Positions 1-64,000 of a stretch of DNA of 64,000 nucleotides are shown piece by piece. The notes under the pieces were generated by a model. It saw nothing but the letters and a program-made list of their open reading frames with translations. It was not told the origin of the DNA and made no database searches. How positions within the stretch are numbered: the first letter of the stretch is position 1; each line of letters opens with the position of its first letter. Both the position numbers and the translations under genes were made by a program. The DNA comes from Flavobacterium sp. KMS (lineage in GTDB: Bacteria > Bacteroidota > Bacteroidia > Flavobacteriales > Flavobacteriaceae): NCBI RefSeq assembly GCF_000813005.1, contig NZ_JSYP01000001.1:124001-188000 (forward strand), read 5' to 3'.

Positions 1-71
1 GCTTTATAATTATAGTTGGTATCACCTTGATTTCTTATCCTTTATTTTTGGTTTTGACTAAAAAGAAGTAA
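1..71 (+). CDS. 3' end of a membrane protein gene (partial)
   Basis: Reading from base 3, 22 codons run without interruption to a TAA at 69-71. They encode a very hydrophobic stretch (I/V/L/F-rich) followed by T-K-K-K, which looks like the last transmembrane helix of an inner-membrane protein with a positively charged tail. The rest lies before the window, so family and function cannot be told. The reading could be chance, but the helix-plus-lysines ending is typical of a real membrane protein. Confidence 0.55.
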   Translation, partial: FIIIVGITLISYPLFLVLTKKK

Positions 72-163
72 AAGATTCATTTATATCCATATATGGGCAT
101 AAACTAGTCATTTCTAACAAAGTATATAGAACCTATTTTACACGTTCCCAATACTCTCAAACT

Positions 164-266
164 TGTCTTTCTGAGGTACGAAGAATCTCCATAAGTAGCT
201 CCGCATAGAAAAGAATTCAATCTTTATAGAGTTTCTCGCGGAGATTCTTTGTACCTCAGAAAGACA
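164..266. repeat. Imperfect inverted repeat, 27-bp arms
   Basis: Bases 164-190 and 240-266 are reverse complements with one mismatch in 27, separated by 49 bases. The arms contain the words TCTTTCTGAGGTAC and AAGAATCTCC. There is no T-tract at either side, so it is not an ordinary terminator. It lies between the end of the upstream membrane protein gene and the valS terminator. It looks like a dispersed palindromic intergenic repeat. Bases 72-163 and 267-365 show nothing else I recognise. Confidence 0.6.
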
Positions 267-365
267 ATATTGTGTCTACTTTATAGAATTACTTGCTGAA
301 TTGCTCATGGCGTTACTTCCTAAATTCATTTTCACTTCTTTTCTCCTACTATAAAAACAAATAAT

Positions 366-406
366 AGCAAAAAAAAGAGAGACTGTCTTTAAGGGACAGT
401 CTCTCT
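366..406 (-). terminator. Rho-independent terminator of valS
   Basis: Bases 376-387 and 395-406 form a perfect 12-bp stem (AGAGAGACTGTC) with a 7-nt loop. On the minus strand the stem is followed by a run of T. It lies 23 bp beyond the valS stop. Confidence 0.85.
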
Positions 407-428
407 ATATTAAAAGAAAATCTAGTTC

Positions 429-3062
429 TTATTTCAAACCAGCAATACTTTGCTCAATTGTAGCAATTTTTGCTAATGCATCTGCTTCCTTTTGTTTTTC
501 GTTTGCCAAAACTTTCTCTGGCGCACCTGCAACAAATTTCTCATTTGCTAATTTAGACTGAACCGATTTCAAAAATCCTTGTGTATAAACCAACTCTGCA
601 GTAAGTTTCGCAATTTCTTCTTCAACATTAATATTTCCTGTTATCGGAATAAAATATTCATTCGATTTTACTCTAAAAGATAATGCTCCATCTACTTTAT
701 CCGAAACATATTCTAATGAAGTAATGTTCCCTAATTTGGTTACAACCGAATCAAAATAAGTAGAAGCTTTATCGTTGTTTACAATTTTTAATTCGATAAC
801 ATCTTTAAACGGAATATTCTTGTCTTTACGAATTGTTCTTATTCCTGAGATTACCTCGCTTGTGTTTTCAAAATCAGCAATTAATTTAGCATCAAATGGT
901 TTTAATTCTGGCCAAGTCGAAACTATCAAGGCCTCTTCTGGAGTTCTGTCAGCAATTATATGCCAAATTTCCTCCGTTAAGAAAGGCATAAACGGATGCA
1001 ACAATTTCAAGTTGCTTTCTAACATTTCTATTGCTTTCGCAAAAGTAGCACTGTCAATAGGTTGTTGGTATGCTGGCTTGATCATTTCAAGGAACCAAGA
1101 ACAGAAATCATCCCAAACTAATTTATAAATCCCCATTAAAGCATCAGAAATTCTATATTTCTCAAAATTATCTTCAATGTCAACCAATGTTTGTTGCAAT
1201 TTAGCTTCGTACCATTCGATTGCTACTTTTGATGATTCTGGTTGCGGAATAGTATCCGAAACCTCCCATCCTTTGATCAATTTAAAGGCATTCCATATTT
1301 TATTAGAGAATCCTTTTCCTTGATTACATAATTCTTCATCAAACATGATATCGTTTCCTGCAGAAGCACTTAAAAGCAATCCTACACGAACTCCATCGGC
1401 ACCAAATGTATCAATTAAATCTAATGGATCAGGTGAATTACCTAATGATTTAGACATTTTACGACGTTGCTTATCACGTACTAAACCTGTTAAATATACA
1501 TTTGTAAATGGTTTTTCGCCTGTATATTCATACCCTGCAATAATCATTCTGGCAACCCAGAAAAACAAAATATCCGGACCTGTAACCAAGTCATTTGTTG
1601 GATAATAATATTTAAAATCTTCGCTTTCTGGATCCATTATTCCACCAAAAACTGACATTGGCCATAACCAAGAGGAAAACCAAGTATCTAGTGCGTCAAC
1701 ATCCTGTTTTAAGTCAGATGTCTTTAGTGAATCGTTAGATGTTTTTTCTTGAGCTAATTTTAAAGCGTCCTCGATGTTTTCTGCAACAACAAAATCTTCT
1801 TTTCCGTCTCCATAAAAATAAGCCGGAATTTGTTGTCCCCACCATAACTGACGAGAGATATTCCAATCGCGAATATTATTTAACCAATGCGCGTAGGTAT
1901 TTTCAAAACGTTTTGGGTGTAATTTAATATCACCATCAACTAAAACAGATTTAATTGCTGGTTTTACTAAATCTTCCATTTTAAGAAACCATTGATCAGA
2001 TAATCTTGGTTCAATAACTGCTTTCGTTCTTTCAGAAGTTCCTACTTTATTAAGGTGTATCTCAGTTTTCGCCAAAGCACCAATTTCTTCTAATTCTTTT
2101 GCAATCTCAGTACGAACTACAAAACGATCTTTTCCTTGATAATGCAATCCGAAACTATTAAGTGTAGCATCTTCATTAAAGATGTCTACAATTTCCAGAT
2201 TATGCTTCTCTCCTAGCGCTTTATCATTCATATCGTGCGCAGGAGTAACTTTAAGACATCCTGTTCCGAACTCTACATCCACATATTCATCTTCTATAAT
2301 AGGAATAACTCTTCCTGAAATAGGAATAATAGCTTTTTTACCTTTTAAATGTGTAAAACGCTCATCATTTGGATTAATACAAATAGCAGTATCTCCAAAA
2401 ATAGTTTCAGGTCGCGTTGTGGCAACGGTCAAAAATTCCTCAGTTCCTTCGATTTTATATTTAAGGAAAAATAATTTTCCTTGCTGTTCTTCATAAATAA
2501 CTTCTTCATCAGATAAAGTAGTTTTTGCCTCAGGATCCCAGTTTACCATTCGGTATCCTCTATAAATTAATCCTTTGTTATATAAATCTACAAATGATTT
2601 AATTACAGATGCTGACATATCTGGATCCATAGTAAACTTAGTTCTTTCCCAGTCGCAAGAAGCTCCTAGTTTTTTTAACTGATCTAAGATTACACCACCA
2701 TATTTATCTGTCCATTCCCAAGCGTGAGCCAAGAATTCTTCACGAGTCAAATCATTTTTATTGATTCCTTCGGCTTTTAATTTAGCAACAACCTTAGCTT
2801 CAGTAGCAATCGATGCATGGTCTGTTCCTGGTACCCAACAAGCATTGAATCCTTTTAGACGCGCTCTTCTTATCAATACATCCTGAATAGTATTGTTAAG
2901 CATATGCCCCATGTGTAAGACTCCTGTAACGTTAGGTGGAGGGATTACAATAGTATAAGGTGTTCTATGATCTGGCTCTGAATGAAAATAATTATTTTTC
3001 ATCCAATAGTCATACCATTTGTTCTCGATTGTTTTAGCGTCAAATTGTGCTGGAATTGTCAT
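429..3062 (-). CDS. valS: Valine--tRNA ligase
   Basis: Class I aminoacyl-tRNA synthetase that charges tRNA-Val with valine in the cytoplasm, with an editing domain against threonyl-tRNA. At 877 residues it has the usual length. Near residues 45-54 is the nucleotide-binding signature PPNVTGVLHMGH (HIGH motif as HMGH). The KMSKSLGN signature lies near residue 540. Between them is the CP1 editing domain containing TTRPETIFGD. An anticodon-binding helical domain follows, and the last 65 residues are a lysine- and alanine-rich coiled coil typical of ValRS. The gene stands alone with its own terminator and is divergent from the DUF1573 gene at 3303. Identification is secure. Confidence 0.98.
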   Translation of the reverse strand: MTIPAQFDAKTIENKWYDYWMKNNYFHSEPDHRTPYTIVIPPPNVTGVLHMGHMLNNTIQDVLIRRARLKGFNACWVPGTDHASIATEAKVVAKLKAEGINKNDLTREEFLAHAWEWTDKYGGVILDQLKKLGASCDWERTKFTMDPDMSASVIKSFVDLYNKGLIYRGYRMVNWDPEAKTTLSDEEVIYEEQQGKLFFLKYKIEGTEEFLTVATTRPETIFGDTAICINPNDERFTHLKGKKAIIPISGRVIPIIEDEYVDVEFGTGCLKVTPAHDMNDKALGEKHNLEIVDIFNEDATLNSFGLHYQGKDRFVVRTEIAKELEEIGALAKTEIHLNKVGTSERTKAVIEPRLSDQWFLKMEDLVKPAIKSVLVDGDIKLHPKRFENTYAHWLNNIRDWNISRQLWWGQQIPAYFYGDGKEDFVVAENIEDALKLAQEKTSNDSLKTSDLKQDVDALDTWFSSWLWPMSVFGGIMDPESEDFKYYYPTNDLVTGPDILFFWVARMIIAGYEYTGEKPFTNVYLTGLVRDKQRRKMSKSLGNSPDPLDLIDTFGADGVRVGLLLSASAGNDIMFDEELCNQGKGFSNKIWNAFKLIKGWEVSDTIPQPESSKVAIEWYEAKLQQTLVDIEDNFEKYRISDALMGIYKLVWDDFCSWFLEMIKPAYQQPIDSATFAKAIEMLESNLKLLHPFMPFLTEEIWHIIADRTPEEALIVSTWPELKPFDAKLIADFENTSEVISGIRTIRKDKNIPFKDVIELKIVNNDKASTYFDSVVTKLGNITSLEYVSDKVDGALSFRVKSNEYFIPITGNINVEEEIAKLTAELVYTQGFLKSVQSKLANEKFVAGAPEKVLANEKQKEADALAKIATIEQSIAGLK

Positions 3063-3248
3063 TTTATCTTGGATATGTTTTATCGTTAATTTGTTTAATT
3101 ACTAAATTGTCTAATCGTTTTTACCTCAGCAAAATAACCGATCAGGCAGCTTAACAAATAACCCTTTTATACTTTGGTTTGATTTTTGTATTTATAATAG
3201 AGAACAAAAGTAAATAATTAAGTACACTATAAAAAGCGAATTAATAAT

Positions 3249-3278
3249 TTGTGTATTAATTAAAAGAAAGTATATTTA
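3249..3278 (+). promoter_or_regulatory. Bacteroidota-type promoter for the DUF1573 gene
   Basis: TTG at 3249-3251 is followed after 19 bases by TATATTTA at 3271-3278, one mismatch from TAnnTTTG. Transcription would start near 3285, giving a leader of about 18 nt before the ATG at 3303. Confidence 0.5.
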
Positions 3279-3302
3279 CTTAATAACTTAAAACAATTTC
3301 AA

Positions 3303-3686
3303 ATGAAGAAAGCAGCCTCATTTATAGCAATCCTTATGGTAACAACCATCGGTCTTGCTCAAAACGGCCCAAAAATTGATTTTGCTGCCAAGGACAATAC
3401 GATTGATTATGGTACAGTAAGTAAAGGTGATAACGGGGCCAAAGCCTTTGAATTTACTAACTCTGGAGATGCACCATTAATGATTACATCAGTACAGTCT
3501 ACAGCAGGTATTAGTATTGTATCTAAACCAAGTGCGGCAATTATGCCTGGAAAATCAGGAAAAATTGAAGTTAAATTTAATATGGCTCCAGGGCCAATAA
3601 GAAAAACAATTACTGTAGAAACGAATGCAGTAAACTACCCTGAGGGTCGTGTAGCTTTAAAAATCAGAGGAGAAGTAGCGAACTAA
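3303..3686 (+). CDS. Small secreted DUF1573-family protein
   Basis: The product is 127 residues. It starts with a clear signal peptide (MKK, a hydrophobic core, cut after GLAQ near residue 20). The rest is one immunoglobulin-like beta-sandwich of the DUF1573 / ASPM-SPD-2-Hydin type, with the recognisable DYGTVSKGD, FTNSGDAPLMITSV and PGKSGKIEVKFN segments. It should be periplasmic or surface-exposed; the family's role is not established. Most DUF1573 domains have a Cys-Gly-Cys where this protein reads STAGIS, so the usual cysteine pair is missing. It has its own promoter and a strong terminator and forms a single-gene unit. Confidence 0.85.
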   Translation: MKKAASFIAILMVTTIGLAQNGPKIDFAAKDNTIDYGTVSKGDNGAKAFEFTNSGDAPLMITSVQSTAGISIVSKPSAAIMPGKSGKIEVKFNMAPGPIRKTITVETNAVNYPEGRVALKIRGEVAN

Positions 3687-3713
3687 CGTTCAAATCAAAC
3701 TTCTTATAAATAC

Positions 3714-3750
3714 AAATCGCTTCCTAAAATTTTAGGAAGCGATTTTTTTT
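3714..3750 (+). terminator. Rho-independent terminator of the DUF1573 gene
   Basis: Bases 3714-3729 and 3730-3745 are a perfect 16-bp palindrome (AAATCGCTTCCTAAAA and its complement). A run of eight T ends at 3750. In RNA the central AAAATTTT would open as the loop. Confidence 0.85.
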
Positions 3751-3774
3751 AGTTTGGCACGAATTGGCTACAAA

Positions 3775-4031
3775 GGAACGCAGATGAAACGGATTTTTAA
3801 AAACAATAGATAGAAAATCCGTTTTTATCTGTGTTTTCGCGATAGCGAATCCGTTTCATCCGCGTTCCCTTTTACGCGAAAACCAAACCTTTGTCACTTT
3901 GTACCTCAAAACCTAAGAGCCTTCTTTTGAACCTTTGCGGTTAAAATTTTTGCCACAGATTAAAAGGATTAAATAGATTTAAAGCTTTGCGAGCTTCGCG
4001 TAAACCTTTGCTAACTTTGCGGTTAGTTTCC
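3775..4031. repeat. Intergenic repeat-rich segment with 21-bp inverted repeat
   Basis: Bases 3775-3795 and 3848-3868 are reverse complements with one mismatch in 21 (GGAACGCAGATGAAACGGATT). After them come low-complexity words such as CCTTTGTCACTTTGTACCTC, ACCTTTGCGGTTA, CCACAGATTAAAAGGATTAAA and TAACTTTGCGGTTA. Related words occur, partly as reverse complements, at 35084-35190, 54640-54690 and near 24350. The 363-bp gap between 3687 and 4049 holds only this and the terminator. I see no coding potential. Confidence 0.5.
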
Positions 4032-4049
4032 CCACCAAATAAATAATTC

Positions 4050-6182
4050 TTATAAATTCTTAATCACAAATTCGCTTCGACGGTTTAACTCATGTTGTTC
4101 TTCGTTACAAGCATCATCGGTTTTACATTTTATGATCGGCACAGATTCTCCATAACCTTTGGCTACAATTCTCTTTGTATCAATCCCGGAATCTACCAGA
4201 TATTCTTTGGTTGATTGTGCTCGTTTTTGAGATAAATCGGCATTGTACTTATCATTACCTCTAGAATCGGTATGAGAACCTATTTCGATAACCATATCAG
4301 GATATTTCTTCATTAATTCTAAAACTCTGTTTAAGATAACTTTAGATTCTTTTCTTATATACCATAAATCGTAATCAAAATAAATAGGATCGGTCTTGAT
4401 AATTAATCGGTCTTTATCTCTTATAACATCTTTTTCCTGCGCAATAATCTTCTCTACTTTTTCTTTTTGATCTGTAATAGCTTTGGCTGCCTTCTCTTTT
4501 TTCTTGATTTCAGCTTGTGCAAGTTCATTTGCTTTAGTTTTTGCCTCTTTTACTTTTAAAGCTACCAACTCTAGAGCTTCTTTTTGTTTTTTCTGCTCTT
4601 CAAGTTCTTTTTCTTCTTGTTTTACGACCTCAAGAGATTTAAGCGCCATCGATGCATCGTTACTTTTCCCTCTTGTTTTATCAAGAACTAAGATTCTGGA
4701 ATTACTCGTATAATTTTCTTTAGATGCCGATATTGTATAGGCTAACTCACAAGCTACTTTAAAATTAAACTTTCCATCGGCAGCCGTTACAATCGTACGC
4801 AATTGTTTGCTTTCTTCCTGCTGAAGTATAACCACCGCATTTTCTAGCGGTAATTTTGTATCAACATCGGTAATTATCCCTGCAATAAGTTGCTTGCAAT
4901 CTTCAATCAGCAATGGTTTAATTTCATTTAACTGATAGATATCGTCACTTCCTTTTCCTCCTACTCTGTTCGAGGCAAAATATCCTTCTTTGGTATCTGA
5001 ATCTATATTAAAAGAGAAATCATCTAAATTTGAATTTAATGGTAAACCTACATTCAAGGGTTTTGTAAATGTTCCCTCTTTAATCTCGGATACAAAAACA
5101 TCGAGAGATCCGTAGCCCAAATGTCCATCAGAGGAGAAATAGAGTTTATTATCTTTTGATGCAAAAGGAAACTGTTCTCTTTTATCGGTATTTATTAATG
5201 CCCCTAAATTTTGAGGATTACCATACGCACCTTCGTTTATTGCCACCGAAAATATATCAAATGAGCCTAATGTTCCTGGCATATCTGAAGCAAAATATAA
5301 TGTCTTTTCATCAGGACTTAAAGCGGGATGTTCTACTGAATAATTTTCGCTGTTAAACGGAAGTGAAATCACATTTTTCCATTTTCCTTTTACAAGCTCA
5401 GCTCTAAAAATCTGAAGATTCGAAATTTTATCATCGTTTTTTCCTCTTCGTCCGTTTTTATAATTATTTCGTGTAAAATAAATAGTTTTACCATCTTTTG
5501 TAAAAACAGCATTCGACTCGTGCATTCCTGTTTTTAATTCTTTTGCAAAATAATACGCAATTGAATCTCCTGCTTTTATCCTGTTTATAGATGCCGAAAC
5601 TAGATTAAGGTACGTTTCATTATCCCATTTGTACATTTTATCAAATATTCCTGGTCTCTTTTTTACTGCTGCAAATACCAAACTATCTTTATATTTTACT
5701 GCTCCAAACTCGGAGTTTTTGGTATTTATCGCTAGATTTTTAATAATAAATCTCTCTCCAATAGCCGTAATATTCTCTAATTCTTTAGTAGCATTTTCAA
5801 AGTCTAAATAATCCTGACTGTTTTTAGAATAATATTGTTTTAAAACTTCATTTGCTTCTTCATAACTATTGGTCGCTTTAAGCGTATGGGCATATTTAAA
5901 ATAGTAGTTTCTATCTAAATCCTTATCATAACTTTTAATCAGAAGTCTATAATATTGTTGTGCTTTCTTTAAATCATTGGTATAATAATACGAATCGGCT
6001 AAGTTTTTTATGGCTTCCGCCGAAGGCTTTTCGGAGACTATTTTTTCGTACAACGGAATAACTTCGCTGTAATATGTTTTATCAAAGAAACGTTTTGCTC
6101 GAGCCAAATCTTGATCTTGAGCATTTATAAACTGTATTGAAAATACGAATATAATAACTAGTAATTTTTTCATATTTTTCAT
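4050..6182 (-). CDS. OmpA-family outer-membrane protein with TPR and PD40 repeats
   Basis: The product is 710 residues from the chosen start. The order is: signal peptide (cut after FINA-Q), two or three TPR-like repeats (about 25-115), PD40/WD40-like blades (about 200-420, with YFASDMPG, YFSSDGHLGYGSLDVF and YFASNRVGGKGSDDIY), a carboxypeptidase-regulatory-like beta domain (about 435-500), a lysine/glutamate coiled coil (about 525-590) and an OmpA C-terminal peptidoglycan-binding domain (about 595-710, motif IGSHTDSRG...YNADLSQKRA). The ATG at 6182 is chosen because it follows the upstream stop by one base and opens the signal peptide; a longer frame from 6209 would overlap the previous gene, and 6173 is also possible. 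Last gene of the adhesin-PorP/SprF-OmpA module, it probably tethers the complex to peptidoglycan. Confidence 0.9.
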   Translation of the reverse strand: MKNMKKLLVIIFVFSIQFINAQDQDLARAKRFFDKTYYSEVIPLYEKIVSEKPSAEAIKNLADSYYYTNDLKKAQQYYRLLIKSYDKDLDRNYYFKYAHTLKATNSYEEANEVLKQYYSKNSQDYLDFENATKELENITAIGERFIIKNLAINTKNSEFGAVKYKDSLVFAAVKKRPGIFDKMYKWDNETYLNLVSASINRIKAGDSIAYYFAKELKTGMHESNAVFTKDGKTIYFTRNNYKNGRRGKNDDKISNLQIFRAELVKGKWKNVISLPFNSENYSVEHPALSPDEKTLYFASDMPGTLGSFDIFSVAINEGAYGNPQNLGALINTDKREQFPFASKDNKLYFSSDGHLGYGSLDVFVSEIKEGTFTKPLNVGLPLNSNLDDFSFNIDSDTKEGYFASNRVGGKGSDDIYQLNEIKPLLIEDCKQLIAGIITDVDTKLPLENAVVILQQEESKQLRTIVTAADGKFNFKVACELAYTISASKENYTSNSRILVLDKTRGKSNDASMALKSLEVVKQEEKELEEQKKQKEALELVALKVKEAKTKANELAQAEIKKKEKAAKAITDQKEKVEKIIAQEKDVIRDKDRLIIKTDPIYFDYDLWYIRKESKVILNRVLELMKKYPDMVIEIGSHTDSRGNDKYNADLSQKRAQSTKEYLVDSGIDTKRIVAKGYGESVPIIKCKTDDACNEEQHELNRRSEFVIKNL

Positions 6183-6183
6183 T

Positions 6184-7119
6184 TTAAAAGAATCTTGGTG
6201 ATTTATCATATCCCTTGCCTAATAAATCCAAGTCAAAAAGAAGCATAATCTCGTGCGTTCCAGAATTAAACTGTCCAAAATTGGTTGTGGTATAATCATA
6301 AGCATAACCTACTCTAATTGCTTTGGTAACGTTTACATTCATCAAGACACTTACTGCATCATCGACCCTGTAAGCAGCACCTAATTCAAATCGTTCGTTA
6401 TACAAAACATTCGCAGTAATATCTACAGAAACCGGTGCTCCAACCACAAATTTTGACATAAAAGCTGGTTTTAGTTTGAACGCATCACTAAGCTGAAATA
6501 CATATCCTGCAGTTAAAAACGTATGAATATCTTCGGAACCATACGCGTTTATTCCTGATTTCTCTTCGATATGTTTGGACTTCAATAAATTTGGTGCAGA
6601 TAATCCAACATAAAATTTATCTGTAAAATAATAAGCTCCTAAACCTATATTGGGCTTGGTTACATTTACATTTTCTGCAAAAGCTAAATCGGTAGTAACA
6701 TCCCCACTCTGAAGTTGAAATCCATTAAAATTAGTTTGCAAAGAAGTTAATCCCGCTTTTAGTCCTAACGACAGTTTATTGTTTCCTCCTAACTCTAGTA
6801 TATAGGCAAAATCGGCATAGAAATTATTCTCTTTTTTGGCTCCATCACCTATATCATCAGATATTAATGAGGCTCCCACTTCTATTTTATCACTTAAAGA
6901 AGTATGTGCAAAAAAGTTAAATGTTTTAGGTGCGCCAACAGCTCCTACCCATTGTGTTCTATATAAAGTTCCTAAATTTAGCATTGCTGGTGTTCCTGTT
7001 GCATAGGCTGGATTCACAATACTCATATTATACATATAATGTGTGTATTCGGGATCTTGCTGCGCAGAAGCGTGAACTATATAGAAAAGAAAACTTATAA
7101 TTAGTATTATTTTTTTCAT
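6184..7119 (-). CDS. PorP/SprF-family type IX secretion outer-membrane protein
   Basis: The product is 311 residues with a signal peptide cut after HASAQ. It is followed by the family's hallmark N-terminus QQDPEYTHYMYNMSIVNPAYAG-like (here AYATG), then an outer-membrane beta-barrel with alternating aromatic strands. In Flavobacterium johnsoniae SprF is needed for surface delivery of the gliding adhesin SprB, and SprF-like proteins pair with type-B CTD cargo. The gene lies 23 bp after such a cargo gene and one base before the OmpA-family gene, so they are surely co-transcribed. I infer that it handles the cargo encoded at 7143-9782. It is a paralogue type, not necessarily sprF itself. Confidence 0.93.
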   Translation of the reverse strand: MKKIILIISFLFYIVHASAQQDPEYTHYMYNMSIVNPAYATGTPAMLNLGTLYRTQWVGAVGAPKTFNFFAHTSLSDKIEVGASLISDDIGDGAKKENNFYADFAYILELGGNNKLSLGLKAGLTSLQTNFNGFQLQSGDVTTDLAFAENVNVTKPNIGLGAYYFTDKFYVGLSAPNLLKSKHIEEKSGINAYGSEDIHTFLTAGYVFQLSDAFKLKPAFMSKFVVGAPVSVDITANVLYNERFELGAAYRVDDAVSVLMNVNVTKAIRVGYAYDYTTTNFGQFNSGTHEIMLLFDLDLLGKGYDKSPRFF

Positions 7120-7142
7120 CTGAAAATTATATTAAATAGGAA

Positions 7143-9782
7143 TTATCGATTTAAATAAAGACGACCTTGCAAAGGCGATCTGTTATCTTTATTGAAATGG
7201 ACAACATAAAAATAAACGCCATTTGGTGCAACTCCATCAATTACTTTGGAATCGGAATTCTTACCATCCCATTCTGGTTTATTTTTATTACCTGTAAACA
7301 TTAAGTTTCCATATCTGTTATAAATTTCGAGTGTATAATCGGGGTATAAAAAGTCTATATCTGGAATTGTATAAGTATCATTTGTACCATCTCCGTTTGG
7401 CGAAAATCCGTCGGGAATGAAGAAATCAGCATACTCTTCTTCATTAGTACAATTTGTAAGTGAAACTTTTGCTATCAGCACATCATTAGAAAAACAATTT
7501 GTAGTGCTTGAGAAATCAAACCCGTAATAAGTTGCATTGTCCTCTAATAAAGTTGCTTTAGTTAACTGATTTCCATTGTCTGGAGCATCATACCAAACTA
7601 CCGAAGCCGAAGCATTTGTATTATTAGATAAATCTGCAATTGTAGGGTTATTTATTCCACAAAAATCTTGTCCTTTAGGTATTAATACTGGTGCAGGTGT
7701 ATCATTTACAGTAATAACACTTAAACTTTCTTGTGATACACATCCTCCAGGTGCTGTTACTTTAACATAGTAATTTCCCGATACCAATATGGTAGAGGCT
7801 GCTAAAGGAGTCGTAGCCGTGACTGAATCATACCACTTATATTGAGTTCCGTTTGGTACTAAATTGGCAACTGTTGCTTCATCTGATTTACAAAAAAACT
7901 GGGGATTAGTTGTTGGTGCAGTAGGAATAGCATTTATTAAAAAATCATCTAATAAGCCTGTAGGTGCAATACCGCAAGTAGTTTCATTATTGGTAACTTT
8001 TGTAATTGTAAGTCTGGTTGTACCTGTATTAAGGAGTAAATTTTGCGGAATTATAAAACTCGCTTTTACATTTGTTACTAATAAATTGATTGTTTGCGTC
8101 GTTGCCGAATTACTTCCCGAAATCGTGTACGAAATTGCGATATCTTTTAAAGTTCCTAATCCAGAAATAGTAACAGGGACAGGTTCATTTAAACAGAAAT
8201 CATCTATTTGTACCTTAAAATTAGTTGCATTAGGCAAAGGCTTAACCACAATATTACCTATAACATTAGCTGTATTAGTACATTTAGTAACGCTATTTAT
8301 AATCTTTGTAATTACCACAGAGGTATTTCCATCTTTACTAATTAAAGCTGCTGGAATTATAAAATCAGACACAACTCCATTAACAACAGTTATTGATGCT
8401 CCTTGGGCATTTGCAATATTGGCTCCGCTAAGTTTATAGACAATATCATAAGTTCCGTTTAAAAGTTTTGAAGCTCCGGTAATCTGTACTACAGCATTTT
8501 CTTTCTGACAGATTGGGTCAATTTTTAATTTTGCAGAATCTAAATTGGGAATTGGATAAACATTTAAAATATCCGATAGATTATCCACTATATTTTTACA
8601 AACACCTTTGTTCCATTCGGCAACTATACTCGTAATTTCAACTTTAAAAGCCCCAACTTCCTGAAAATTAACAGCCTCTAATGGAAAAGTTACTACACCA
8701 TTATTAAAGATTACTGATTCGGTCTTAACTGATGTCGCTGTTGGTCCCGATATGGTATAAGTAATGTTATATTTACCATTCGGAATAACTTCTGGTCCTC
8801 TTGTAAGTGTTGCCAAATAAGTCGCACTGGCAATTTCGGTCTCACATATATCTGAATCAACAACAAGAGTAGCTCCTGTAAAATCTAAACTTTTTTCGAG
8901 TGTAATTACTGCTGATACCGATTTATTAGAACATGGCCTATGCCCATTAAGAGTTGGTGCTAAAACGGTATAAGTATACTCATAATCTCCTGCTCCCTGC
9001 GTATCAAATATTTTCTGAAGATTGACTTTATACCCTGGTGCTACTATCCCTGGACCACTCCATTCGCCTCCAGGATCTTGACCAACAAGTAAACCATGCA
9101 AATCAAAATTGGTATAAGTGGCTAAATCTGTACTTCCGCACAACAATAAATCCTTTGCGTTTCCTGGTTCGGGTGCTCTAACAACCGTTATCCATACCGT
9201 TACTGATGGTATTAGTAATATACAGCCGGGTACTGGAGGTACTGTATACGTAAATTTAAAGGTTCCTTGTAATCCTTTAATCGGAAATCCAGAGGGAACA
9301 ATTTGACCTGCACCGTTAGTCCAGGTTCCGTTTTTATGTGGCCCCATAACGGTACCATTAAATGCTTCAAAAAGATTATAAATCTCTCTATCGCTACATG
9401 GCGTAGCATAAGGAGCTGGTACTCCTGCATAAGCCCCTATAGTAATTCTTAATTTCGCTGTAGTACTTACACATCCAGTAGTAGCTGGAACTGTGTAGGT
9501 AAACTGATAAACACCACCCCTACTAATATTTTGCGCATATAAAATACCCGTTATAGTATCTAGTTCTTGAGTGTTACTATCATCTGTCCATTTTCCTCCA
9601 GCAGTTGGATTACCATCTAATAATCCTAGTAGATTAATTGATTCATGTACTGGATTCTCAATATCACATATTTTTACGTCAGTATCTATACCTGCACATT
9701 GTGCAATACTTTGGGATGGTAATAAGAATAAAACAATAAAAAATAAAAGTATTTTTAATGCAACAAGGTAGTTTTTGACCAT
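7143..9782 (-). CDS. Surface adhesin-like protein with type-B T9SS C-terminal signal
   Basis: The product is 879 residues. It has a signal peptide (cut after SIAQ, near residue 27). A string of Ig/PKD-like beta domains follows, including at least three related units of about 100 residues with a conserved Cys and the pattern 'TISGxxT...I.VTNVKASFIIPQ'. The C-terminal about 95 residues are a gliding-motility-associated (CHU_C, type-B) domain: IPDGFSPNGDGTNDTY, LEIYNRYGNLMF, WDG, NGVYFYVVHF and a final GRLYLNR. Many paired cysteines suggest disulfides outside the cell. First gene of the three-gene minus-strand module, it should be secreted by T9SS with help from the adjacent PorP/SprF protein. 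Its ligand is unknown. Confidence 0.92.
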   Translation of the reverse strand: MVKNYLVALKILLFFIVLFLLPSQSIAQCAGIDTDVKICDIENPVHESINLLGLLDGNPTAGGKWTDDSNTQELDTITGILYAQNISRGGVYQFTYTVPATTGCVSTTAKLRITIGAYAGVPAPYATPCSDREIYNLFEAFNGTVMGPHKNGTWTNGAGQIVPSGFPIKGLQGTFKFTYTVPPVPGCILLIPSVTVWITVVRAPEPGNAKDLLLCGSTDLATYTNFDLHGLLVGQDPGGEWSGPGIVAPGYKVNLQKIFDTQGAGDYEYTYTVLAPTLNGHRPCSNKSVSAVITLEKSLDFTGATLVVDSDICETEIASATYLATLTRGPEVIPNGKYNITYTISGPTATSVKTESVIFNNGVVTFPLEAVNFQEVGAFKVEITSIVAEWNKGVCKNIVDNLSDILNVYPIPNLDSAKLKIDPICQKENAVVQITGASKLLNGTYDIVYKLSGANIANAQGASITVVNGVVSDFIIPAALISKDGNTSVVITKIINSVTKCTNTANVIGNIVVKPLPNATNFKVQIDDFCLNEPVPVTISGLGTLKDIAISYTISGSNSATTQTINLLVTNVKASFIIPQNLLLNTGTTRLTITKVTNNETTCGIAPTGLLDDFLINAIPTAPTTNPQFFCKSDEATVANLVPNGTQYKWYDSVTATTPLAASTILVSGNYYVKVTAPGGCVSQESLSVITVNDTPAPVLIPKGQDFCGINNPTIADLSNNTNASASVVWYDAPDNGNQLTKATLLEDNATYYGFDFSSTTNCFSNDVLIAKVSLTNCTNEEEYADFFIPDGFSPNGDGTNDTYTIPDIDFLYPDYTLEIYNRYGNLMFTGNKNKPEWDGKNSDSKVIDGVAPNGVYFYVVHFNKDNRSPLQGRLYLNR

Positions 9783-9933
9783 ATATTATTATTAAATTTC
9801 TAATAAAACTAACAAAACAATTCCTTAACACCAAAAAAACATATTTATTTAGCAATTTAGCACCTAAAAACAATGTATTTTAACATATTAAGTATCAATA
9901 TTCAACAATAACAATTATCAAAATCCAGGCGCC

Positions 9934-11256
9934 TTATAATTCATCTGTTAATTTAAAACGAAATTTAAAAATTTGACTCTCTCTCTCAACTTCTAAATTT
10001 ATCCAAATATCATCTTCCGATTTTAGCAATGCATTTACTTGTTGCAAAGAGTATTTATAGGCTTTATTTCCGTTGATGCTAATAATAATATCTCCGCTTT
10101 TTAGACCTGAAAGCTCAGCAGCAGATTTTTTTCGAATATTAGCTATTTCAAAAACAGGTTTTAATTGAAATTTATATCTAAAATCATTACTCATTTTTTC
10201 TCCTTTAGAATCAAATGAATCTCCCATCATAGGGACAGTTTCAAGATGTACAGTTTCTTGTACCCATTGCAAGCCATTGTGCTGAATTATAATTCCGCTT
10301 TTATTATAAGTAAAAGGATGAGAGAAATCTCTATTTTTCTTGAGGTATATTTTTTTATCAGCATAGTCAAAAACCAATGTAAACCTTTTTAAGATCTCCC
10401 CTCCTACAGAACCTATCCTATCTGGAACCATCCTTACATTACGAATAGAACTTGAATCTGGAAAAGCAATTATAGGATTCTTAAAAGTAAAATCTCCAAT
10501 AGAAAACGAAGAAACTCTGGCTCGCCTTCCCTCAATATCTCCACTAAATCCTTTTCCTAAATAATCTTCAAAGTTTTTCTTAGGTACTTTTATTCTTGAG
10601 TTTTGAAAAACCCAAAAAGCATCACTATTCCCAATATCAATTAAAAGTTTGGCAGGGGTTTCAATACTGTCTATAACTGCAGTAGAATAAAGATATGGTT
10701 TGGATTTCTCTATAGTAATAGGAATAGACTTGAATTTTTTCTCAAATTTAATTCGATTTTGTTCATTCGATTTAAAGACAATAATTTTTTTCTTTTGATA
10801 ATTAATCTCAACTAAATTATTTCTAAAAAACTGATACCCTATAATACCATTTACAGGAATGCCTATATGAGAAGACAAATTAAAATCCTGATCCAATATT
10901 ATATACAATAAATGATTTGTCGATTTTAAACCATTTATATCTAATGTGTTATTTGTCGATTTTAAACCTTCGATTGCTTCTTCGGCTCCTAAACCTCTAA
11001 GCCTTATTTTTTCGACATTAAAAAAATTTACTTCCTTTTTATCTTCTAAACTAAAAAGCACGGTGTCATCGACTCCAGAGTCTAATAAAAAATTTAATTC
11101 GACTCCATTTACCTTTATTGGTACAAATATTAAATTATTTATTAATTTAAAGGGAATACTAATCTTGTTAGTATGTCCATCGATAACAAATCCATCTTGT
11201 GCAAATGCAGTAAAGGTGACTATTTGCAAAAAAAACAAAGTAATTTTTCTTTTCAT
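9934..11256 (-). CDS. Secreted retropepsin-like aspartic protease with PDZ domain
   Basis: The product is 440 residues with a signal peptide (cut after TAFAQ, residue 20). The N-terminal half carries two pepsin-like lobes. The first catalytic motif is LLDSG (D59-S-G). The second is LLIDIG (D207-I-G) and is less canonical. A PDZ domain occupies about 365-430 (LSGLKSGDIIISINGNKAY). This architecture, a clan AA aspartyl protease plus C-terminal PDZ, is common and uncharacterised in Bacteroidota. It should act in the periplasm or at the outer surface. It is transcribed alone, divergent from the aminotransferase gene. The second active-site triad departs from D-T/S-G, so activity is likely but not certain. 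Confidence 0.87.
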   Translation of the reverse strand: MKRKITLFFLQIVTFTAFAQDGFVIDGHTNKISIPFKLINNLIFVPIKVNGVELNFLLDSGVDDTVLFSLEDKKEVNFFNVEKIRLRGLGAEEAIEGLKSTNNTLDINGLKSTNHLLYIILDQDFNLSSHIGIPVNGIIGYQFFRNNLVEINYQKKKIIVFKSNEQNRIKFEKKFKSIPITIEKSKPYLYSTAVIDSIETPAKLLIDIGNSDAFWVFQNSRIKVPKKNFEDYLGKGFSGDIEGRRARVSSFSIGDFTFKNPIIAFPDSSSIRNVRMVPDRIGSVGGEILKRFTLVFDYADKKIYLKKNRDFSHPFTYNKSGIIIQHNGLQWVQETVHLETVPMMGDSFDSKGEKMSNDFRYKFQLKPVFEIANIRKKSAAELSGLKSGDIIISINGNKAYKYSLQQVNALLKSEDDIWINLEVERESQIFKFRFKLTDEL

Positions 11257-11377
11257 TAAGAGTATTTCTTATAAAAATACTAAAATTTTAGTTAATTAAT
11301 ACAAATAAGCATGTGCTAATATTGTTCACGTTAAATTCGAAAAAAAAATGCAAATTTGCACTTCAATAATAAAACAC

Positions 11378-12574
11378 ATGCCAACAATTTCACACAAAGG
11401 CAGAAACATGCCCGAATCACCGATACGTAAACTTGCTCCTTTTGCAGATCTTGCAAAACAAAAAGGACACAAAGTGTATCATCTAAACATTGGTCAACCG
11501 GATATCAAGACACCCGAAGTGGCCATCGAGGCGGTAAAAAATATTGATTTAACTATTATTGAATACAGTCCATCTGCCGGATATGAAAGTTATAGAAAAA
11601 AACTAGCAAAATTTTACCAACGCCAAAATGTAAACGTTAACTCAGAAGACATCATTGTTACTACAGGTGGTTCTGAAGCCTTATTGTTTGCACTGGCCAC
11701 GATAACAGATCCTGGTGATGAAATTATTATTCCAGAACCTTTTTATGCTAATTACCATGCTTTTGCATCATCAACAAGTGCAACTGTAGTTCCTGTAATT
11801 TCTACAATCGAAAGCGGCTTTGCTTTACCAAGCATTGAAACTGTCGAAAAATTAATTACGCCTAAAACTAAAGCAATTTTAATATGTAATCCTGGTAATC
11901 CAACAGGTTATTTATATACTGAAGCCGAAATTAAACAATTGGCTACTTTGATTAAAAAACACGATTTGTATTTAATCGCCGATGAAGTTTATCGTGAGTT
12001 TTTATACGACGGAGACGATGTACATTATTCAGTAATGAATCTTGAAGATGTACAGCAAAATGTAATTATGGTCGATTCAGTTTCCAAACGCTACAGTATG
12101 TGTGGCGCAAGAATTGGTTGTTTGGTTACCAAGAACAAAGATGTTCTGGCAACAGTAATGAAATTTGCTCAGGCACGTTTGAGTCCGCCAACAATAGAGC
12201 AAATTGCCTGTGAAGCTGCTATAGACACACCACAAAGTTATTTTGATGAAGTTATATCTGAATATAAAAGTCGTCGCGATACTCTAATAACCGAGTTAAA
12301 TAAAATTGATGGCGTAATTGTGACAAAACCAAAAGGAGCATTTTATTGCATCGCACAATTACCAATAGAAAATGCCGATGATTTTGCACAATGGCTTTTA
12401 GAGAGCTATGATTTAAATGGAGAAACGGTTATGGTTGCTCCTGCCGCAGGATTTTATTCTACTCCCGGAATGGGATTAAATCAGGTAAGAATTGCTTACG
12501 TCTTAAATAAAAAAGACTTAATTACTGCAGTAAACATATTAAAAGAAGCGCTTTTAGTTTATAACAAGAAGTAA
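11378..12574 (+). CDS. Class I pyridoxal-phosphate aminotransferase (aspartate aminotransferase type)
   Basis: The product is 398 residues from the ATG at 11378. Fold-type I PLP enzyme with NIGQPDIKTP near the N-terminus, VTTGGSEALLFAL (cofactor phosphate cup), CNPGNPTG, ADEVYREF and the Schiff-base lysine in SVSKRYSMCGARIG. It transfers amino groups between an amino acid and a 2-oxoacid; aspartate is the most likely substrate, but aromatic or branched amino acids are possible. An in-frame ATG exists at 11348, but the start MPTISHKGRNMPESPIRKL matches the usual N-terminus of this subfamily and the extra ten residues look like leader. A strong terminator follows. Confidence 0.93.
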   Translation: MPTISHKGRNMPESPIRKLAPFADLAKQKGHKVYHLNIGQPDIKTPEVAIEAVKNIDLTIIEYSPSAGYESYRKKLAKFYQRQNVNVNSEDIIVTTGGSEALLFALATITDPGDEIIIPEPFYANYHAFASSTSATVVPVISTIESGFALPSIETVEKLITPKTKAILICNPGNPTGYLYTEAEIKQLATLIKKHDLYLIADEVYREFLYDGDDVHYSVMNLEDVQQNVIMVDSVSKRYSMCGARIGCLVTKNKDVLATVMKFAQARLSPPTIEQIACEAAIDTPQSYFDEVISEYKSRRDTLITELNKIDGVIVTKPKGAFYCIAQLPIENADDFAQWLLESYDLNGETVMVAPAAGFYSTPGMGLNQVRIAYVLNKKDLITAVNILKEALLVYNKK

Positions 12575-12596
12575 TAAAATAATCTTCAAATCCTTT

Positions 12597-12651
12597 AGCT
12601 AGGAATTCGCAAATTAGCCAATGTTAATTTGTGAATTCCTAGCTTTTTTTT
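12597..12651 (+). terminator. Rho-independent terminator of the aminotransferase gene
   Basis: Bases 12597-12616 and 12625-12644 pair over 20 bp with a single G-U wobble (AGCTAGGAATTC...), with an 8-nt loop and a run of T from 12643 to 12651. Bases 12652-12779 of the same intergenic gap show nothing recognisable. Confidence 0.88.
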
Positions 12652-12779
12652 ATCCAAAATTTAAATCATAATCTTAAACAAATCTTGTTTACTAGATCAG
12701 TTACAAAAAAAAATTAATCATTCTGTGTGTTTAAATTTAACCTTATACAACAATCTTTTTATCTTCTGCTCTAAACGAT

Positions 12780-12851
12780 ACAATAAAAACTTATCATGTT
12801 ACAATAAAAACTTATCTGGGAAAACACCACATGAGCATATTTATACCTTTG
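12780..12851 (+). promoter_or_regulatory. Direct repeats plus -7 box upstream of the CotH-like giant gene
   Basis: ACAATAAAAACTTATC occurs twice, at 12780-12795 and 12801-12816, a perfect 16-bp direct repeat with a 21-bp period (two helical turns). Downstream at 12844-12851 is TACCTTTG, an exact match to the Bacteroidota -7 consensus TAnnTTTG. No good TTG lies at the -33 distance, which would suit an activator-dependent promoter. Transcription would start near 12857 and the GTG start is at 12896. The regulator is unknown. Confidence 0.5.
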
Positions 12852-12895
12852 CACGATACTCAAAATATTGATTTACAACAAAATAACCAATCATC

Positions 12896-15800
12896 GTGAA
12901 AAAAAAACTATACCTTTTTCTTGCTTCACTGTGCCTCATTGGTGGCTACTTAAATGCCCAACAAAAGACACAGCTCCCTATCAAGGGCAGCTACAATGAT
13001 GTTGCAATAACTACATCATCTAATGCTGTAAACTATACAAGTACCGGCTTATACTTAGAGGGTGGAACTACCTCTGCTCCAACCGAAACATACATCCGTT
13101 TCCAAGGAATTTCATTACCAGCAGATGCTGTTATACAGAGTGCTAATCTTATATTTTATGGAAGAAGTGCCAGTACAGTGGGCACAACCGTTACTATTTT
13201 TGGAGAAAGAGGTAATTCGGATGCATATCCTACCTCTACCGCAACAACCACCGCTACTTCAATAAAAGGACGTCAATACACATTCGATTCCGTAACATGG
13301 AATACCCCTGTTTGTGTAGCAAATAAAGAGTACACAACACCCGATGTAACAAACTTATTACAGGATATGTTTCCTGCAGGTGTAGGAAATGCCAATATAT
13401 CTTTTAAACTCGCAGGAAATCAAAAAGGCTCATTTGTTATGTGGTCTTTTGACGGAAACGCTGCTATGGCTCCCAAATTACAAATAACTTTTACATCGGC
13501 TTACGGCACTTTTACAACTACCGTGTTAGCTAATACCGATGATGGTCGCGAAAATACCAATGGATCAATGTACCTAACAGATGGCTACATCAACCTAGGA
13601 GGAAGATCTGACTCTAGTAATAGTGTTGTAAGGTTTCCTGTTGTCGAAATACCAGAAAAAGCAGAAATATCAGAAGCTTACATAGAGTTTTATTCCTATG
13701 GAACAAGCCCTGCAAGTACCGTAAACATCTATACTGAATTAGCAAATGCTGCTACATACGCTACCACTTCTGGCAATGCTACCAAAAGAAACTATTCTGC
13801 AAACACAGTTAATTGGTTTACCGAGTCTTGGGTTGTGAACAATAAACTATATAGAACACCTGATCTTAAAAACATTATAGATGCAACTCGTCTATCGGGA
13901 TGGCAATCGGGTCAAGCAATCGGATTTAAATTCGTCGGGCCTTTACTAAATAATGGAGCTACTGCATGTACCAATGAAATGGGTGCATCTTACAAACCAC
14001 GTCTTGTAATAAAATACAAAACAGAAGGGAATGGTCCCAAAATCGAAACAAATCCGCTAAATGGAGTTTCAGCAAGCGTTATATCAACTGGAAATGATGA
14101 TGCAAGAGAATATACCAATGGCAATATGGCTTTGGGAGATGGTTATATGCATTTAAGTGGACGTACTGATGGCAGCGACAGCGGTTTTATTTTTAGAAAT
14201 ACCCAAATTCCAGCAAATGCAGAAATCAAAGATGCTTATATCGAATTTTATGCATACGCCACAAGTCCTGCTACAACCGTAAATATATATGCTGAGAAAA
14301 GCAAAAATTTGCCTTACACAAATAATCCTAAAAGCATAACGGCTCGCGAGTATACCAATAACAACATTCAGTGGGCAACCGAAGCATGGACTAGTGATTT
14401 GGCAAAAAACCGAACTCCTAATCTAAGAAATGTTATCGACGAAATCCGTTTAAACGGATGGAAATCGGGCGAAAATATCGCATTCAAATTCAATGGAACT
14501 GGCTTAAACGATGGAGCAAGGGCTTATGCATACGAGGGATCAACACTTTACAGACCACGCTTAGTCGTAGAATATGTTAACAACGGTGCGGGCCCAAGCA
14601 TAGTAGTTGACCCAAACGAAATACAAACCTCTGCCTCGATTGTGTCTACAGGAAATGATGACGGAAGAGAATATACTAACGGTAATATGGCTTTGGGAGA
14701 CGGCGCTATCTTTTTAAGCGGACGTACGGATGGCAGCGACAGTGGTTTTACTTTTCGCAATACCCAAATTCCAGCAACTGCAGAAATTAAAGAAGCATAT
14801 ATCGAATTTTACGCTTACGCCACAAGTCCTGCTACAACAGTAAATATATATGCCGAGAAGAACCAAAAATCACCTTACAGCTATAATCCGAAAAGTATTA
14901 CGGCTCGCGAATATACCACTAATAACATTCACTGGGCGACTGAAGCCTGGACTACCGATCTTGCAAAAAAAAGGACCCCTGATCTGAGAAATATCATAGA
15001 CGAAATTCGTTTAAACGGATGGAAATCAGGCGAAAATATTGCATTTAAATTCAATGGACAAGCTTTAAATGACGGTGCAAGAGCTTACGCATACGAGGGA
15101 TCTACACTTTATAGACCACGTTTGGTAGTTAAATATGTTAACAACGGCGCAGGGCCAAGCATAGTGGTTGACCCGAACGAAATACAAACTTATACCACGT
15201 TTGTGAATACAGGAAATGATGATGGAAGAGAATATAACAACGGTAATATGGCTTTAGGAGACGGTGCTCTCTTTTTGAGCGGACGTACCGATGGCAGCGA
15301 CAGCGGTTTTATTTTTCATAATACCCAAATTCCAGCAAGTGCAGAAATCAAAGAAGCTTATATCGAATTCTACGCTTACGCTACAAGCCCTGCCACTAGC
15401 ATAGATATATATGCCGAGACGAGTCAAAAACTGCCTTATACATATAGCCTTAAAAGCATTACAGCTCGTGAGTATACCAATAACAAAATCAACTGGGCAA
15501 CTGAAGCCTGGACTACAGATCTTGCAAAAAACCAAACTCCTAACCTTAGAAATATTATTGACGAAATTCGTTTAAACGGATGGAAATCAGGCGACAATAT
15601 TGCATTCAAATTCAATGGACTAGCCTTAAACGATGGTGCAAGAGCTTATGCATACGAGGGATCAACAAGCTACAGACCACGCCTGGTGATAAAATATGCT
15701 AACAACGGTAAGGGACCAAGAATTGTCATTGATCCAACCGAAATACAAACTTCTGCCTCGATTGTAAATACAGGAAATGATGATGGAAGAGAATATACCA

Positions 15801-18800
15801 ATGGTAATATGGCTTTAGGAGATGGCGCTCTCTTTTTAAGCGGACGTACTGATGGCAGCGACACTGGTTTTACTTTTCGTAATACCCAAATTCCCGCAAA
15901 TGCAGAAATTAAAGATGCTTATATCGAATTTTACGCTTACGCCACAAGCCCTGCTACAACCTTAGATATATATGCTGAGAAGAACCAAAAATCACCTTAC
16001 ACATATAATCCTAAAAGTATTACGGCTCGTGAATACACCAATAATAAGATTCACTGGGTAACCGAAAACTGGACTACCGATCTTGCAAAAAACCGAACTC
16101 CTAATCTTAGAAATATTATTGACGAAATTCGTTTAAACGGATGGAAATCGGGCGAAAATATCGCATTCAAATTCAACGGAATAGGCTTAAATGATGGTGC
16201 AAGAGCTTATGCATACGAAGGATCTTCATTTTATAGACCACGTTTGGTAATAAAATATGCTATTAACGGTGCAGGACCAAGTATAGTTGTTGACCCGAAC
16301 GAAATACAAACCGAAGCTTCGATTGTAGCTACCGGAAATGATGACGGAAGAGAATATACCAACGGCAATATGGCTTTGGGAGACGGCGCTATGTTTTTAA
16401 GCGGACGTACTGATGGTAGTGACAGCGGTTATATTTTTCGCAATACCCAAATTCCGGCAAATTCAGAAATTAAAGATGCATATATCGAATTTTACGCTTA
16501 CGCCACAAGCCCTGCTACATCTGTAGATATATATGCCGAGGTAAACCAAAAAATGCTTTACACATATGACCCTAAAAGCATTACGGCTCGCCAATATACC
16601 AATAATAAAATCAATTGGGTAACTGAAGCTTGGACTACTGATCTTGCAAAAAAACGAACTCCTAATCTTAGAAATATTATCGATGAAATTCGTTTAAACG
16701 GATGGAAATCGGGCGACAATATCGCATTAAAATTCAATGGGCTAGGCCTAAATGATGGTGCAAGAGCTTATGCATACGAAGGTTCCACGCTTTATAAACC
16801 ACGTTTAGTGGTAAAATACGCTAATAACGGTGCAGGGCCAAGTATAGTGGCTGACCCTACCGAAACACAAACCTCTGTTTCGATTGTAACTACTGGATAC
16901 GATGATGGCCGCGAGAATACTAATGGTAATATGTATTTAAGTGATGGTTATTTATCATTGGCTGGGCAATCCGATTCTTATAAAACAGGGATTCGTTTTC
17001 AAGCTGTTGAATTTCCTACTAATGCCGAAATAACAGAAGCATATATTGAATTTTATGCCTATGGTTCAAGTAATGCAACTACGGTATCTATAAAATCTGA
17101 GATTGGTGATGCGCAAACTTATTCGACAATAAAAAATAATATATCGAGCCGAGCTTATTCTGAAAATACCGAATTATGGAATACGGATACACGTGCTGAT
17201 TACGCACAAAACCGTACGGTGGATATTAAAAAACTAATAGACGAAAACCGTTTAAGAGGATGGGAAGCAGGACAAAGCTTGGCTTTCTTATTTGAAGGCA
17301 AAGGCGTATCGTCTAACTATGCTCGTGTACGTTCTTACGAAGCTGGTAATATGTACAGACCTCGTTTAGTAATTAAATACAAAGACAATCAAAAAGGACC
17401 AAATGCAGCATCTGTAATTAGTGCGCTAAATAATGTAATAACTACCCCATCGCAAATGACTGGACTTGTTATTAACGAAGTATCAGCACAAGGTACCATA
17501 GATCAGAAGGAAGACTGGATAGAGATATATAATAGTCTTGATAAAATGATTCTTATCGATAGTAATGTTTCGGTATCAAATAAAGACACTAAAAAAGATC
17601 TTAATATACTAAAAAACATTCTTGTTCCTGCTAAAGGTTTTGCTGTACTAATAGCAGATAAAAAACCAGAAAAAGGAGACTTCCATCTTAATTTCGATTT
17701 AAAAAATACAGGAGGCACACTCTATTTATCGACTTTAGTAGGCAAAAAGACAACTGCTTTGGATGAATTAAAATACTTAGAAACTCCATATAATACAAGT
17801 TACGGACGAAGTACAGATGCGGCATCTACTTTAGCGGCTTTCATCAATCCTACATATAATCTATCTAATAGTGTGGGGCAACAAGGATTGGCTTTATCGT
17901 TCAGTAAAGAAAGAGGCGTATATCCAACAGGATTTGATGTGACTATCACTGCTCCAGCAGGTACTACAATTAATTATACACTAGACGGTAAGTTTCCTTC
18001 AAAAACAGTTGGAACAAAATACACCATTCCTGTTTCTATAAAACAATCTTGTGTACTTAAAGTATATGCTTATGACGCAACTGGTAATTCGGGAGTAGCA
18101 TCCCACACTTACGTATTGCAAGACAATTATAAGAACGAGTTACCTACCAGTTATGCGCAATGGTATAATAAAACTTATATCTTAACAGCCGACGAATATT
18201 CAAAAGCAATAGCTGAATTACCTATCATTTCTATATCGACAGACGCAGAGATATCTCCTCTTTGGGTACAAGGCTCGTTTGAGTATATAGATAAACATAT
18301 TTATAGTGACCATGCTAACTTTTTCTCAAATTCTACTACGAAACAGTTTGGACAGGCAAGTCTAGCACAATATAACGGCGGAGTTAAATTTAAATTCAAC
18401 AAAAACGCAGCCGTTAAAAAAGCAAATTACCCTTTCTTTGATACCTATCCTGGTGAAGTTTATCCTACTACAAATAAGATACAAGTTATCTCATTGAAAG
18501 AAGGACAAGATGGTCCTCAGAATAATATTTACAATACTGGTTACTTACGTTTCGACGAGAAGATAACAATGAACCTTAGCAAAGAAATAGGTAAATATGC
18601 ACTAGACACTCGCTATGTGAATTTCTTTATAAATGGTAAATACAGAGGCGTTAAGACCATGAGAAACGACTTTAGTTCCAATAACTTAGAAGAAGTATTT
18701 GGAGATGATGCTGATAATTACACAACCGTAAATTTACAGGATGGTAATTTTCCAGGAGGTGTTGTTGAGGAAGGCGATGGTAGTACTGCCATTTGGCAAA

Positions 18801-19990
18801 ATATAAAGAAACTCGCAGCAGCCAAAGATTTTCAAGGTTTTAAGAATTGGGTAGATGTTGAAGACTTAATCAAATTCCAGATTATGTTTATGTTTACTGA
18901 TACAGAAAACGAAGCAATTGCTATAGTACACAACTATGCACCGACTTTCATGAAAGCCAAAATGAATATAAATGATACCGATGGTGCATTTTTTGGAGGA
19001 TTCACAGCCCCTACTTCAACAACAACAATGCCTGCAATAGGTTTTGCTGGTGGTGGAGGTAATTACAAACAAAAATGGATTTTAAATGATTCCAGATTAG
19101 GCCCTGGTGGCTTATTCGGCAACTTCATGGGCTCAAATACGAATCAAACTACGGGTAACCTCGAATTTAAAACACTCGTAAAAGATTATGTACAGGCAGC
19201 ATTTGGAGATTCAAAAAGTACGGTTGCAGCTCCTCTTTCTGTGAGTAATGTACAGACTAAGATAAAAACTACAGTGACCGAACTGAATAATGTGTATAAA
19301 CTGGACGCAGCTTATATGTCTTATGACAGAGAAGTCTACAATTATTGGAAAAATATAGATGTACCCAGAGTAATAGCTCAAGTACCTGAAAGGGTATCTT
19401 ATTCATTGCAAAAATGGCAAGAATACAATATGGTTCATACTTTGCTGGCAGCACCATTTGATACAACTGTTACAGGGCATATTACAATTAACAATCCTAA
19501 TACAGGAACACAAGTGTATTATACGACCGATGGTTCAGATCCTATGGGCAAAGATGGTGTTGTTTCTCCATCGGCATTTCTGTACGATGCAAATAAAGGT
19601 ATTACACTTTCTACGGGGACTTATTCGTTGGTATCGAGAGCTTTTACCACTAATAACTGGGGGCCTTTGTCTAAGGCAGACGTAAAAGGTAGCCTAATGA
19701 CTAAACGTTCGGCAGCAAATATTTCGGAAGAATTATTAAATACCGAAGCTCAACATGTAATTATTTACCCTAACCCTGCTTATAACGAAATTAATGTAAA
19801 CTTAGAGAATACAGCTTCTGTAAATTCAACTATGAGTATTTACTCTATCGATGGAAAACTGGTACAGAACAATACCTTAACAAGTCAATCTAATACTGTA
19901 AATATTGGAAATCTAAATTCTGGATTTTATATTATAAAGATTGTAAATGGCAATGGTACAGTAAGTACACATAAGTTAATTAAAAAATAA
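12896..19990 (+). CDS. Giant T9SS cargo: DNRLRE-like repeats, lamin-tail and CotH-kinase-like domains
   Basis: The product is 2364 residues with a GTG start and a signal peptide cut after LNAQ (about residue 22). Next come eight beta-sandwich units of the DNRLRE/CBM96-like type: a divergent one at about 25-200, another at about 205-390 and six from about 395 to 1500. A lamin-tail domain is at 1522-1645 (LVINEVSAQG...DWIEIYN) and chitobiase-like beta domains at about 1678-1748 and 2190-2265 (YYTTDGSDP). A CotH-type kinase-like domain spans about 1775-2190, with FINGKYRGV at 1912-1919, a T-D-T-E-N...HNY segment and N-D-T-D-G at 2026-2030 in the expected place of the metal-binding acidic motif. 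The last 78 residues (from 2287) are a type-A T9SS sorting domain (IIYPNPA, LNSGFYIIKI). It should be exported through T9SS and attached to the surface. Substrate and kinase activity are unproven. It is a single-gene unit. Confidence 0.9.
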   Translation: MKKKLYLFLASLCLIGGYLNAQQKTQLPIKGSYNDVAITTSSNAVNYTSTGLYLEGGTTSAPTETYIRFQGISLPADAVIQSANLIFYGRSASTVGTTVTIFGERGNSDAYPTSTATTTATSIKGRQYTFDSVTWNTPVCVANKEYTTPDVTNLLQDMFPAGVGNANISFKLAGNQKGSFVMWSFDGNAAMAPKLQITFTSAYGTFTTTVLANTDDGRENTNGSMYLTDGYINLGGRSDSSNSVVRFPVVEIPEKAEISEAYIEFYSYGTSPASTVNIYTELANAATYATTSGNATKRNYSANTVNWFTESWVVNNKLYRTPDLKNIIDATRLSGWQSGQAIGFKFVGPLLNNGATACTNEMGASYKPRLVIKYKTEGNGPKIETNPLNGVSASVISTGNDDAREYTNGNMALGDGYMHLSGRTDGSDSGFIFRNTQIPANAEIKDAYIEFYAYATSPATTVNIYAEKSKNLPYTNNPKSITAREYTNNNIQWATEAWTSDLAKNRTPNLRNVIDEIRLNGWKSGENIAFKFNGTGLNDGARAYAYEGSTLYRPRLVVEYVNNGAGPSIVVDPNEIQTSASIVSTGNDDGREYTNGNMALGDGAIFLSGRTDGSDSGFTFRNTQIPATAEIKEAYIEFYAYATSPATTVNIYAEKNQKSPYSYNPKSITAREYTTNNIHWATEAWTTDLAKKRTPDLRNIIDEIRLNGWKSGENIAFKFNGQALNDGARAYAYEGSTLYRPRLVVKYVNNGAGPSIVVDPNEIQTYTTFVNTGNDDGREYNNGNMALGDGALFLSGRTDGSDSGFIFHNTQIPASAEIKEAYIEFYAYATSPATSIDIYAETSQKLPYTYSLKSITAREYTNNKINWATEAWTTDLAKNQTPNLRNIIDEIRLNGWKSGDNIAFKFNGLALNDGARAYAYEGSTSYRPRLVIKYANNGKGPRIVIDPTEIQTSASIVNTGNDDGREYTNGNMALGDGALFLSGRTDGSDTGFTFRNTQIPANAEIKDAYIEFYAYATSPATTLDIYAEKNQKSPYTYNPKSITAREYTNNKIHWVTENWTTDLAKNRTPNLRNIIDEIRLNGWKSGENIAFKFNGIGLNDGARAYAYEGSSFYRPRLVIKYAINGAGPSIVVDPNEIQTEASIVATGNDDGREYTNGNMALGDGAMFLSGRTDGSDSGYIFRNTQIPANSEIKDAYIEFYAYATSPATSVDIYAEVNQKMLYTYDPKSITARQYTNNKINWVTEAWTTDLAKKRTPNLRNIIDEIRLNGWKSGDNIALKFNGLGLNDGARAYAYEGSTLYKPRLVVKYANNGAGPSIVADPTETQTSVSIVTTGYDDGRENTNGNMYLSDGYLSLAGQSDSYKTGIRFQAVEFPTNAEITEAYIEFYAYGSSNATTVSIKSEIGDAQTYSTIKNNISSRAYSENTELWNTDTRADYAQNRTVDIKKLIDENRLRGWEAGQSLAFLFEGKGVSSNYARVRSYEAGNMYRPRLVIKYKDNQKGPNAASVISALNNVITTPSQMTGLVINEVSAQGTIDQKEDWIEIYNSLDKMILIDSNVSVSNKDTKKDLNILKNILVPAKGFAVLIADKKPEKGDFHLNFDLKNTGGTLYLSTLVGKKTTALDELKYLETPYNTSYGRSTDAASTLAAFINPTYNLSNSVGQQGLALSFSKERGVYPTGFDVTITAPAGTTINYTLDGKFPSKTVGTKYTIPVSIKQSCVLKVYAYDATGNSGVASHTYVLQDNYKNELPTSYAQWYNKTYILTADEYSKAIAELPIISISTDAEISPLWVQGSFEYIDKHIYSDHANFFSNSTTKQFGQASLAQYNGGVKFKFNKNAAVKKANYPFFDTYPGEVYPTTNKIQVISLKEGQDGPQNNIYNTGYLRFDEKITMNLSKEIGKYALDTRYVNFFINGKYRGVKTMRNDFSSNNLEEVFGDDADNYTTVNLQDGNFPGGVVEEGDGSTAIWQNIKKLAAAKDFQGFKNWVDVEDLIKFQIMFMFTDTENEAIAIVHNYAPTFMKAKMNINDTDGAFFGGFTAPTSTTTMPAIGFAGGGGNYKQKWILNDSRLGPGGLFGNFMGSNTNQTTGNLEFKTLVKDYVQAAFGDSKSTVAAPLSVSNVQTKIKTTVTELNNVYKLDAAYMSYDREVYNYWKNIDVPRVIAQVPERVSYSLQKWQEYNMVHTLLAAPFDTTVTGHITINNPNTGTQVYYTTDGSDPMGKDGVVSPSAFLYDANKGITLSTGTYSLVSRAFTTNNWGPLSKADVKGSLMTKRSAANISEELLNTEAQHVIIYPNPAYNEINVNLENTASVNSTMSIYSIDGKLVQNNTLTSQSNTVNIGNLNSGFYIIKIVNGNGTVSTHKLIKK
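14063..17410 (+). repeat. Tandem coding repeats, exact 561-bp period
   Basis: The codons for G-N-D-D (G-Y-D-D in the last unit) start at 14090, 14651, 15212, 15773, 16334 and 16895, always exactly 561 bp (187 codons) apart with no indel. The first five of these units are nearly identical, sharing runs such as NGNMALGDG, SGRTDGSD, ATSPAT and DEIRLNGWKSG. The sixth has diverged. An earlier, more divergent unit has its D-D at 13538, 558 bp before the first of the series. Confidence 0.93.
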
Positions 19991-20025
19991 TAAAGATTTC
20001 TTCTTTTTGAGAAATGTAAATGAAG

Positions 20026-20060
20026 AAAACTTCTCTGATTAAATTCTGAGAGGTTTTTTT
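20026..20060 (+). terminator. Terminator after the CotH-like giant gene
   Basis: AACTTCTC at 20028-20035 pairs with GAGAGGTT at 20048-20055 (one G-U), followed by T to 20060. It lies 36 bp after the stop. Confidence 0.7.
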
Positions 20061-20094
20061 ATAAATCTGCAGTAGGTTTCTATTCCAGATTAAA

Positions 20095-20238
20095 ATGAGA
20101 TTAAACCAAATGCAAATTACATTTATCTTGAACAAAGAAGAATTAATGGGCAGAGTTAATACTTTAAAACAAAACATTTTAGCCTATATTGCTAAAAATA
20201 ATAGACAACAAAAGAAACAATTAGTTAATAAAGTGTGA
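20095..20238 (+). CDS. Possible 47-residue basic small protein
   Basis: ATG at 20095 opens a 47-codon frame ending in TGA at 20236-20238. It reads MRLNQMQITFILNKEELMGR at the start and ends in a polar, lysine/glutamine-rich tail. Two things favour a real gene: it lies between the terminator of the upstream gene and a hairpin that starts on the next base after its stop, and the 412-bp gap would otherwise be empty. I recognise no family and see no clear promoter. It may be spurious. Confidence 0.3.
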   Translation: MRLNQMQITFILNKEELMGRVNTLKQNILAYIAKNNRQQKKQLVNKV

Positions 20239-20268
20239 ATGATAACAACAATCAAAAGTTGTTGTCAT
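20239..20268 (+). terminator. Hairpin directly after the small ORF
   Basis: ATGATAACAAC (20239-20249) pairs with GTTGTTGTCAT (20258-20268) over 11 bp with one G-U, and the loop is 8 nt. The stem is followed by a weak T-rich stretch (TTCTGTTTT). It is a possible terminator. Bases 20269-20402 hold only a -7-like TATCTTTA at 20355-20362 ahead of folE. Confidence 0.4.
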
Positions 20269-20402
20269 TTCTGTTTTAGGCAACTACGTGCATCTAATCT
20301 AAAAAGTGAAGATTAAATAGTAGAAACGATAGAAAATGTTTCCCTTTTATTAATTATCTTTACGCACTCAAAAAGATATACCCAATATAATAGTAGTTTT
20401 TA

Positions 20403-21074
20403 ATGATAAATAACGAAGATTTTTTAGACGAAATAGGTGACAATCATATCGGTTCAAGTGCGCAAAATCCAATCAGAGAAGATGCTTTTGCAATTACTGA
20501 CGATGAAAAAATAGAAAAAATAAAGAAAGATGTTGAAAACATTCTACTTACACTTGGAATGGATTTGACTGACGACAGTTTAAAAGGTACTCCAAACCGA
20601 GTAGCAAAAATGTTTGTCAAAGAAATCTTTGGCGGACTTAATCCTATAAGAAAACCAAAAGCATCTACTTTTGATAATAATTATAAATATGGCGAAATGT
20701 TGGTTGAAAAAAACATTACGCTTTATTCTACCTGTGAACACCATTTATTACCAATTATAGGAAGAGCTCATGTTGCTTATATTTCTAACGGAAGAGTAAT
20801 TGGTCTATCAAAAATGAACCGAATTGTTGAGTATTACTCAAAAAGACCTCAGGTTCAAGAGCGATTAACTATGCAAATCGTTCAGGAATTACAAAAAGCT
20901 CTTGGTACTGAAGATGTAGCTTGCGTTATTGATGCAAAACACCTTTGCGTAAATTCAAGAGGAATTAAAGATATCGAAAGCAGTACAGTAACATCTGAAT
21001 TTGGTGGTAAATTTAAAGATCCTCAAACAAGAAGAGAATTTTTGGATTACATTAAGTTAGAAACACAATTCTAG
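20403..21074 (+). CDS. folE: GTP cyclohydrolase I
   Basis: Opens the GTP ring to give 7,8-dihydroneopterin triphosphate, the first step of folate and tetrahydropterin synthesis, in the cytoplasm. The product is 223 residues, normal length. Signatures are GTPNRVAKMFVKEIF, the zinc-binding STCEHHLLP with its Cys and His, GRAHVAYI, RPQVQERLT and the second zinc cysteine in HLCVNSRGI. The first 35 residues are acidic and variable, as usual. The zinc ligands point to the FolE (IA) type rather than FolE2. A repeat element and then cysS follow. Confidence 0.97.
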   Translation: MINNEDFLDEIGDNHIGSSAQNPIREDAFAITDDEKIEKIKKDVENILLTLGMDLTDDSLKGTPNRVAKMFVKEIFGGLNPIRKPKASTFDNNYKYGEMLVEKNITLYSTCEHHLLPIIGRAHVAYISNGRVIGLSKMNRIVEYYSKRPQVQERLTMQIVQELQKALGTEDVACVIDAKHLCVNSRGIKDIESSTVTSEFGGKFKDPQTRREFLDYIKLETQF

Positions 21075-21105
21075 TTTATAACATCTTTTCAAACTATATT
21101 TATAA

Positions 21106-21184
21106 CCTAGCCCTGATGGAAGTGACATCCTTTTTCTGGCTCCTTTAGCCAGTAAAAGATATAGCGAACAGCAGGAATAGCTTC
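21106..21184. repeat. Hairpin-forming intergenic repeat element
   Basis: This segment between folE and cysS can fold into a long imperfect hairpin. The inner stem is CTGGCT (21136-21141) with AGCCAG (21147-21152), flanked by ATCCTTTTT pairing loosely with AAAAGAT. The outer edges read TAGCCCTGAT and GCAGGAATAGCT. From memory, similar elements (TAGCC...GGCATCCTTTTT...AAAAGATA...GGA.TAGC) recur between genes in Flavobacterium genomes. This is the only copy I see here. Confidence 0.5.
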
Positions 21185-21211
21185 AAATAAACAATCAAAC
21201 AGTAAAAAAAT

Positions 21212-22693
<1,482 letters not shown>

Positions 22694-22776
22694 AGAGTTT
22701 TTAGTACTCTGCATATGAACATTAGAAAATAGTCTTGTATTGATATTTTTAATAGCGACACTGAATTACTGAGCAT

Positions 22777-23025
22777 ATGATATCAAAAATATTAATATAT
22801 CCATTTGTTTTACTCGTTCGGTTTTACCAGAATGCTATTTCTCCATTCACTCCGGCAGCTTGTCGTTTTGAGCCAACCTGTTCGAGTTATATGATTGAAG
22901 CATTACAAACCCATGGTTTATTTTATGGCGGGTATTTAGGCATCAAGCGAATATTGAGTTGCCATCCGTGGGGAAGAAGTGGCTACGATCCTGTTCCTGA
23001 AAAGAAATGCAATCACAAACATTAA
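22777..23025 (+). CDS. yidD: Membrane protein insertion efficiency factor YidD
   Basis: The product is 82 residues of the YidD (UPF0161) family. It has an amphipathic N-terminal helix, the conserved core [20 protein letters not shown] and the C-terminal [13 protein letters not shown]. YidD assists YidC-dependent insertion at the inner membrane. It lies between cysS and lgt and is probably co-transcribed with lgt, 63 bp downstream. Confidence 0.96.
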
Positions 23026-23088
23026 CTTTTTATAAAGTATAACTTTACTTTAAATATTTATTTTTACAAAATAAAAATATATTACTAC

Positions 23089-24018
23089 ATGATACACGCT
23101 TTAAACATTGTTTGGAATCCTTCGGAGGGAATTGATTTAGGTTTTTTTATGATTCGTTATTACAGCCTAATGTTCGTAATTGCTTTTGGATTAGGATGGT
23201 ACATAATGAAACAAATTTTCGAACGTGAAAATGAACCAATCGACAAATTAGATTCTTTATTTATCTGGACTGTTTTAGCTACTTTAATTGGAGCACGTTT
23301 AGGTCACGTATTATTTTACGATTGGGAATATTATAGAAATCATATTTCTGAAATCTTTTTACCATTCCGCTTTAGTCCAAATTTTGAGTTTACAGGATAC
23401 CAAGGATTAGCTAGTCATGGTGCAGCAATCGCAATTATAATTGCAATGTACTATTACAGCAAAAAAATATTAAAACGTCCTTTGTTATGGATATTAGACA
23501 GGGTGGTAATTCCTGTTGCCAGTGGAGCAATATTTGTACGTTTAGGTAATTTCTTTAATTCAGAAATTACAGGAAATGAGACCGACTCTATTTTTGGAAT
23601 TCGTTTTTTGCATGAATATTTCAGCAAAAATGATGCAGTAAACAAAACTCAGATTGCCAATCCAAAAGACGCATATACTGCTATTGCTACAGATCCAAAA
23701 TTTGCCGACTTATTAGCACAAGTTCCCGTAAAACATCCAGCACAATTATATGAAGGTTTTTGCTACATCTTTGTGTTTGCAATCCTTTACTATTTATACT
23801 GGAAAACAAATGCAAGCCAAAAACCTGGATTTTTATTCGGTTTGTTTCTAGTTCTTTTATTTGTAGTTCGTTTTATAGTCGAATTTGTAAAAGGAAGTCA
23901 AGGCGGTTTTGAAAACGAATTAGGCTTGTTTTCAACAGGACAATGGCTAAGTATTCCCTTTATAATAGTTGGAGCTTACTTTATGATTAGAGCCAATAAA
24001 AAAGCCTTAAAAAGCTAA
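23089..24018 (+). CDS. lgt: Prolipoprotein diacylglyceryl transferase
   Basis: Inner-membrane enzyme that moves diacylglycerol from phosphatidylglycerol to the lipobox cysteine of prolipoproteins. The product is 309 residues with about seven transmembrane helices. Signatures are IGARLGHVLFYDW, GYQGLASHGAAIAI, the family pattern VRLGNFFNSEITGNETD, and HPAQLYEG near residue 225. A periplasmic insertion of about 40 residues between NSE and HPAQLYEG is rather long but usual for Bacteroidota. It ends an apparent yidD-lgt unit closed by a strong terminator. Confidence 0.97.
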   Translation: MIHALNIVWNPSEGIDLGFFMIRYYSLMFVIAFGLGWYIMKQIFERENEPIDKLDSLFIWTVLATLIGARLGHVLFYDWEYYRNHISEIFLPFRFSPNFEFTGYQGLASHGAAIAIIIAMYYYSKKILKRPLLWILDRVVIPVASGAIFVRLGNFFNSEITGNETDSIFGIRFLHEYFSKNDAVNKTQIANPKDAYTAIATDPKFADLLAQVPVKHPAQLYEGFCYIFVFAILYYLYWKTNASQKPGFLFGLFLVLLFVVRFIVEFVKGSQGGFENELGLFSTGQWLSIPFIIVGAYFMIRANKKALKS

Positions 24019-24037
24019 ATAAAATATACTCAATAAG

Positions 24038-24080
24038 AAGACCCGATACTTTCATATGAATGTATCGGGTCTTTTTTTTT
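24038..24080 (+). terminator. Rho-independent terminator of lgt
   Basis: AAGACCCGATAC (24038-24049) and GTATCGGGTCTT (24062-24073) form a perfect 12-bp stem with a 12-nt loop, followed by T to 24080. Confidence 0.92.
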
Positions 24081-24423
24081 ACTTCAGCATTAATTACCCA
24101 TTTCAGAAACTTAGCATTCCTCCTATTTTGAATTTTACTCTCAACGACTTCGCCAGATAAGCTGTCTTTTAATTCCCCCTAAGAAAGCACATGCCTTTTC
24201 TATTAACGAGCTACTTGCAAAGATTCTTCCTGCAGAAAGATAAGATTGAGTTGTATTATGAATGAAATTAGCATTCCATACTACTCAAAAGCTCAAGGCT
24301 TTTTACTATTTCAAATATTAATTATTCTTTACCCAACCTCTTAATCCTTTGTGACCTTTAACCTTTGCTACTCATACATCACTAATCTTTTATCTCTTTA
24401 CCCCTTTGAAACTATATTTTTTT
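24081..24423. other. Non-coding gap between convergent terminators
   Basis: About 340 bases between the lgt and secDF terminators. I find no convincing frame, RNA gene or mobile-element remnant. Near 24340-24370 are CCTTTGTGACC and ACCTTTGCTAC, short words of the same kind as the repeat-rich gap at 3775-4031. Confidence 0.5.
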
Positions 24424-24462
24424 CACAAAAAAAAAGGATTCAATTTTCATTGAATCCTTTTT
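24424..24462 (-). terminator. Rho-independent terminator of secDF
   Basis: AAAAAGGATTCAA (24431-24443) and TTGAATCCTTTTT (24450-24462) form a perfect 13-bp stem with a 6-nt loop. On the minus strand it runs into a T-tract (the A-run at 24427-24435). Confidence 0.9.
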
Positions 24463-24484
24463 AAATATATAGTTATAAAAACTG

Positions 24485-27463
24485 TTATGCGTTTTTATGT
24501 CTTTCTTCAATTGATAATTTATCAGCTGCAGAAATAGAATCTACCAATACTGGAGTTGCAATAAATAACGAAGAATATGTTCCTACGATAATACCTACCA
24601 ACATAGCGAAGATAAATCCTCTAATTGATTCTCCACCAAAAATGAACATGATTAATAATACCACAATCATTGTTAATGAAGTATTGATTGTTCTTGACAT
24701 TGTTGTATTAATAGAGTCATTTACAATTTGTTCAAAAGAACCTTTTGTTTTCCCTGCTAAGAATTCACGAACCCTGTCAAATACAATTACAGTATCATTC
24801 ATCGAGTATCCAATTACAGTAAGGATCGCCGCAATAAAGTGCTGATCTACTTCCATACCAAACGGCATGAATTTGTAACATAATGAATAAATACCTAATA
24901 CGAAGATAACATCATGAGCAATAGCTGCAATCGCACCTAAACTAAATTGCCATTTTCTAAAACTAATCATTAAGTATAAGAACACAATTGCCATTGCTCC
25001 AAGTACAGCCCAATATGCATTTGTTTTAATATCCTCTGCAACAGTAGGTCCAACTTTAGAAGCTTGTAAGATACCAAGTTTCTTACCTCCATTACCTTCG
25101 AAAGAGTTAACAAACTTATCATAAGTTAATCCTTCAGAATAGTGCTTTTTCAAGTTTTCAAACAATAATTTGTTTACTTCCTCGTCAGCTTTAATACCGT
25201 GCTCTTCTACTTTATATTTAGTAGTAATTTTTAATTGGTTATCACTACCAAAAACTTTTGCTTCGGCACTACCAAAAACTACTGCTAATTCATCTTTAAC
25301 AACTTCTGCCTCTACTGGTTTTTCAAAACGTATTTGGAATGTTCTTCCTCCAACGAAATCCACACCTTGATCAAGTCCGTTAATACATAATGATGTAATA
25401 CTCACTACAACAACGATACTTGAGAATAAATACGTCCATTTTTTAGCTCCTAAGAAATTAAAATGGAAGTTGTTAAACATATTTTTAGAGAAATTAGTAA
25501 CGAAAGTTAAATCATTCTTTCCGCTAATATTTCTATCAATAAATATTCTAGCGATAAAAATAGAAGTAAATAAAGAGGTTATAATACCAATTAACAATGT
25601 AGTAGCAAATCCTTTAATTGGTCCTGAACCAAATATAAATAATACCGCTCCTGTTAAAATATGTGTAACGTTTGCATCTGTAATAGATGACATTGCACCT
25701 CTCCAGCTATAAGAAGTTTTAATTGCTTCATCAAGTGTTTTACCTGCTCGCAATTCTTCTTTTGCTCTTTCATATATAATAATGTTCGCATCTACTGCTG
25801 TACCCATTGTTAATACGATACCTGCAATACCAGGTAAAGTTAGAACTGCACCTAAACTTGCCAAAATACCGAATAAGAAAAGTAAGTTAACTGCTAACGC
25901 AAGGTTTGCATACCAACCAGCTTTACCATAATAAATCATCATCCAAAGAGATACTAAAAGTAATCCTACAATAGCCGATGTTGTTCCATTATCAATAGCC
26001 TCTTGTCCTAGGGATGGTCCTACAACTTCTGACTGAACAATATCTGCAGCAGCAGGTAATTTACCAGCTCTTAATACGTTAGCTAAATCTTTAGTTTCTG
26101 TAACATCAAATACACCTGAAATCTCAGATCTTCCTCCTGAAATTGGACCACTAGAAACTCCTGGAGCTGAATATACGATATCATCAAGAACGATAGCAAT
26201 ATTACTTTTTTGAGTATAAGCTCTACCTGTTAATTCTTCCCAAGCTCTTGCACCTTGACTGTTCATTTGCATAGAAACAGCTGGTTTACCCATTTGGTCA
26301 AAAGTATCTTTAGCATCAGTTACAACACCACCGCCCATTGCAGCAATGTTATCTCTATTTCCTTTTAAAGCATATAATTCTACAGCTTCAATTTCTTTAC
26401 CTTTTGCATCTTTAATATCTGTTGGTTTTCCCCAAACAAATTTTGCATAATGTTGATCAGCACCTAATAATACTCTGATATCTGGTCTTTTTAAATAACC
26501 GTTTACAACAGCAGTATCTTTTGGAGAGAAAAGACCTAAAACTGGTCCTCCACCCTGACCTAACATTTTGTCAAATAAAGGATTGTTTCCTTTTTTAGTA
26601 GCAAGTGAATCTTTACCACCTGTAAGTAAATCATTTAATGAATCTTTTACTACAGCTTTAGTTTCAACTTTATTAACTTCGGTTTTCTTTAAGGCATCAT
26701 TAGCAGCCATTAAGAAATTACCCATTTCTTCAATTTTGTAAGTCTCCCAAAACTCTAATTGAGCAGTACTTTGCAATAATTTCTTGATTCTATCAACATC
26801 TTTCGCACCTGGAAGTTCAACAAGAATTCTTCCTGTTTCTCCAATTTTTTGAATATTAGGTTGAGTTACACCAAATTTATCGATACGTTTTCTTAGTACA
26901 CCAAAAGCACTTTCTACAGACTCATCAACTTTTCTTTTGATAACTTTTTTCACCTGAGCATCACTCATTTGAAAATCGATACCACCTTCACCTTGCAAAC
27001 TTCTGTTAGCAAAAATTTCTGGAGAAGCTAATCTTACTGTTCCATTTGAGTTTGCCTCAAAAGCTTCAAAAAACGCATCTAAATACGTTTGATTTCCTTT
27101 TAGATTTGCAGTTGCATCAGCTAATGACTTATTAAAAACTGGATTTTTAGAATTATTAGCCAATCCTTTTAAAACATCTTTAACTGAGATTTGAAGAATA
27201 ACGTTGATTCCTCCCTCTAAGTCAAGACCTTTATTGATTTGCTTTTCTTTTACTTCATTAAAAGTAAAACTAGTAAATCCTAGATTGAAAACTTTTTCTT
27301 TACCAATAGAATCCAAATATTTTAATTCTTTATCAGGATTATCTCCTGCAAAAGATTTCGCATCACTTTTTACTTTATCAGCGACAAAAGTGAAGGAAAG
27401 TTGGTAAATACTTACCAATGCAAATAGAATTGCGAAAAATTTAATAAGTCCTTTATTCTGCAT
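24485..27463 (-). CDS. secDF: Protein translocase subunit SecDF (fused)
   Basis: Proton-driven inner-membrane factor that pulls preproteins through SecYEG; needed upstream of T9SS because cargo first crosses by Sec. The product is 992 residues and fuses SecD and SecF, the normal state in Bacteroidota. The SecD half has an N-terminal helix, GLDLEGGINVILQ, a large periplasmic P1 domain (about 90-500) with VELPGAKDVDRIK, then helices with GTAVDANIIIYERAKEE. The SecF half starts near residue 660 and contains GVDFVGGRTFQIRF, SMNDTVIVFDRVRE and TINTSLTM. It shows twelve predicted transmembrane segments. It is a single-gene unit with its own promoter and terminator. Confidence 0.97.
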   Translation of the reverse strand: MQNKGLIKFFAILFALVSIYQLSFTFVADKVKSDAKSFAGDNPDKELKYLDSIGKEKVFNLGFTSFTFNEVKEKQINKGLDLEGGINVILQISVKDVLKGLANNSKNPVFNKSLADATANLKGNQTYLDAFFEAFEANSNGTVRLASPEIFANRSLQGEGGIDFQMSDAQVKKVIKRKVDESVESAFGVLRKRIDKFGVTQPNIQKIGETGRILVELPGAKDVDRIKKLLQSTAQLEFWETYKIEEMGNFLMAANDALKKTEVNKVETKAVVKDSLNDLLTGGKDSLATKKGNNPLFDKMLGQGGGPVLGLFSPKDTAVVNGYLKRPDIRVLLGADQHYAKFVWGKPTDIKDAKGKEIEAVELYALKGNRDNIAAMGGGVVTDAKDTFDQMGKPAVSMQMNSQGARAWEELTGRAYTQKSNIAIVLDDIVYSAPGVSSGPISGGRSEISGVFDVTETKDLANVLRAGKLPAAADIVQSEVVGPSLGQEAIDNGTTSAIVGLLLVSLWMMIYYGKAGWYANLALAVNLLFLFGILASLGAVLTLPGIAGIVLTMGTAVDANIIIYERAKEELRAGKTLDEAIKTSYSWRGAMSSITDANVTHILTGAVLFIFGSGPIKGFATTLLIGIITSLFTSIFIARIFIDRNISGKNDLTFVTNFSKNMFNNFHFNFLGAKKWTYLFSSIVVVVSITSLCINGLDQGVDFVGGRTFQIRFEKPVEAEVVKDELAVVFGSAEAKVFGSDNQLKITTKYKVEEHGIKADEEVNKLLFENLKKHYSEGLTYDKFVNSFEGNGGKKLGILQASKVGPTVAEDIKTNAYWAVLGAMAIVFLYLMISFRKWQFSLGAIAAIAHDVIFVLGIYSLCYKFMPFGMEVDQHFIAAILTVIGYSMNDTVIVFDRVREFLAGKTKGSFEQIVNDSINTTMSRTINTSLTMIVVLLIMFIFGGESIRGFIFAMLVGIIVGTYSSLFIATPVLVDSISAADKLSIEERHKNA

Positions 27464-27588
27464 TATTACTAAAAATTAATTATGTTTTATAGTTTGTTTT
27501 GTTTTAAATTCCACAAAATCAAGCTGTTAAGCTGTTTTTTATATCTAAATAACGGAATCACGAATTACATTATTTTTTTTAAACCGAG

Positions 27589-27619
27589 CAAATATATAAT
27601 TAACGAAAAGATTAACCAA
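27589..27619 (-). promoter_or_regulatory. Bacteroidota-type promoter for secDF
   Basis: On the minus strand TTG (27617-27619) is followed after 20 bases by TATATTTG (27589-27596), an exact TAnnTTTG match. Transcription would start near 27580, leaving a leader of about 115 nt before secDF. Confidence 0.65.
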
Positions 27620-27636
27620 TTTATTTATTAATTAAT

Positions 27637-27669
27637 CTCAAAAAAAAGACTGCAAAAGTGCAGTCTTTT
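27637..27669 (-). terminator. Rho-independent terminator of mdh
   Basis: AAAAGACTGCA (27644-27654) pairs perfectly with TGCAGTCTTTT (27659-27669), loop of 4 nt. On the minus strand it is followed by T residues. It lies 18 bp beyond the mdh stop. Confidence 0.9.
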
Positions 27670-27687
27670 CCTATTTACTCGTAAATC

Positions 27688-28623
27688 TTATACTAAAATC
27701 GATTTTAAAGCGTCATTCATTCCTCTAACCGCATCGGCGCTCTTTGCAAATAATGCTTTTTCCTGATCATTTAATTTGATGTCTAAAATTTCTTCTACAC
27801 CATTCTTACCAATAATACATGGCACACCAATGCAAATATCATTTTGTCCGTACTCGCCTTCAACAAAAACAGAACATGCAATCATTTTCTTTTGGTCATT
27901 TAAAATACTATCAACCAAATAAGCAACAGAAGCACCCGGTGCATACCAAGCTGATGTACCTAAAAGTCCCGTAAGCGTAGCTCCTCCTACCATAGTATCG
28001 GCTGCTACTTTTTGTAAAACTTCTTCTGAAAGAAATTCCGTTACTGGAATCCCGTTATATGAAGCCAAACGTGTTAACGGAATCATAGTTGTATCACCAT
28101 GACCTCCAATTACCATAGCCGAAATATCATTGGCTGGTTTATCCAGAGCTAAAGATAAATAGGTTCTAAAACGAGAACTATCAAGCGCTCCTCCCATACC
28201 TATAATTCTATTTTTTGGCAATCCTGTTGATTTCAATGCTAAATAAGTCATTGTATCCATAGGATTTGAAACTACAACAATAATAGTATTTGGCGAATGT
28301 TTCAATACATTTTCTGCAACTGTCTTCACAATTCCTGCATTGATTCCAATTAATTCTTCGCGTGTCATCCCTGGTTTTCTAGGAATTCCTGATGTAATTA
28401 CTACTACATCACTACCTGCGGTTTTAGAATAATCATTTGTTACCCCAGATACTTTGGTATTAAAACCTGTATTTGTAGCACATTGCATAATATCCAAAGC
28501 TTTACCTTCAGCAAAACCTTCTTTGATATCCAACAATACTACTTCGCTTGCAATTCCTCTATAAGAAATAACGTCTGCACAAGTGGCTCCAACGTTTCCT
28601 GCTCCTACAATGGTAACTTTCAT
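27688..28623 (-). CDS. mdh: Malate dehydrogenase
   Basis: NAD-dependent oxidation of malate to oxaloacetate in the TCA cycle. The product is 311 residues of the LDH-like MDH group. The Rossmann motif is GAGNVGATCAD at 7-17, with an acidic residue in VVLLDIKEG fixing NAD. The substrate loop has ITSGIPRKPGMTREEL with both arginines, then SNPMDTMTYLA and the catalytic histidine in IGGHGDTTMIPL. Arginine rather than glutamine in the loop supports malate over lactate. It is preceded by gyrB on the same strand with a 122-bp gap. Confidence 0.97.
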   Translation of the reverse strand: MKVTIVGAGNVGATCADVISYRGIASEVVLLDIKEGFAEGKALDIMQCATNTGFNTKVSGVTNDYSKTAGSDVVVITSGIPRKPGMTREELIGINAGIVKTVAENVLKHSPNTIIVVVSNPMDTMTYLALKSTGLPKNRIIGMGGALDSSRFRTYLSLALDKPANDISAMVIGGHGDTTMIPLTRLASYNGIPVTEFLSEEVLQKVAADTMVGGATLTGLLGTSAWYAPGASVAYLVDSILNDQKKMIACSVFVEGEYGQNDICIGVPCIIGKNGVEEILDIKLNDQEKALFAKSADAVRGMNDALKSILV

Positions 28624-28745
28624 ATTTTAAAATTTATTCGGTTATTAGTTAATTTTTTTTTCGGGTTAATTGTTTACTCTAAATCAATTTACTTAGCTGC
28701 TAATATAAGCAACAGTCAATTAAAAATATAAACAATTAAACTTTT

Positions 28746-30719
<1,974 letters not shown>

Positions 30720-30727
30720 CTAACACG

Positions 30728-30735
30728 CAAATATA
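30728..30735 (-). promoter_or_regulatory. Probable -7 box for gyrB
   Basis: The minus strand reads TATATTTG, an exact TAnnTTTG match, 39 bp before the gyrB start. No TTG is found at the usual -33 spacing, so this is only a probable promoter. Confidence 0.4.
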
Positions 30736-30855
30736 TAAAAACGCAAATTATATATCCGTTAAAATACCATTTAAAGCACTTAAGTTATTAACATATTATT
30801 AAAAAATCAAGTTTTTAAAAGCATAAAAAACAAAAACCCTAACTCTTATAAACAA

Positions 30856-30899
30856 CAAAATTCCAAAACACACATTAAAAATGTTGTTTTGAAATTTTG
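30856..30899 (-). terminator. Possible hairpin terminator after the first asnB
   Basis: CAAAATTCCAAAACA (30856-30870) pairs with TGTTTTGAAATTTTG (30885-30899) with one mismatch or wobble in 15. It lies 48 bp past the asnB stop. The following T-tract on the minus strand is poor, so termination is uncertain. Confidence 0.35.
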
Positions 30900-30946
30900 C
30901 TAATTGACTTAATTAATATTTCTAACTCAAAATGAAACTCGTTTTA

Positions 30947-32563
30947 CTAAACTGCAACTCCCGATTTAGCAATTTCTGTATCTGCTTTTACATGTGCTGC
31001 ATTTGCTCTACCACTTGGATCTTGGTTTTCTTGCCATTTTGGAATCCATTTTCTAACAGTTTGCGCTGCGCTAACCTGTGGGTAGTATTTATGAAATATT
31101 GATCTGTAAAAATAAGCTTCTTTTGTAGTTGGTGAGTTATAAGAAAACTCAACCGCTGCTCCAGCCAATTGTTCATCTGTAACTTTAGATGAACAATACT
31201 CTATTAATTGATCAATCCAGTTGTAACCTACTCCATCAGAAAATTGTTCTTTTTGTCTCCACAATACTTCTGCAGGCAAATATGGATCTTCTGGTGTATC
31301 AAAAGCTTTTCTTAAAATATATTTTTCTCTACCATCGTACGTTTTAGGCTGTTTTTCTTCTGGTTTGACACGAACTGCCACATCAAGGAAAGCTTTGTCT
31401 AAAAACGGAACCCTAGCCTCTAATCCGTGAGCCATAGTTGACTTATCTGCTCTTAACAAATCGGCAGTAAATAATTTTTGAACTCTTTCGATTGTTTCTT
31501 TTTGAAATTCTTCAGCAGATGGAGCATTTCTAAAATATAAATATCCTCCAAAAATCTCATCTGCTCCTTCTCCTGAAAGCACTACTTTTATTCCCATATC
31601 AGTAATTGCTTTAGATAAGAAATACATTGGCGTACTTGCACGAATTGATGTTACATCGTAAGTTTCCAAATGCCAAACTAATTTATCTAGAATTTCAATC
31701 CCTTGCTCTATCGTAAAATGTATTTCGTGGTGCTCAGTTCCTAAAAACTCAGCCACTTTTTTAGCCGCTTTTGCATCTGGAGCATCTGCATCTAATCCGA
31801 TAGAAAATGAATGTAGTTTCTCACCCCTTTCAGCCAATAATCTTGAAGCAATTGCCGATGTTAAAGATGAATCTAACCCTCCTGAAAGTAATACTCCGAT
31901 TGGTACATCACTCATTAAACGCTTACGAGTTGCCTCTGTCAAAGTCTCTCTGATTAAGTCTAAATCTAAATTTTGATCTGCCTTTAAATAATCTTCATAT
32001 TCTGGTTGGTAGTATTTTACAAATCCTGTTTTTGGCGTATAATAATGTCCTGGAGGAAAAGTCGAAAATGACTTACATTGATCTGCAATAGGTTTCATTT
32101 CTGATGAAAAATAGATTCTTCCTCTTTCATCCAAGCCATAATACAAAGGCTTTACTCCTAACGGATCTCTTCCTGCAATAAAATCATCTCCATCGATCAC
32201 TACAAAAGCCCAATCTCCATCCAGCATGTTACAAAAATCATAACCAAACTCTTCATACAAATGAACAATTACTTCTGAATCAGACTTTGTTCTAAAAGTA
32301 TGCCCTTTTAAAACACCATCTCTTAAAGCCTGATGATTGTATATTTCACCATTATGAACCATCCAAGCAGAAGATGTTCCCTGGATAGGCTGTTTTCCCG
32401 AATGTAAATCTATAATAGAAAGACGTTCATGACTCATGATATGCCCTTTTTCCATTATATGCAAATCACTTTCATCTGGACCACGATGTGACATTCTTTC
32501 TGAAAGTTCTTTTACAAGTTGCGGGTCTTTTCCTTTTCCAATAATGGTTAATATTCCACACAT
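30947..32563 (-). CDS. asnB: Asparagine synthase, glutamine-hydrolysing (copy 1)
   Basis: The cytoplasmic enzyme makes asparagine from aspartate, ATP and glutamine. The product is 538 residues. The N-terminal nucleophile follows the start (M-C-G-I), with the class II glutaminase motifs SHRGPDESD, HERLSIID and NGEIYNH. The synthetase domain has the PP-loop SGGLDSSLTSAIASR, VVLSGEGADEIFGGY and LEARVPFLDK. It is the shorter of two adjacent paralogues on the same strand, 161 bp downstream of the second. The two share all catalytic motifs but differ in insertions and at the C-terminus. Confidence 0.95.
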   Translation of the reverse strand: MCGILTIIGKGKDPQLVKELSERMSHRGPDESDLHIMEKGHIMSHERLSIIDLHSGKQPIQGTSSAWMVHNGEIYNHQALRDGVLKGHTFRTKSDSEVIVHLYEEFGYDFCNMLDGDWAFVVIDGDDFIAGRDPLGVKPLYYGLDERGRIYFSSEMKPIADQCKSFSTFPPGHYYTPKTGFVKYYQPEYEDYLKADQNLDLDLIRETLTEATRKRLMSDVPIGVLLSGGLDSSLTSAIASRLLAERGEKLHSFSIGLDADAPDAKAAKKVAEFLGTEHHEIHFTIEQGIEILDKLVWHLETYDVTSIRASTPMYFLSKAITDMGIKVVLSGEGADEIFGGYLYFRNAPSAEEFQKETIERVQKLFTADLLRADKSTMAHGLEARVPFLDKAFLDVAVRVKPEEKQPKTYDGREKYILRKAFDTPEDPYLPAEVLWRQKEQFSDGVGYNWIDQLIEYCSSKVTDEQLAGAAVEFSYNSPTTKEAYFYRSIFHKYYPQVSAAQTVRKWIPKWQENQDPSGRANAAHVKADTEIAKSGVAV

Positions 32564-32724
32564 AACTATATATTTTTAATACTTTTAAAATTTTGCGATA
32601 ACAAATATGGTTAAAATTTCTTTTCAACCCATTGAATCAATAGTTTTATATTCACAAAGAAAACGTTCTCAAAATTGAGAGCGCTTTCTTTTATATTATT
32701 TCATTCTAAAACAATTGCTCCTTT

Positions 32725-34401
32725 TTATGCTTTAACATAAGCATCATCATGAACACTTGCAACTGCTCTACCTGAAGGATCATTCATGTTTTTAAATGCT
32801 TCATCCCATTCTAATGCAATTTTTGTACTACAAGCCACACTTGCTTCCTGAGGCACACATAAAGCAGCTGCATCACTTGGGAAATGTTCCGCAAAAATAG
32901 ATCGATAGTAATACTCTTCTTTAGAAGTTGGCGTTTGCAAAGGGAATTTATATTTTGCATTCGCTAATTGTTCATCCGAAACTTCTTTGGCTACCACTTC
33001 TTTCAAAGTATCAATCCAACTGTATCCTACTCCATCAGAAAATTGCTCTTTTTGTCTCCATGCTACACTTTCAGGCAACATATCTTCAAAAGCTTTACGA
33101 ACAACCCATTTTTCCATTGGGTGTTCTTTGTTGATCATTTTATCTTGTGGGTTGATGCGCATCGCAACATCCATAAATTCTTTGTCTAAGAATGGCACAC
33201 GACCTTCGATTCCCCATGCAGCTAAACTTTTGTTTGCACGCAAACAGTCATACATATGCAATTTACCTAGTTTACGAACGTTTTCTTCATGAAATTCTCT
33301 TGCGTTTGGCGCTTTATGGAAGTACAAATACCCTCCAAATAATTCATCTGCACCTTCACCAGACAACACCATTTTAATCCCCATTGACTTAATAACTCTT
33401 GCCATTAACCACATTGGAGTTGATGCTCTAACTGTAGTTACATCATACGTTTCTAAGTTGTAAATTACATCACGAACAGCATCTAAACCTTCTTGAATGG
33501 TGAATTTAATTTCGTGGTGAATTGTTCCGATATGTTTTGCTACTATTTGGGCTGCTGCTAAATCTGGCGAACCTTCTAATCCTACTGAGAAAGAATGCAA
33601 TTGTGGATACCAAGCATCTGTAGTATCATCAGACTCTATACGTTTTTGCGCAAATTTTTTGGCTACAGCCGAAGTAATAGACGAATCTAAACCTCCTGAA
33701 AGTAAAACTCCGTAAGGAACATCACTCATTAATTGTCTGTGAACTGCAGCTTCTAACGCTTCTTTAATCGCAGGAATACTAGTCTCGTTGTCTTTTACTG
33801 CATCATACTCCATCCAGTCCCTTTTGTACCATTGTACAAATTCGCCGTCTTTGCTTGTCATATAATGTCCTGGAGGAAACAACTGTATTTTTGTACAATA
33901 TCCTTCTAAAGCTTTCAATTCTGAAGCTACGTAAAAAGTTCCGTGTTGATCCCATCCAATATATAACGGAATAATTCCCATATGATCACGAGCAATAAAA
34001 TACTCATCTTTTTCTACATCATATATTGCAAATCCGAAAATACCATTCATTTCGTCTAAAAAATGAGGTCCTTTTTCTTTATAAAGTGCTAAGATAACTT
34101 CGCAATCACTTTCTGTTTGAAAGTTATATTTCCCTTCGAATTGTTTACGTAATTCTCTATGGTTGTATATTTCGCCATTTGCAGCCAGAACTAATTTCTT
34201 ATCTTCAGTAAACAAAGGCTGTTTTCCTGAAGCAGGATCTACAATTGCCAAACGCTCATGCGACAAAATTGCTTTATCATTACTATAAATACCACTCCAA
34301 TCTGGTCCGCGGTGGCGAATGATTTTAGACATTTCTAATACTTGAGGTCTTAAGGTTTCTGCTTTTTGTTTTAGGTCAAAGGCACATACTATTCCGCACA
34401 T
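32725..34401 (-). CDS. asnB: Asparagine synthase, glutamine-hydrolysing (copy 2)
   Basis: The product is 558 residues with Cys2 (M-C-G-I), SKIIRHRGPDWSG, HERLAIVDP and NGEIYNH in the glutaminase domain. SGGLDSSITSAVAKK is the ATP PP-loop, with LSGEGADELFGGY and EGRVPFLDKEFMDVA in the synthetase domain. Compared with copy 1 it has a roughly 9-residue insertion after the PP-loop helix (around ESDDTTDAWYP) and a different C-terminal tail. It resembles E. coli AsnB in length and motifs. It has its own promoter and probably leads transcription of both copies. Confidence 0.96.
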   Translation of the reverse strand: MCGIVCAFDLKQKAETLRPQVLEMSKIIRHRGPDWSGIYSNDKAILSHERLAIVDPASGKQPLFTEDKKLVLAANGEIYNHRELRKQFEGKYNFQTESDCEVILALYKEKGPHFLDEMNGIFGFAIYDVEKDEYFIARDHMGIIPLYIGWDQHGTFYVASELKALEGYCTKIQLFPPGHYMTSKDGEFVQWYKRDWMEYDAVKDNETSIPAIKEALEAAVHRQLMSDVPYGVLLSGGLDSSITSAVAKKFAQKRIESDDTTDAWYPQLHSFSVGLEGSPDLAAAQIVAKHIGTIHHEIKFTIQEGLDAVRDVIYNLETYDVTTVRASTPMWLMARVIKSMGIKMVLSGEGADELFGGYLYFHKAPNAREFHEENVRKLGKLHMYDCLRANKSLAAWGIEGRVPFLDKEFMDVAMRINPQDKMINKEHPMEKWVVRKAFEDMLPESVAWRQKEQFSDGVGYSWIDTLKEVVAKEVSDEQLANAKYKFPLQTPTSKEEYYYRSIFAEHFPSDAAALCVPQEASVACSTKIALEWDEAFKNMNDPSGRAVASVHDDAYVKA

Positions 34402-34439
34402 AACTATATATTTTTGATGTTTTGTTTATTTTGATAAGG

Positions 34440-34468
34440 CAAATATGCGATAACAGTTACATATACAA
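34440..34468 (-). promoter_or_regulatory. Bacteroidota-type promoter for asnB copy 2
   Basis: On the minus strand TTG (34466-34468) is followed after 18 bases by CATATTTG (34440-34447), one mismatch from TAnnTTTG. The same CATATTTG word precedes copy 1. The 14 bases before both start codons are identical (complement at 32564-32577 and 34402-34415). Confidence 0.5.
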
Positions 34469-34624
34469 AACACAAATAGCTGTTTTAGTTGTAAATTAAA
34501 ACCAAAACAAACTATTTACAATAAAAATGTAATTTTTAATATACAAAAAACAGAATGCTGGTTATAGATTTTAATTTGAGCACATTAAACCAAAGTAAGT
34601 CACGAATAATTGAAGCGTTTAAGC

Positions 34625-35074
34625 CTAGCAAATACTCTCTATTATGTAATGAGTTGTATTAATATCAAATTCAAAACCTACAGCATTCCCCATTAATTTA
34701 CTCCCAAGTGGAGATTGAGGAGATAATGCAATTACATTAATACCATCGATAGTTATTTTTGGCAGAGCAACACTTAGATACAAATAAATACCGTTTGCCT
34801 GAACCAAACTCCCTACAATAATAGTAGAAGCCACAGAATCAGCATCTATTCGATCCAAAATAGCTTTTTGACTAATTGCTTCTTTTAATTTATTGGTTAG
34901 TTTTTCCTGTTCGATATGCATCATCGACAAAGCTGTTTCGTGCTTATCACCTGCCGAACCTTTGGCATCATTTTTAGAATCCTCGGTCAATGCCGAAATC
35001 ATGTCTTTAAAAACATCAATTCGATCCTGAACCATTTGTAAATAATAGGCGTGTATTTTTTGCTTGAAAGTCAT
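34625..35074 (-). CDS. GreA/GreB-like protein, function unknown
   Basis: The product is 149 residues. The N-terminal half (about 1-80) is helical and charged, with GDKHETALSMMHIEQEKL typical of an antiparallel coiled coil. The C-terminal half resembles the FKBP-like beta domain of transcript-cleavage factors, with ALSPQSPLGSKLMGNAVG close to the GreA 'SPxGxALLGkkvGD' segment. From memory, close relatives in Flavobacterium are often labelled 3-oxoacyl-ACP synthase, which nothing here supports: there is no thiolase fold or catalytic Cys-His-Asn. It may bind the RNA polymerase secondary channel. It is a single gene with no clear operon partner. Confidence 0.75.
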   Translation of the reverse strand: MTFKQKIHAYYLQMVQDRIDVFKDMISALTEDSKNDAKGSAGDKHETALSMMHIEQEKLTNKLKEAISQKAILDRIDADSVASTIIVGSLVQANGIYLYLSVALPKITIDGINVIALSPQSPLGSKLMGNAVGFEFDINTTHYIIESIC

Positions 35075-35083
35075 AATAAAATA

Positions 35084-35190
35084 TTAACCGCAAAGGGCGT
35101 GAAGTTTTACGCAAAGGTCGCAAAAAAGAATTTATTTAATATGAACTTTGAGGAGTTAACCACGAAGAACGCAAAGTTTCACACAAAGAC
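35084..35190. repeat. Low-complexity intergenic words (AACCGCAAAG type)
   Basis: The sequence TTAACCGCAAAGGGCG, ACGCAAAGGTCGCAAA, TTAACCACGAAGAACGCAAAG and CACAAAGACCACAAAG runs through this gap. These words match in reverse complement those near 3930-4030 (TTTGCGGTTA). It is probably a decayed dispersed repeat. No coding potential is seen. Confidence 0.4.
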
Positions 35191-35235
35191 CACAAAGAAG
35201 TGTTTATTTATTAGATTATAGATTAACATTAATTA

Positions 35236-35276
35236 AAAAGCAAAATTCGCTAAATCTTAAAAAAGATCTAGCGAAT
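35236..35276 (-). terminator. Terminator of the outer-membrane barrel gene
   Basis: ATTCGCTAAATCTT (35245-35258) pairs with AAGATCTAGCGAAT (35263-35276) over 14 bp, with one position that is a U-G pair on the minus strand. The loop is 4 nt, followed by TTTGCTTTTT on that strand. Confidence 0.75.
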
Positions 35277-35302
35277 CTTGTATTCTTTTTGGTTAAATAA
35301 TC

Positions 35303-37075
35303 CTAAAAATCGAATTTATAATTAGCTCCACCCATAATCTGAAAACCTTGAACTGGGTAATTCAACCATCTTTGGTAAGCTTGATTAGTAATATTATTTG
35401 CTTTTAAATAAAATGTTAATCTATCGCTATACTTATATCCTACATGAGCATTTAAATCAAAATAACTTTTTAATGTAATCGGGCTAGCATCAATAGCTAA
35501 ACTGGCATTAACTTGTTCGTCTTTTCTTTCTCCTACATAAAACAAATTGAATCCTGCGTACCATTGTTTGGTAATATTAAAATCAAGATTAGCACTTAAT
35601 TTCATTGTTGGCAAATTCCAAGCCTCGCTTTGATGATCATTACTGTAGCTATTAAAAGTTCCGTTGATTCCAAAAGAAACATTCTCTGAGAAATCAGCTT
35701 TTAACTCTCCGTAAAAACGCATTGTTGTCATATCATCATATACAACTTGAAATGAATTTCCGAAAGCGTAATTTTCATTAGTTATATCTTCTGTATAGTC
35801 ATTACTCTTAAACAAAGCTTTGTTTCTTTCGTTTACATAAGATCCCTGAACTTTATAACTTACATTATTAGCTAGTTTTCCTTTTAACCCAGCAAAAATA
35901 TTGAATTGCATATCCGTTGGATTAATATTTAGTGTTGGTGATAAAAACGGGTTTTGATCTACAAAATCCATATAGGTGTTTTGTTCTAAATTTCCTTCTG
36001 CTCCAGCATAAAAAATCATTAAATCTCCAACTACTTTATACGAAGCAGTTACATTTGGATACACTAAAATCTTACTATTACTATTTTCATTATCTAAACT
36101 ATAAAACAATTTAGCTCCTAAATTAAGCGTCCAATCATCTTGTTGCATTACAAAACTTGGTGATAATCCGAAATTGGTAAAACCGTATTTTATAGGCTGT
36201 AAGTTTGTTTTCTCATAATTATTTTCAAAACTTCCACCAACATAATCTACAATTACATCTGTATTTATAGACTGATCCATTATTTCGACTTTAAAAGATG
36301 GCTTTATATAAAATCTATTTTCAGAAGATTTTAAACCGTCCGAAAAATGACTGTACTTCATACTTGCCTTAGTAAAAATACCATCACTAAAATCGATATT
36401 TCCGCCAAGATTAATTCCGTTATACGAATGCTTTGGACTTATACTATTAATTAATATCCCGCGATCTTGTGGAGTTAAGGTAGAACCGAAATCTACTGGT
36501 AAACCATACCAGTTATAAATCTGGTTTTGATATCCTAAATCAATATTCCAGGACATATCTCTATTTTTTACTCCATAAATTAAATCTAGTGATGTATCGT
36601 AAAATTTATCATTTAAATCTACATCCTTAATACCTCCTTGCGAAGATTGATGCTTGAACATTCCTGCTATATAATCATTGTTTCCTAATTCCTGCGCTAC
36701 AAATAATTCGGCATTTAAATTACCGTAATTACCAACTCCTGCTGTAGCATAATTAGTAAATAAATGTTCTTTTTTAGCTTTATCAACCAGTTGAGCATTC
36801 CCTTTTGAAGGTGTAAAAGTAGATGCTACCGGAAAAGAAAAAATGGTGTATTTAATCGTTTCTTTAGCAGCATTCCCTTCATCATTTAATGATGGAATCT
36901 CTTTTACTTTAAAGGCATCCGAGATTGTAGGCGAATATGCTTTTACCACATTTACTTCCTCGGTACCAATTGTTTCTTCTTTCTTTTTTGTTTCGTCTTT
37001 TTTCTGTGCTAAAGTCAACTGAGAAGTTAGCAACAAAAGAAAAGCGATATGTTTATTTTGGAAATTGATTTTCAT
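35303..37075 (-). CDS. Outer-membrane beta-barrel protein (TonB-receptor-like, no plug)
   Basis: The product is 590 residues with a signal peptide cut after LTLAQ (about residue 24). A charged stretch and the segment EEVNVVKAYSPTISDAFKVKEIP follow, then a long series of amphipathic strands ending in KFDF, the aromatic C-terminus used by the BAM machinery. It resembles the barrel of TonB-dependent receptors (for example LKANNITNQAYQ near the end) but lacks the full plug domain and any visible TonB box. The gene follows the 1004-residue TPR gene by 88 bp on the same strand, a pairing I recall as common in Bacteroidota. Ligand or role is unknown. Confidence 0.85.
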   Translation of the reverse strand: MKINFQNKHIAFLLLLTSQLTLAQKKDETKKKEETIGTEEVNVVKAYSPTISDAFKVKEIPSLNDEGNAAKETIKYTIFSFPVASTFTPSKGNAQLVDKAKKEHLFTNYATAGVGNYGNLNAELFVAQELGNNDYIAGMFKHQSSQGGIKDVDLNDKFYDTSLDLIYGVKNRDMSWNIDLGYQNQIYNWYGLPVDFGSTLTPQDRGILINSISPKHSYNGINLGGNIDFSDGIFTKASMKYSHFSDGLKSSENRFYIKPSFKVEIMDQSINTDVIVDYVGGSFENNYEKTNLQPIKYGFTNFGLSPSFVMQQDDWTLNLGAKLFYSLDNENSNSKILVYPNVTASYKVVGDLMIFYAGAEGNLEQNTYMDFVDQNPFLSPTLNINPTDMQFNIFAGLKGKLANNVSYKVQGSYVNERNKALFKSNDYTEDITNENYAFGNSFQVVYDDMTTMRFYGELKADFSENVSFGINGTFNSYSNDHQSEAWNLPTMKLSANLDFNITKQWYAGFNLFYVGERKDEQVNASLAIDASPITLKSYFDLNAHVGYKYSDRLTFYLKANNITNQAYQRWLNYPVQGFQIMGGANYKFDF

Positions 37076-37163
37076 ATTTTATTTTTTTGAGAGCAAAGAT
37101 TAAAGAGAATAGACTTATCTATTTTTCTTGTCTCTATAATCTATACTCTTTTTGCTCTATTTT

Positions 37164-40100
37164 CTACTTTGTAATCGATGAATTCGTTTTAGACTCTTCT
37201 GCTTTTATAGCACTTAATTCTTTTTCAGCTTCAGAAACTACATCTGGATAAGCAGTGAAATTCTGAATTACATTCTCTAAAATATAAGTTGCTTGATAAC
37301 TATCTTTTAAGCCATAGAAATTCTTTGCCATTAATACCAATCCTTTGGCTCCAAAATATTTGAATGATGAATAGTTTTTAGCTAGTTTTTGTACCGCAGC
37401 ATTAGAAGCATCGTACTTGTTCTCTTTATTTTTAAAGTAAGCATCATAATACAATGATTCTGCTGCCAACTCTCCTTTGGATGTTGTAGCCAATTTTGCG
37501 TAAGCCGTTTTAGCTTTATCCTCATCTCCAGATTTAATTGCTGCTCTTGCTACAATAATTTGCGCATCGCTTTTTACATTTTCATCCGTTTTTGGGTTTT
37601 GCAATACTTTTTCTGCATAGACAACCGAGTTACTATAATCGTTTTTATCATAATAACACTTCATCAAATTAGCTTGTGCAAATGTTTTATTTTGCGAAGA
37701 ATCTCCTTCGTTTTCTATACGAGATAAAACCGGAATTGCTTTATCACAATCTTTAGCTTTTAAGAATATCTGCGCTAAACGCATTAAAGATTGCTCTGTA
37801 TATTCACTACGAGGTTGCTCGATTACATATTGATAATTAGGAATAGATTTACTCTCAGAACCTTCGGTAGTATAAGCTTGGGCTAATTTAAAATTTGCTT
37901 CTAGCGCATGGATTCCTTTTGGAAATTTGCTTACGTAATTACTAAAACCGACAATAGCTTGTTTGTTATTATTTTGCTCATATTGTTTTATTGCCCCTTC
38001 GAAAGTATCATTATCTAAATCGGCATCTGTAACAGCTACAAAATCTAGCGTACGTACCCAAGTAGCATATTCATCTACTTTACCATTATCTACATAAATT
38101 AATCTCGCTGTAGAAACTGCTTCAAGAGCTTCGGGAGTTCTAGGGAAATCGGCAGCTACTTTTTTAAATTTCACCAAAGCCAATTGATCTCTATCAGAGT
38201 TATAGTAAATTAATCCCTCACGCAAAATAGATTTTGCAGTGAAAGCTCCATTTTTAAATTCTGCAACCAATTGATCATACGTTTTAATTGCCTGCTCTGT
38301 TTTTTTCCCGGCAGCATACGTATTTGCAAGCTCAAACATGGCATCGTCACGATATTCTGATTTTTTGTACATCTGAAGAAACCCGTTAAGTTCTTCGATT
38401 TTTTTATCATTTTTATTCATAAAACCATAACAAATGGCTTTTTGAAAATAGGCATAATCAGCATCGACACCTTTAAATGTCATAACTTTAGTATAAGCTT
38501 CCATCGCCGAAGTATACTTAGAAGTTACAAATCGACAATCGGCTAATCTTAAATAGGAATCATGTAATCTTGAAGCATCATCTTTGGTATTATCGATTTG
38601 AGCCTGAAATGAATTTGCTGCATTATCATATTCTTTTAATTTAAAATAAGTGTAAGCGATATTATAATTCACATTTTTAAACTCAGGAGTTGTTTTGGCT
38701 GCTGCCAAACCTGCAAATTGCTTATAACTGATTAATGCGTTTTTAAAATCTTCATTAAGATATTCCGTTTCTCCTTTCCAGAAAGTTGCACGAGCTGTAA
38801 ACTCCGGGCTTTTTTGTTCGTTAAGAGACTTAATAAACATCTTAGAAGCTTCCTGATAATTGTTATCATTATACAGTTCTAAACCTCTGTAAAAAAGCAC
38901 TTTTTGGTAAGCTAATCTATTTTCTGGAGATTTATTTTTCTCTAATAAAGTTAGTGCTTCACTGTAGTTTTTAGAAGAAATATAAGAGTCTATTAATAAT
39001 TTTTCAACTTCAGATTTACTGGAGTTATTTGGATATTTCTTTAAGAAATCAAGCAAAACTGCTGGTACAGTTTGGTATGAATTCCCGATTTCGTAACTCA
39101 GTTTAGCGTAATTTAAACTTGCGTCTTCTTGGATTGCTTTATCAAAATCCATTTCGGCAGCATTTTTAAATGCATTTAATGCTTGTTGCTTTTTATCGGT
39201 ATTTAAATAACTCTGACCTAAGTGGTAATATGCATTTTGCGCCACGAAGTCTTTTCCTTCAATGATTTTATTGAATTGCGAAATGGCATTTTCATAATCT
39301 TTTTGCTGATAATAAGCATATCCTAATTGATAAAAATCGGTATTATTCCATTTTCCCTTTTTACCTTTATATTGTACTAAAAACGGAATCGCTTTATCAT
39401 ACGCTTTTAAATTAAAGTAACTTTCTCCGATAATCTTATTCAGTTCCGATTTTTCGATTTCATTAGATTTTGGCATTGCTTTTTGTCCCAAATCGATTGC
39501 TTTTTGGAAATTACCTAATTTAAAGTTCATATCAGCTTGATAATACGAAAGTTTTTCTTTGTATTTTTCTTCGCCCGAAACCTCATCAAAATACTTAGTA
39601 GCTTCTTTGTAATCATCACCTTCATAAGCCATGAAACCCAAATAATACTTGGCTTGTGAACCATATTCGGGAGAATTTACCACTTTATTAAAGTAGATTG
39701 TTGCTTCTTTTTTCTTTTTAGAATTAAAGTAACTATATCCTTTTTGGAAGTTGAATTTATCCAAATCACTTTTACTCATATAGTTCTCATCTACACGATC
39801 AAACCATTGCAATGCTTTTGGGTAATTGGCCTGATCGAAAAAATAATGAGCAACTTCTATATATGCTTGATTTTGCTTGGTACTTATTGGGTAATCTTCA
39901 ACAAAACGCTCCATAAGTTCATCAGCATTTGGCTGATTGGTTCTTATAGCGCAATTGGCGATGTAATAAGCACAGTCTGCCTTTACTTCTTCTCTCGTCT
40001 CTTTTTCTTTTACTTTTTCAAAAATAATCTGAGCCGATGTATATTGTTTGTCATTATATAAGGAAAGTGCTTTATCGAAATCCTTTAGATCGTAGGTGTA

Positions 40101-40178
40101 AATAGCCGACTTTTGTGCCGAAACCTTAATCGATAAAAGAAGAACTAGTATAAAAAATAACCGTGAAAGTCTATGCAT
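37164..40178 (-). CDS. Large periplasmic TPR protein
   Basis: The product is 1004 residues with a signal peptide (cut after IKVSAQ, about residue 22). Almost all the rest is tetratricopeptide-like helix pairs, recognisable by repeated A-x-x-x-[FY]...Y..A...F patterns such as YYLGFMAYEGDDYKEATKYF, YQLGYAYYQQKDYENAISQF and FELANTYAAGKKTEQAIKTY; I estimate more than twenty units. No membrane anchor or lipobox is seen, so it is probably a soluble periplasmic scaffold. It leads a two-gene unit with the barrel gene, which suggests a complex at the outer membrane. Similarity to the T9SS TPR lipoprotein SprE is only of repeat type. Confidence 0.85.
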   Translation of the reverse strand: MHRLSRLFFILVLLLSIKVSAQKSAIYTYDLKDFDKALSLYNDKQYTSAQIIFEKVKEKETREEVKADCAYYIANCAIRTNQPNADELMERFVEDYPISTKQNQAYIEVAHYFFDQANYPKALQWFDRVDENYMSKSDLDKFNFQKGYSYFNSKKKKEATIYFNKVVNSPEYGSQAKYYLGFMAYEGDDYKEATKYFDEVSGEEKYKEKLSYYQADMNFKLGNFQKAIDLGQKAMPKSNEIEKSELNKIIGESYFNLKAYDKAIPFLVQYKGKKGKWNNTDFYQLGYAYYQQKDYENAISQFNKIIEGKDFVAQNAYYHLGQSYLNTDKKQQALNAFKNAAEMDFDKAIQEDASLNYAKLSYEIGNSYQTVPAVLLDFLKKYPNNSSKSEVEKLLIDSYISSKNYSEALTLLEKNKSPENRLAYQKVLFYRGLELYNDNNYQEASKMFIKSLNEQKSPEFTARATFWKGETEYLNEDFKNALISYKQFAGLAAAKTTPEFKNVNYNIAYTYFKLKEYDNAANSFQAQIDNTKDDASRLHDSYLRLADCRFVTSKYTSAMEAYTKVMTFKGVDADYAYFQKAICYGFMNKNDKKIEELNGFLQMYKKSEYRDDAMFELANTYAAGKKTEQAIKTYDQLVAEFKNGAFTAKSILREGLIYYNSDRDQLALVKFKKVAADFPRTPEALEAVSTARLIYVDNGKVDEYATWVRTLDFVAVTDADLDNDTFEGAIKQYEQNNNKQAIVGFSNYVSKFPKGIHALEANFKLAQAYTTEGSESKSIPNYQYVIEQPRSEYTEQSLMRLAQIFLKAKDCDKAIPVLSRIENEGDSSQNKTFAQANLMKCYYDKNDYSNSVVYAEKVLQNPKTDENVKSDAQIIVARAAIKSGDEDKAKTAYAKLATTSKGELAAESLYYDAYFKNKENKYDASNAAVQKLAKNYSSFKYFGAKGLVLMAKNFYGLKDSYQATYILENVIQNFTAYPDVVSEAEKELSAIKAEESKTNSSITK

Positions 40179-40198
40179 TGTGATTTTAATTTAATATT

Positions 40199-40206
40199 CA
40201 AATGTA
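40199..40206 (-). promoter_or_regulatory. -7 box for the TPR/barrel unit
   Basis: The minus strand reads TACATTTG, an exact TAnnTTTG match, 21 bp before the start codon. The upstream -33 region reads TTTCG instead of TTTG. Confidence 0.4.
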
Positions 40207-40365
40207 TCATTTTCTACTGGGTATAACGAAACCGTTTTGGTATTTATTATAAACAAAAATCCAACTATCATGATTTAACACACTTATAAAACCCAACAAC
40301 CACACACTTATTGTCTTAAATAATGACATATAAAGGACTATTTCCTTAAATGAGGAAAATTTATT

Positions 40366-40395
40366 TTGAATACAGCCGTTAACTTATTACTTTTA
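40366..40395 (+). promoter_or_regulatory. Bacteroidota-type promoter for the ftsE-like gene
   Basis: TTG at 40366-40368 is followed after 19 bases by TACTTTTA at 40388-40395, one mismatch from TAnnTTTG. The start codon is at 40416. Confidence 0.55.
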
Positions 40396-40415
40396 CCATT
40401 CAAATTAATTTTATC

Positions 40416-41099
40416 ATGTCACAAACCGTACTGTCTCTTAAAGATGTAACTATTTATCAAGAAGGAAGAAAAATTTTATCTCACGTAAATTTAGAAGTTA
40501 AACACGGTGAGTTTCTTTATATCATCGGAAAAACAGGTTCAGGAAAAAGTAGTTTCATGAAAACTTTGTATGGTGATTTACCTTTAACTGAAGGAGAAGG
40601 TCATATTGTTGATTTTGATTTGGCAACTTTAAAAGAGAGTGAGATTCCATATTTGAGACGTAAAATCGGAATTGTATTCCAAGATTTCAAATTACTTCCA
40701 GACCGTACTGTAAAAGACAATATGCTTTTTGTACTAAAAGCAACTGGATGGGTTGACAAAGAAGGTATGGAACGCAAAATTGACGAAGTTCTTGATAAAG
40801 TTGGTATGAAAGAGTTTACTCAAAAAATGCCGCACCAACTTTCTGGTGGTGAACAACAACGTGTAGCAATTGCAAGAGCTTTACTAAACGACCCTGAATT
40901 TATCCTTGCCGATGAACCTACAGGAAACTTAGACCCACAAACAAGTTCAGAAGTTCTTGAAGTTTTAAGAAACATCAACGCACTTGGAAAAACTGTTATC
41001 ATGGCAACTCATGATTATGCTTTACTAATGAAATTCCCTTCGAAAACATTAAAATGTGAAGATGCCAGGATTTTTGAAGTTGTTCAGAGAACGGTGTAA
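40416..41099 (+). CDS. ftsE: ABC transporter ATPase, FtsE-like
   Basis: The product is 227 residues forming a single ABC ATPase domain. It has Walker A GKTGSGKSS, Q-loop IVFQDFKLLPDRTV, signature LSGGEQQR, Walker B FILADEPTGNLD and switch histidine MATHDY. FKLLPDRTVKDN and the overall length fit FtsE, which with FtsX regulates peptidoglycan hydrolases at the septum. No ftsX is adjacent, which is usual in Flavobacterium. The stop overlaps the start of the next gene by one base (TAATG), so translation is probably coupled to a glycosyltransferase. Confidence 0.88.
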   Translation: MSQTVLSLKDVTIYQEGRKILSHVNLEVKHGEFLYIIGKTGSGKSSFMKTLYGDLPLTEGEGHIVDFDLATLKESEIPYLRRKIGIVFQDFKLLPDRTVKDNMLFVLKATGWVDKEGMERKIDEVLDKVGMKEFTQKMPHQLSGGEQQRVAIARALLNDPEFILADEPTGNLDPQTSSEVLEVLRNINALGKTVIMATHDYALLMKFPSKTLKCEDARIFEVVQRTV

Positions 41100-41983
41100 T
41101 GCTTTCTATTCTTATTCCTGTTTATAATTACAATATCTGCCCTCTTGTTACAGAGCTACATAAACAATGTTTACAATCTGGAATCGAATTTGAAATTATT
41201 TGTTTAGATGATGCTTCCTCTCAGTTTTTAACTGAAAATCAAAAAATAAATCAATTAACAAACAGTTCTTATGCTATTTTAGATAAGAATATTGGAAGAA
41301 GTGCTATCCGGAATTTATTAGCTCAGAAAGCCAACTTCGAGGATTTGCTTTTCCTGGATGCTGATACGTTACCAATTCATTCTAATTTTATTACTAATTA
41401 TATTCTTCAGATAAATAAAGATGAAAAAGTCATTTATGGCGGAATTCAATACCAAAAAGAAGAACCAACAAAATCTGAAATTCTAAGATGGATTTACGGT
41501 AAATCCAGAGAAGCATTATTGGTAGAAAAAAGGCAAATAAACCCATATCTTTCGTTATTAACATTAAACTTTCTGATAAAGAAATCAATCTTTAAAAAAG
41601 TGTTTTTTAATGAAGAAATTCCAAATTTAAGACATGAAGACACCTTATTTTCTTTTGAATTAAAGCAAAATAACATCAAAACAATTCATATTGACAATCC
41701 TGTTTATCACTTAGGAATTGAAAGCAGTGAAACATTTTTAAAAAAATCAGAAGAATCGGTTATAGGTTTAAAATACTTAGTCGACGAAAAACTTATAGGT
41801 GTAGAATATGTAAAACTTTCGTATTATTACCAAATAGTAAAAAAGTATAAGCTCTCTCTTTTTTTAGAGAAGCTATTTTTAATATTTAAATCATCGCTAA
41901 AGAAAAATTTATTGAGTGATAATCCGTCACTTTTTATCTTTGATCTATATCGATTGGGTTATTATTTCACTTTGAAAAAATAA
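41099..41983 (+). CDS. Glycosyltransferase family 2
   Basis: The product is 294 residues with a GT-A fold N-terminal domain: LSILIPVYNYN, IICLDDASS (first acidic pair), NIGRSAIRNLLA and LLFLDADTLP (DxD-type nucleotide-sugar/metal motif, D-A-D). The C-terminal 80 residues are basic and helical (KKYKLSLFLEKLFLIFKSS), suggesting peripheral membrane contact. It is expected to add one sugar from a nucleotide donor in the cytoplasm; donor and acceptor are unknown. It is coupled to ftsE upstream by a TAATG overlap and followed after 5 bp by another GT2 gene. Confidence 0.9.
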   Translation: MLSILIPVYNYNICPLVTELHKQCLQSGIEFEIICLDDASSQFLTENQKINQLTNSSYAILDKNIGRSAIRNLLAQKANFEDLLFLDADTLPIHSNFITNYILQINKDEKVIYGGIQYQKEEPTKSEILRWIYGKSREALLVEKRQINPYLSLLTLNFLIKKSIFKKVFFNEEIPNLRHEDTLFSFELKQNNIKTIHIDNPVYHLGIESSETFLKKSEESVIGLKYLVDEKLIGVEYVKLSYYYQIVKKYKLSLFLEKLFLIFKSSLKKNLLSDNPSLFIFDLYRLGYYFTLKK

Positions 41984-41988
41984 AAAAT

Positions 41989-42915
41989 ATGGCATTTTTT
42001 TCAGTAATTATTCCGTTATACAACAAAGAAAATTTTATCGGAAAAACGATGCAAAGTATCTTGAATCAAACTTTTCAGGATTTTGAAATTATTGTTGTGA
42101 ACGATGGATCTACTGATAGAAGTGAAGAAAAATTAATTCAATTTCAAGATTCCAGAATTCAGTATTATCACAAAGAAAATGCAGGCGTATCAAGTGCAAG
42201 AAATTTAGGAATAGAAAAAGCTTCTGCTAATTATATTACTTTCATAGATGCAGATGATTACTGGTACCCCGATTTTTTAAAAGTGATGTATGAAAATATT
42301 ACAAATCTCTCAGATTATAAAGTATTCTCAGCTGCTATTGAAGTAGACACTTCAAAAAAAGTAATTCCATCACAATATTCTATTATAAAAACTGGCGATT
42401 ATGAAATCGTGAATTATTTTAAAGCAAGTTTAAAAGAAAGTGTAATATTTACTTCATGCGCTGTGTTTGACAGAAGCATTTTTACAGAAATAGGAAATTT
42501 TGACACTAATATAAAAAGCGGCCAAGACACTGATTTATGGGTTAGAATTGGACTAAAATATCCTGTCTTATTTACATGGAAAGTATTAGCACGTTATGTA
42601 TACGATGAAAACAGTCTTTCTAAAAACACAAATTTTATTGCTAGCAAAATGGATTTTACAAAATTTTTAGAGTATGAAAAATCAAATTCTGACTTAAAAA
42701 AATTTCTTGATTTAAATCGGTTTTCTTTAGCTATAAAAAGTAAGATTGCAAAGGAAGATATTCTCTTCAAAAAACACTGCGAAGACATTAATTTGCAAAA
42801 TTTAAATTTAAGAAAAAGAGTTTTACTAAAATTACCTGCTTCAGAACTAGTTAAGCTGATTAATCTAAAAACAAAACTTGCACATTTAGGTGTAGGTTCA
42901 TCTGTTTTTAAATAA
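41989..42915 (+). CDS. Glycosyltransferase family 2
   Basis: The product is 308 residues. Typical GT-A start FSVIIPLYNKENFI, then IIVVNDGSTDRSEE, AGVSSARNLGIEKA and ITFIDADDYWYPDF (D-A-D-D metal site). The segment SGQDTDLWVRIGLKYP contains the likely catalytic E/D-D region. The C-terminal part is lysine-rich. It belongs to the same plus-strand unit as ftsE and the preceding GT2. Its 3' end overlaps the 3' end of the convergent fdtA-like gene by 18 bp. Confidence 0.92.
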   Translation: MAFFSVIIPLYNKENFIGKTMQSILNQTFQDFEIIVVNDGSTDRSEEKLIQFQDSRIQYYHKENAGVSSARNLGIEKASANYITFIDADDYWYPDFLKVMYENITNLSDYKVFSAAIEVDTSKKVIPSQYSIIKTGDYEIVNYFKASLKESVIFTSCAVFDRSIFTEIGNFDTNIKSGQDTDLWVRIGLKYPVLFTWKVLARYVYDENSLSKNTNFIASKMDFTKFLEYEKSNSDLKKFLDLNRFSLAIKSKIAKEDILFKKHCEDINLQNLNLRKRVLLKLPASELVKLINLKTKLAHLGVGSSVFK

Positions 42916-43314
42916 CCTAAACTTTTTATATTCCCGAATATAATCATCTTCGTTAAACTCATCAGAAGATAATACCAAACAAACTGATCCAGAAGAAAAA
43001 TTTCGTAATTCTCTCCAAATTCCAGGAACAATAAGTAAACCGACATTAGGTTTATTAAGCGTTACCGTTTTTATTGATTTTCCATCTTTCAAAACTACAT
43101 CAAAACTACCGCTTAAGGCTATCAAAAATGCTTGTTGCTCTTTATGTGCATGGCCTCCTCGCTTACTCCCACTAGGAACATCATATAAATAATACACTCT
43201 TTTAAAATTAAATGGAATAGTTTCTCCTTCAATAACCGAAAGATTCCCTCTCCTGTCTTGAATTTTAGGAATTTCAATTAATTGAACATCAGAATTGGCT
43301 GTTACTTTATGCAT
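42898..43314 (-). CDS. fdtA: FdtA/QdtA-like dTDP-4-oxo-6-deoxyglucose 3,4-ketoisomerase
   Basis: The product is 138 residues, a single cupin domain of the WxcM-like/FdtA family. Key features are DRRGNLSVIE near the N-terminus, RVYYLYDVPSGSKRGGHAHK with H55 and H57 in the positions of the catalytic histidines of FdtA, and VPGIWRELRNFS. FdtA converts dTDP-4-oxo-6-deoxy-glucose to its 3-oxo isomer, the precursor of 3-amino-3,6-dideoxy sugars (Fuc3N, or Qui3N with QdtA). Stereochemistry cannot be decided by eye. A DegT aminotransferase for the next step lies at 49422-50522. Its start overlaps the stop of the upstream GT gene by 8 bp, so the two are co-transcribed. rmlA and rmlB are not in the window. 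Confidence 0.88.
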   Translation of the reverse strand: MHKVTANSDVQLIEIPKIQDRRGNLSVIEGETIPFNFKRVYYLYDVPSGSKRGGHAHKEQQAFLIALSGSFDVVLKDGKSIKTVTLNKPNVGLLIVPGIWRELRNFSSGSVCLVLSSDEFNEDDYIREYKKFRLFKNR

Positions 43315-44134
43315 TTGTTAATTCTTTATATTTATAAATTCCTGCTAGTCCCTTTTTATATTTTTTAATAAAATCCGCTTTATTGATATAGTTATTCGCT
43401 ATTAAAAACAACATATATTTAAGTAACCATAAATATGCGAAATTTCCTTTTACTTTATAATACAAAGCACTTCTTGCAAAAATTAAATTATCAGCGCCAG
43501 CATCTTTTCCTGAAGATACTAGAGGATGGGAAACAATTATTTCCGGACTATAAATCATTTTTATTTTTTGTGTCAAAGAATTTCTTAAAAACAAGAATTC
43601 CTCAGCAGTTTCAAAGAATGAACCTAATCCAAAATTTTCATCAAAACAAATCTCATTCTTTCTAATCTCTTCTACTTTAAAAGCTATTTCAATAGAACTT
43701 ACATCCCAAATACTTTTAAAATTATGCTCAAATTTCTTATAAAGTTTTTTTTCTGGATAAGACTTACCTACTCTTATGTGGTTAAAGGTAATAATTGCTG
43801 CTTCTTGATATAATATAAAAGCACCTAAAACAGATTCTATTACATTATCGTAAAAAACAACATCATCATCCGAAATAAGACAAATATTTTTTATCGCATT
43901 TTTAATTGCAATATTTCTGCTTTTTGATAAGCCACTTTCGTTACTATTTATTACCCTTACTGAATTATATTCTGATAGTAAAATTTCAGTTTTAGATTGA
44001 TTAACTATCAATAAATTAAAATTAGAAAAATGTTTAAAAGGAAACATTTTAAGCAAAAAATCAAAATTGCACCTATCTTTGGTAGCAATTAAAATCTCTA
44101 AGTCATTTTCCGAAAAAATATTTGACATTTTCAT
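43307..44134 (-). CDS. Glycosyltransferase family 2-like
   Basis: The product is 275 residues. EILIATKDRCN at the N-terminus, GLSKSRNIAIKNAI and CLISDDDVVFYDN (D-D-D metal motif) mark a GT2 GT-A fold. DENFGLGSFFETAEEFLFL contains the likely catalytic acidic pair. The C-terminal region around LWLLKYMLFLIANNYI could be a membrane-associated helix. The start at 44134 is only 36 bp from the start of the divergent GT4 gene. Donor and acceptor are unknown. A second ATG two codons downstream is also possible. Confidence 0.85.
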   Translation of the reverse strand: MKMSNIFSENDLEILIATKDRCNFDFLLKMFPFKHFSNFNLLIVNQSKTEILLSEYNSVRVINSNESGLSKSRNIAIKNAIKNICLISDDDVVFYDNVIESVLGAFILYQEAAIITFNHIRVGKSYPEKKLYKKFEHNFKSIWDVSSIEIAFKVEEIRKNEICFDENFGLGSFFETAEEFLFLRNSLTQKIKMIYSPEIIVSHPLVSSGKDAGADNLIFARSALYYKVKGNFAYLWLLKYMLFLIANNYINKADFIKKYKKGLAGIYKYKELTNA

Positions 44135-44170
44135 ATATTTAGGTAAATATAAATATTTCTATTAATAATA

Positions 44171-45301
44171 ATGAGAATACTCTTGATAGGCGAATATAGT
44201 CGATTGCATAATTCCTTAAAAGAAGGATTAGAGTCATTTAATCATGAAGTTAAAATTATAGGCACAGGTGATAGTTTTAAGCAATTTCCTGTAGATTATT
44301 CTATTTCCCCAAAGTATTTTTTCTCAAATAGATTTTGTGTTTTTTTAAATAAAGTTCTATTCAAAATCTTTCACATTGATTTACAATTACTAGAAAAAGG
44401 TATTCGGTTTTGGTTTTTCTTACCAAAACTAAAAAATTACGATATTGTACAATTGATTAACTCAAATGCAATTGAAACCTATCCTTTCCTATCAAAATAC
44501 TTATTAAAAAAAATATTCAACCAAAATGGAAAAAGCTTTCTTCTTGTCTGTGGTGAAGATACTCCTATAATTGATTTTTTAATGAGAGATACATTGAAAT
44601 ATTCAATTATGACTCCTCTCTTAAAAAATTCAAAATTAAAATCTGATTATAGATTTTCATTAAAATACATGAAAGATAGCTATCGAAATCTGTTTGATTT
44701 TGTTAGCTTAAATGTTTTAGAAATAATTGTTTCCGACTTAGACTATAAAATTCCTTTACCTGAAAAAAAATTAATTCCAAACCCTATAAATACAACTAAA
44801 ATCTCTTTTGAATCTCTAATTATTAATGAAAGAATTATCATTTTTATAGGAATAAACAAAGGGAGTTATATAAAAAAAGGAAGTCTTTTTTTTGAAGAAG
44901 CCCTTGAAATTATCAAAGAAAAATATAAGGCTAAAATAGAAATCATTACTGTAGAAAGCGTTCCTTATAATGAATACATTACCCTATATAACAAAGCACA
45001 TGTTGTATTAGATCAAGTTTACGGATATGATCAAGGTTACAATGCTCTTGAAGCAATGGCCAAAGGAAAAGTTGTTTTTACAGGAGCCGAAAAAGAATTC
45101 ATGGAGTACTATAATCTTGGAGAACGTGTTGCTATAAATGCACTACCCGATGTAAATTATTTGGTAGATGAATTATCTTTTTTAATTGAAAATCCCGAAG
45201 AAATAATAGCTATAGGAAAACGAGCCAGAGCTTTCATAGAGAAAGAACACAACTACATAAAAATAGCTGAAAAATATCTGGAAATTTGGAATAAAAATTA
45301 A
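44171..45301 (+). CDS. Glycosyltransferase family 4-like
   Basis: The product is 376 residues in two Rossmann-type lobes (GT-B). The N-terminus MRILLIGEYSRLHNSLKEG is typical. The C-terminal lobe has IIFIGINKGSYIKKGS (G-x-x-x-x-K-G donor site) and the E-x7-E-like segment YNALEAMAKGKVVFTG, followed by NPEEIIAIGKRARAFIEKEHNY. It should be a retaining transferase acting on a lipid-linked glycan at the cytoplasmic membrane face. It stands alone on the plus strand between two minus-strand groups. Confidence 0.88.
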   Translation: MRILLIGEYSRLHNSLKEGLESFNHEVKIIGTGDSFKQFPVDYSISPKYFFSNRFCVFLNKVLFKIFHIDLQLLEKGIRFWFFLPKLKNYDIVQLINSNAIETYPFLSKYLLKKIFNQNGKSFLLVCGEDTPIIDFLMRDTLKYSIMTPLLKNSKLKSDYRFSLKYMKDSYRNLFDFVSLNVLEIIVSDLDYKIPLPEKKLIPNPINTTKISFESLIINERIIIFIGINKGSYIKKGSLFFEEALEIIKEKYKAKIEIITVESVPYNEYITLYNKAHVVLDQVYGYDQGYNALEAMAKGKVVFTGAEKEFMEYYNLGERVAINALPDVNYLVDELSFLIENPEEIIAIGKRARAFIEKEHNYIKIAEKYLEIWNKN

Positions 45302-45334
45302 ACCATTTTTTATATAACTAATTATTAGTGTATT

Positions 45335-46255
45335 TTAATTATTATCTAAAAAAGTACTTACAATTAAAGAACACTTCTCTGCTCCCTCGGTATGTAAATG
45401 ATCCGGGTCATAAAAATCATTGTTTGTAAATCTGAAATCATTAAATAAATTCAGGTATCTCACATTTGAATTTCTGTTTTCAAATAATTTAGCAGTTTTA
45501 ACAATCTTATCTAATTTAAACTTATTCACCCTTACAGAATATGCCTTAGAAACTGGCATTGTTACTAAAATCACTTCAATCTCTTTTTCTTTACATTGGT
45601 GGATAATTGATTCTATTCTGGAAATATTTTCAGAAAAATCAAATAAATTATCCTCGTGCCTTCTTATTGTATTAGGCGCAATTTCATCTATATTTAAAAA
45701 TCGTTTTTCTTTAGTATAATTAATCCCAAAACCATTTACATCACAATCAATAACTGTCCCTTCGATAAAATAGCTATTTACTAATTTTATATTTTTATTA
45801 AATGGTCTTGTAGATGATAAAAAATAATTACCATAATCAAACTTAGAAATTATTGGAACATTTAAATCCATATAACTCTTATAATAATATTTTCTCCAAC
45901 TATCTTCTTCAGTATCTTTCAATTGACTTAAACTTGTATACTCAATATTTAAGATAACATATTTTAGTTTTTTAAATTTATTAATATGCTTTTCAAATAA
46001 AAGCTGATCAAAATACAATGTTTGACTAATATTAGACAAATTAAATGTCTGTTTATCAAAAAAATATGGATTCAATCCATAAAAAGTATGAGAGTTTCCT
46101 AAAATCAATACCTCGGTTGTATCATATCTCTTTTGAATATTTGCATTTTTTAAGGTATAATTATTTGGAACTAATCTATAAAAACATTCTATAAGAGACA
46201 ATACCAATAGTATTGGTAATAAAAAAAACATCAGGTTTTTAATTAACTTTTTCAT
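45335..46255 (-). CDS. SGNH-type acyltransferase/esterase partner of the MBOAT protein
   Basis: The product is 306 residues with an N-terminal signal anchor (KKLIKNLMFFLLPILLVLSLIE). The extracytoplasmic part shows the SGNH blocks: LILGNSHTFYG with S55, and near the end YDPDHLHTEGAE giving the Asp-x-x-His pair. Such proteins (AlgJ/AlgX-, DltD-like) take acyl groups delivered by an MBOAT and place them on a polysaccharide in the periplasm. The ATG at 46255 overlaps the MBOAT stop (TGATG), which I prefer to a TTG one codon earlier. The DltD or alginate subtype is not clear. Confidence 0.8.
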   Translation of the reverse strand: MKKLIKNLMFFLLPILLVLSLIECFYRLVPNNYTLKNANIQKRYDTTEVLILGNSHTFYGLNPYFFDKQTFNLSNISQTLYFDQLLFEKHINKFKKLKYVILNIEYTSLSQLKDTEEDSWRKYYYKSYMDLNVPIISKFDYGNYFLSSTRPFNKNIKLVNSYFIEGTVIDCDVNGFGINYTKEKRFLNIDEIAPNTIRRHEDNLFDFSENISRIESIIHQCKEKEIEVILVTMPVSKAYSVRVNKFKLDKIVKTAKLFENRNSNVRYLNLFNDFRFTNNDFYDPDHLHTEGAEKCSLIVSTFLDNN

Positions 46256-47694
46256 CAAAATTGAAAATATATAAATTGTAAATCCTTACCAGAATAATAC
46301 AAAACCAACATTACCAAAACATAATAAAATCCTATTCTAATTGGTTTCATCCAAGTCAATCCAAATTTTTCAATTGCAAAATAATCTTTTCTTCCTCTCC
46401 ATTCAATACACATAAATAAAAATAAAAATCCAATTATTGTTTTAGGAAATATTTCAGGAAAAGTAAACAATGTATGAGAAAATATTTTAGATATATATAA
46501 AAAAGCATCCTCTATAGTATTGGATCTAAAGAAAATCCTCGCAAATGAAACTAATCCAAAAGTCAAAATAATATTAAAAAAGACTTTACTATTTACAATA
46601 AAACCATTAGTTGAAACTATTTCAATATTTTTTCTGTTTTGATGGAGTAATACCAAAGGTAGAATGTATAAAAAATTAATAAAACCATAAACTATAAAGG
46701 TCCAATTGGCTCCATGCCAAAAACCTATTAACATAAAAACGATAAAAACATTCCTTACCTGCTCCCATTTAGAGCCGCGAGAACCTCCTAGTGGTATATA
46801 AACATAATCTCTAAACCAACTTGATAAAGAAATATGCCATCTTCGCCAAAATTCGGCTATATCTCTTGAAAAATACGGATAAGAAAAATTTTGTAATAAT
46901 TCAATTCCTAATAATCTAGCAGTTCCGATAGCAATATCTGTATAACCAGAAAAATCCCCATAGATTTGGAATGAGAATAAAATTGCTCCAATAACCAATG
47001 TACTTCCTGAAAAATTAGACGGATTATCAAAAATTAGATTAACATATTCTGCACAATTATCTGCAATAATTACCTTTTTCACTAATCCCCATAAAATTTG
47101 CCTTAATCCACAAACAATATTTTCATAATTAAAACTTCTCTTTTTTTGGATTTGTGGCAAAAGATGCGTGGCTCTTTCTATCGGACCGGCAACCAATAAA
47201 GGAAAAAAACTAACAAATAAAGAATAATCAATTATACTTTTTACTGGTTTAATTTTGTTATTATAAATATCAATTACATATGATAACCCATGAAAGGTAT
47301 AAAATGAAATTCCAACTGGTAATATTATTTGCAATGTCCAAGTATTAATCTTAAGTCCTAAGACTGAAAAAAGTTCCGAAAAATTATCGATGAAAAAATT
47401 ATAATATTTAAATAAACCTAAGAAACTCAAATTAAGAATTATACTTAACCAAAGCCAACGCTTTTTTATAGAAGTATCACTTACATTATCATATATTTTT
47501 TTTCCTATATAAAAATCTAAACCTATAGAGAAAGCTAATAAGAAAGTAAATCTCCAGTCCCAGCAACTATAAAAAAACAAACTAGCTAACAATAAAAACA
47601 GATTTTGCAACTTTAAGCTTTTATAAAACACAAACCAGTATAACACAAAGACTACAGAAAAAAAAAGTGCAAAACTTAAAGTATTAAATAACAT
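46255..47694 (-). CDS. MBOAT-family O-acyltransferase
   Basis: The product is 479 residues with about ten to twelve transmembrane helices. Family signatures are FQIYGDFSGYTDIAIG, FWRRWHISLSSWFRDYVYIPLGG with H287, and FWHGANWTF with the invariant histidine H327. This is the AlgI/DltB branch, which passes acyl groups (usually acetyl) across the inner membrane to an SGNH partner. That partner is the next gene, coupled by a TGATG overlap. I infer O-acylation of the glycan made by this cluster. Confidence 0.94.
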   Translation of the reverse strand: MLFNTLSFALFFSVVFVLYWFVFYKSLKLQNLFLLLASLFFYSCWDWRFTFLLAFSIGLDFYIGKKIYDNVSDTSIKKRWLWLSIILNLSFLGLFKYYNFFIDNFSELFSVLGLKINTWTLQIILPVGISFYTFHGLSYVIDIYNNKIKPVKSIIDYSLFVSFFPLLVAGPIERATHLLPQIQKKRSFNYENIVCGLRQILWGLVKKVIIADNCAEYVNLIFDNPSNFSGSTLVIGAILFSFQIYGDFSGYTDIAIGTARLLGIELLQNFSYPYFSRDIAEFWRRWHISLSSWFRDYVYIPLGGSRGSKWEQVRNVFIVFMLIGFWHGANWTFIVYGFINFLYILPLVLLHQNRKNIEIVSTNGFIVNSKVFFNIILTFGLVSFARIFFRSNTIEDAFLYISKIFSHTLFTFPEIFPKTIIGFLFLFMCIEWRGRKDYFAIEKFGLTWMKPIRIGFYYVLVMLVLYYSGKDLQFIYFQF

Positions 47695-47766
47695 ATTTTT
47701 ATTTTATTAAACTAAATCCTTCACTTACAATAAAACCAGTGTACATATAAAAATTTAAAAGGATTA

Positions 47767-48132
47767 CTAATCTATTTTCTCATAATATTGATTTAAATCT
47801 TTAAATAAATCAATTTTAATGTTCCCAAAAAAATGTAGTCTATTAATCGATGTTCGAAATGGCATAATTGAGCTACTATTAGGTTCTAATGAAATTTCTG
47901 TTCCGCCTAAAGAATGATACAATTCATACTTTCCTTTTCCATAATATCTACTAATAAATGTGCCATTATCCAAAAGAACTAACTTATCAGAAACATGAGG
48001 ATTATCCGTTATGAAACCATTTTCATAATTTCGATTAAAATAAGTCCCTACAATCATCTTCTCAAAGAAAAAACTATTAAAAACATATAGAATTATAAAT
48101 ATAAGAGAGAAAATTTTTATTGTTTTTTTCAT
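47767..48132 (-). CDS. Small membrane-anchored protein, function unknown
   Basis: The product is 121 residues. MKKTIKIFSLIFIILYVFNSFFF is a signal anchor or uncleaved signal. The outer part, about 95 residues, is beta-rich (GTYFNRNYENG, KLVLLDNGTFISRYYGKGKYEL) and looks like a small barrel or sandwich. I do not recognise a family. It lies 12 bp after the flippase gene and 72 bp before the MBOAT gene, so it probably acts in the same export or acylation step. Confidence 0.7.
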   Translation of the reverse strand: MKKTIKIFSLIFIILYVFNSFFFEKMIVGTYFNRNYENGFITDNPHVSDKLVLLDNGTFISRYYGKGKYELYHSLGGTEISLEPNSSSIMPFRTSINRLHFFGNIKIDLFKDLNQYYEKID

Positions 48133-48144
48133 TACATCAATTTA

Positions 48145-49419
48145 TTAAACCAAACTTTTCCTAAAATAAACACACAATACTAGTAAATAAAGAAAACTAC
48201 CTAGAGCCTGCGCCATAACAACTCCTTCTATTCCAAAATTATTAATAAAGCATAAGCTTAAAAAATACAAAGTCATTAATGATAATAACTCAGTAACTAT
48301 AAACGCAGTTGTCATTTTTTTTGCAAAAAACTGAAAGCCTAAAATAAGAGAACAAACCTTAAAAACATCACCTAATAATTGCCAGAAGAACAAACTCTCT
48401 ACAGGAAGAAAATCTGATGTAAAAAGTAATTTTATTATAAAGAAACGCAAAAAATAAATCACCGTAACTCCAATAATAAAAATAGGTAAAATCGTTTTAT
48501 AATAACTCCAGAATATTGATTTCGATTCTTGATTATTTTTGGCAATTGCTAATCTCGGCAAAAAATAAACACTTAAAATAGTCGAAATAAACATCATATA
48601 ATAACTTGAAATACGAGTCATAGTTTCCCAATAACCTGCTTGATTTATTCCAAGATTTTCTATCACATTATTTCGGATTGCTAAGAAAACCAAAGGTCCA
48701 AAAACTGATGAAACCAAAGCCATTAAAGAGTATGAAGACAAATTTTTTATGATTTTAAAATCGAACTGACCAAATCTTACCATCTCAAAAAAAACTATCT
48801 CTTTATTGATAAAATAAAATGTTGCAAAGAACAACAATGCAGGCGAAATTACAACAGCCAATAAAGCCCCTAAAGTTTTTAATTGAAAGATTAAAAGCAA
48901 TGAAACTAATAATCCTATAATATTACCAATACAATTAATCCAAATTACTTTTTTAAATTTCCCCAAGCCATTAATTACAGCAAGCAAAAAAACCGAAATA
49001 GCATACCAAGGTAACGTTAAAGCCAAAATTTTAAATACCAACGAATATTCATAATTATATCCGAAAATTCTACTGTTCCAAAATGAAGCTAGAAAAAATA
49101 AAAGTCCGCTTAAAACAACAGCAATAACAAGTAGTGAGATAAAAACTGTGACTATTATTTTTTGAAGTTCTGTTTTATTCTTTTCATTTTCAGCAACGTA
49201 TTTTACAATTCCGCTTTGAAAACCCAACGTTGAAATACTCTCCAGTAAAGTCATAAAATTACGAAGATTCCCAACCAATGCCATCCCACTTGGCCCAATA
49301 AAAACTGCTAATAATTTTGATGTAATTAGTCCAATACAAATTTTCAATATTACACTCAAGCTATTTAAAGAAGTAATTTTAAATAGATCTGTTTGAGCAT
49401 ATTTTTTAACGAAATTCAA
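48145..49419 (-). CDS. Lipid-linked glycan flippase, Wzx/WzxE-like
   Basis: The product is 424 residues with about twelve transmembrane helices of the MOP (polysaccharide transporter) superfamily. The N-terminus SLSVILKICIGLITSKLLAVFIGPSGMALVGNL and the loop ESISTLGFQSGIVKYVAE resemble WzxE, the enterobacterial common antigen flippase, whose substrate contains a dideoxy-aminosugar (Fuc4NAc). The start codon is TTG at 49419, placed directly after the stop of the aminotransferase gene; no better start exists nearby. It moves the undecaprenyl-linked repeat unit to the periplasmic side. Confidence 0.9.
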   Translation of the reverse strand: MNFVKKYAQTDLFKITSLNSLSVILKICIGLITSKLLAVFIGPSGMALVGNLRNFMTLLESISTLGFQSGIVKYVAENEKNKTELQKIIVTVFISLLVIAVVLSGLLFFLASFWNSRIFGYNYEYSLVFKILALTLPWYAISVFLLAVINGLGKFKKVIWINCIGNIIGLLVSLLLIFQLKTLGALLAVVISPALLFFATFYFINKEIVFFEMVRFGQFDFKIIKNLSSYSLMALVSSVFGPLVFLAIRNNVIENLGINQAGYWETMTRISSYYMMFISTILSVYFLPRLAIAKNNQESKSIFWSYYKTILPIFIIGVTVIYFLRFFIIKLLFTSDFLPVESLFFWQLLGDVFKVCSLILGFQFFAKKMTTAFIVTELLSLMTLYFLSLCFINNFGIEGVVMAQALGSFLYLLVLCVYFRKSLV

Positions 49420-49421
49420 GA

Positions 49422-50522
49422 TTAATATTTATTTAAAATCTCAATAATAAAACTGACTTCCTCATCAGTCAAAACTGGACTTATTGGTAAACTTAAAACC
49501 TCATTATGCATTTTTTCGGTAATAGGAAAAGGCAACTTATTCCATTGTGGTAATGCCTTTTGCTTATGTGGCGGAACGGGATAATGAATCATGGATTGAA
49601 CATTATTATCTAATAAATAAGTTTGCAAATCATTCCTGTCCTGAGTTCTAATAACAAACAAATGAAAAACATGATTATCTGAGAAATCCCAAAATGGTAG
49701 AATTATTTTCTTATTTTTTATTTCAATCAAATATCGCTTAGCAATAATTCTGCGTCGTTCATTTTCTGCATCCAGATTTGGTAATTTTACATTCAAGAAT
49801 GCTGCTTGCAATTCATCCAGTCTCGAATTTACACCTATAAAATCATTATAATATTTTATCTCGGAACCATAATTACGAAGCGAAAACAAAATCTTAGCCA
49901 ACTCAGAATCATTCGTCGTAATTGCTCCACCATCTCCCAAAGCACCTAAATTCTTCCCAGGATAAAAACTGTACGCTACAGCTGAATTCTGATCGCTCAT
50001 CGCTGAAAGCTCATTGCTGACGGCTCCATGTGATTGCGCAGCATCTTCAACAACCAAAAGATTATTTTTGTTTGCAATCTCATTTACAGCATCCATTTCG
50101 GCTAATTGCCCGTATAAATGAACCACTAAAATTGCTTTAGTTTTAGATGTAATCTTTTCCTGAATTAAATCAGGATTAAGATTATATGTTTCTAACTTCG
50201 GTTCAACCAAAACAGGAACTAAATCGGCTTGCAAAATAGCTAGAATACTGGCTATATAAGTATTTGCCGGAACAATGACTTCATCTCCTTTTTGTAGTTT
50301 CCCTAACTGAATGTATGCTTTAAAAATTAAGATTAATGCATCTAAACCATTTCCTACTCCTATACAATGTTTTGCACCACAATAATCCGCAAAAGACGCT
50401 TCAAATGCTTTGACCTCTTTTCCTAGAATATACCAACCATTATTTAAAACCGTTTCAGTTTTTTCCTGAAATGATTTTTTATACGGCTCGTTTATTTTTT
50501 TTAAATCTAAAAAAGAAATCAT
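49422..50522 (-). CDS. DegT/DnrJ/EryC1-family sugar aminotransferase (FdtB/QdtB-like)
   Basis: The product is 366 residues, a PLP enzyme that aminates 3- or 4-oxo nucleotide sugars. Motifs are [53 protein letters not shown], the Schiff-base lysine K190 in [15 protein letters not shown] and [19 protein letters not shown] and the [12 protein letters not shown] form fit the FdtB/QdtB group making dTDP-3-amino-3,6-dideoxyhexose, in line with the FdtA-like gene at 42898-43314. Residues about 167-180 ([12 protein letters not shown]) are encoded by a heptanucleotide array and differ from the usual sequence before the lysine. It overlaps the upstream acyltransferase gene by 4 bp. Confidence 0.92.
49984..50025. 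repeat. Heptanucleotide array within the DegT gene
   Basis: On the plus strand six consecutive 7-mers follow each other: GAATTCT, GATCGCT, CATCGCT, GAAAGCT, CATTGCT and GACGGCT. All end in CT and five in GCT; most fit the pattern SANNGCT. The total is 42 bp, a multiple of both 7 and 3, so the reading frame of the aminotransferase is kept. Confidence 0.6.
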
Positions 50523-51466
50523 AGTATTATTTTATAAAAATCCTGATTATAAACTGAACATCCTAACTCTTCTTTTTGCTTTAAAAGCCCTAGATTATAT
50601 CCTTTTTCGTTATCATCTCCCACAATTCCCATATCAAAGAAAAGCTTTCCCTCTTCTTTATATTTCTGTATCAAGTTAATAAATAAAAAATCTAATGCTC
50701 TTAATTCTTCTCCTTTTCTTGTTGTTGCTCCATATTGTGATTTTACAACCGCATCAGTTTCAAAAATAGTTATTCCTGCAATAATTTCATCTTCATAATA
50801 CACTGAGAACTGTTTTATATTATTTGGAAAATTTTGCTTTAGCAAAGTGATTTCTATACAATTATGTACAGGTTTCGCATTATGCTTTTCTGACAATCTT
50901 GGCTCAAGAACCAATTCCCAGAAAGGTTTAAAATCTTCTTCTTCTATAATATCTAAATCCATTTCCTGGATTCTCCTAAAATGTTTTAATTTACTTTTTG
51001 AAATATCTAATGAAACCGACATGTTTATTGCCAAGTTCATTTCTTTCTTTTCTAACAAAGCACCTCTTTTAAAGATAAAAAAATCAACTTCACTATTTCC
51101 ATCTGGAAGATAAAAAGCCGGAATTGGTTTATAATAGAATGTTTTTATTTCATTTTGTCTTAAAAAAGAGAAAAAGGCATCTAAAATCAATTCTACTTCT
51201 GTTCCTTTTATTTTTTTTAAATAAACCAAACCTCCATAAGTCAATCCTTGATGAGAATAAACAACATCATTGACTTTATTAGCTGGCAAAACCGAAACTA
51301 ATTTTTCATTATCATAAACCAATAAGGAGAAATCCTCGAATCGGTCTTTATGATATTCCATAAAATCACGATGAAACAAGAAAGTAGCATTTTTGGCTTG
51401 ACCGATAAAGTCATTCCACTTTTCATAATCTGTTTCCTGATATAATTTTACGGTATAGTTTTTCAC
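50519..51466 (-). CDS. GNAT/FemAB-type N-acyltransferase
   Basis: The product is 315 residues with a GTG start. The sequence shows two GNAT-like halves as in FemABX/Acetyltransf_6 proteins: [30 protein letters not shown] at the N-terminus and [26 protein letters not shown] in the second half. Its place directly before the DegT aminotransferase, with a 4-bp overlap, suggests that it N-acylates the new 3-amino sugar, doing the job of FdtC/QdtC although it is not of their hexapeptide or small GNAT type. Transfer of an aminoacyl group is also possible for this fold. Confidence 0.78.
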
Positions 51467-51498
51467 GATTTATTATTGGAATTCATTAGAGAAATCAT

Positions 51499-52104
51499 TT
51501 AGCGTTTATGCTCTAAAGCTGGCAAATACCATTTGTATTTTACAGCCATTAATCGAACGATAATAATAACAACGCAAGTTACGAGGTACAAAATATCATC
51601 ATTGAGATTCAATTTTTTCAATGCAAAAAAAACAATTCCGCCTAGAATACAAATGGTAGCATAAATTTCTCTTCTAAAAATCACTGGAATCTCATTGCAT
51701 AAAATATCTCGAGTTACTCCTCCAAAACATGCTGTCATAGTACCTAGTGCAATACAAATTATAGGATGTAAACCTGTAATTATTCCTCTTTCCAGACCTA
51801 TTAACGTAAAAACTCCCAAGCCAATAGTATCAAATAAAAACAATGATGTTCTTAGTTTATCAAACTTTTTTCTAAAAATAACAGATAAAATAAATCCTAA
51901 AATAATAACATACACATACTTTAAATCAAGCATCCAGCCCACAGGTGTTCTCCCAATTAAGACATCACGCACCGTTCCCCCACCTACTGCAGTAACAAAG
52001 GCAATTATAAAAACCCCAAACGGATCCAATCTTTTATTCATTGCCGTCAACGCGCCAGACATTGCAAATGCCATTGTCCCAATGATATCTAATAAACTAA
52101 ACAT
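51499..52104 (-). CDS. TRIC-type cation channel / UPF0126 membrane protein
   Basis: The product is 201 residues, seven transmembrane helices made of two inverted repeats with the hallmark motifs AFVTAVGGGTVRDVLIG (first half) and TACFGGVTRDILCNEIP (second half). Prokaryotic TRIC homologues conduct K+ as trimers in the inner membrane; earlier they were called UPF0126 or YadS/YicG. It lies 32 bp before the acyltransferase gene but its function is probably unrelated to glycan synthesis. It is divergent from the methyltransferase gene at 52283. Confidence 0.93.
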   Translation of the reverse strand: MFSLLDIIGTMAFAMSGALTAMNKRLDPFGVFIIAFVTAVGGGTVRDVLIGRTPVGWMLDLKYVYVIILGFILSVIFRKKFDKLRTSLFLFDTIGLGVFTLIGLERGIITGLHPIICIALGTMTACFGGVTRDILCNEIPVIFRREIYATICILGGIVFFALKKLNLNDDILYLVTCVVIIIVRLMAVKYKWYLPALEHKR

Positions 52105-52282
52105 TTATATGCTTTTAAAATGAAATGAAATTCTAGTATTCTGACAAAAATAAAGAAATCCCCATTATAAATAGGTGCTAACCCCAATTAATAAATTGTA
52201 GCCATTTTGAAAAAATAGTATTGAATTTAAAATTTAAAAAATCTTATTACCTTAGCCACTTACAAACTCAGCACTTTTTCCC

Positions 52283-53080
52283 TTGAAACAAATTACTTCG
52301 ATACAAAACCCATTTATAAAATCATTAGTGTTATTGCAAGAAAAAGCAAAAGCACGTAAACAAACCGGAACGTTTTTAATAGAAGGAAAACGCGAGATTT
52401 CATTGGCCATAAAAGGCGGTTATGAAATAGAAACGATTTTGTTTTTACCCAAATTAATTTCAGAAAATGAAATCAATAAATTAACCGGAAAACAAGTTAA
52501 TTTAATCGAAATCAATAAAGAAGTTTATCAAAAGCTAGCTTATCGAGACACAACCGAAGGTGTTTTGGCTATAGCCAAAACCAAATCGTTGCAATTATCT
52601 GATTTAAAATTATCTGATAATCCATTAATTCTTGTTGCCGAAGCTCCTGAAAAACCAGGAAATATTGGTGCATTATTACGTACTGCCGATGCAGCAAATT
52701 TGAATGCTGTAATTATTGCCAACCCAAAAAGTGATTTATACAACCCAAACATTGTTCGCTCAAGTGTAGGTTGCTTATTTACCAATCAGATTGCAACGGG
52801 AACAACTTCTGAAATTATTACTTTTTTAAAAGAAAATAAAATCAATTTTTACTGCGCTACATTACAAAACTCAACTTCATATCACACACAGGATTTCACT
52901 ACTCCAACTGCTTTGGTTGTTGGTACTGAAGCCACTGGATTAACACAGGAATGGAGAGATGCAGCGACACAAAATATCATTATTCCGATGGAAGGTGAAA
53001 TAGACAGCATGAATGTTTCGGTTGCAGCAGCCATATTAATTTTTGAAGCAAAAAGACAACGAGGTTTTAATCAATTATAA
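52283..53080 (+). CDS. SpoU-family RNA 2'-O-methyltransferase
   Basis: The product is 265 residues. The N-terminal substrate-binding domain (ITSIQNPFIKSLVLLQ, GTFLIEGKREISLA) is followed by a SPOUT knot with the three motifs VAEAPEKPGNIGALLRTADA, ALVVGTEATGLT and IIPMEGEIDSMNVSVAAAIL. These place it in the TrmH/RlmB group using S-adenosylmethionine; 23S rRNA is the more likely target. The start is TTG at 52283, giving MKQITSIQNP, the usual N-terminus of this subfamily. A possible -7 box TACCTTAG lies at 52248-52255. The next gene starts 10 bp after the stop. Confidence 0.92.
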   Translation: MKQITSIQNPFIKSLVLLQEKAKARKQTGTFLIEGKREISLAIKGGYEIETILFLPKLISENEINKLTGKQVNLIEINKEVYQKLAYRDTTEGVLAIAKTKSLQLSDLKLSDNPLILVAEAPEKPGNIGALLRTADAANLNAVIIANPKSDLYNPNIVRSSVGCLFTNQIATGTTSEIITFLKENKINFYCATLQNSTSYHTQDFTTPTALVVGTEATGLTQEWRDAATQNIIIPMEGEIDSMNVSVAAAILIFEAKRQRGFNQL

Positions 53081-53090
53081 AATTTAAAGT

Positions 53091-54635
53091 ATGAACTATA
53101 AATTATCACTTTTAACACTATTATTCGGTTTTACGGTTTCTGCACAAATCACCAATCAAGAAGTTGATGCACTGGTAGAAAACACTCTAAAAACATTTAA
53201 CGTTCCTGGAATTGCTGTTGCTATTATTAAAGATGGAAAAATCGTTCAGGCTCAAGGTTATGGTGTGAAATCTATCATAACAAAAGAAAAAGTCGATGCA
53301 AATACCCTTTTCGGAATTGCGTCTAACAGTAAAGCTTTTACAAGTGCTGCCCTTGCAATGTTAGTTGATGAAGGGAAGATAAAATGGGATGATAAAGTGG
53401 TAAAATATCTTCCAAATTTTAAGATGTACAATGAATACGTGACGCAAGAATTTACGATTCGTGATTTATTAACTCACCGCAGCGGACTTGGTCTTGGAGC
53501 AGGAGATTTAATGATTTGGCCTGACGGTAGTGACTTTACTGCACAAGATATTACCCAAAACTTACAGTATTTAAAACCTGTTTCAGGCTTTAGAACCAAA
53601 TACGATTATGACAATTTATTGTATATCGTTGCCGGCGAAATTGTGCATGTGGTAAGCGGAAAAAGCTGGTGCGATTTTGTTGAAGAACGCATCATGAAAC
53701 CATTAGAAATGAATCATAGTGCAGCTTCATTTTTGCGTTTAAAAGACTCCACAAATATTATTGCTCCACACGTACCTATTGACGGAAAATTAAAAGTGAT
53801 TAGCAGATATAAAAATCAACTTTTTGATGCAGCTGCTGGTATTTATTCAAGCGTAAATGACTTGAGCAAATGGGCAATTATGCAAATGAATAACGGTAAA
53901 TATGGATCTGACAATAAACAATTATTTTCAGAAAAAGAACATGACGAGATGTGGCAATTGCAAACTATTATCCCTGCAAGAACCAGAGCTCCATATAATA
54001 CTCATTTTAGCGGATATGGTTTAGGCTGGTTCCTAAGTGATGTAAAAGGATACAAGCAGGTTACTCATACTGGTGGATTAGAAGGCATTGTAACTCAGGT
54101 AACTTTAATTCCCGAGCTACAATTAGGAATTATCGTCTTAACAAATCAGCAATCTGGCGCAGCATTTACTGCAATTACAAATACTATAAAAGACAGCTAT
54201 TTAGGCATTAAATCTGAAGATTATGTTGCATTATACAGCAGCAAAATGAAAGCAAATGAAGAAACAGCAGACAAAGTAACCGATGAAGTTTGGGCAACTG
54301 TTGCAAAAAACAAAAAGGATAAACTAAAAACTGATTTTACCAAAATTACTGGAACTTACAAAGACAATTGGTTTGGAGAAGTTACCATTACAGAAAAAAA
54401 AGGAAAGGTATATTTTGCTTCTAAACGTTCTCCACAATTAGTAGGTGAAGTATTCTTTTATAAAGATGGAAATTATGTAGTAAAATGGGATAATGCCTAT
54501 TTTCATGCAGACGCACACCTTTTCTTTAAATATGATTCTAACGGAAAAGCTACTAATTTAAAAATGCAAGCAATCTCAGAATTAACTGATTTCAGTTACG
54601 ATTTTCAAGACTTAGACTTTATTAAAATTCTGTGA
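53091..54635 (+). CDS. Secreted serine hydrolase of the class C beta-lactamase family
   Basis: The product is 514 residues with a signal peptide cut after TVSAQ (residue 19). The penicillin-binding fold has S78-N-S-K81 as the SxxK nucleophile motif (FGIASNSKAFT), Y-D-N in TKYDYDNLLYIVAGEIV as the YxN motif and HTGG near residue 330 as the KTG equivalent. A C-terminal DUF3471-type beta domain spans about 420-514 (ITGTYKDNWFGEVTITEKKG). Members are peptidases or esterases more often than antibiotic-inactivating enzymes. It acts in the periplasm or outside. It is probably co-transcribed with the methyltransferase gene, with no obvious link in function. Confidence 0.9.
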   Translation: MNYKLSLLTLLFGFTVSAQITNQEVDALVENTLKTFNVPGIAVAIIKDGKIVQAQGYGVKSIITKEKVDANTLFGIASNSKAFTSAALAMLVDEGKIKWDDKVVKYLPNFKMYNEYVTQEFTIRDLLTHRSGLGLGAGDLMIWPDGSDFTAQDITQNLQYLKPVSGFRTKYDYDNLLYIVAGEIVHVVSGKSWCDFVEERIMKPLEMNHSAASFLRLKDSTNIIAPHVPIDGKLKVISRYKNQLFDAAAGIYSSVNDLSKWAIMQMNNGKYGSDNKQLFSEKEHDEMWQLQTIIPARTRAPYNTHFSGYGLGWFLSDVKGYKQVTHTGGLEGIVTQVTLIPELQLGIIVLTNQQSGAAFTAITNTIKDSYLGIKSEDYVALYSSKMKANEETADKVTDEVWATVAKNKKDKLKTDFTKITGTYKDNWFGEVTITEKKGKVYFASKRSPQLVGEVFFYKDGNYVVKWDNAYFHADAHLFFKYDSNGKATNLKMQAISELTDFSYDFQDLDFIKIL

Positions 54636-54639
54636 ATTT

Positions 54640-54720
54640 TATAGGTTCAGAGGAACAAAGGTATAAAGGAGCAAAGGGGAAAAACTTTGCAGAATTTGGC
54701 GTCTCTTTCTGAAACTTTGA
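54640..54720. repeat. AAAGG-rich intergenic words
   Basis: The sequence GGTTCAGAGGAACAAAGGTATAAAGGAGCAAAGG and AAACTTTG words after the hydrolase gene resemble, as reverse complement, the CCTTTGTCACTTTGTACCTC stretch near 3888-3907. It is probably a decayed copy of the same kind of intergenic repeat. Confidence 0.35.
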
Positions 54721-54801
54721 AATAATCATTTTTTAGATAAAATCGTCAATCTCTCCTTCTAAAATCTAAAGTTAGAAATCTAAAATCAATACCCCATTCC
54801 C

Positions 54802-54832
54802 TTGTGTATATTGAAACTTATTCTTATTTTTA
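54802..54832 (+). promoter_or_regulatory. Bacteroidota-type promoter for rel/spoT
   Basis: TTG at 54802-54804 is followed after 20 bases by TATTTTTA at 54825-54832, one mismatch from TAnnTTTG. The expected start is near 54840, about 15 nt before the ATG at 54855. Confidence 0.5.
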
Positions 54833-54854
54833 GGGAATTGAACCAGGCGAATAT

Positions 54855-57077
54855 ATGATAGAGATAGATATTGAAAAAGAGAATAAAGCAATTGCACAGG
54901 AATACAAAGAATTACTTCGAATTAGTTATCAGACTTTAAGTCCTACAGATAAAAAACTAATCCGAAAGGCTTTTGATGTTGCTGTTGATGCTCATAAAGA
55001 ACAACGACGAAAATCAGGTGAGGCGTATATCTTTCATCCTATTGCTGTTGCAAAAATTGTAGCTTCCGAAATTGGTTTGGGAGCCACCTCGATTGCTGCT
55101 GCCTTATTGCATGATGTTGTCGAAGATACTCCACTGACTGTTCAGGACATTGAGCGCTTGTTTAATCCCAAAGTAGCACAACTTGTAGAGGGATTAACTA
55201 AAATTTCGATGGTTCAAAGAGATTTAAATGCATCAATGCAAGCGGAAAACTTCCGTAAAATGATCCTTACCTTAAATGATGATGTTCGTGTTATTTTGAT
55301 AAAATTAGCCGACCGTTTGCATAATATGCAAACTATGGATTCGATGGCTGAATACAAACAAACCAAAATCGCATCCGAAACATTATACATTTATGCTCCC
55401 CTTGCCCACCGATTGGGATTATACAACATTAAAACTAAACTTGAAGATTTAGGATTAAAATATACCGAACCAGAAGTTTACAATGATATTGTAAGTAAAA
55501 TTCGCGAAACCAAAGAAGAACAAGATGCTTACATCAAAGACATTTCTGATGTTCTTAAAAAATCTATGGATGAAGAAGGAATTGATTATATTATAAAAGG
55601 TCGTCCGAAATCTATTTATTCTATTCGAAGAAAAATGCGTGCGCAAAACGTAAGCTTCGACGAAGTTTATGATAAGTTTGCACTTCGAATTGTATATAAA
55701 TCGAATCCCCATGACGAGAAATTTCTTGCCTGGAAAATATATTCTATCGTAACAGACCATTACAGACCAAGCCCGAGCCGATTACGCGACTGGATTTCAT
55801 CGCCAAAATCTACTGGATATGAAGCTTTGCACATAACAGTAATGGGACCAAAAGGTCGCTGGGTCGAAGTACAGGTTCGAAGCGAACGTATGGATGAAAT
55901 TGCCGAAAAAGGATACGCAGCACATTACAAATATAAAAACGGAGCTACAGAAGAAAGTGGTCTGGATGTTTGGCTAAACTTACTTCGTGAAGCTTTAGAA
56001 AATTCTGAAACCAATGCGGTAGATTTTGTCGAGGATTTTAAAATGAATTTATATTCAAAAGAAATCTTTGTATTTACTCCAAAAGGAGAAATTAAATCAT
56101 TGCCAAAAGGCGCAACCTCATTAGATTTTGCTTTTAGTATTCACTCCGAAATAGGAATAAAAACTCGTGGAACTCGTGTTAACGGACGATTAGTTCCTCT
56201 TAACTACGAATTAAAAAGTGGTGATCAGGTAGAAGTTATCACTTCTCAAAACCAAAAACCAACCGTCAACTGGCTGGATTATGTTACTACATCCCGAGCT
56301 AAAAATAAAATTAAAAACGTTTTAAACGAAAACACCAAAAAGATTGCCGAAGAAGGGAAAGAATTACTTACTCGCAAACTTAAACACTTAAAAATCACGA
56401 TTAGCGAACAAGTTATAAACGAGTTGGTTAACTTCTTTAAACTCAAAACGAGTTTAGATTTATTTTACAGAGTTGGTGTTGGTGCAATCGAAAATCAGCA
56501 ATTAAAAGATTATGCTGCCCAAAAAGGTAACACGTTTATTAATTTCTTCAAAAACAAAATAAAACGTAATAACAGCAATACAGCTGATACCGATATTCAT
56601 AAGCCTGAAATCAGCAGTAATTATGATATGTTGGTTTTTGGAACTGAGCACGATAAACTAGATTATAAATTATCTCCATGTTGTAACCCAATTCCAGGAG
56701 ATGATGTTTTTGGATTTGTAACGATAAACGAAGGGATAAAAGTTCATAAGAAAGACTGTCCTAATGCCATCGGAATGCAATCCAACTATGCGTATCGTAT
56801 AATGACTGCTAAATGGATTGATTCATCTCAAGAAGAATTTAAAGCTATTATCAATATTACAGGAATGGATGTTTTAGGACTTACAAACCAATTAACAAAA
56901 GTGATTTCTAACAACATGAACGTGAACATTCAGAGCATCTCTTTGAGTACCGATGCCGGGATTTTTCATGGTCAGATTGCAGTAATTGTACGAAATAATT
57001 CTATACTCAAGAAAATGATTAATAATATCAAAAAAATTGATGGTGTAGATAAAGTAACCAGAGAATATAGAACATAA
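54855..57077 (+). CDS. Bifunctional (p)ppGpp synthetase/hydrolase (RelA/SpoT family)
   Basis: Makes and degrades the stringent-response alarmone. The product is 740 residues, standard length. The HD hydrolase domain (about 45-200) keeps FHPIAVAKI, ALLHDVVEDT and KLADRLHNMQTM, so hydrolysis should be active. The synthetase domain (about 235-370) has KGRPKSIYSIRRKM, DKFALRIVY and RDWISSPKSTGYEALHITV. TGS (FTPKGEIKSLPKGATSLDFAF), a helical/zinc-finger region with LSPCCNPIPGDDVFGF and a C-terminal ACT domain follow. With both domains intact it is probably the main Rel enzyme of the cell. Confidence 0.97.
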   Translation: MIEIDIEKENKAIAQEYKELLRISYQTLSPTDKKLIRKAFDVAVDAHKEQRRKSGEAYIFHPIAVAKIVASEIGLGATSIAAALLHDVVEDTPLTVQDIERLFNPKVAQLVEGLTKISMVQRDLNASMQAENFRKMILTLNDDVRVILIKLADRLHNMQTMDSMAEYKQTKIASETLYIYAPLAHRLGLYNIKTKLEDLGLKYTEPEVYNDIVSKIRETKEEQDAYIKDISDVLKKSMDEEGIDYIIKGRPKSIYSIRRKMRAQNVSFDEVYDKFALRIVYKSNPHDEKFLAWKIYSIVTDHYRPSPSRLRDWISSPKSTGYEALHITVMGPKGRWVEVQVRSERMDEIAEKGYAAHYKYKNGATEESGLDVWLNLLREALENSETNAVDFVEDFKMNLYSKEIFVFTPKGEIKSLPKGATSLDFAFSIHSEIGIKTRGTRVNGRLVPLNYELKSGDQVEVITSQNQKPTVNWLDYVTTSRAKNKIKNVLNENTKKIAEEGKELLTRKLKHLKITISEQVINELVNFFKLKTSLDLFYRVGVGAIENQQLKDYAAQKGNTFINFFKNKIKRNNSNTADTDIHKPEISSNYDMLVFGTEHDKLDYKLSPCCNPIPGDDVFGFVTINEGIKVHKKDCPNAIGMQSNYAYRIMTAKWIDSSQEEFKAIINITGMDVLGLTNQLTKVISNNMNVNIQSISLSTDAGIFHGQIAVIVRNNSILKKMINNIKKIDGVDKVTREYRT

Positions 57078-57155
57078 GTGTCTGAATTTTCACGATTAAA
57101 CATTTGAACGTGAAACTTTAAACAGGAAACTTTTATTCATTTAAAAATAATAAAT

Positions 57156-57163
57156 TATCTTTG
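57156..57163 (+). promoter_or_regulatory. -7 box for fur, leaderless start likely
   Basis: TATCTTTG is an exact TAnnTTTG match and ends only 6 bases before the fur ATG at 57170. Transcription would begin at or next to the start codon. No TTG is found at the -33 position. Confidence 0.5.
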
Positions 57164-57169
57164 CAGGAT

Positions 57170-57625
57170 ATGACACTCATTTCAACTGACAACAACAAAA
57201 ATCAAGAAATTGTAAAAAATGTTTTTACATTATATCTTGAACAAAAAGGGCATCGTAAAACACCTGAGCGCTACGCTATACTTCAGGAAATATACGATAG
57301 TGAAGAACATTTTGATATTGAAAACTTGTATATCAAAATGAAAAACAAAAATTATCGTGTAAGTAGAGCCACTTTATATAATACAATCGAATTATTATTA
57401 GATTGTGCTTTGGTTCGTAAACATCAATTTGGGCAAAATCAAGCCTACTACGAAAAATCGTATTTTGACAAGCAACACGATCATATCATTATGACTGATT
57501 CTGGTGAGGTAATCGAATTTTGCGACCCTAGAATTCAGACCATAAAAAAAACAATCGAAGAAATATTTGATATCGAAATCACGAATCATTCCTTATATTT
57601 TTACGGAAACAAAAAACAGAAATAG
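57170..57625 (+). CDS. fur: Fur-family metal-responsive repressor
   Basis: The product is 151 residues from the ATG at 57170; a TTG nine bases earlier is inside the -7 box and unlikely to be used. The winged-helix N-terminal domain has [29 protein letters not shown] and [19 protein letters not shown]. The dimer domain has [23 protein letters not shown], keeping the H-D-H metal ligands. The structural zinc pair C-x-x-C of E. coli Fur is replaced by M-T-D-S-G, so a Cys4 zinc site is absent; I believe this is common in flavobacteria. It binds DNA as a dimer with Fe(II) (or Zn/Mn). purA follows 106 bp later. Confidence 0.92.
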
Positions 57626-57731
57626 ACAATCGCTAAAAAAGATTGTTCTCGAAAATATTTAAATAAAAATAGATAACAAATTAATCTGAGCAGGCGGTAA
57701 AAACTGCCTCGACATTAAAATTAAAAACAGA

Positions 57732-59003
57732 ATGACCGTAGATTTATTACTAGGATTACAATGGGGAGATGAAGGTAAAGGGAAAATTGTAGACGTTCTT
57801 ACCTCTAATTATGACATTATTGCTCGTTTTCAAGGTGGACCAAATGCAGGACATACTTTAGAATTCGACGGAATAAAACACGTTTTAAGAACAATTCCAT
57901 CAGGGATTTTTCATAAAAAGTCTATTAACATTATTGGTAATGGAGTTGTAATTGACCCAGTGGTTTTCCAAAAAGAAATTGAAGGTCTAGAGAAATTTAA
58001 TTTAGACATCAAAAGCAAATTAATTATATCTAGAAAAGCACACTTAATTTTGCCAACACACCGTTTACTTGATGCAGCTTCTGAAGCATCAAAAGGAAAA
58101 GCAAAAATTGGTTCTACATTAAAAGGAATTGGTCCAACTTACATGGACAAAACTGGTAGAAACGGTTTACGTGTTGGTGATATCGAATTAGAAGATTTTA
58201 AAGAGCGTTACAGAGCATTGGCAGACAAGCATGAAGCTATGATTGCTTTTTATGATGTTGCTATTCAATACAACTTAGCAGAACTTGAAAAAGAATTCTT
58301 TGAAGCTATCGAAGAACTAAAAAAATTAGATTTTATTGATAGTGAAGAATATATGTACCAAGCTCAAAAAGCTGGTAAATCTATTTTATGCGAAGGTGCT
58401 CAGGGATCTTTACTTGATGTAGATTTTGGAACATATCCATTTGTTACCTCATCTAATACTACTGCTGCAGGAGCTTGTACTGGTTTAGGTATTGCGCCAA
58501 ACAAAATTAAAGAAGTTTACGGTATTTTTAAAGCATACGTTACTCGTGTAGGTAGCGGTCCTTTCCCAACTGAACTTTTTGACGAAGTTGGAGCTACAAT
58601 GGCAAAAATCGGAAACGAATTTGGATCTGTTACAGGAAGACAAAGACGTTGTGGATGGTTAGACTTAGTAGCTTTAAAATATGCTGTTCAAGTAAATGGT
58701 GTTACACAATTAATGATGATGAAAGGTGACGTACTTTCTGGATTCGAAACTTTAAAAGTGTGTACTGAATACAACTACAAAGGACAAAACATTTCTCATT
58801 TCCCTTATAATATTGAGCCAGAAAATGTAACTCCTGTTTACAAAGAGTTTAAAGGATGGCAAGCTGATTTAACTGGAATGACAACTTATGATCAATTACC
58901 AATTGAATTAAAAGAATATATCGAGTTTATCGAGAAAGAAGTCGAAGTGCCTATCAAGATTGTTTCTGTAGGTCCAGACAGAAAACAAACGATACTTAAA
59001 TAA
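57732..59003 (+). CDS. purA: Adenylosuccinate synthetase
   Basis: Joins IMP and aspartate with GTP to give adenylosuccinate, the first committed step to AMP. The product is 423 residues, usual length. The GTP loop GLQWGDEGKGKIVD opens the protein with the catalytic Asp and Lys. QGGPNAGHT holds the catalytic His, then GIGPTYMDKTGRNGLRVGD, EGAQGSLLDVDFGTYPFVTSS and GSVTGRQRRCGWLDLVAL follow. It is a single gene closed by a terminator. Confidence 0.98.
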   Translation: MTVDLLLGLQWGDEGKGKIVDVLTSNYDIIARFQGGPNAGHTLEFDGIKHVLRTIPSGIFHKKSINIIGNGVVIDPVVFQKEIEGLEKFNLDIKSKLIISRKAHLILPTHRLLDAASEASKGKAKIGSTLKGIGPTYMDKTGRNGLRVGDIELEDFKERYRALADKHEAMIAFYDVAIQYNLAELEKEFFEAIEELKKLDFIDSEEYMYQAQKAGKSILCEGAQGSLLDVDFGTYPFVTSSNTTAAGACTGLGIAPNKIKEVYGIFKAYVTRVGSGPFPTELFDEVGATMAKIGNEFGSVTGRQRRCGWLDLVALKYAVQVNGVTQLMMMKGDVLSGFETLKVCTEYNYKGQNISHFPYNIEPENVTPVYKEFKGWQADLTGMTTYDQLPIELKEYIEFIEKEVEVPIKIVSVGPDRKQTILK

Positions 59004-59010
59004 AAACATT

Positions 59011-59040
59011 AAACGCTCTGAAATCCAGGGCGTTTTTTTT
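59011..59040 (+). terminator. Rho-independent terminator of purA
   Basis: AAACGCTCTG (59011-59020) pairs with CAGGGCGTTT (59026-59035) with one G-U pair and a 5-nt loop, followed by T to 59040. Confidence 0.85.
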
Positions 59041-59060
59041 GCCAAAAAAATATTTCACAC

Positions 59061-59642
59061 ATGAGCAATCCTAAAATAAATATAACTGAGACTAAATTAT
59101 TATCTGATAATTGGTATGTATTAAACAAAGTAACGTTTGATTATCAAAAGAATAACGGAAAGCAGGAAATCCATTCTCGAGAAGTATATGACAGAGGGAA
59201 TGGCGCAGCAATATTACTTTATAATTCTGAAAAGAAAACTGTAGTCCTTACAAGACAGTTTCGCATGCCAACTTATCTTAACGGAAATGAATCTGGAATG
59301 ATGATTGAGGTTTGTGCTGGACTTTTAGACAAAGACAATCCTAAAGAATGTATCATCCGTGAAACGGAAGAAGAAACCGGATATCGATTAAAGAATGTAG
59401 ATAAAGTAATCGAAACCTATATGTCACCAGGATCGGTAACCGAAATTCTATATTTGTTTACAGGAGAATATGACGAAAGCATGAAAGTTAGTGAAGGCGG
59501 AGGACTGGATATCGAAAATGAAAATATCGAAGTACTAGAAATGACTTTTGACGAAGCTTATAATATGATTGCAACTGGAGAAATAAAAGATGCCAAAACA
59601 ATTTTATTATTGCAACACGCCAAGATAAAAGGATTAATTTAA
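59061..59642 (+). CDS. nudK: Nudix hydrolase, NudK-like (GDP-mannose pyrophosphatase type)
   Basis: The product is 193 residues, close to E. coli NudK. The Nudix box is complete: G-L-L-D, five residues, then E-C-I-I-R-E-T-E-E-E-T-G-Y, matching Gx5Ex7REUxEExGU. VYDRGNGAAILLYN and RQFRMPTYLNGNESG before it, and SPGSVTEILYLF after it, fit the ADP-ribose/GDP-mannose branch. It hydrolyses a nucleotide sugar or related diphosphate; the exact substrate is not certain. It ends 10 bp from the convergent NicO gene. Confidence 0.9.
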   Translation: MSNPKINITETKLLSDNWYVLNKVTFDYQKNNGKQEIHSREVYDRGNGAAILLYNSEKKTVVLTRQFRMPTYLNGNESGMMIEVCAGLLDKDNPKECIIRETEEETGYRLKNVDKVIETYMSPGSVTEILYLFTGEYDESMKVSEGGGLDIENENIEVLEMTFDEAYNMIATGEIKDAKTILLLQHAKIKGLI

Positions 59643-59652
59643 TATTTGCTCC

Positions 59653-60372
59653 TTATGCAAAAAAGTTTTCATACACTACTTTAAATCCATAAGCAATACA
59701 AAGCAGCGAGGAAATTATAATTAATACATATTGTAGTTTTTGAGATTTGAGTACATTTTTAGCAAAAGGAATACTGAACAATCCAGAGGCTAAAAACATC
59801 CCGAAAATTGAACCCAATCCAAAAACTAAGATATACATTAATCCTTCTAAAACCGTTTTCATCTGAGAGATTACTAATACGACCAAAGCGCCACTACCCG
59901 CCAATCCGTGAATTAATCCTACACCAAATGCTGCCCGATATCCCTTAGATTCATCTGGATGTTCATGCTCAAACAAATCTATGGGATGAGAATGGGTATA
60001 TGTATGAGAATGCAAATGGGTGTGAGTAACGCCATTACTATGGGTATGTTCATGTGAATGCGTGTAGGTATGAGTATGGGTATTTTTTTTAAATAACTTA
60101 AACAAACGAAAAACACCTAGTATAATCAACATTAAACCAACAGTTCCTTCAAGATAACTAAAAACACTCTCCTTTATAATTACCTTAAAACCAATCATAA
60201 CAACACCTATCACAAAAATGGTAAGGGTATGTCCTATTCCCCAATACATCCCATCTTTGGCAGCTTTCTTTATATTTTTTCTATTAGTTACTAAACTATT
60301 AACAGCCAATAAATGATCCATTTCAAGAGCATGTTCTAATCCGGCATAAAGTGTTATTATTATTCCAATCAT
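59653..60372 (-). CDS. NicO/UreH-type nickel transporter with histidine-rich loop
   Basis: The product is 239 residues with about six transmembrane helices. The first helix carries H14-A-L-E-M-D19-H20, the H-x4-D-H nickel-site motif of Ni/Co permeases; the second has WGIGHTLTIF. Between helices 3 and 4, residues 99-138 contain 14 histidines mostly as T-H-T-H / S-H pairs, a metal-binding cytoplasmic or periplasmic loop. GLIHGLAGSGALVVLV is the matching motif of the second half. It is the last gene of the hyp operon, 5 bp after hypD, so the substrate is almost surely Ni2+ for the hydrogenase. Confidence 0.9.
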   Translation of the reverse strand: MIGIIITLYAGLEHALEMDHLLAVNSLVTNRKNIKKAAKDGMYWGIGHTLTIFVIGVVMIGFKVIIKESVFSYLEGTVGLMLIILGVFRLFKLFKKNTHTHTYTHSHEHTHSNGVTHTHLHSHTYTHSHPIDLFEHEHPDESKGYRAAFGVGLIHGLAGSGALVVLVISQMKTVLEGLMYILVFGLGSIFGMFLASGLFSIPFAKNVLKSQKLQYVLIIISSLLCIAYGFKVVYENFFA

Positions 60373-60377
60373 AACAA

Positions 60378-61454
60378 CTACAAATAATTATAATATGCAG
60401 CACAAGCCCCTTCGGAAGAAACCATTGGTGCTCCTAATGGATTAGACGGTTTGCATTTTTTCCCAAATTCGGGGCATTGGTTTGGTTTTTTAGTTCCTCT
60501 TAAAATTTCTCCTGCAATACAATTTTGGTCAGTCTTTTTATTACTACTGTTAATCGAAAATCGAGAATTAGCATCATATTTTCTATAGTTTTCTCTCATC
60601 ACCAATCCACTATTTTCGATTACGCCAATACTTCTCCACTCTTGATCTCCAATTGTAAAAACAGTGTCTACAACCTCTTTAGCTTTTACATTCCCTTCTT
60701 CTTTTACTAGTCGGGTATATTGATTCTCAACTTCAAATTTTCCTTCTTCTAATTGTAGTACAGCATGATAAATAGCCCGAAGCAAATCGGCAGGTTCAAA
60801 TCCAGAAATTACAATCGGAATTTTATATTTTGCAGAAATGGGATAATATTCTTCCAGCCCTACTATTGTACATACATGTCCGGCTCCCAAAAAAGCATCA
60901 ATAGTACAAAACTCATCAGATAAAATAGTCTCCATAGCAGGCGGAACAAGTACATGCGAGACTAATAAACTAAAATTGTCCAAGTCTAATTTTTGAGCAT
61001 GAATTACTGCTAAAGCAATACTTGGAGCTGTCGTTTCAAATCCTACTGCAAAAAATACAATTTCTCTATCAGGGTTTTGCGCAGCTATATTTACCGCCTC
61101 CAATGGGGAATATAGAATACGTAAATCTCCCCCTTCTGCCTTAGCTTGCAACAGACTTTGAGAAGAACCTGGTACTCGGGTCATATCCCCAAATGAACAC
61201 AAAATTACATCTTGCTTCATCAATTCTATTGCCTTATCTATTAAAGAAATTGGAGTTACACATACAGGGCAACCAGGCCCATGAATCATTCTTATGTTTG
61301 AAGGCAATAAATCCAACAAACCGTTTTTTACTAATGAATGCGTTTGTCCACCACAAATTTCCATTATATTCCAAGGCTTTGTGGTTATTTTATGCAATTC
61401 GGTAATATACTGTTTTACCAATTCAGGATTTCTATACTCTGAGAGATACTTCAT
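60378..61454 (-). CDS. hypD: Hydrogenase maturation protein HypD
   Basis: Iron-sulfur scaffold that, with HypC, assembles the Fe(CN)2CO group of [NiFe]-hydrogenase. The product is 358 residues from the chosen ATG. Conserved motifs are IMEICGGQTHSL, HGPGCPVCVTP, FFAVGFETTAPSIA, GAGHVCTIVG and, for the 4Fe-4S cluster, CIAGEILRG, CPEFGKKC and EGACAAYY. The start MKYLSEYRNPELVKQYI aligns with E. coli HypD (MRFVDEYRAPEQ...). A TTG three codons upstream would overlap the FKBP gene and is rejected. The ATG follows the FKBP stop by one base. Confidence 0.97.
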   Translation of the reverse strand: MKYLSEYRNPELVKQYITELHKITTKPWNIMEICGGQTHSLVKNGLLDLLPSNIRMIHGPGCPVCVTPISLIDKAIELMKQDVILCSFGDMTRVPGSSQSLLQAKAEGGDLRILYSPLEAVNIAAQNPDREIVFFAVGFETTAPSIALAVIHAQKLDLDNFSLLVSHVLVPPAMETILSDEFCTIDAFLGAGHVCTIVGLEEYYPISAKYKIPIVISGFEPADLLRAIYHAVLQLEEGKFEVENQYTRLVKEEGNVKAKEVVDTVFTIGDQEWRSIGVIENSGLVMRENYRKYDANSRFSINSSNKKTDQNCIAGEILRGTKKPNQCPEFGKKCKPSNPLGAPMVSSEGACAAYYNYL

Positions 61455-61455
61455 A

Positions 61456-62082
61456 TCAAACAATATTTAAAAGTTCAATTATAAAAACTAAAGTTGAATT
61501 GGGCTGAATCATCGGAGGTGCTCCAATTTCGGCGTATGCCAAATGATGTGGGATATAAACTTTCCAGCGAGAGCCTTCTGGCATTAATTGCAATGCTTCT
61601 TGCCAACCCTGTATAGTCTGCAATAATTTAATTTTCTGCGCACCAGTTTCTTTAGTCGAATCAAAAACATTTTTATTCAGCAAATAGCCTTCATAAATAA
61701 CATTTACAGTATCTGTTCTTTTAGGAATACTTCCATTTCCTTCAACTAAAACTTCGTATTGCAATCCACTTGAAAGCGAAATTATTCCTGCTTTTTTAGA
61801 ATTTTTATCCAAAAATTCTTTTCCAATTTCTGCATTCGTAATCTTCAATTCTTCTTGTAAAAGTGCTACATAATTATTAAAGATCTCGATAGATCGTTTA
61901 GGAGAAATCTTTGAGCTTGCTTTTCCAAATACAGATTGCATTCCGTCTACAAAATCTTCGTATTTTATTTCGTCAAAACCTATATCTTTTAGACTTAATG
62001 CCATCACCACTCCCGCAGAATAAGAGATTTTATCTTTCTCTTCTGTTTTACCAACATGCCCTAATAATTCTAAAATATCCAT
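61456..62082 (-). CDS. Cytoplasmic FKBP-type peptidyl-prolyl isomerase in the hyp operon
   Basis: The product is 208 residues without a signal peptide, in the layout of FklB/FkpA: an N-terminal helical dimerisation region (about 1-95, SYSAGVVMALSL, KISPKRSIEIFNNY) and a C-terminal FKBP domain (about 105-208). Ligand-pocket residues are present: Y in NVIYEGYLL, F-D in NVFDST, I-x-G-W in QTIQGW, Y in HLAYAEIGAPPMIQPNSTLVF. It lies 3 bp after hypF and one base before hypD, so it is expressed with the maturation machinery. In E. coli the FKBP SlyD helps load nickel into hydrogenase; this protein lacks SlyD's His/Cys tail, so any similar role is inference. Confidence 0.9.
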   Translation of the reverse strand: MDILELLGHVGKTEEKDKISYSAGVVMALSLKDIGFDEIKYEDFVDGMQSVFGKASSKISPKRSIEIFNNYVALLQEELKITNAEIGKEFLDKNSKKAGIISLSSGLQYEVLVEGNGSIPKRTDTVNVIYEGYLLNKNVFDSTKETGAQKIKLLQTIQGWQEALQLMPEGSRWKVYIPHHLAYAEIGAPPMIQPNSTLVFIIELLNIV

Positions 62083-62085
62083 GAT

Positions 62086-64000
62086 TTATTTTTTTATATG
62101 TAAATAGTAATTGAGTTGTCCAAATGAAATATTTTCGTCATTGGGAGAAACTATTTTATGAAAATGAAGTTTATATTTTGGTTTTAAATGATCAACAATC
62201 AAATCTATAAGTACTGAGTTTTGGAAAACTCCTCCGCTAAATGCTAATTCTTTTGCTTTTGAAAATTTTGCAACTTTTTCAATACATTTCACCAAAGTAT
62301 AATGAAAATTAAGAGCGATAATTTCTATATCAACATTCTTTTTACGAGCTGTAATAATTTGCAATAAAATTCTTCTTACAGGAACCAGGTTGGTAATTAT
62401 CTCATTTTTTAAATAATCTTCTAATTCTAAAACAGGTTTATTATATCCTCTTTGAGCCAAATTTTCAAGATATAAACCTGCTTCCCCTTCAAATGATATA
62501 TTATCCGGAAAACCTAAAGTAAAGGCAACAGCATCGAATAATCTCCCCATAGAGGATGTTTTTATTTTTGCGAGCCCTATCTCATTTTTATAAATTTTCA
62601 ATTCATTTTCATCAAAAAAATTTCGAAAAAAAGTATTATTTCCACTTATAGAAAATGCAGCAATTTTTGGATTTTTTGACATTTTATCTCCCATAATCCA
62701 TGGATAATATTCTAAATGACCAACTCTTTTAATCTTATTAGCATTGTAACGTAGAAACTCTCCTCCATAAATTTCATTTTCATTTCCAAAACCCATTCCA
62801 TCCCAAATAACACCTAAAACATTGTTTCTTTCCCATAGCTTTTTCTCTCCTAAAATTGCTGCAAAATGAGCTTCATGATGTTGAACTTTCAGAATTTCTT
62901 TTTGATTTTTTGTATCTGTAAAATCACTAATAATTTGACTATTATGATAATTTGGATGTTTATCACAAATAATAACCTCTGGCAAGAAATCAAAAATTTG
63001 CAGATACTTTTTTATTTTTTTATCAAATCGATCATAAGCATCATAATTACTTAAATCTCCATTATATTCACTAACATAACATTGATTGTTAGGACTAATT
63101 GTAATAGTATTTTTCAAATCTCCGCCTAAGCAAAGTATTTTTTGATTGGTATCATTACAAAAATCTGTTTTAAAATTTGGAGCAAAACCTCTGGATCGTC
63201 TCAAGATTATTTTTACTTTGTTCTTTTCCGAAAATTTAATTACACTATCATCTTGAGGATGTTCTATCTCTAAATTATGATGGAGAAAAAAATCTGTAAT
63301 AGGTTTTAAAATAGTCGTAGCCTCTTTTTCGTTTGTACAAATTGGTGCCCCGTGAAAATTACCACTAGTAGCTATTAAAGGAGCATTAAAAACAAATGAA
63401 ATTAATTGTAAAATGCCTGAATTAGGAAGCAGCGCTCCAATTGTTCTCATTTCTGGAGCAATTTCACCTACTGCCAGATTGCTTTGATCTTTTAAATTTA
63501 AAATAACAATAGGTGCTTCAACAGATTTTAATTGTTTCTCTTCTATTTTATTACAATTCAAATTAGCAACAACCTGACTGAAATTTGGAAATAAAACTGC
63601 AAAAGGTTTTTTTAAACGTCTTTTCCGACTTCTGAGTTCCATTATAGCTTCTGAGTTCCTAGCATCGCATAGTAATAAATATCCCGAAATATTTTTTACA
63701 GCTATAATTTTCCCTTTTTTTAATTCATCTGAAATACGTTTGAAAATTTGCAAATTTGTACCTATAATTTTCTGATTTTCTTTATCAGTAAAAGAAAGTT
63801 GAGCCCCGCAATCGGGACATGAACTTGTTTGCGAATGAAAACGAATATCTTTGGGATTACGATATTCTTCAGAACATGCTTGGCACATTCGGAATTCATT
63901 CATGCTCGTATTTTCTCTTTCAAAAGGGAATTTCCTGGTGATAGCGTAACGAGGACCACATTGTGTACAAGTAGTAAAAGGGTAAAAATAACGTTTGTTC
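62086..64000 (-). CDS. hypF: Hydrogenase maturation carbamoyltransferase HypF (5' end beyond window)
   Basis: Makes the thiocarboxamide on HypE that becomes the cyanide ligands of [NiFe]-hydrogenase. The reading frame stays open to the window edge, so the ATG at 63903 is internal: upstream codons give RYFYPFTTCTQCGPRYAIT, the first zinc finger. Visible from there are the second half of the finger (MCQACSEEY), another finger (CPDCGAQL), a YrdC-like domain (about 50-230, KNISGYLLLCDA, RSRKRRLKKPFAVLF) and a Kae1/carbamoyltransferase domain with VQHHEAHFAAILGE and FSGGVFQNSVL. Only the N-terminal acylphosphatase domain, about 100 residues, should lie outside. It heads a tight FKBP-hypD-nicO run. 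Confidence 0.95.
   Translation of the reverse strand, partial: NKRYFYPFTTCTQCGPRYAITRKFPFERENTSMNEFRMCQACSEEYRNPKDIRFHSQTSSCPDCGAQLSFTDKENQKIIGTNLQIFKRISDELKKGKIIAVKNISGYLLLCDARNSEAIMELRSRKRRLKKPFAVLFPNFSQVVANLNCNKIEEKQLKSVEAPIVILNLKDQSNLAVGEIAPEMRTIGALLPNSGILQLISFVFNAPLIATSGNFHGAPICTNEKEATTILKPITDFFLHHNLEIEHPQDDSVIKFSEKNKVKIILRRSRGFAPNFKTDFCNDTNQKILCLGGDLKNTITISPNNQCYVSEYNGDLSNYDAYDRFDKKIKKYLQIFDFLPEVIICDKHPNYHNSQIISDFTDTKNQKEILKVQHHEAHFAAILGEKKLWERNNVLGVIWDGMGFGNENEIYGGEFLRYNANKIKRVGHLEYYPWIMGDKMSKNPKIAAFSISGNNTFFRNFFDENELKIYKNEIGLAKIKTSSMGRLFDAVAFTLGFPDNISFEGEAGLYLENLAQRGYNKPVLELEDYLKNEIITNLVPVRRILLQIITARKKNVDIEIIALNFHYTLVKCIEKVAKFSKAKELAFSGGVFQNSVLIDLIVDHLKPKYKLHFHKIVSPNDENISFGQLNYYLHIKK

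Follow-up and report, generated by a model that had tools for sequence, protein, structure and literature searches.

An eight-unit DNRLRE array joined to a CotH-fold module in a predicted T9SS cargo protein of Flavobacterium

The giant gene and its site

The window analysed here, a stretch of 64,000 nucleotides from Flavobacterium sp. KMS, carries between an aminotransferase gene and folE a single-gene insert that encodes one very large multidomain protein. Its features, together with a terminator preceding the gene, are the following.

12597..12644, + strand: terminator with a 20-bp stem, 3′ of the aminotransferase gene (sequence comparison with other sites)
12896..19990, + strand: giant gene, GTG start, single open frame, 2364 aa
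12896..12961, + strand: putative N-terminal signal peptide, hydrophobic core, ending in ...YLNAQ (judged by eye)
13001..13489, + strand: DNRLRE unit 0, residues 36-198 (Pfam CBM96, 32.2 bits; cut-off 26)
13532..14089, + strand: DNRLRE unit 1, residues 213-398, diverged (47-49% amino-acid identity to the central units)
14090..14650, + strand: central unit u2 (DNA self-comparison and G[NY]DD register)
14651..15211, + strand: central unit u3 (same basis)
15212..15772, + strand: central unit u4 (same basis)
15773..16333, + strand: central unit u5 (same basis)
16334..16894, + strand: central unit u6 (same basis)
16895..17455, + strand: DNRLRE unit 7, diverged flanking unit after u6
17465..17779, + strand: lamin-tail (LTD) fold, model residues 1-105
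17939..18112, + strand: Fn3_assoc / CHB_HEX_C_1 domain (profile match)
18215..19435, + strand: CotH kinase fold, residues 1774-2180
18908..18982, + strand: CotH active-site stretch, N2005, then N2013, D2027 and D2029
19439..19687, + strand: second CHB_HEX-like domain (8ayr, Z 11.3)
19763..19987, + strand: T9SS type A sorting domain (TIGR04183 / PF18962)

Because the diverged units 0 and 1 lie upstream of the six-unit register, the array comprises eight units in all; the last of them, unit 7, has a counterpart in all four Flavobacterium carriers, with 83-90% amino-acid identity among them. The whole protein scores 87.8 bits against the NCBIfam DNRLRE family NF033679 (cut-off 34) in eight stretches, in agreement with the DNRLRE-like units recognized in the earlier note, and the T9SS cargo status proposed there is borne out by the type A tail (TIGR04183, 54.7 bits; cut-off 23). 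SprA of the T9SS translocon is also encoded in this genome (PF14349, E 2.7e-147). The lamin-tail domain, likewise anticipated, was recovered as an LTD fold (1ifr, Z 9.0), with the Pfam LTD HMM at 23.1 bits lying below its cut-off of 34.3.

In 51 of the 59 syntenic genomes (the window included, each genome being represented by its best folE row), the aminotransferase gene and folE lie no more than 350 bp apart, that is, the site is empty, and the same neighbours flank the gene at three other Flavobacterium carrier loci. The carriers are rejected as a clade on the aminotransferase and folE genes (p-AU 3.45e-07, 11 genomes), and the tree of these neighbours conflicts with that of the giant gene. 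Since the terminator looks like the one found in the other carriers and not like the one at empty sites, it appears, from the sequence comparison, to belong to the insert. The gene may thus be an accessory one-gene cassette, swapped by recombination at the aminotransferase–folE junction; alternatively, its patchy distribution could reflect repeated loss via exchange with the empty allele.

Divergence and possible turnover of the repeat array

The G[NY]DD motif starts at 14090, 14651, 15212, 15773, 16334 and 16895, each step being exactly 187 codons, so that the six unit starts reported earlier at 561-bp intervals stand as described. DNA self-comparison recovered five copies at spacings of 561, 561, 561 and 561, and five 300-nt copies with 83-86% identity in one register are, judging from their lengths, far beyond chance. 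The 561-bp repeats had been called exact, which holds for their spacing but not for their sequences: the five central units share 83-87% identity in DNA and 82-87% in protein pairwise, and the longest exact run between any pair is 47 nt. The outer units have indeed diverged (unit 7 has 32-34% ungapped and 42-46% aligned identity to the central units). Given how short the shared exact runs are, an array collapsed or expanded during assembly is unlikely. A search of phage records with one central unit (14087-14647) gave no match.

A comparison of unit number across related genomes, as the earlier note had advised, shows that it varies between species (one genome per species), with five central units in the window, four in F. 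hydatis, four in the carrier G239 and one in the carrier G311, while the unit spacing in these four Flavobacterium proteins is 186-187 aa save for the first step (180). These differences, and the closer likeness of the window units to one another than of those of two relatives (array p-distance of 0.150, versus 0.185 in F. hydatis and 0.203 in G239; of 2000 bootstraps, fractions of 0.999 and 1.000, respectively, had the window array as the more homogeneous), would be in keeping with a recent strain-level amplification, in which units had duplicated lately and would be unstable now. The synonymous differences do not sustain this proposal of the earlier note: pairwise dS between the window units is 0.39-0.65, against 0.19-0.29 between the window and its sister species F. 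hydatis in the neighbouring housekeeping genes for the aminotransferase, folE and cysS, and the 47-nt limit on exact runs points the same way. Recent amplification is therefore highly improbable, and a recent duplication of the present copies is contradicted by dS. Combined with a pairwise dN/dS of 0.13-0.22, the divergence indicates that the amplification is old and that the units are under purifying selection.

Being the most homogeneous of the three and lacking a unit-by-unit match to the array of sister F. hydatis, the window array suggests a turnover of its units. Set against this, a p-AU of 0.142 neither establishes nor dismisses a single clade of window units, and the best unit tree groups window u6 with the last central units of the relatives (support 74/90). 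Fixed differences between arrays number none for the window and F. hydatis, two for the window and G239, and one for F. hydatis and G239, so that homogenization is not cleanly species-specific. The carriers, which share both the locus and the flanking units, form a natural series of 1, 4, 4 and 5 central units that allows one to ask what difference the length of a glycan-module array makes when it sits on T9SS cargo. On tandem-repeat copy number in Flavobacterium T9SS, the excerpts of the matches listed held nothing pertinent.

Folds of the repeat units and of the CotH-like module

The unit model matches 8wab best (Z 12.4, rmsd 3.5 over 162), a structure named as a DNRLRE protein in a legend of PMC12611786, followed by the CBM96 structure 7vbo (Z 10.6, rmsd 3.4 over 154) and by TGF-beta prodomains at Z 9.2 and lower. 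In the model, the units thus have the CBM96 / chondroitin-sulfate-CBM beta-sandwich fold, and CBM96 is an alginate binder (PMC9971899). Against NF033679, a single central unit (14651-15211 of the window) scores 23.8 bits, below the cut-off of 34, an E value of 0.001 or lower is reached by 12 of the 19 units, and one of four unit matches from this genome lies above the cut-off. By sequence, the 19-unit profile found no chain among solved structures (PDB), the tandem-unit profile found no CBM, and for the residues of the basic alginate groove (Lys10, 22, 25, 27, 31, Arg36 and Tyr159) the 19-unit profile gave no alignment to 7vbo. The tandem-unit model has a pLDDT of 73, and its inter-unit geometry is unreliable.

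T9SS cargo is anchored, after sorting, by its C-terminal end, so that the N-terminal array would face outward. This orientation would be that of a binding arm, and not of a stalk beneath the CotH module, and it bears on whether the units are a pure spacer without ligand binding, whose number sets the reach only. While the near-perfectly kept spacing in the four Flavobacterium proteins (the first step excepted) and the weak scores of the central units to the DNRLRE family would suit a spacer, the predicted fold is that of glycan-binding modules and the units are under strong purifying selection, which leaves the spacer reading rather doubtful.

The model of residues 1774-2180 matches 5jd9 with a Z of 27.4 (rmsd 2.8 over 311 residues), the next match being HipA (4pu3, Z 10.1), so that structure prediction upholds the CotH-kinase-like domain of the earlier note. 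Pfam CotH (PF08757) is matched above its cut-off (26.3 versus 23.8 bits), and by six of six clade members at E<=0.01. In sequence searches for CotH chains, a profile built from six LTD-CotH proteins recovered none, whereas a broader one of 27 proteins succeeded.

In the alignment of the clade (seven rows, six of them distinct) with 19 outside family rows, the position expected to carry the catalytic Asp holds Asp in 17 of the 19 outside rows and Asn (N2005) in all seven clade rows, while an Arg present in all 19 outside rows is replaced by Lys in the clade. N2013, D2027 and D2029, a conserved Asn and a downstream DxD taken as the metal site, are retained. Because 5jd9 shows a 23-residue spacing to D251, we infer that N2005 sits in the column of B. 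subtilis D228, a placement that depends on the alignment; Asp228 is required for the activity of B. subtilis CotH, according to an excerpt of PMC7821199. The fold, the Pfam score and the retained N2013 and D2027/D2029 would be consistent with a conventional secreted CotH-like Ser/Thr kinase brought to glycan-rich substrates by the array. However, Asn at the inferred counterpart of an essential residue and Lys in place of an otherwise invariant Arg make such a kinase improbable, and the Asn likewise renders uncertain the surface-enzyme role suggested for this module. Clade acidic residues nearby (D2002, E2004 and E2006) might stand in for the Asp, and so the Asn column is no proof of inactivity.

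A CotH paralogue in the same genome (L001) keeps the Asp. The kinase activity of the divergent clade can thus be tested beside it. Literature on CotH kinase in Flavobacterium was searched for and none was found, and on CotH as a pseudokinase there was nothing pertinent among the matches listed.

Proposed function and comparison with known systems

On balance we favour, with some reserve, a T9SS-exported, multivalent glycan-binding arm carried on a divergent kinase-fold module, with ligand, localization and activity all putative. The product would be a multidomain protein exported by the T9SS and presumably anchored at the cell surface, and its eight tandem CBM96/DNRLRE beta-sandwich units would act as a multivalent arm gaining avidity for a ligand, most likely an extracellular polysaccharide, anionic or otherwise. 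The arm would keep the lamin-tail / chitobiase-C / CotH-fold module close to the cell or its substrate. Its length would shift as mid-array units of 561 bp are gained or lost whole, the flanking units being fixed, and the copies may be homogenized by unequal recombination or conversion. A bolder version, which we hold to be unlikely, would make the module a CotH-fold enzyme peculiar to this clade: with its active site remodelled (Asn/Lys, an invariant acidic loop and DxD), it would perform a non-canonical transfer at the surface, be delivered by a length-adjusted lectin arm, and be encoded by a cassette traded between Flavobacterium species at a fixed junction.

That a union of LTD and CotH is unusual is not borne out by other proteins. 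Of 83 ORFs that gave profile hits, drawn from 80 loci, 63 carry both parts, in a sample that favours the pairing because the loci were chosen by LTD- and CotH-region peptides, and the Clostridium thermocellum protein Cthe_0239 is given as LTD-LTD-Fn3-CotH in an excerpt of PMC6083626. Cthe_0239 thus shares the order of LTD, Fn3-type and CotH parts; it differs in being a cellulosome component and not T9SS cargo, with no DNRLRE array listed in that excerpt. Five Saprospiraceae ORFs (L055, L056, L061, L067 and L112; LTD-DNRLRE-LTD-CotH) place DNRLRE beside LTD and CotH in one frame, but each has a single unit, set between two LTD parts. With the CotH spore-coat kinase family (PF08757; 5JD9/5JDA), the window module has in common the fold over 311 residues, N2013 and the DxD; unlike those kinases, it has Asn in the likely catalytic Asp column and Lys for Arg, and is fused to LTD, CHB_HEX, DNRLRE and a T9SS tail. 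Finally, the units resemble CBM96/DNRLRE modules (NF033679; the alginate CBM 7VBO and the chondroitin-sulfate CBM 8WAB) in their predicted beta-sandwich (Z 10.6 and 12.4), whereas the window protein strings together eight of them, five alike, with a central unit below the family cut-off and a putative glycan ligand.

Repeat array and its upstream sequence

The giant gene (12896-19990, + strand) is one open frame of 2364 residues that specifies eight DNRLRE-like units, namely five central ones (u2-u6) and the diverged units 0, 1 and 7, and it contains all four DNRLRE matches found in its own genome. An earlier note had described exact 561-bp repeats here. As far as the register is concerned this holds, with G[NY]DD-type unit starts at 14090, 14651, 15212, 15773, 16334 and 16895 following a constant 187-codon step and with DNA self-comparison returning five copies at a 561-base spacing. 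The sequences themselves are not exact: identity among the central units is 83-87% at the DNA level and 82-87% at the protein level, and the longest exact run common to any pair is at most 47 nt. Pairwise dS among them is 0.39-0.65 (dN/dS 0.13-0.22). The amplification thus does not look recent when set against the dS of 0.19-0.29 that separates the window from Flavobacterium hydatis DSM 2063 in the aminotransferase gene, folE and cysS (190 codons for cysS). This measure depends on the gene: two other neighbours give 0.42-0.49. For the giant gene, from LTD to tail, dS between the two is 0.46.

The note had suspected copy-number variation between strains; between species, unit number does vary: the window has eight units (five central), F. 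hydatis and the Flavobacterium carrier G239 seven each (four central), and a further carrier, G311, four (one central); four and eight units in total were counted in G040 and G038. Each central unit of F. hydatis groups with the one at the same position in G239 (support 93/97, 87/85, 95/89 and 100/99), and the window units show no such pairing with either array. Grouping window u5 with u4 of F. hydatis and G239 was rejected (p-AU 0.0015), a single clade of window units was not (p-AU 0.142), and window u6 groups weakly with the last central units of the relatives (74/90). Of the three arrays, that of the window is the most homogeneous, and the positional distance between F. hydatis and G239 is smaller than that from F. 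hydatis to the nearest window unit in 89% of bootstraps, which is a hint only. We read the array as the probable outcome of an old amplification with continuing turnover in its middle.

A 16-bp direct repeat occurs in two perfect copies at a spacing of 21 bp (12780-12795 and 12801-12816), ~80-115 bp 5′ of the start codon; two matches were reached in 3 of 100 shuffles, and the copies are possible regulator sites. Closer to the start (~45 bp upstream), TACCTTTG at 12844-12851 resembles the consensus of the Bacteroidota -7 promoter element. The neighbouring ORF 9934-11256 contains a 36-bp tandem repeat of 1.9 copies (10899-10968).

Carriers and the aminotransferase-folE junction

At E<=1e-10, an LTD-CotH query matched 19 of 398 genomes of the genus, four at full length with 82-100% identity (the own genome, F. 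hydatis, G239 and G311) and 15 partially (29-36%); a second, overlapping draw of 328 genomes added no further carriers. The family level (397 genomes) yielded the own genome and five with weak partial matches, and outside the family two genomes of other families matched at 50% and 43%.

In F. hydatis, G239 and G311 alike (3/3), the giant gene is flanked by the same aminotransferase and folE genes as in the window. Among 121 genus genomes searched, the thresholds used recovered the aminotransferase in 118 and folE in 117, and in 59 genomes folE follows the aminotransferase gene on the same strand at a distance of up to 12 kb. The gap is 137-350 bp in 51 of these 59; larger gaps occur in G075 and G113 (1.0 kb), G118 (3.0 kb), G115, G095, G031 and G083 (5.6-7.2 kb) and the window (7.8 kb). 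None of the seven non-window large-gap genomes is among the 19 with LTD-CotH matches. Because different ORFs occupy the junction in G118 and G075 (L142:2111-4745, L143:1646-2374; a similar stretch is present in G113), it resembles an insertion slot for interchangeable genes. At the four carrier and seven non-carrier sites read, the terminator after the aminotransferase gene differs between carriers and non-carriers, and the folE leader picks up again 3′ of the giant gene in carriers.

In the tree of aminotransferase and folE DNA (11 genomes), G125, a genome with an empty site, is the sister of G311 (100/100), G239 groups with G113 (97/95), and a clade of the four carriers was rejected (p-AU 3.45e-07). 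The giant-protein tree, in contrast, joins the window, F. hydatis and G239 (96/98), the alternative with G311 replacing G239 being borderline (p-AU 0.049), and window-G239 dS in the giant gene (0.84) is lower than the 1.01-2.06 of the three or four neighbouring genes used for comparison. Together with the patchy carriers, this conflict would be explained by horizontal exchange at the junction or by repeated replacement by the empty allele.

Predicted architecture and the CotH site

NCBIfam assigns DNRLRE (87.8 bits over eight stretches) and a T9SS type A tail to the protein; Pfam adds Fn3_assoc, CHB_HEX_C_1, Por_Secre_tail, CotH (26.3 bits against a cut-off of 23.8) and, on unit 0, CBM96 (32.2 against 26), with LTD below threshold. 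Residues 1524-2265, modelled with AlphaFold2 (pLDDT 67.5), bear out the CotH fold proposed for 1775-2190: the stretch 1774-2180 matches CotH 5jd9 (Z 27.4 over 311 residues). The same model also matches lamin A/C (Z 9.0) and a chitobiase-C-like domain (Z 11.3). For a two-unit DNRLRE model (pLDDT 73), the best matches are 8wab (Z 12.4) and CBM96 7vbo (Z 10.6), followed by TGF-beta-family prodomains (Z at most 9.2). The modelled unit (m754e82f07b07, window:14651-15772) also resembles 9n2d_C (Z 7.4), one of the subunits making up the extended BAM complex of F. johnsoniae; PMC12611786 compares BamH with 8wab. As predicted, the giant protein is an arm of eight glycan-module-fold units joined to an LTD/CotH-fold module and a T9SS tail, with putative ligand binding, activity and surface localisation.

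The active site was aligned over seven rows (six distinct) of the clade to which the giant protein belongs and 19 outside rows, leaving out six more outside rows of alignment A2 without the NG motif. Neither set varies at N2013 or D2027, and the D2029 column holds D or E. Where 17 of the 19 outside rows have Asp the clade has Asn, and where all 19 have Arg it has Lys. We infer that the Asn column corresponds to D228 of B. subtilis CotH, because the 23-residue spacing to the WD of 5jd9 equals that from D228 to D251; the loop is poorly modelled. According to PMC7821199, both D228 and D251 are needed for activity. Read by eye, a second CotH protein of the same genome (L001:517-3096, an 861-aa frame) has retained the Asp and carries a T9SS-like tail.

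Of 83 ORFs that gave profile hits, taken from 80 loci chosen by LTD- and CotH-region peptides, 63 link LTD and CotH. The pairing is widespread, and it is also printed for Cthe_0239 (PMC6083626); less ordinary are the altered site of the CotH module, an array that varies in length and the insertion of a single gene at a junction that is otherwise conserved.
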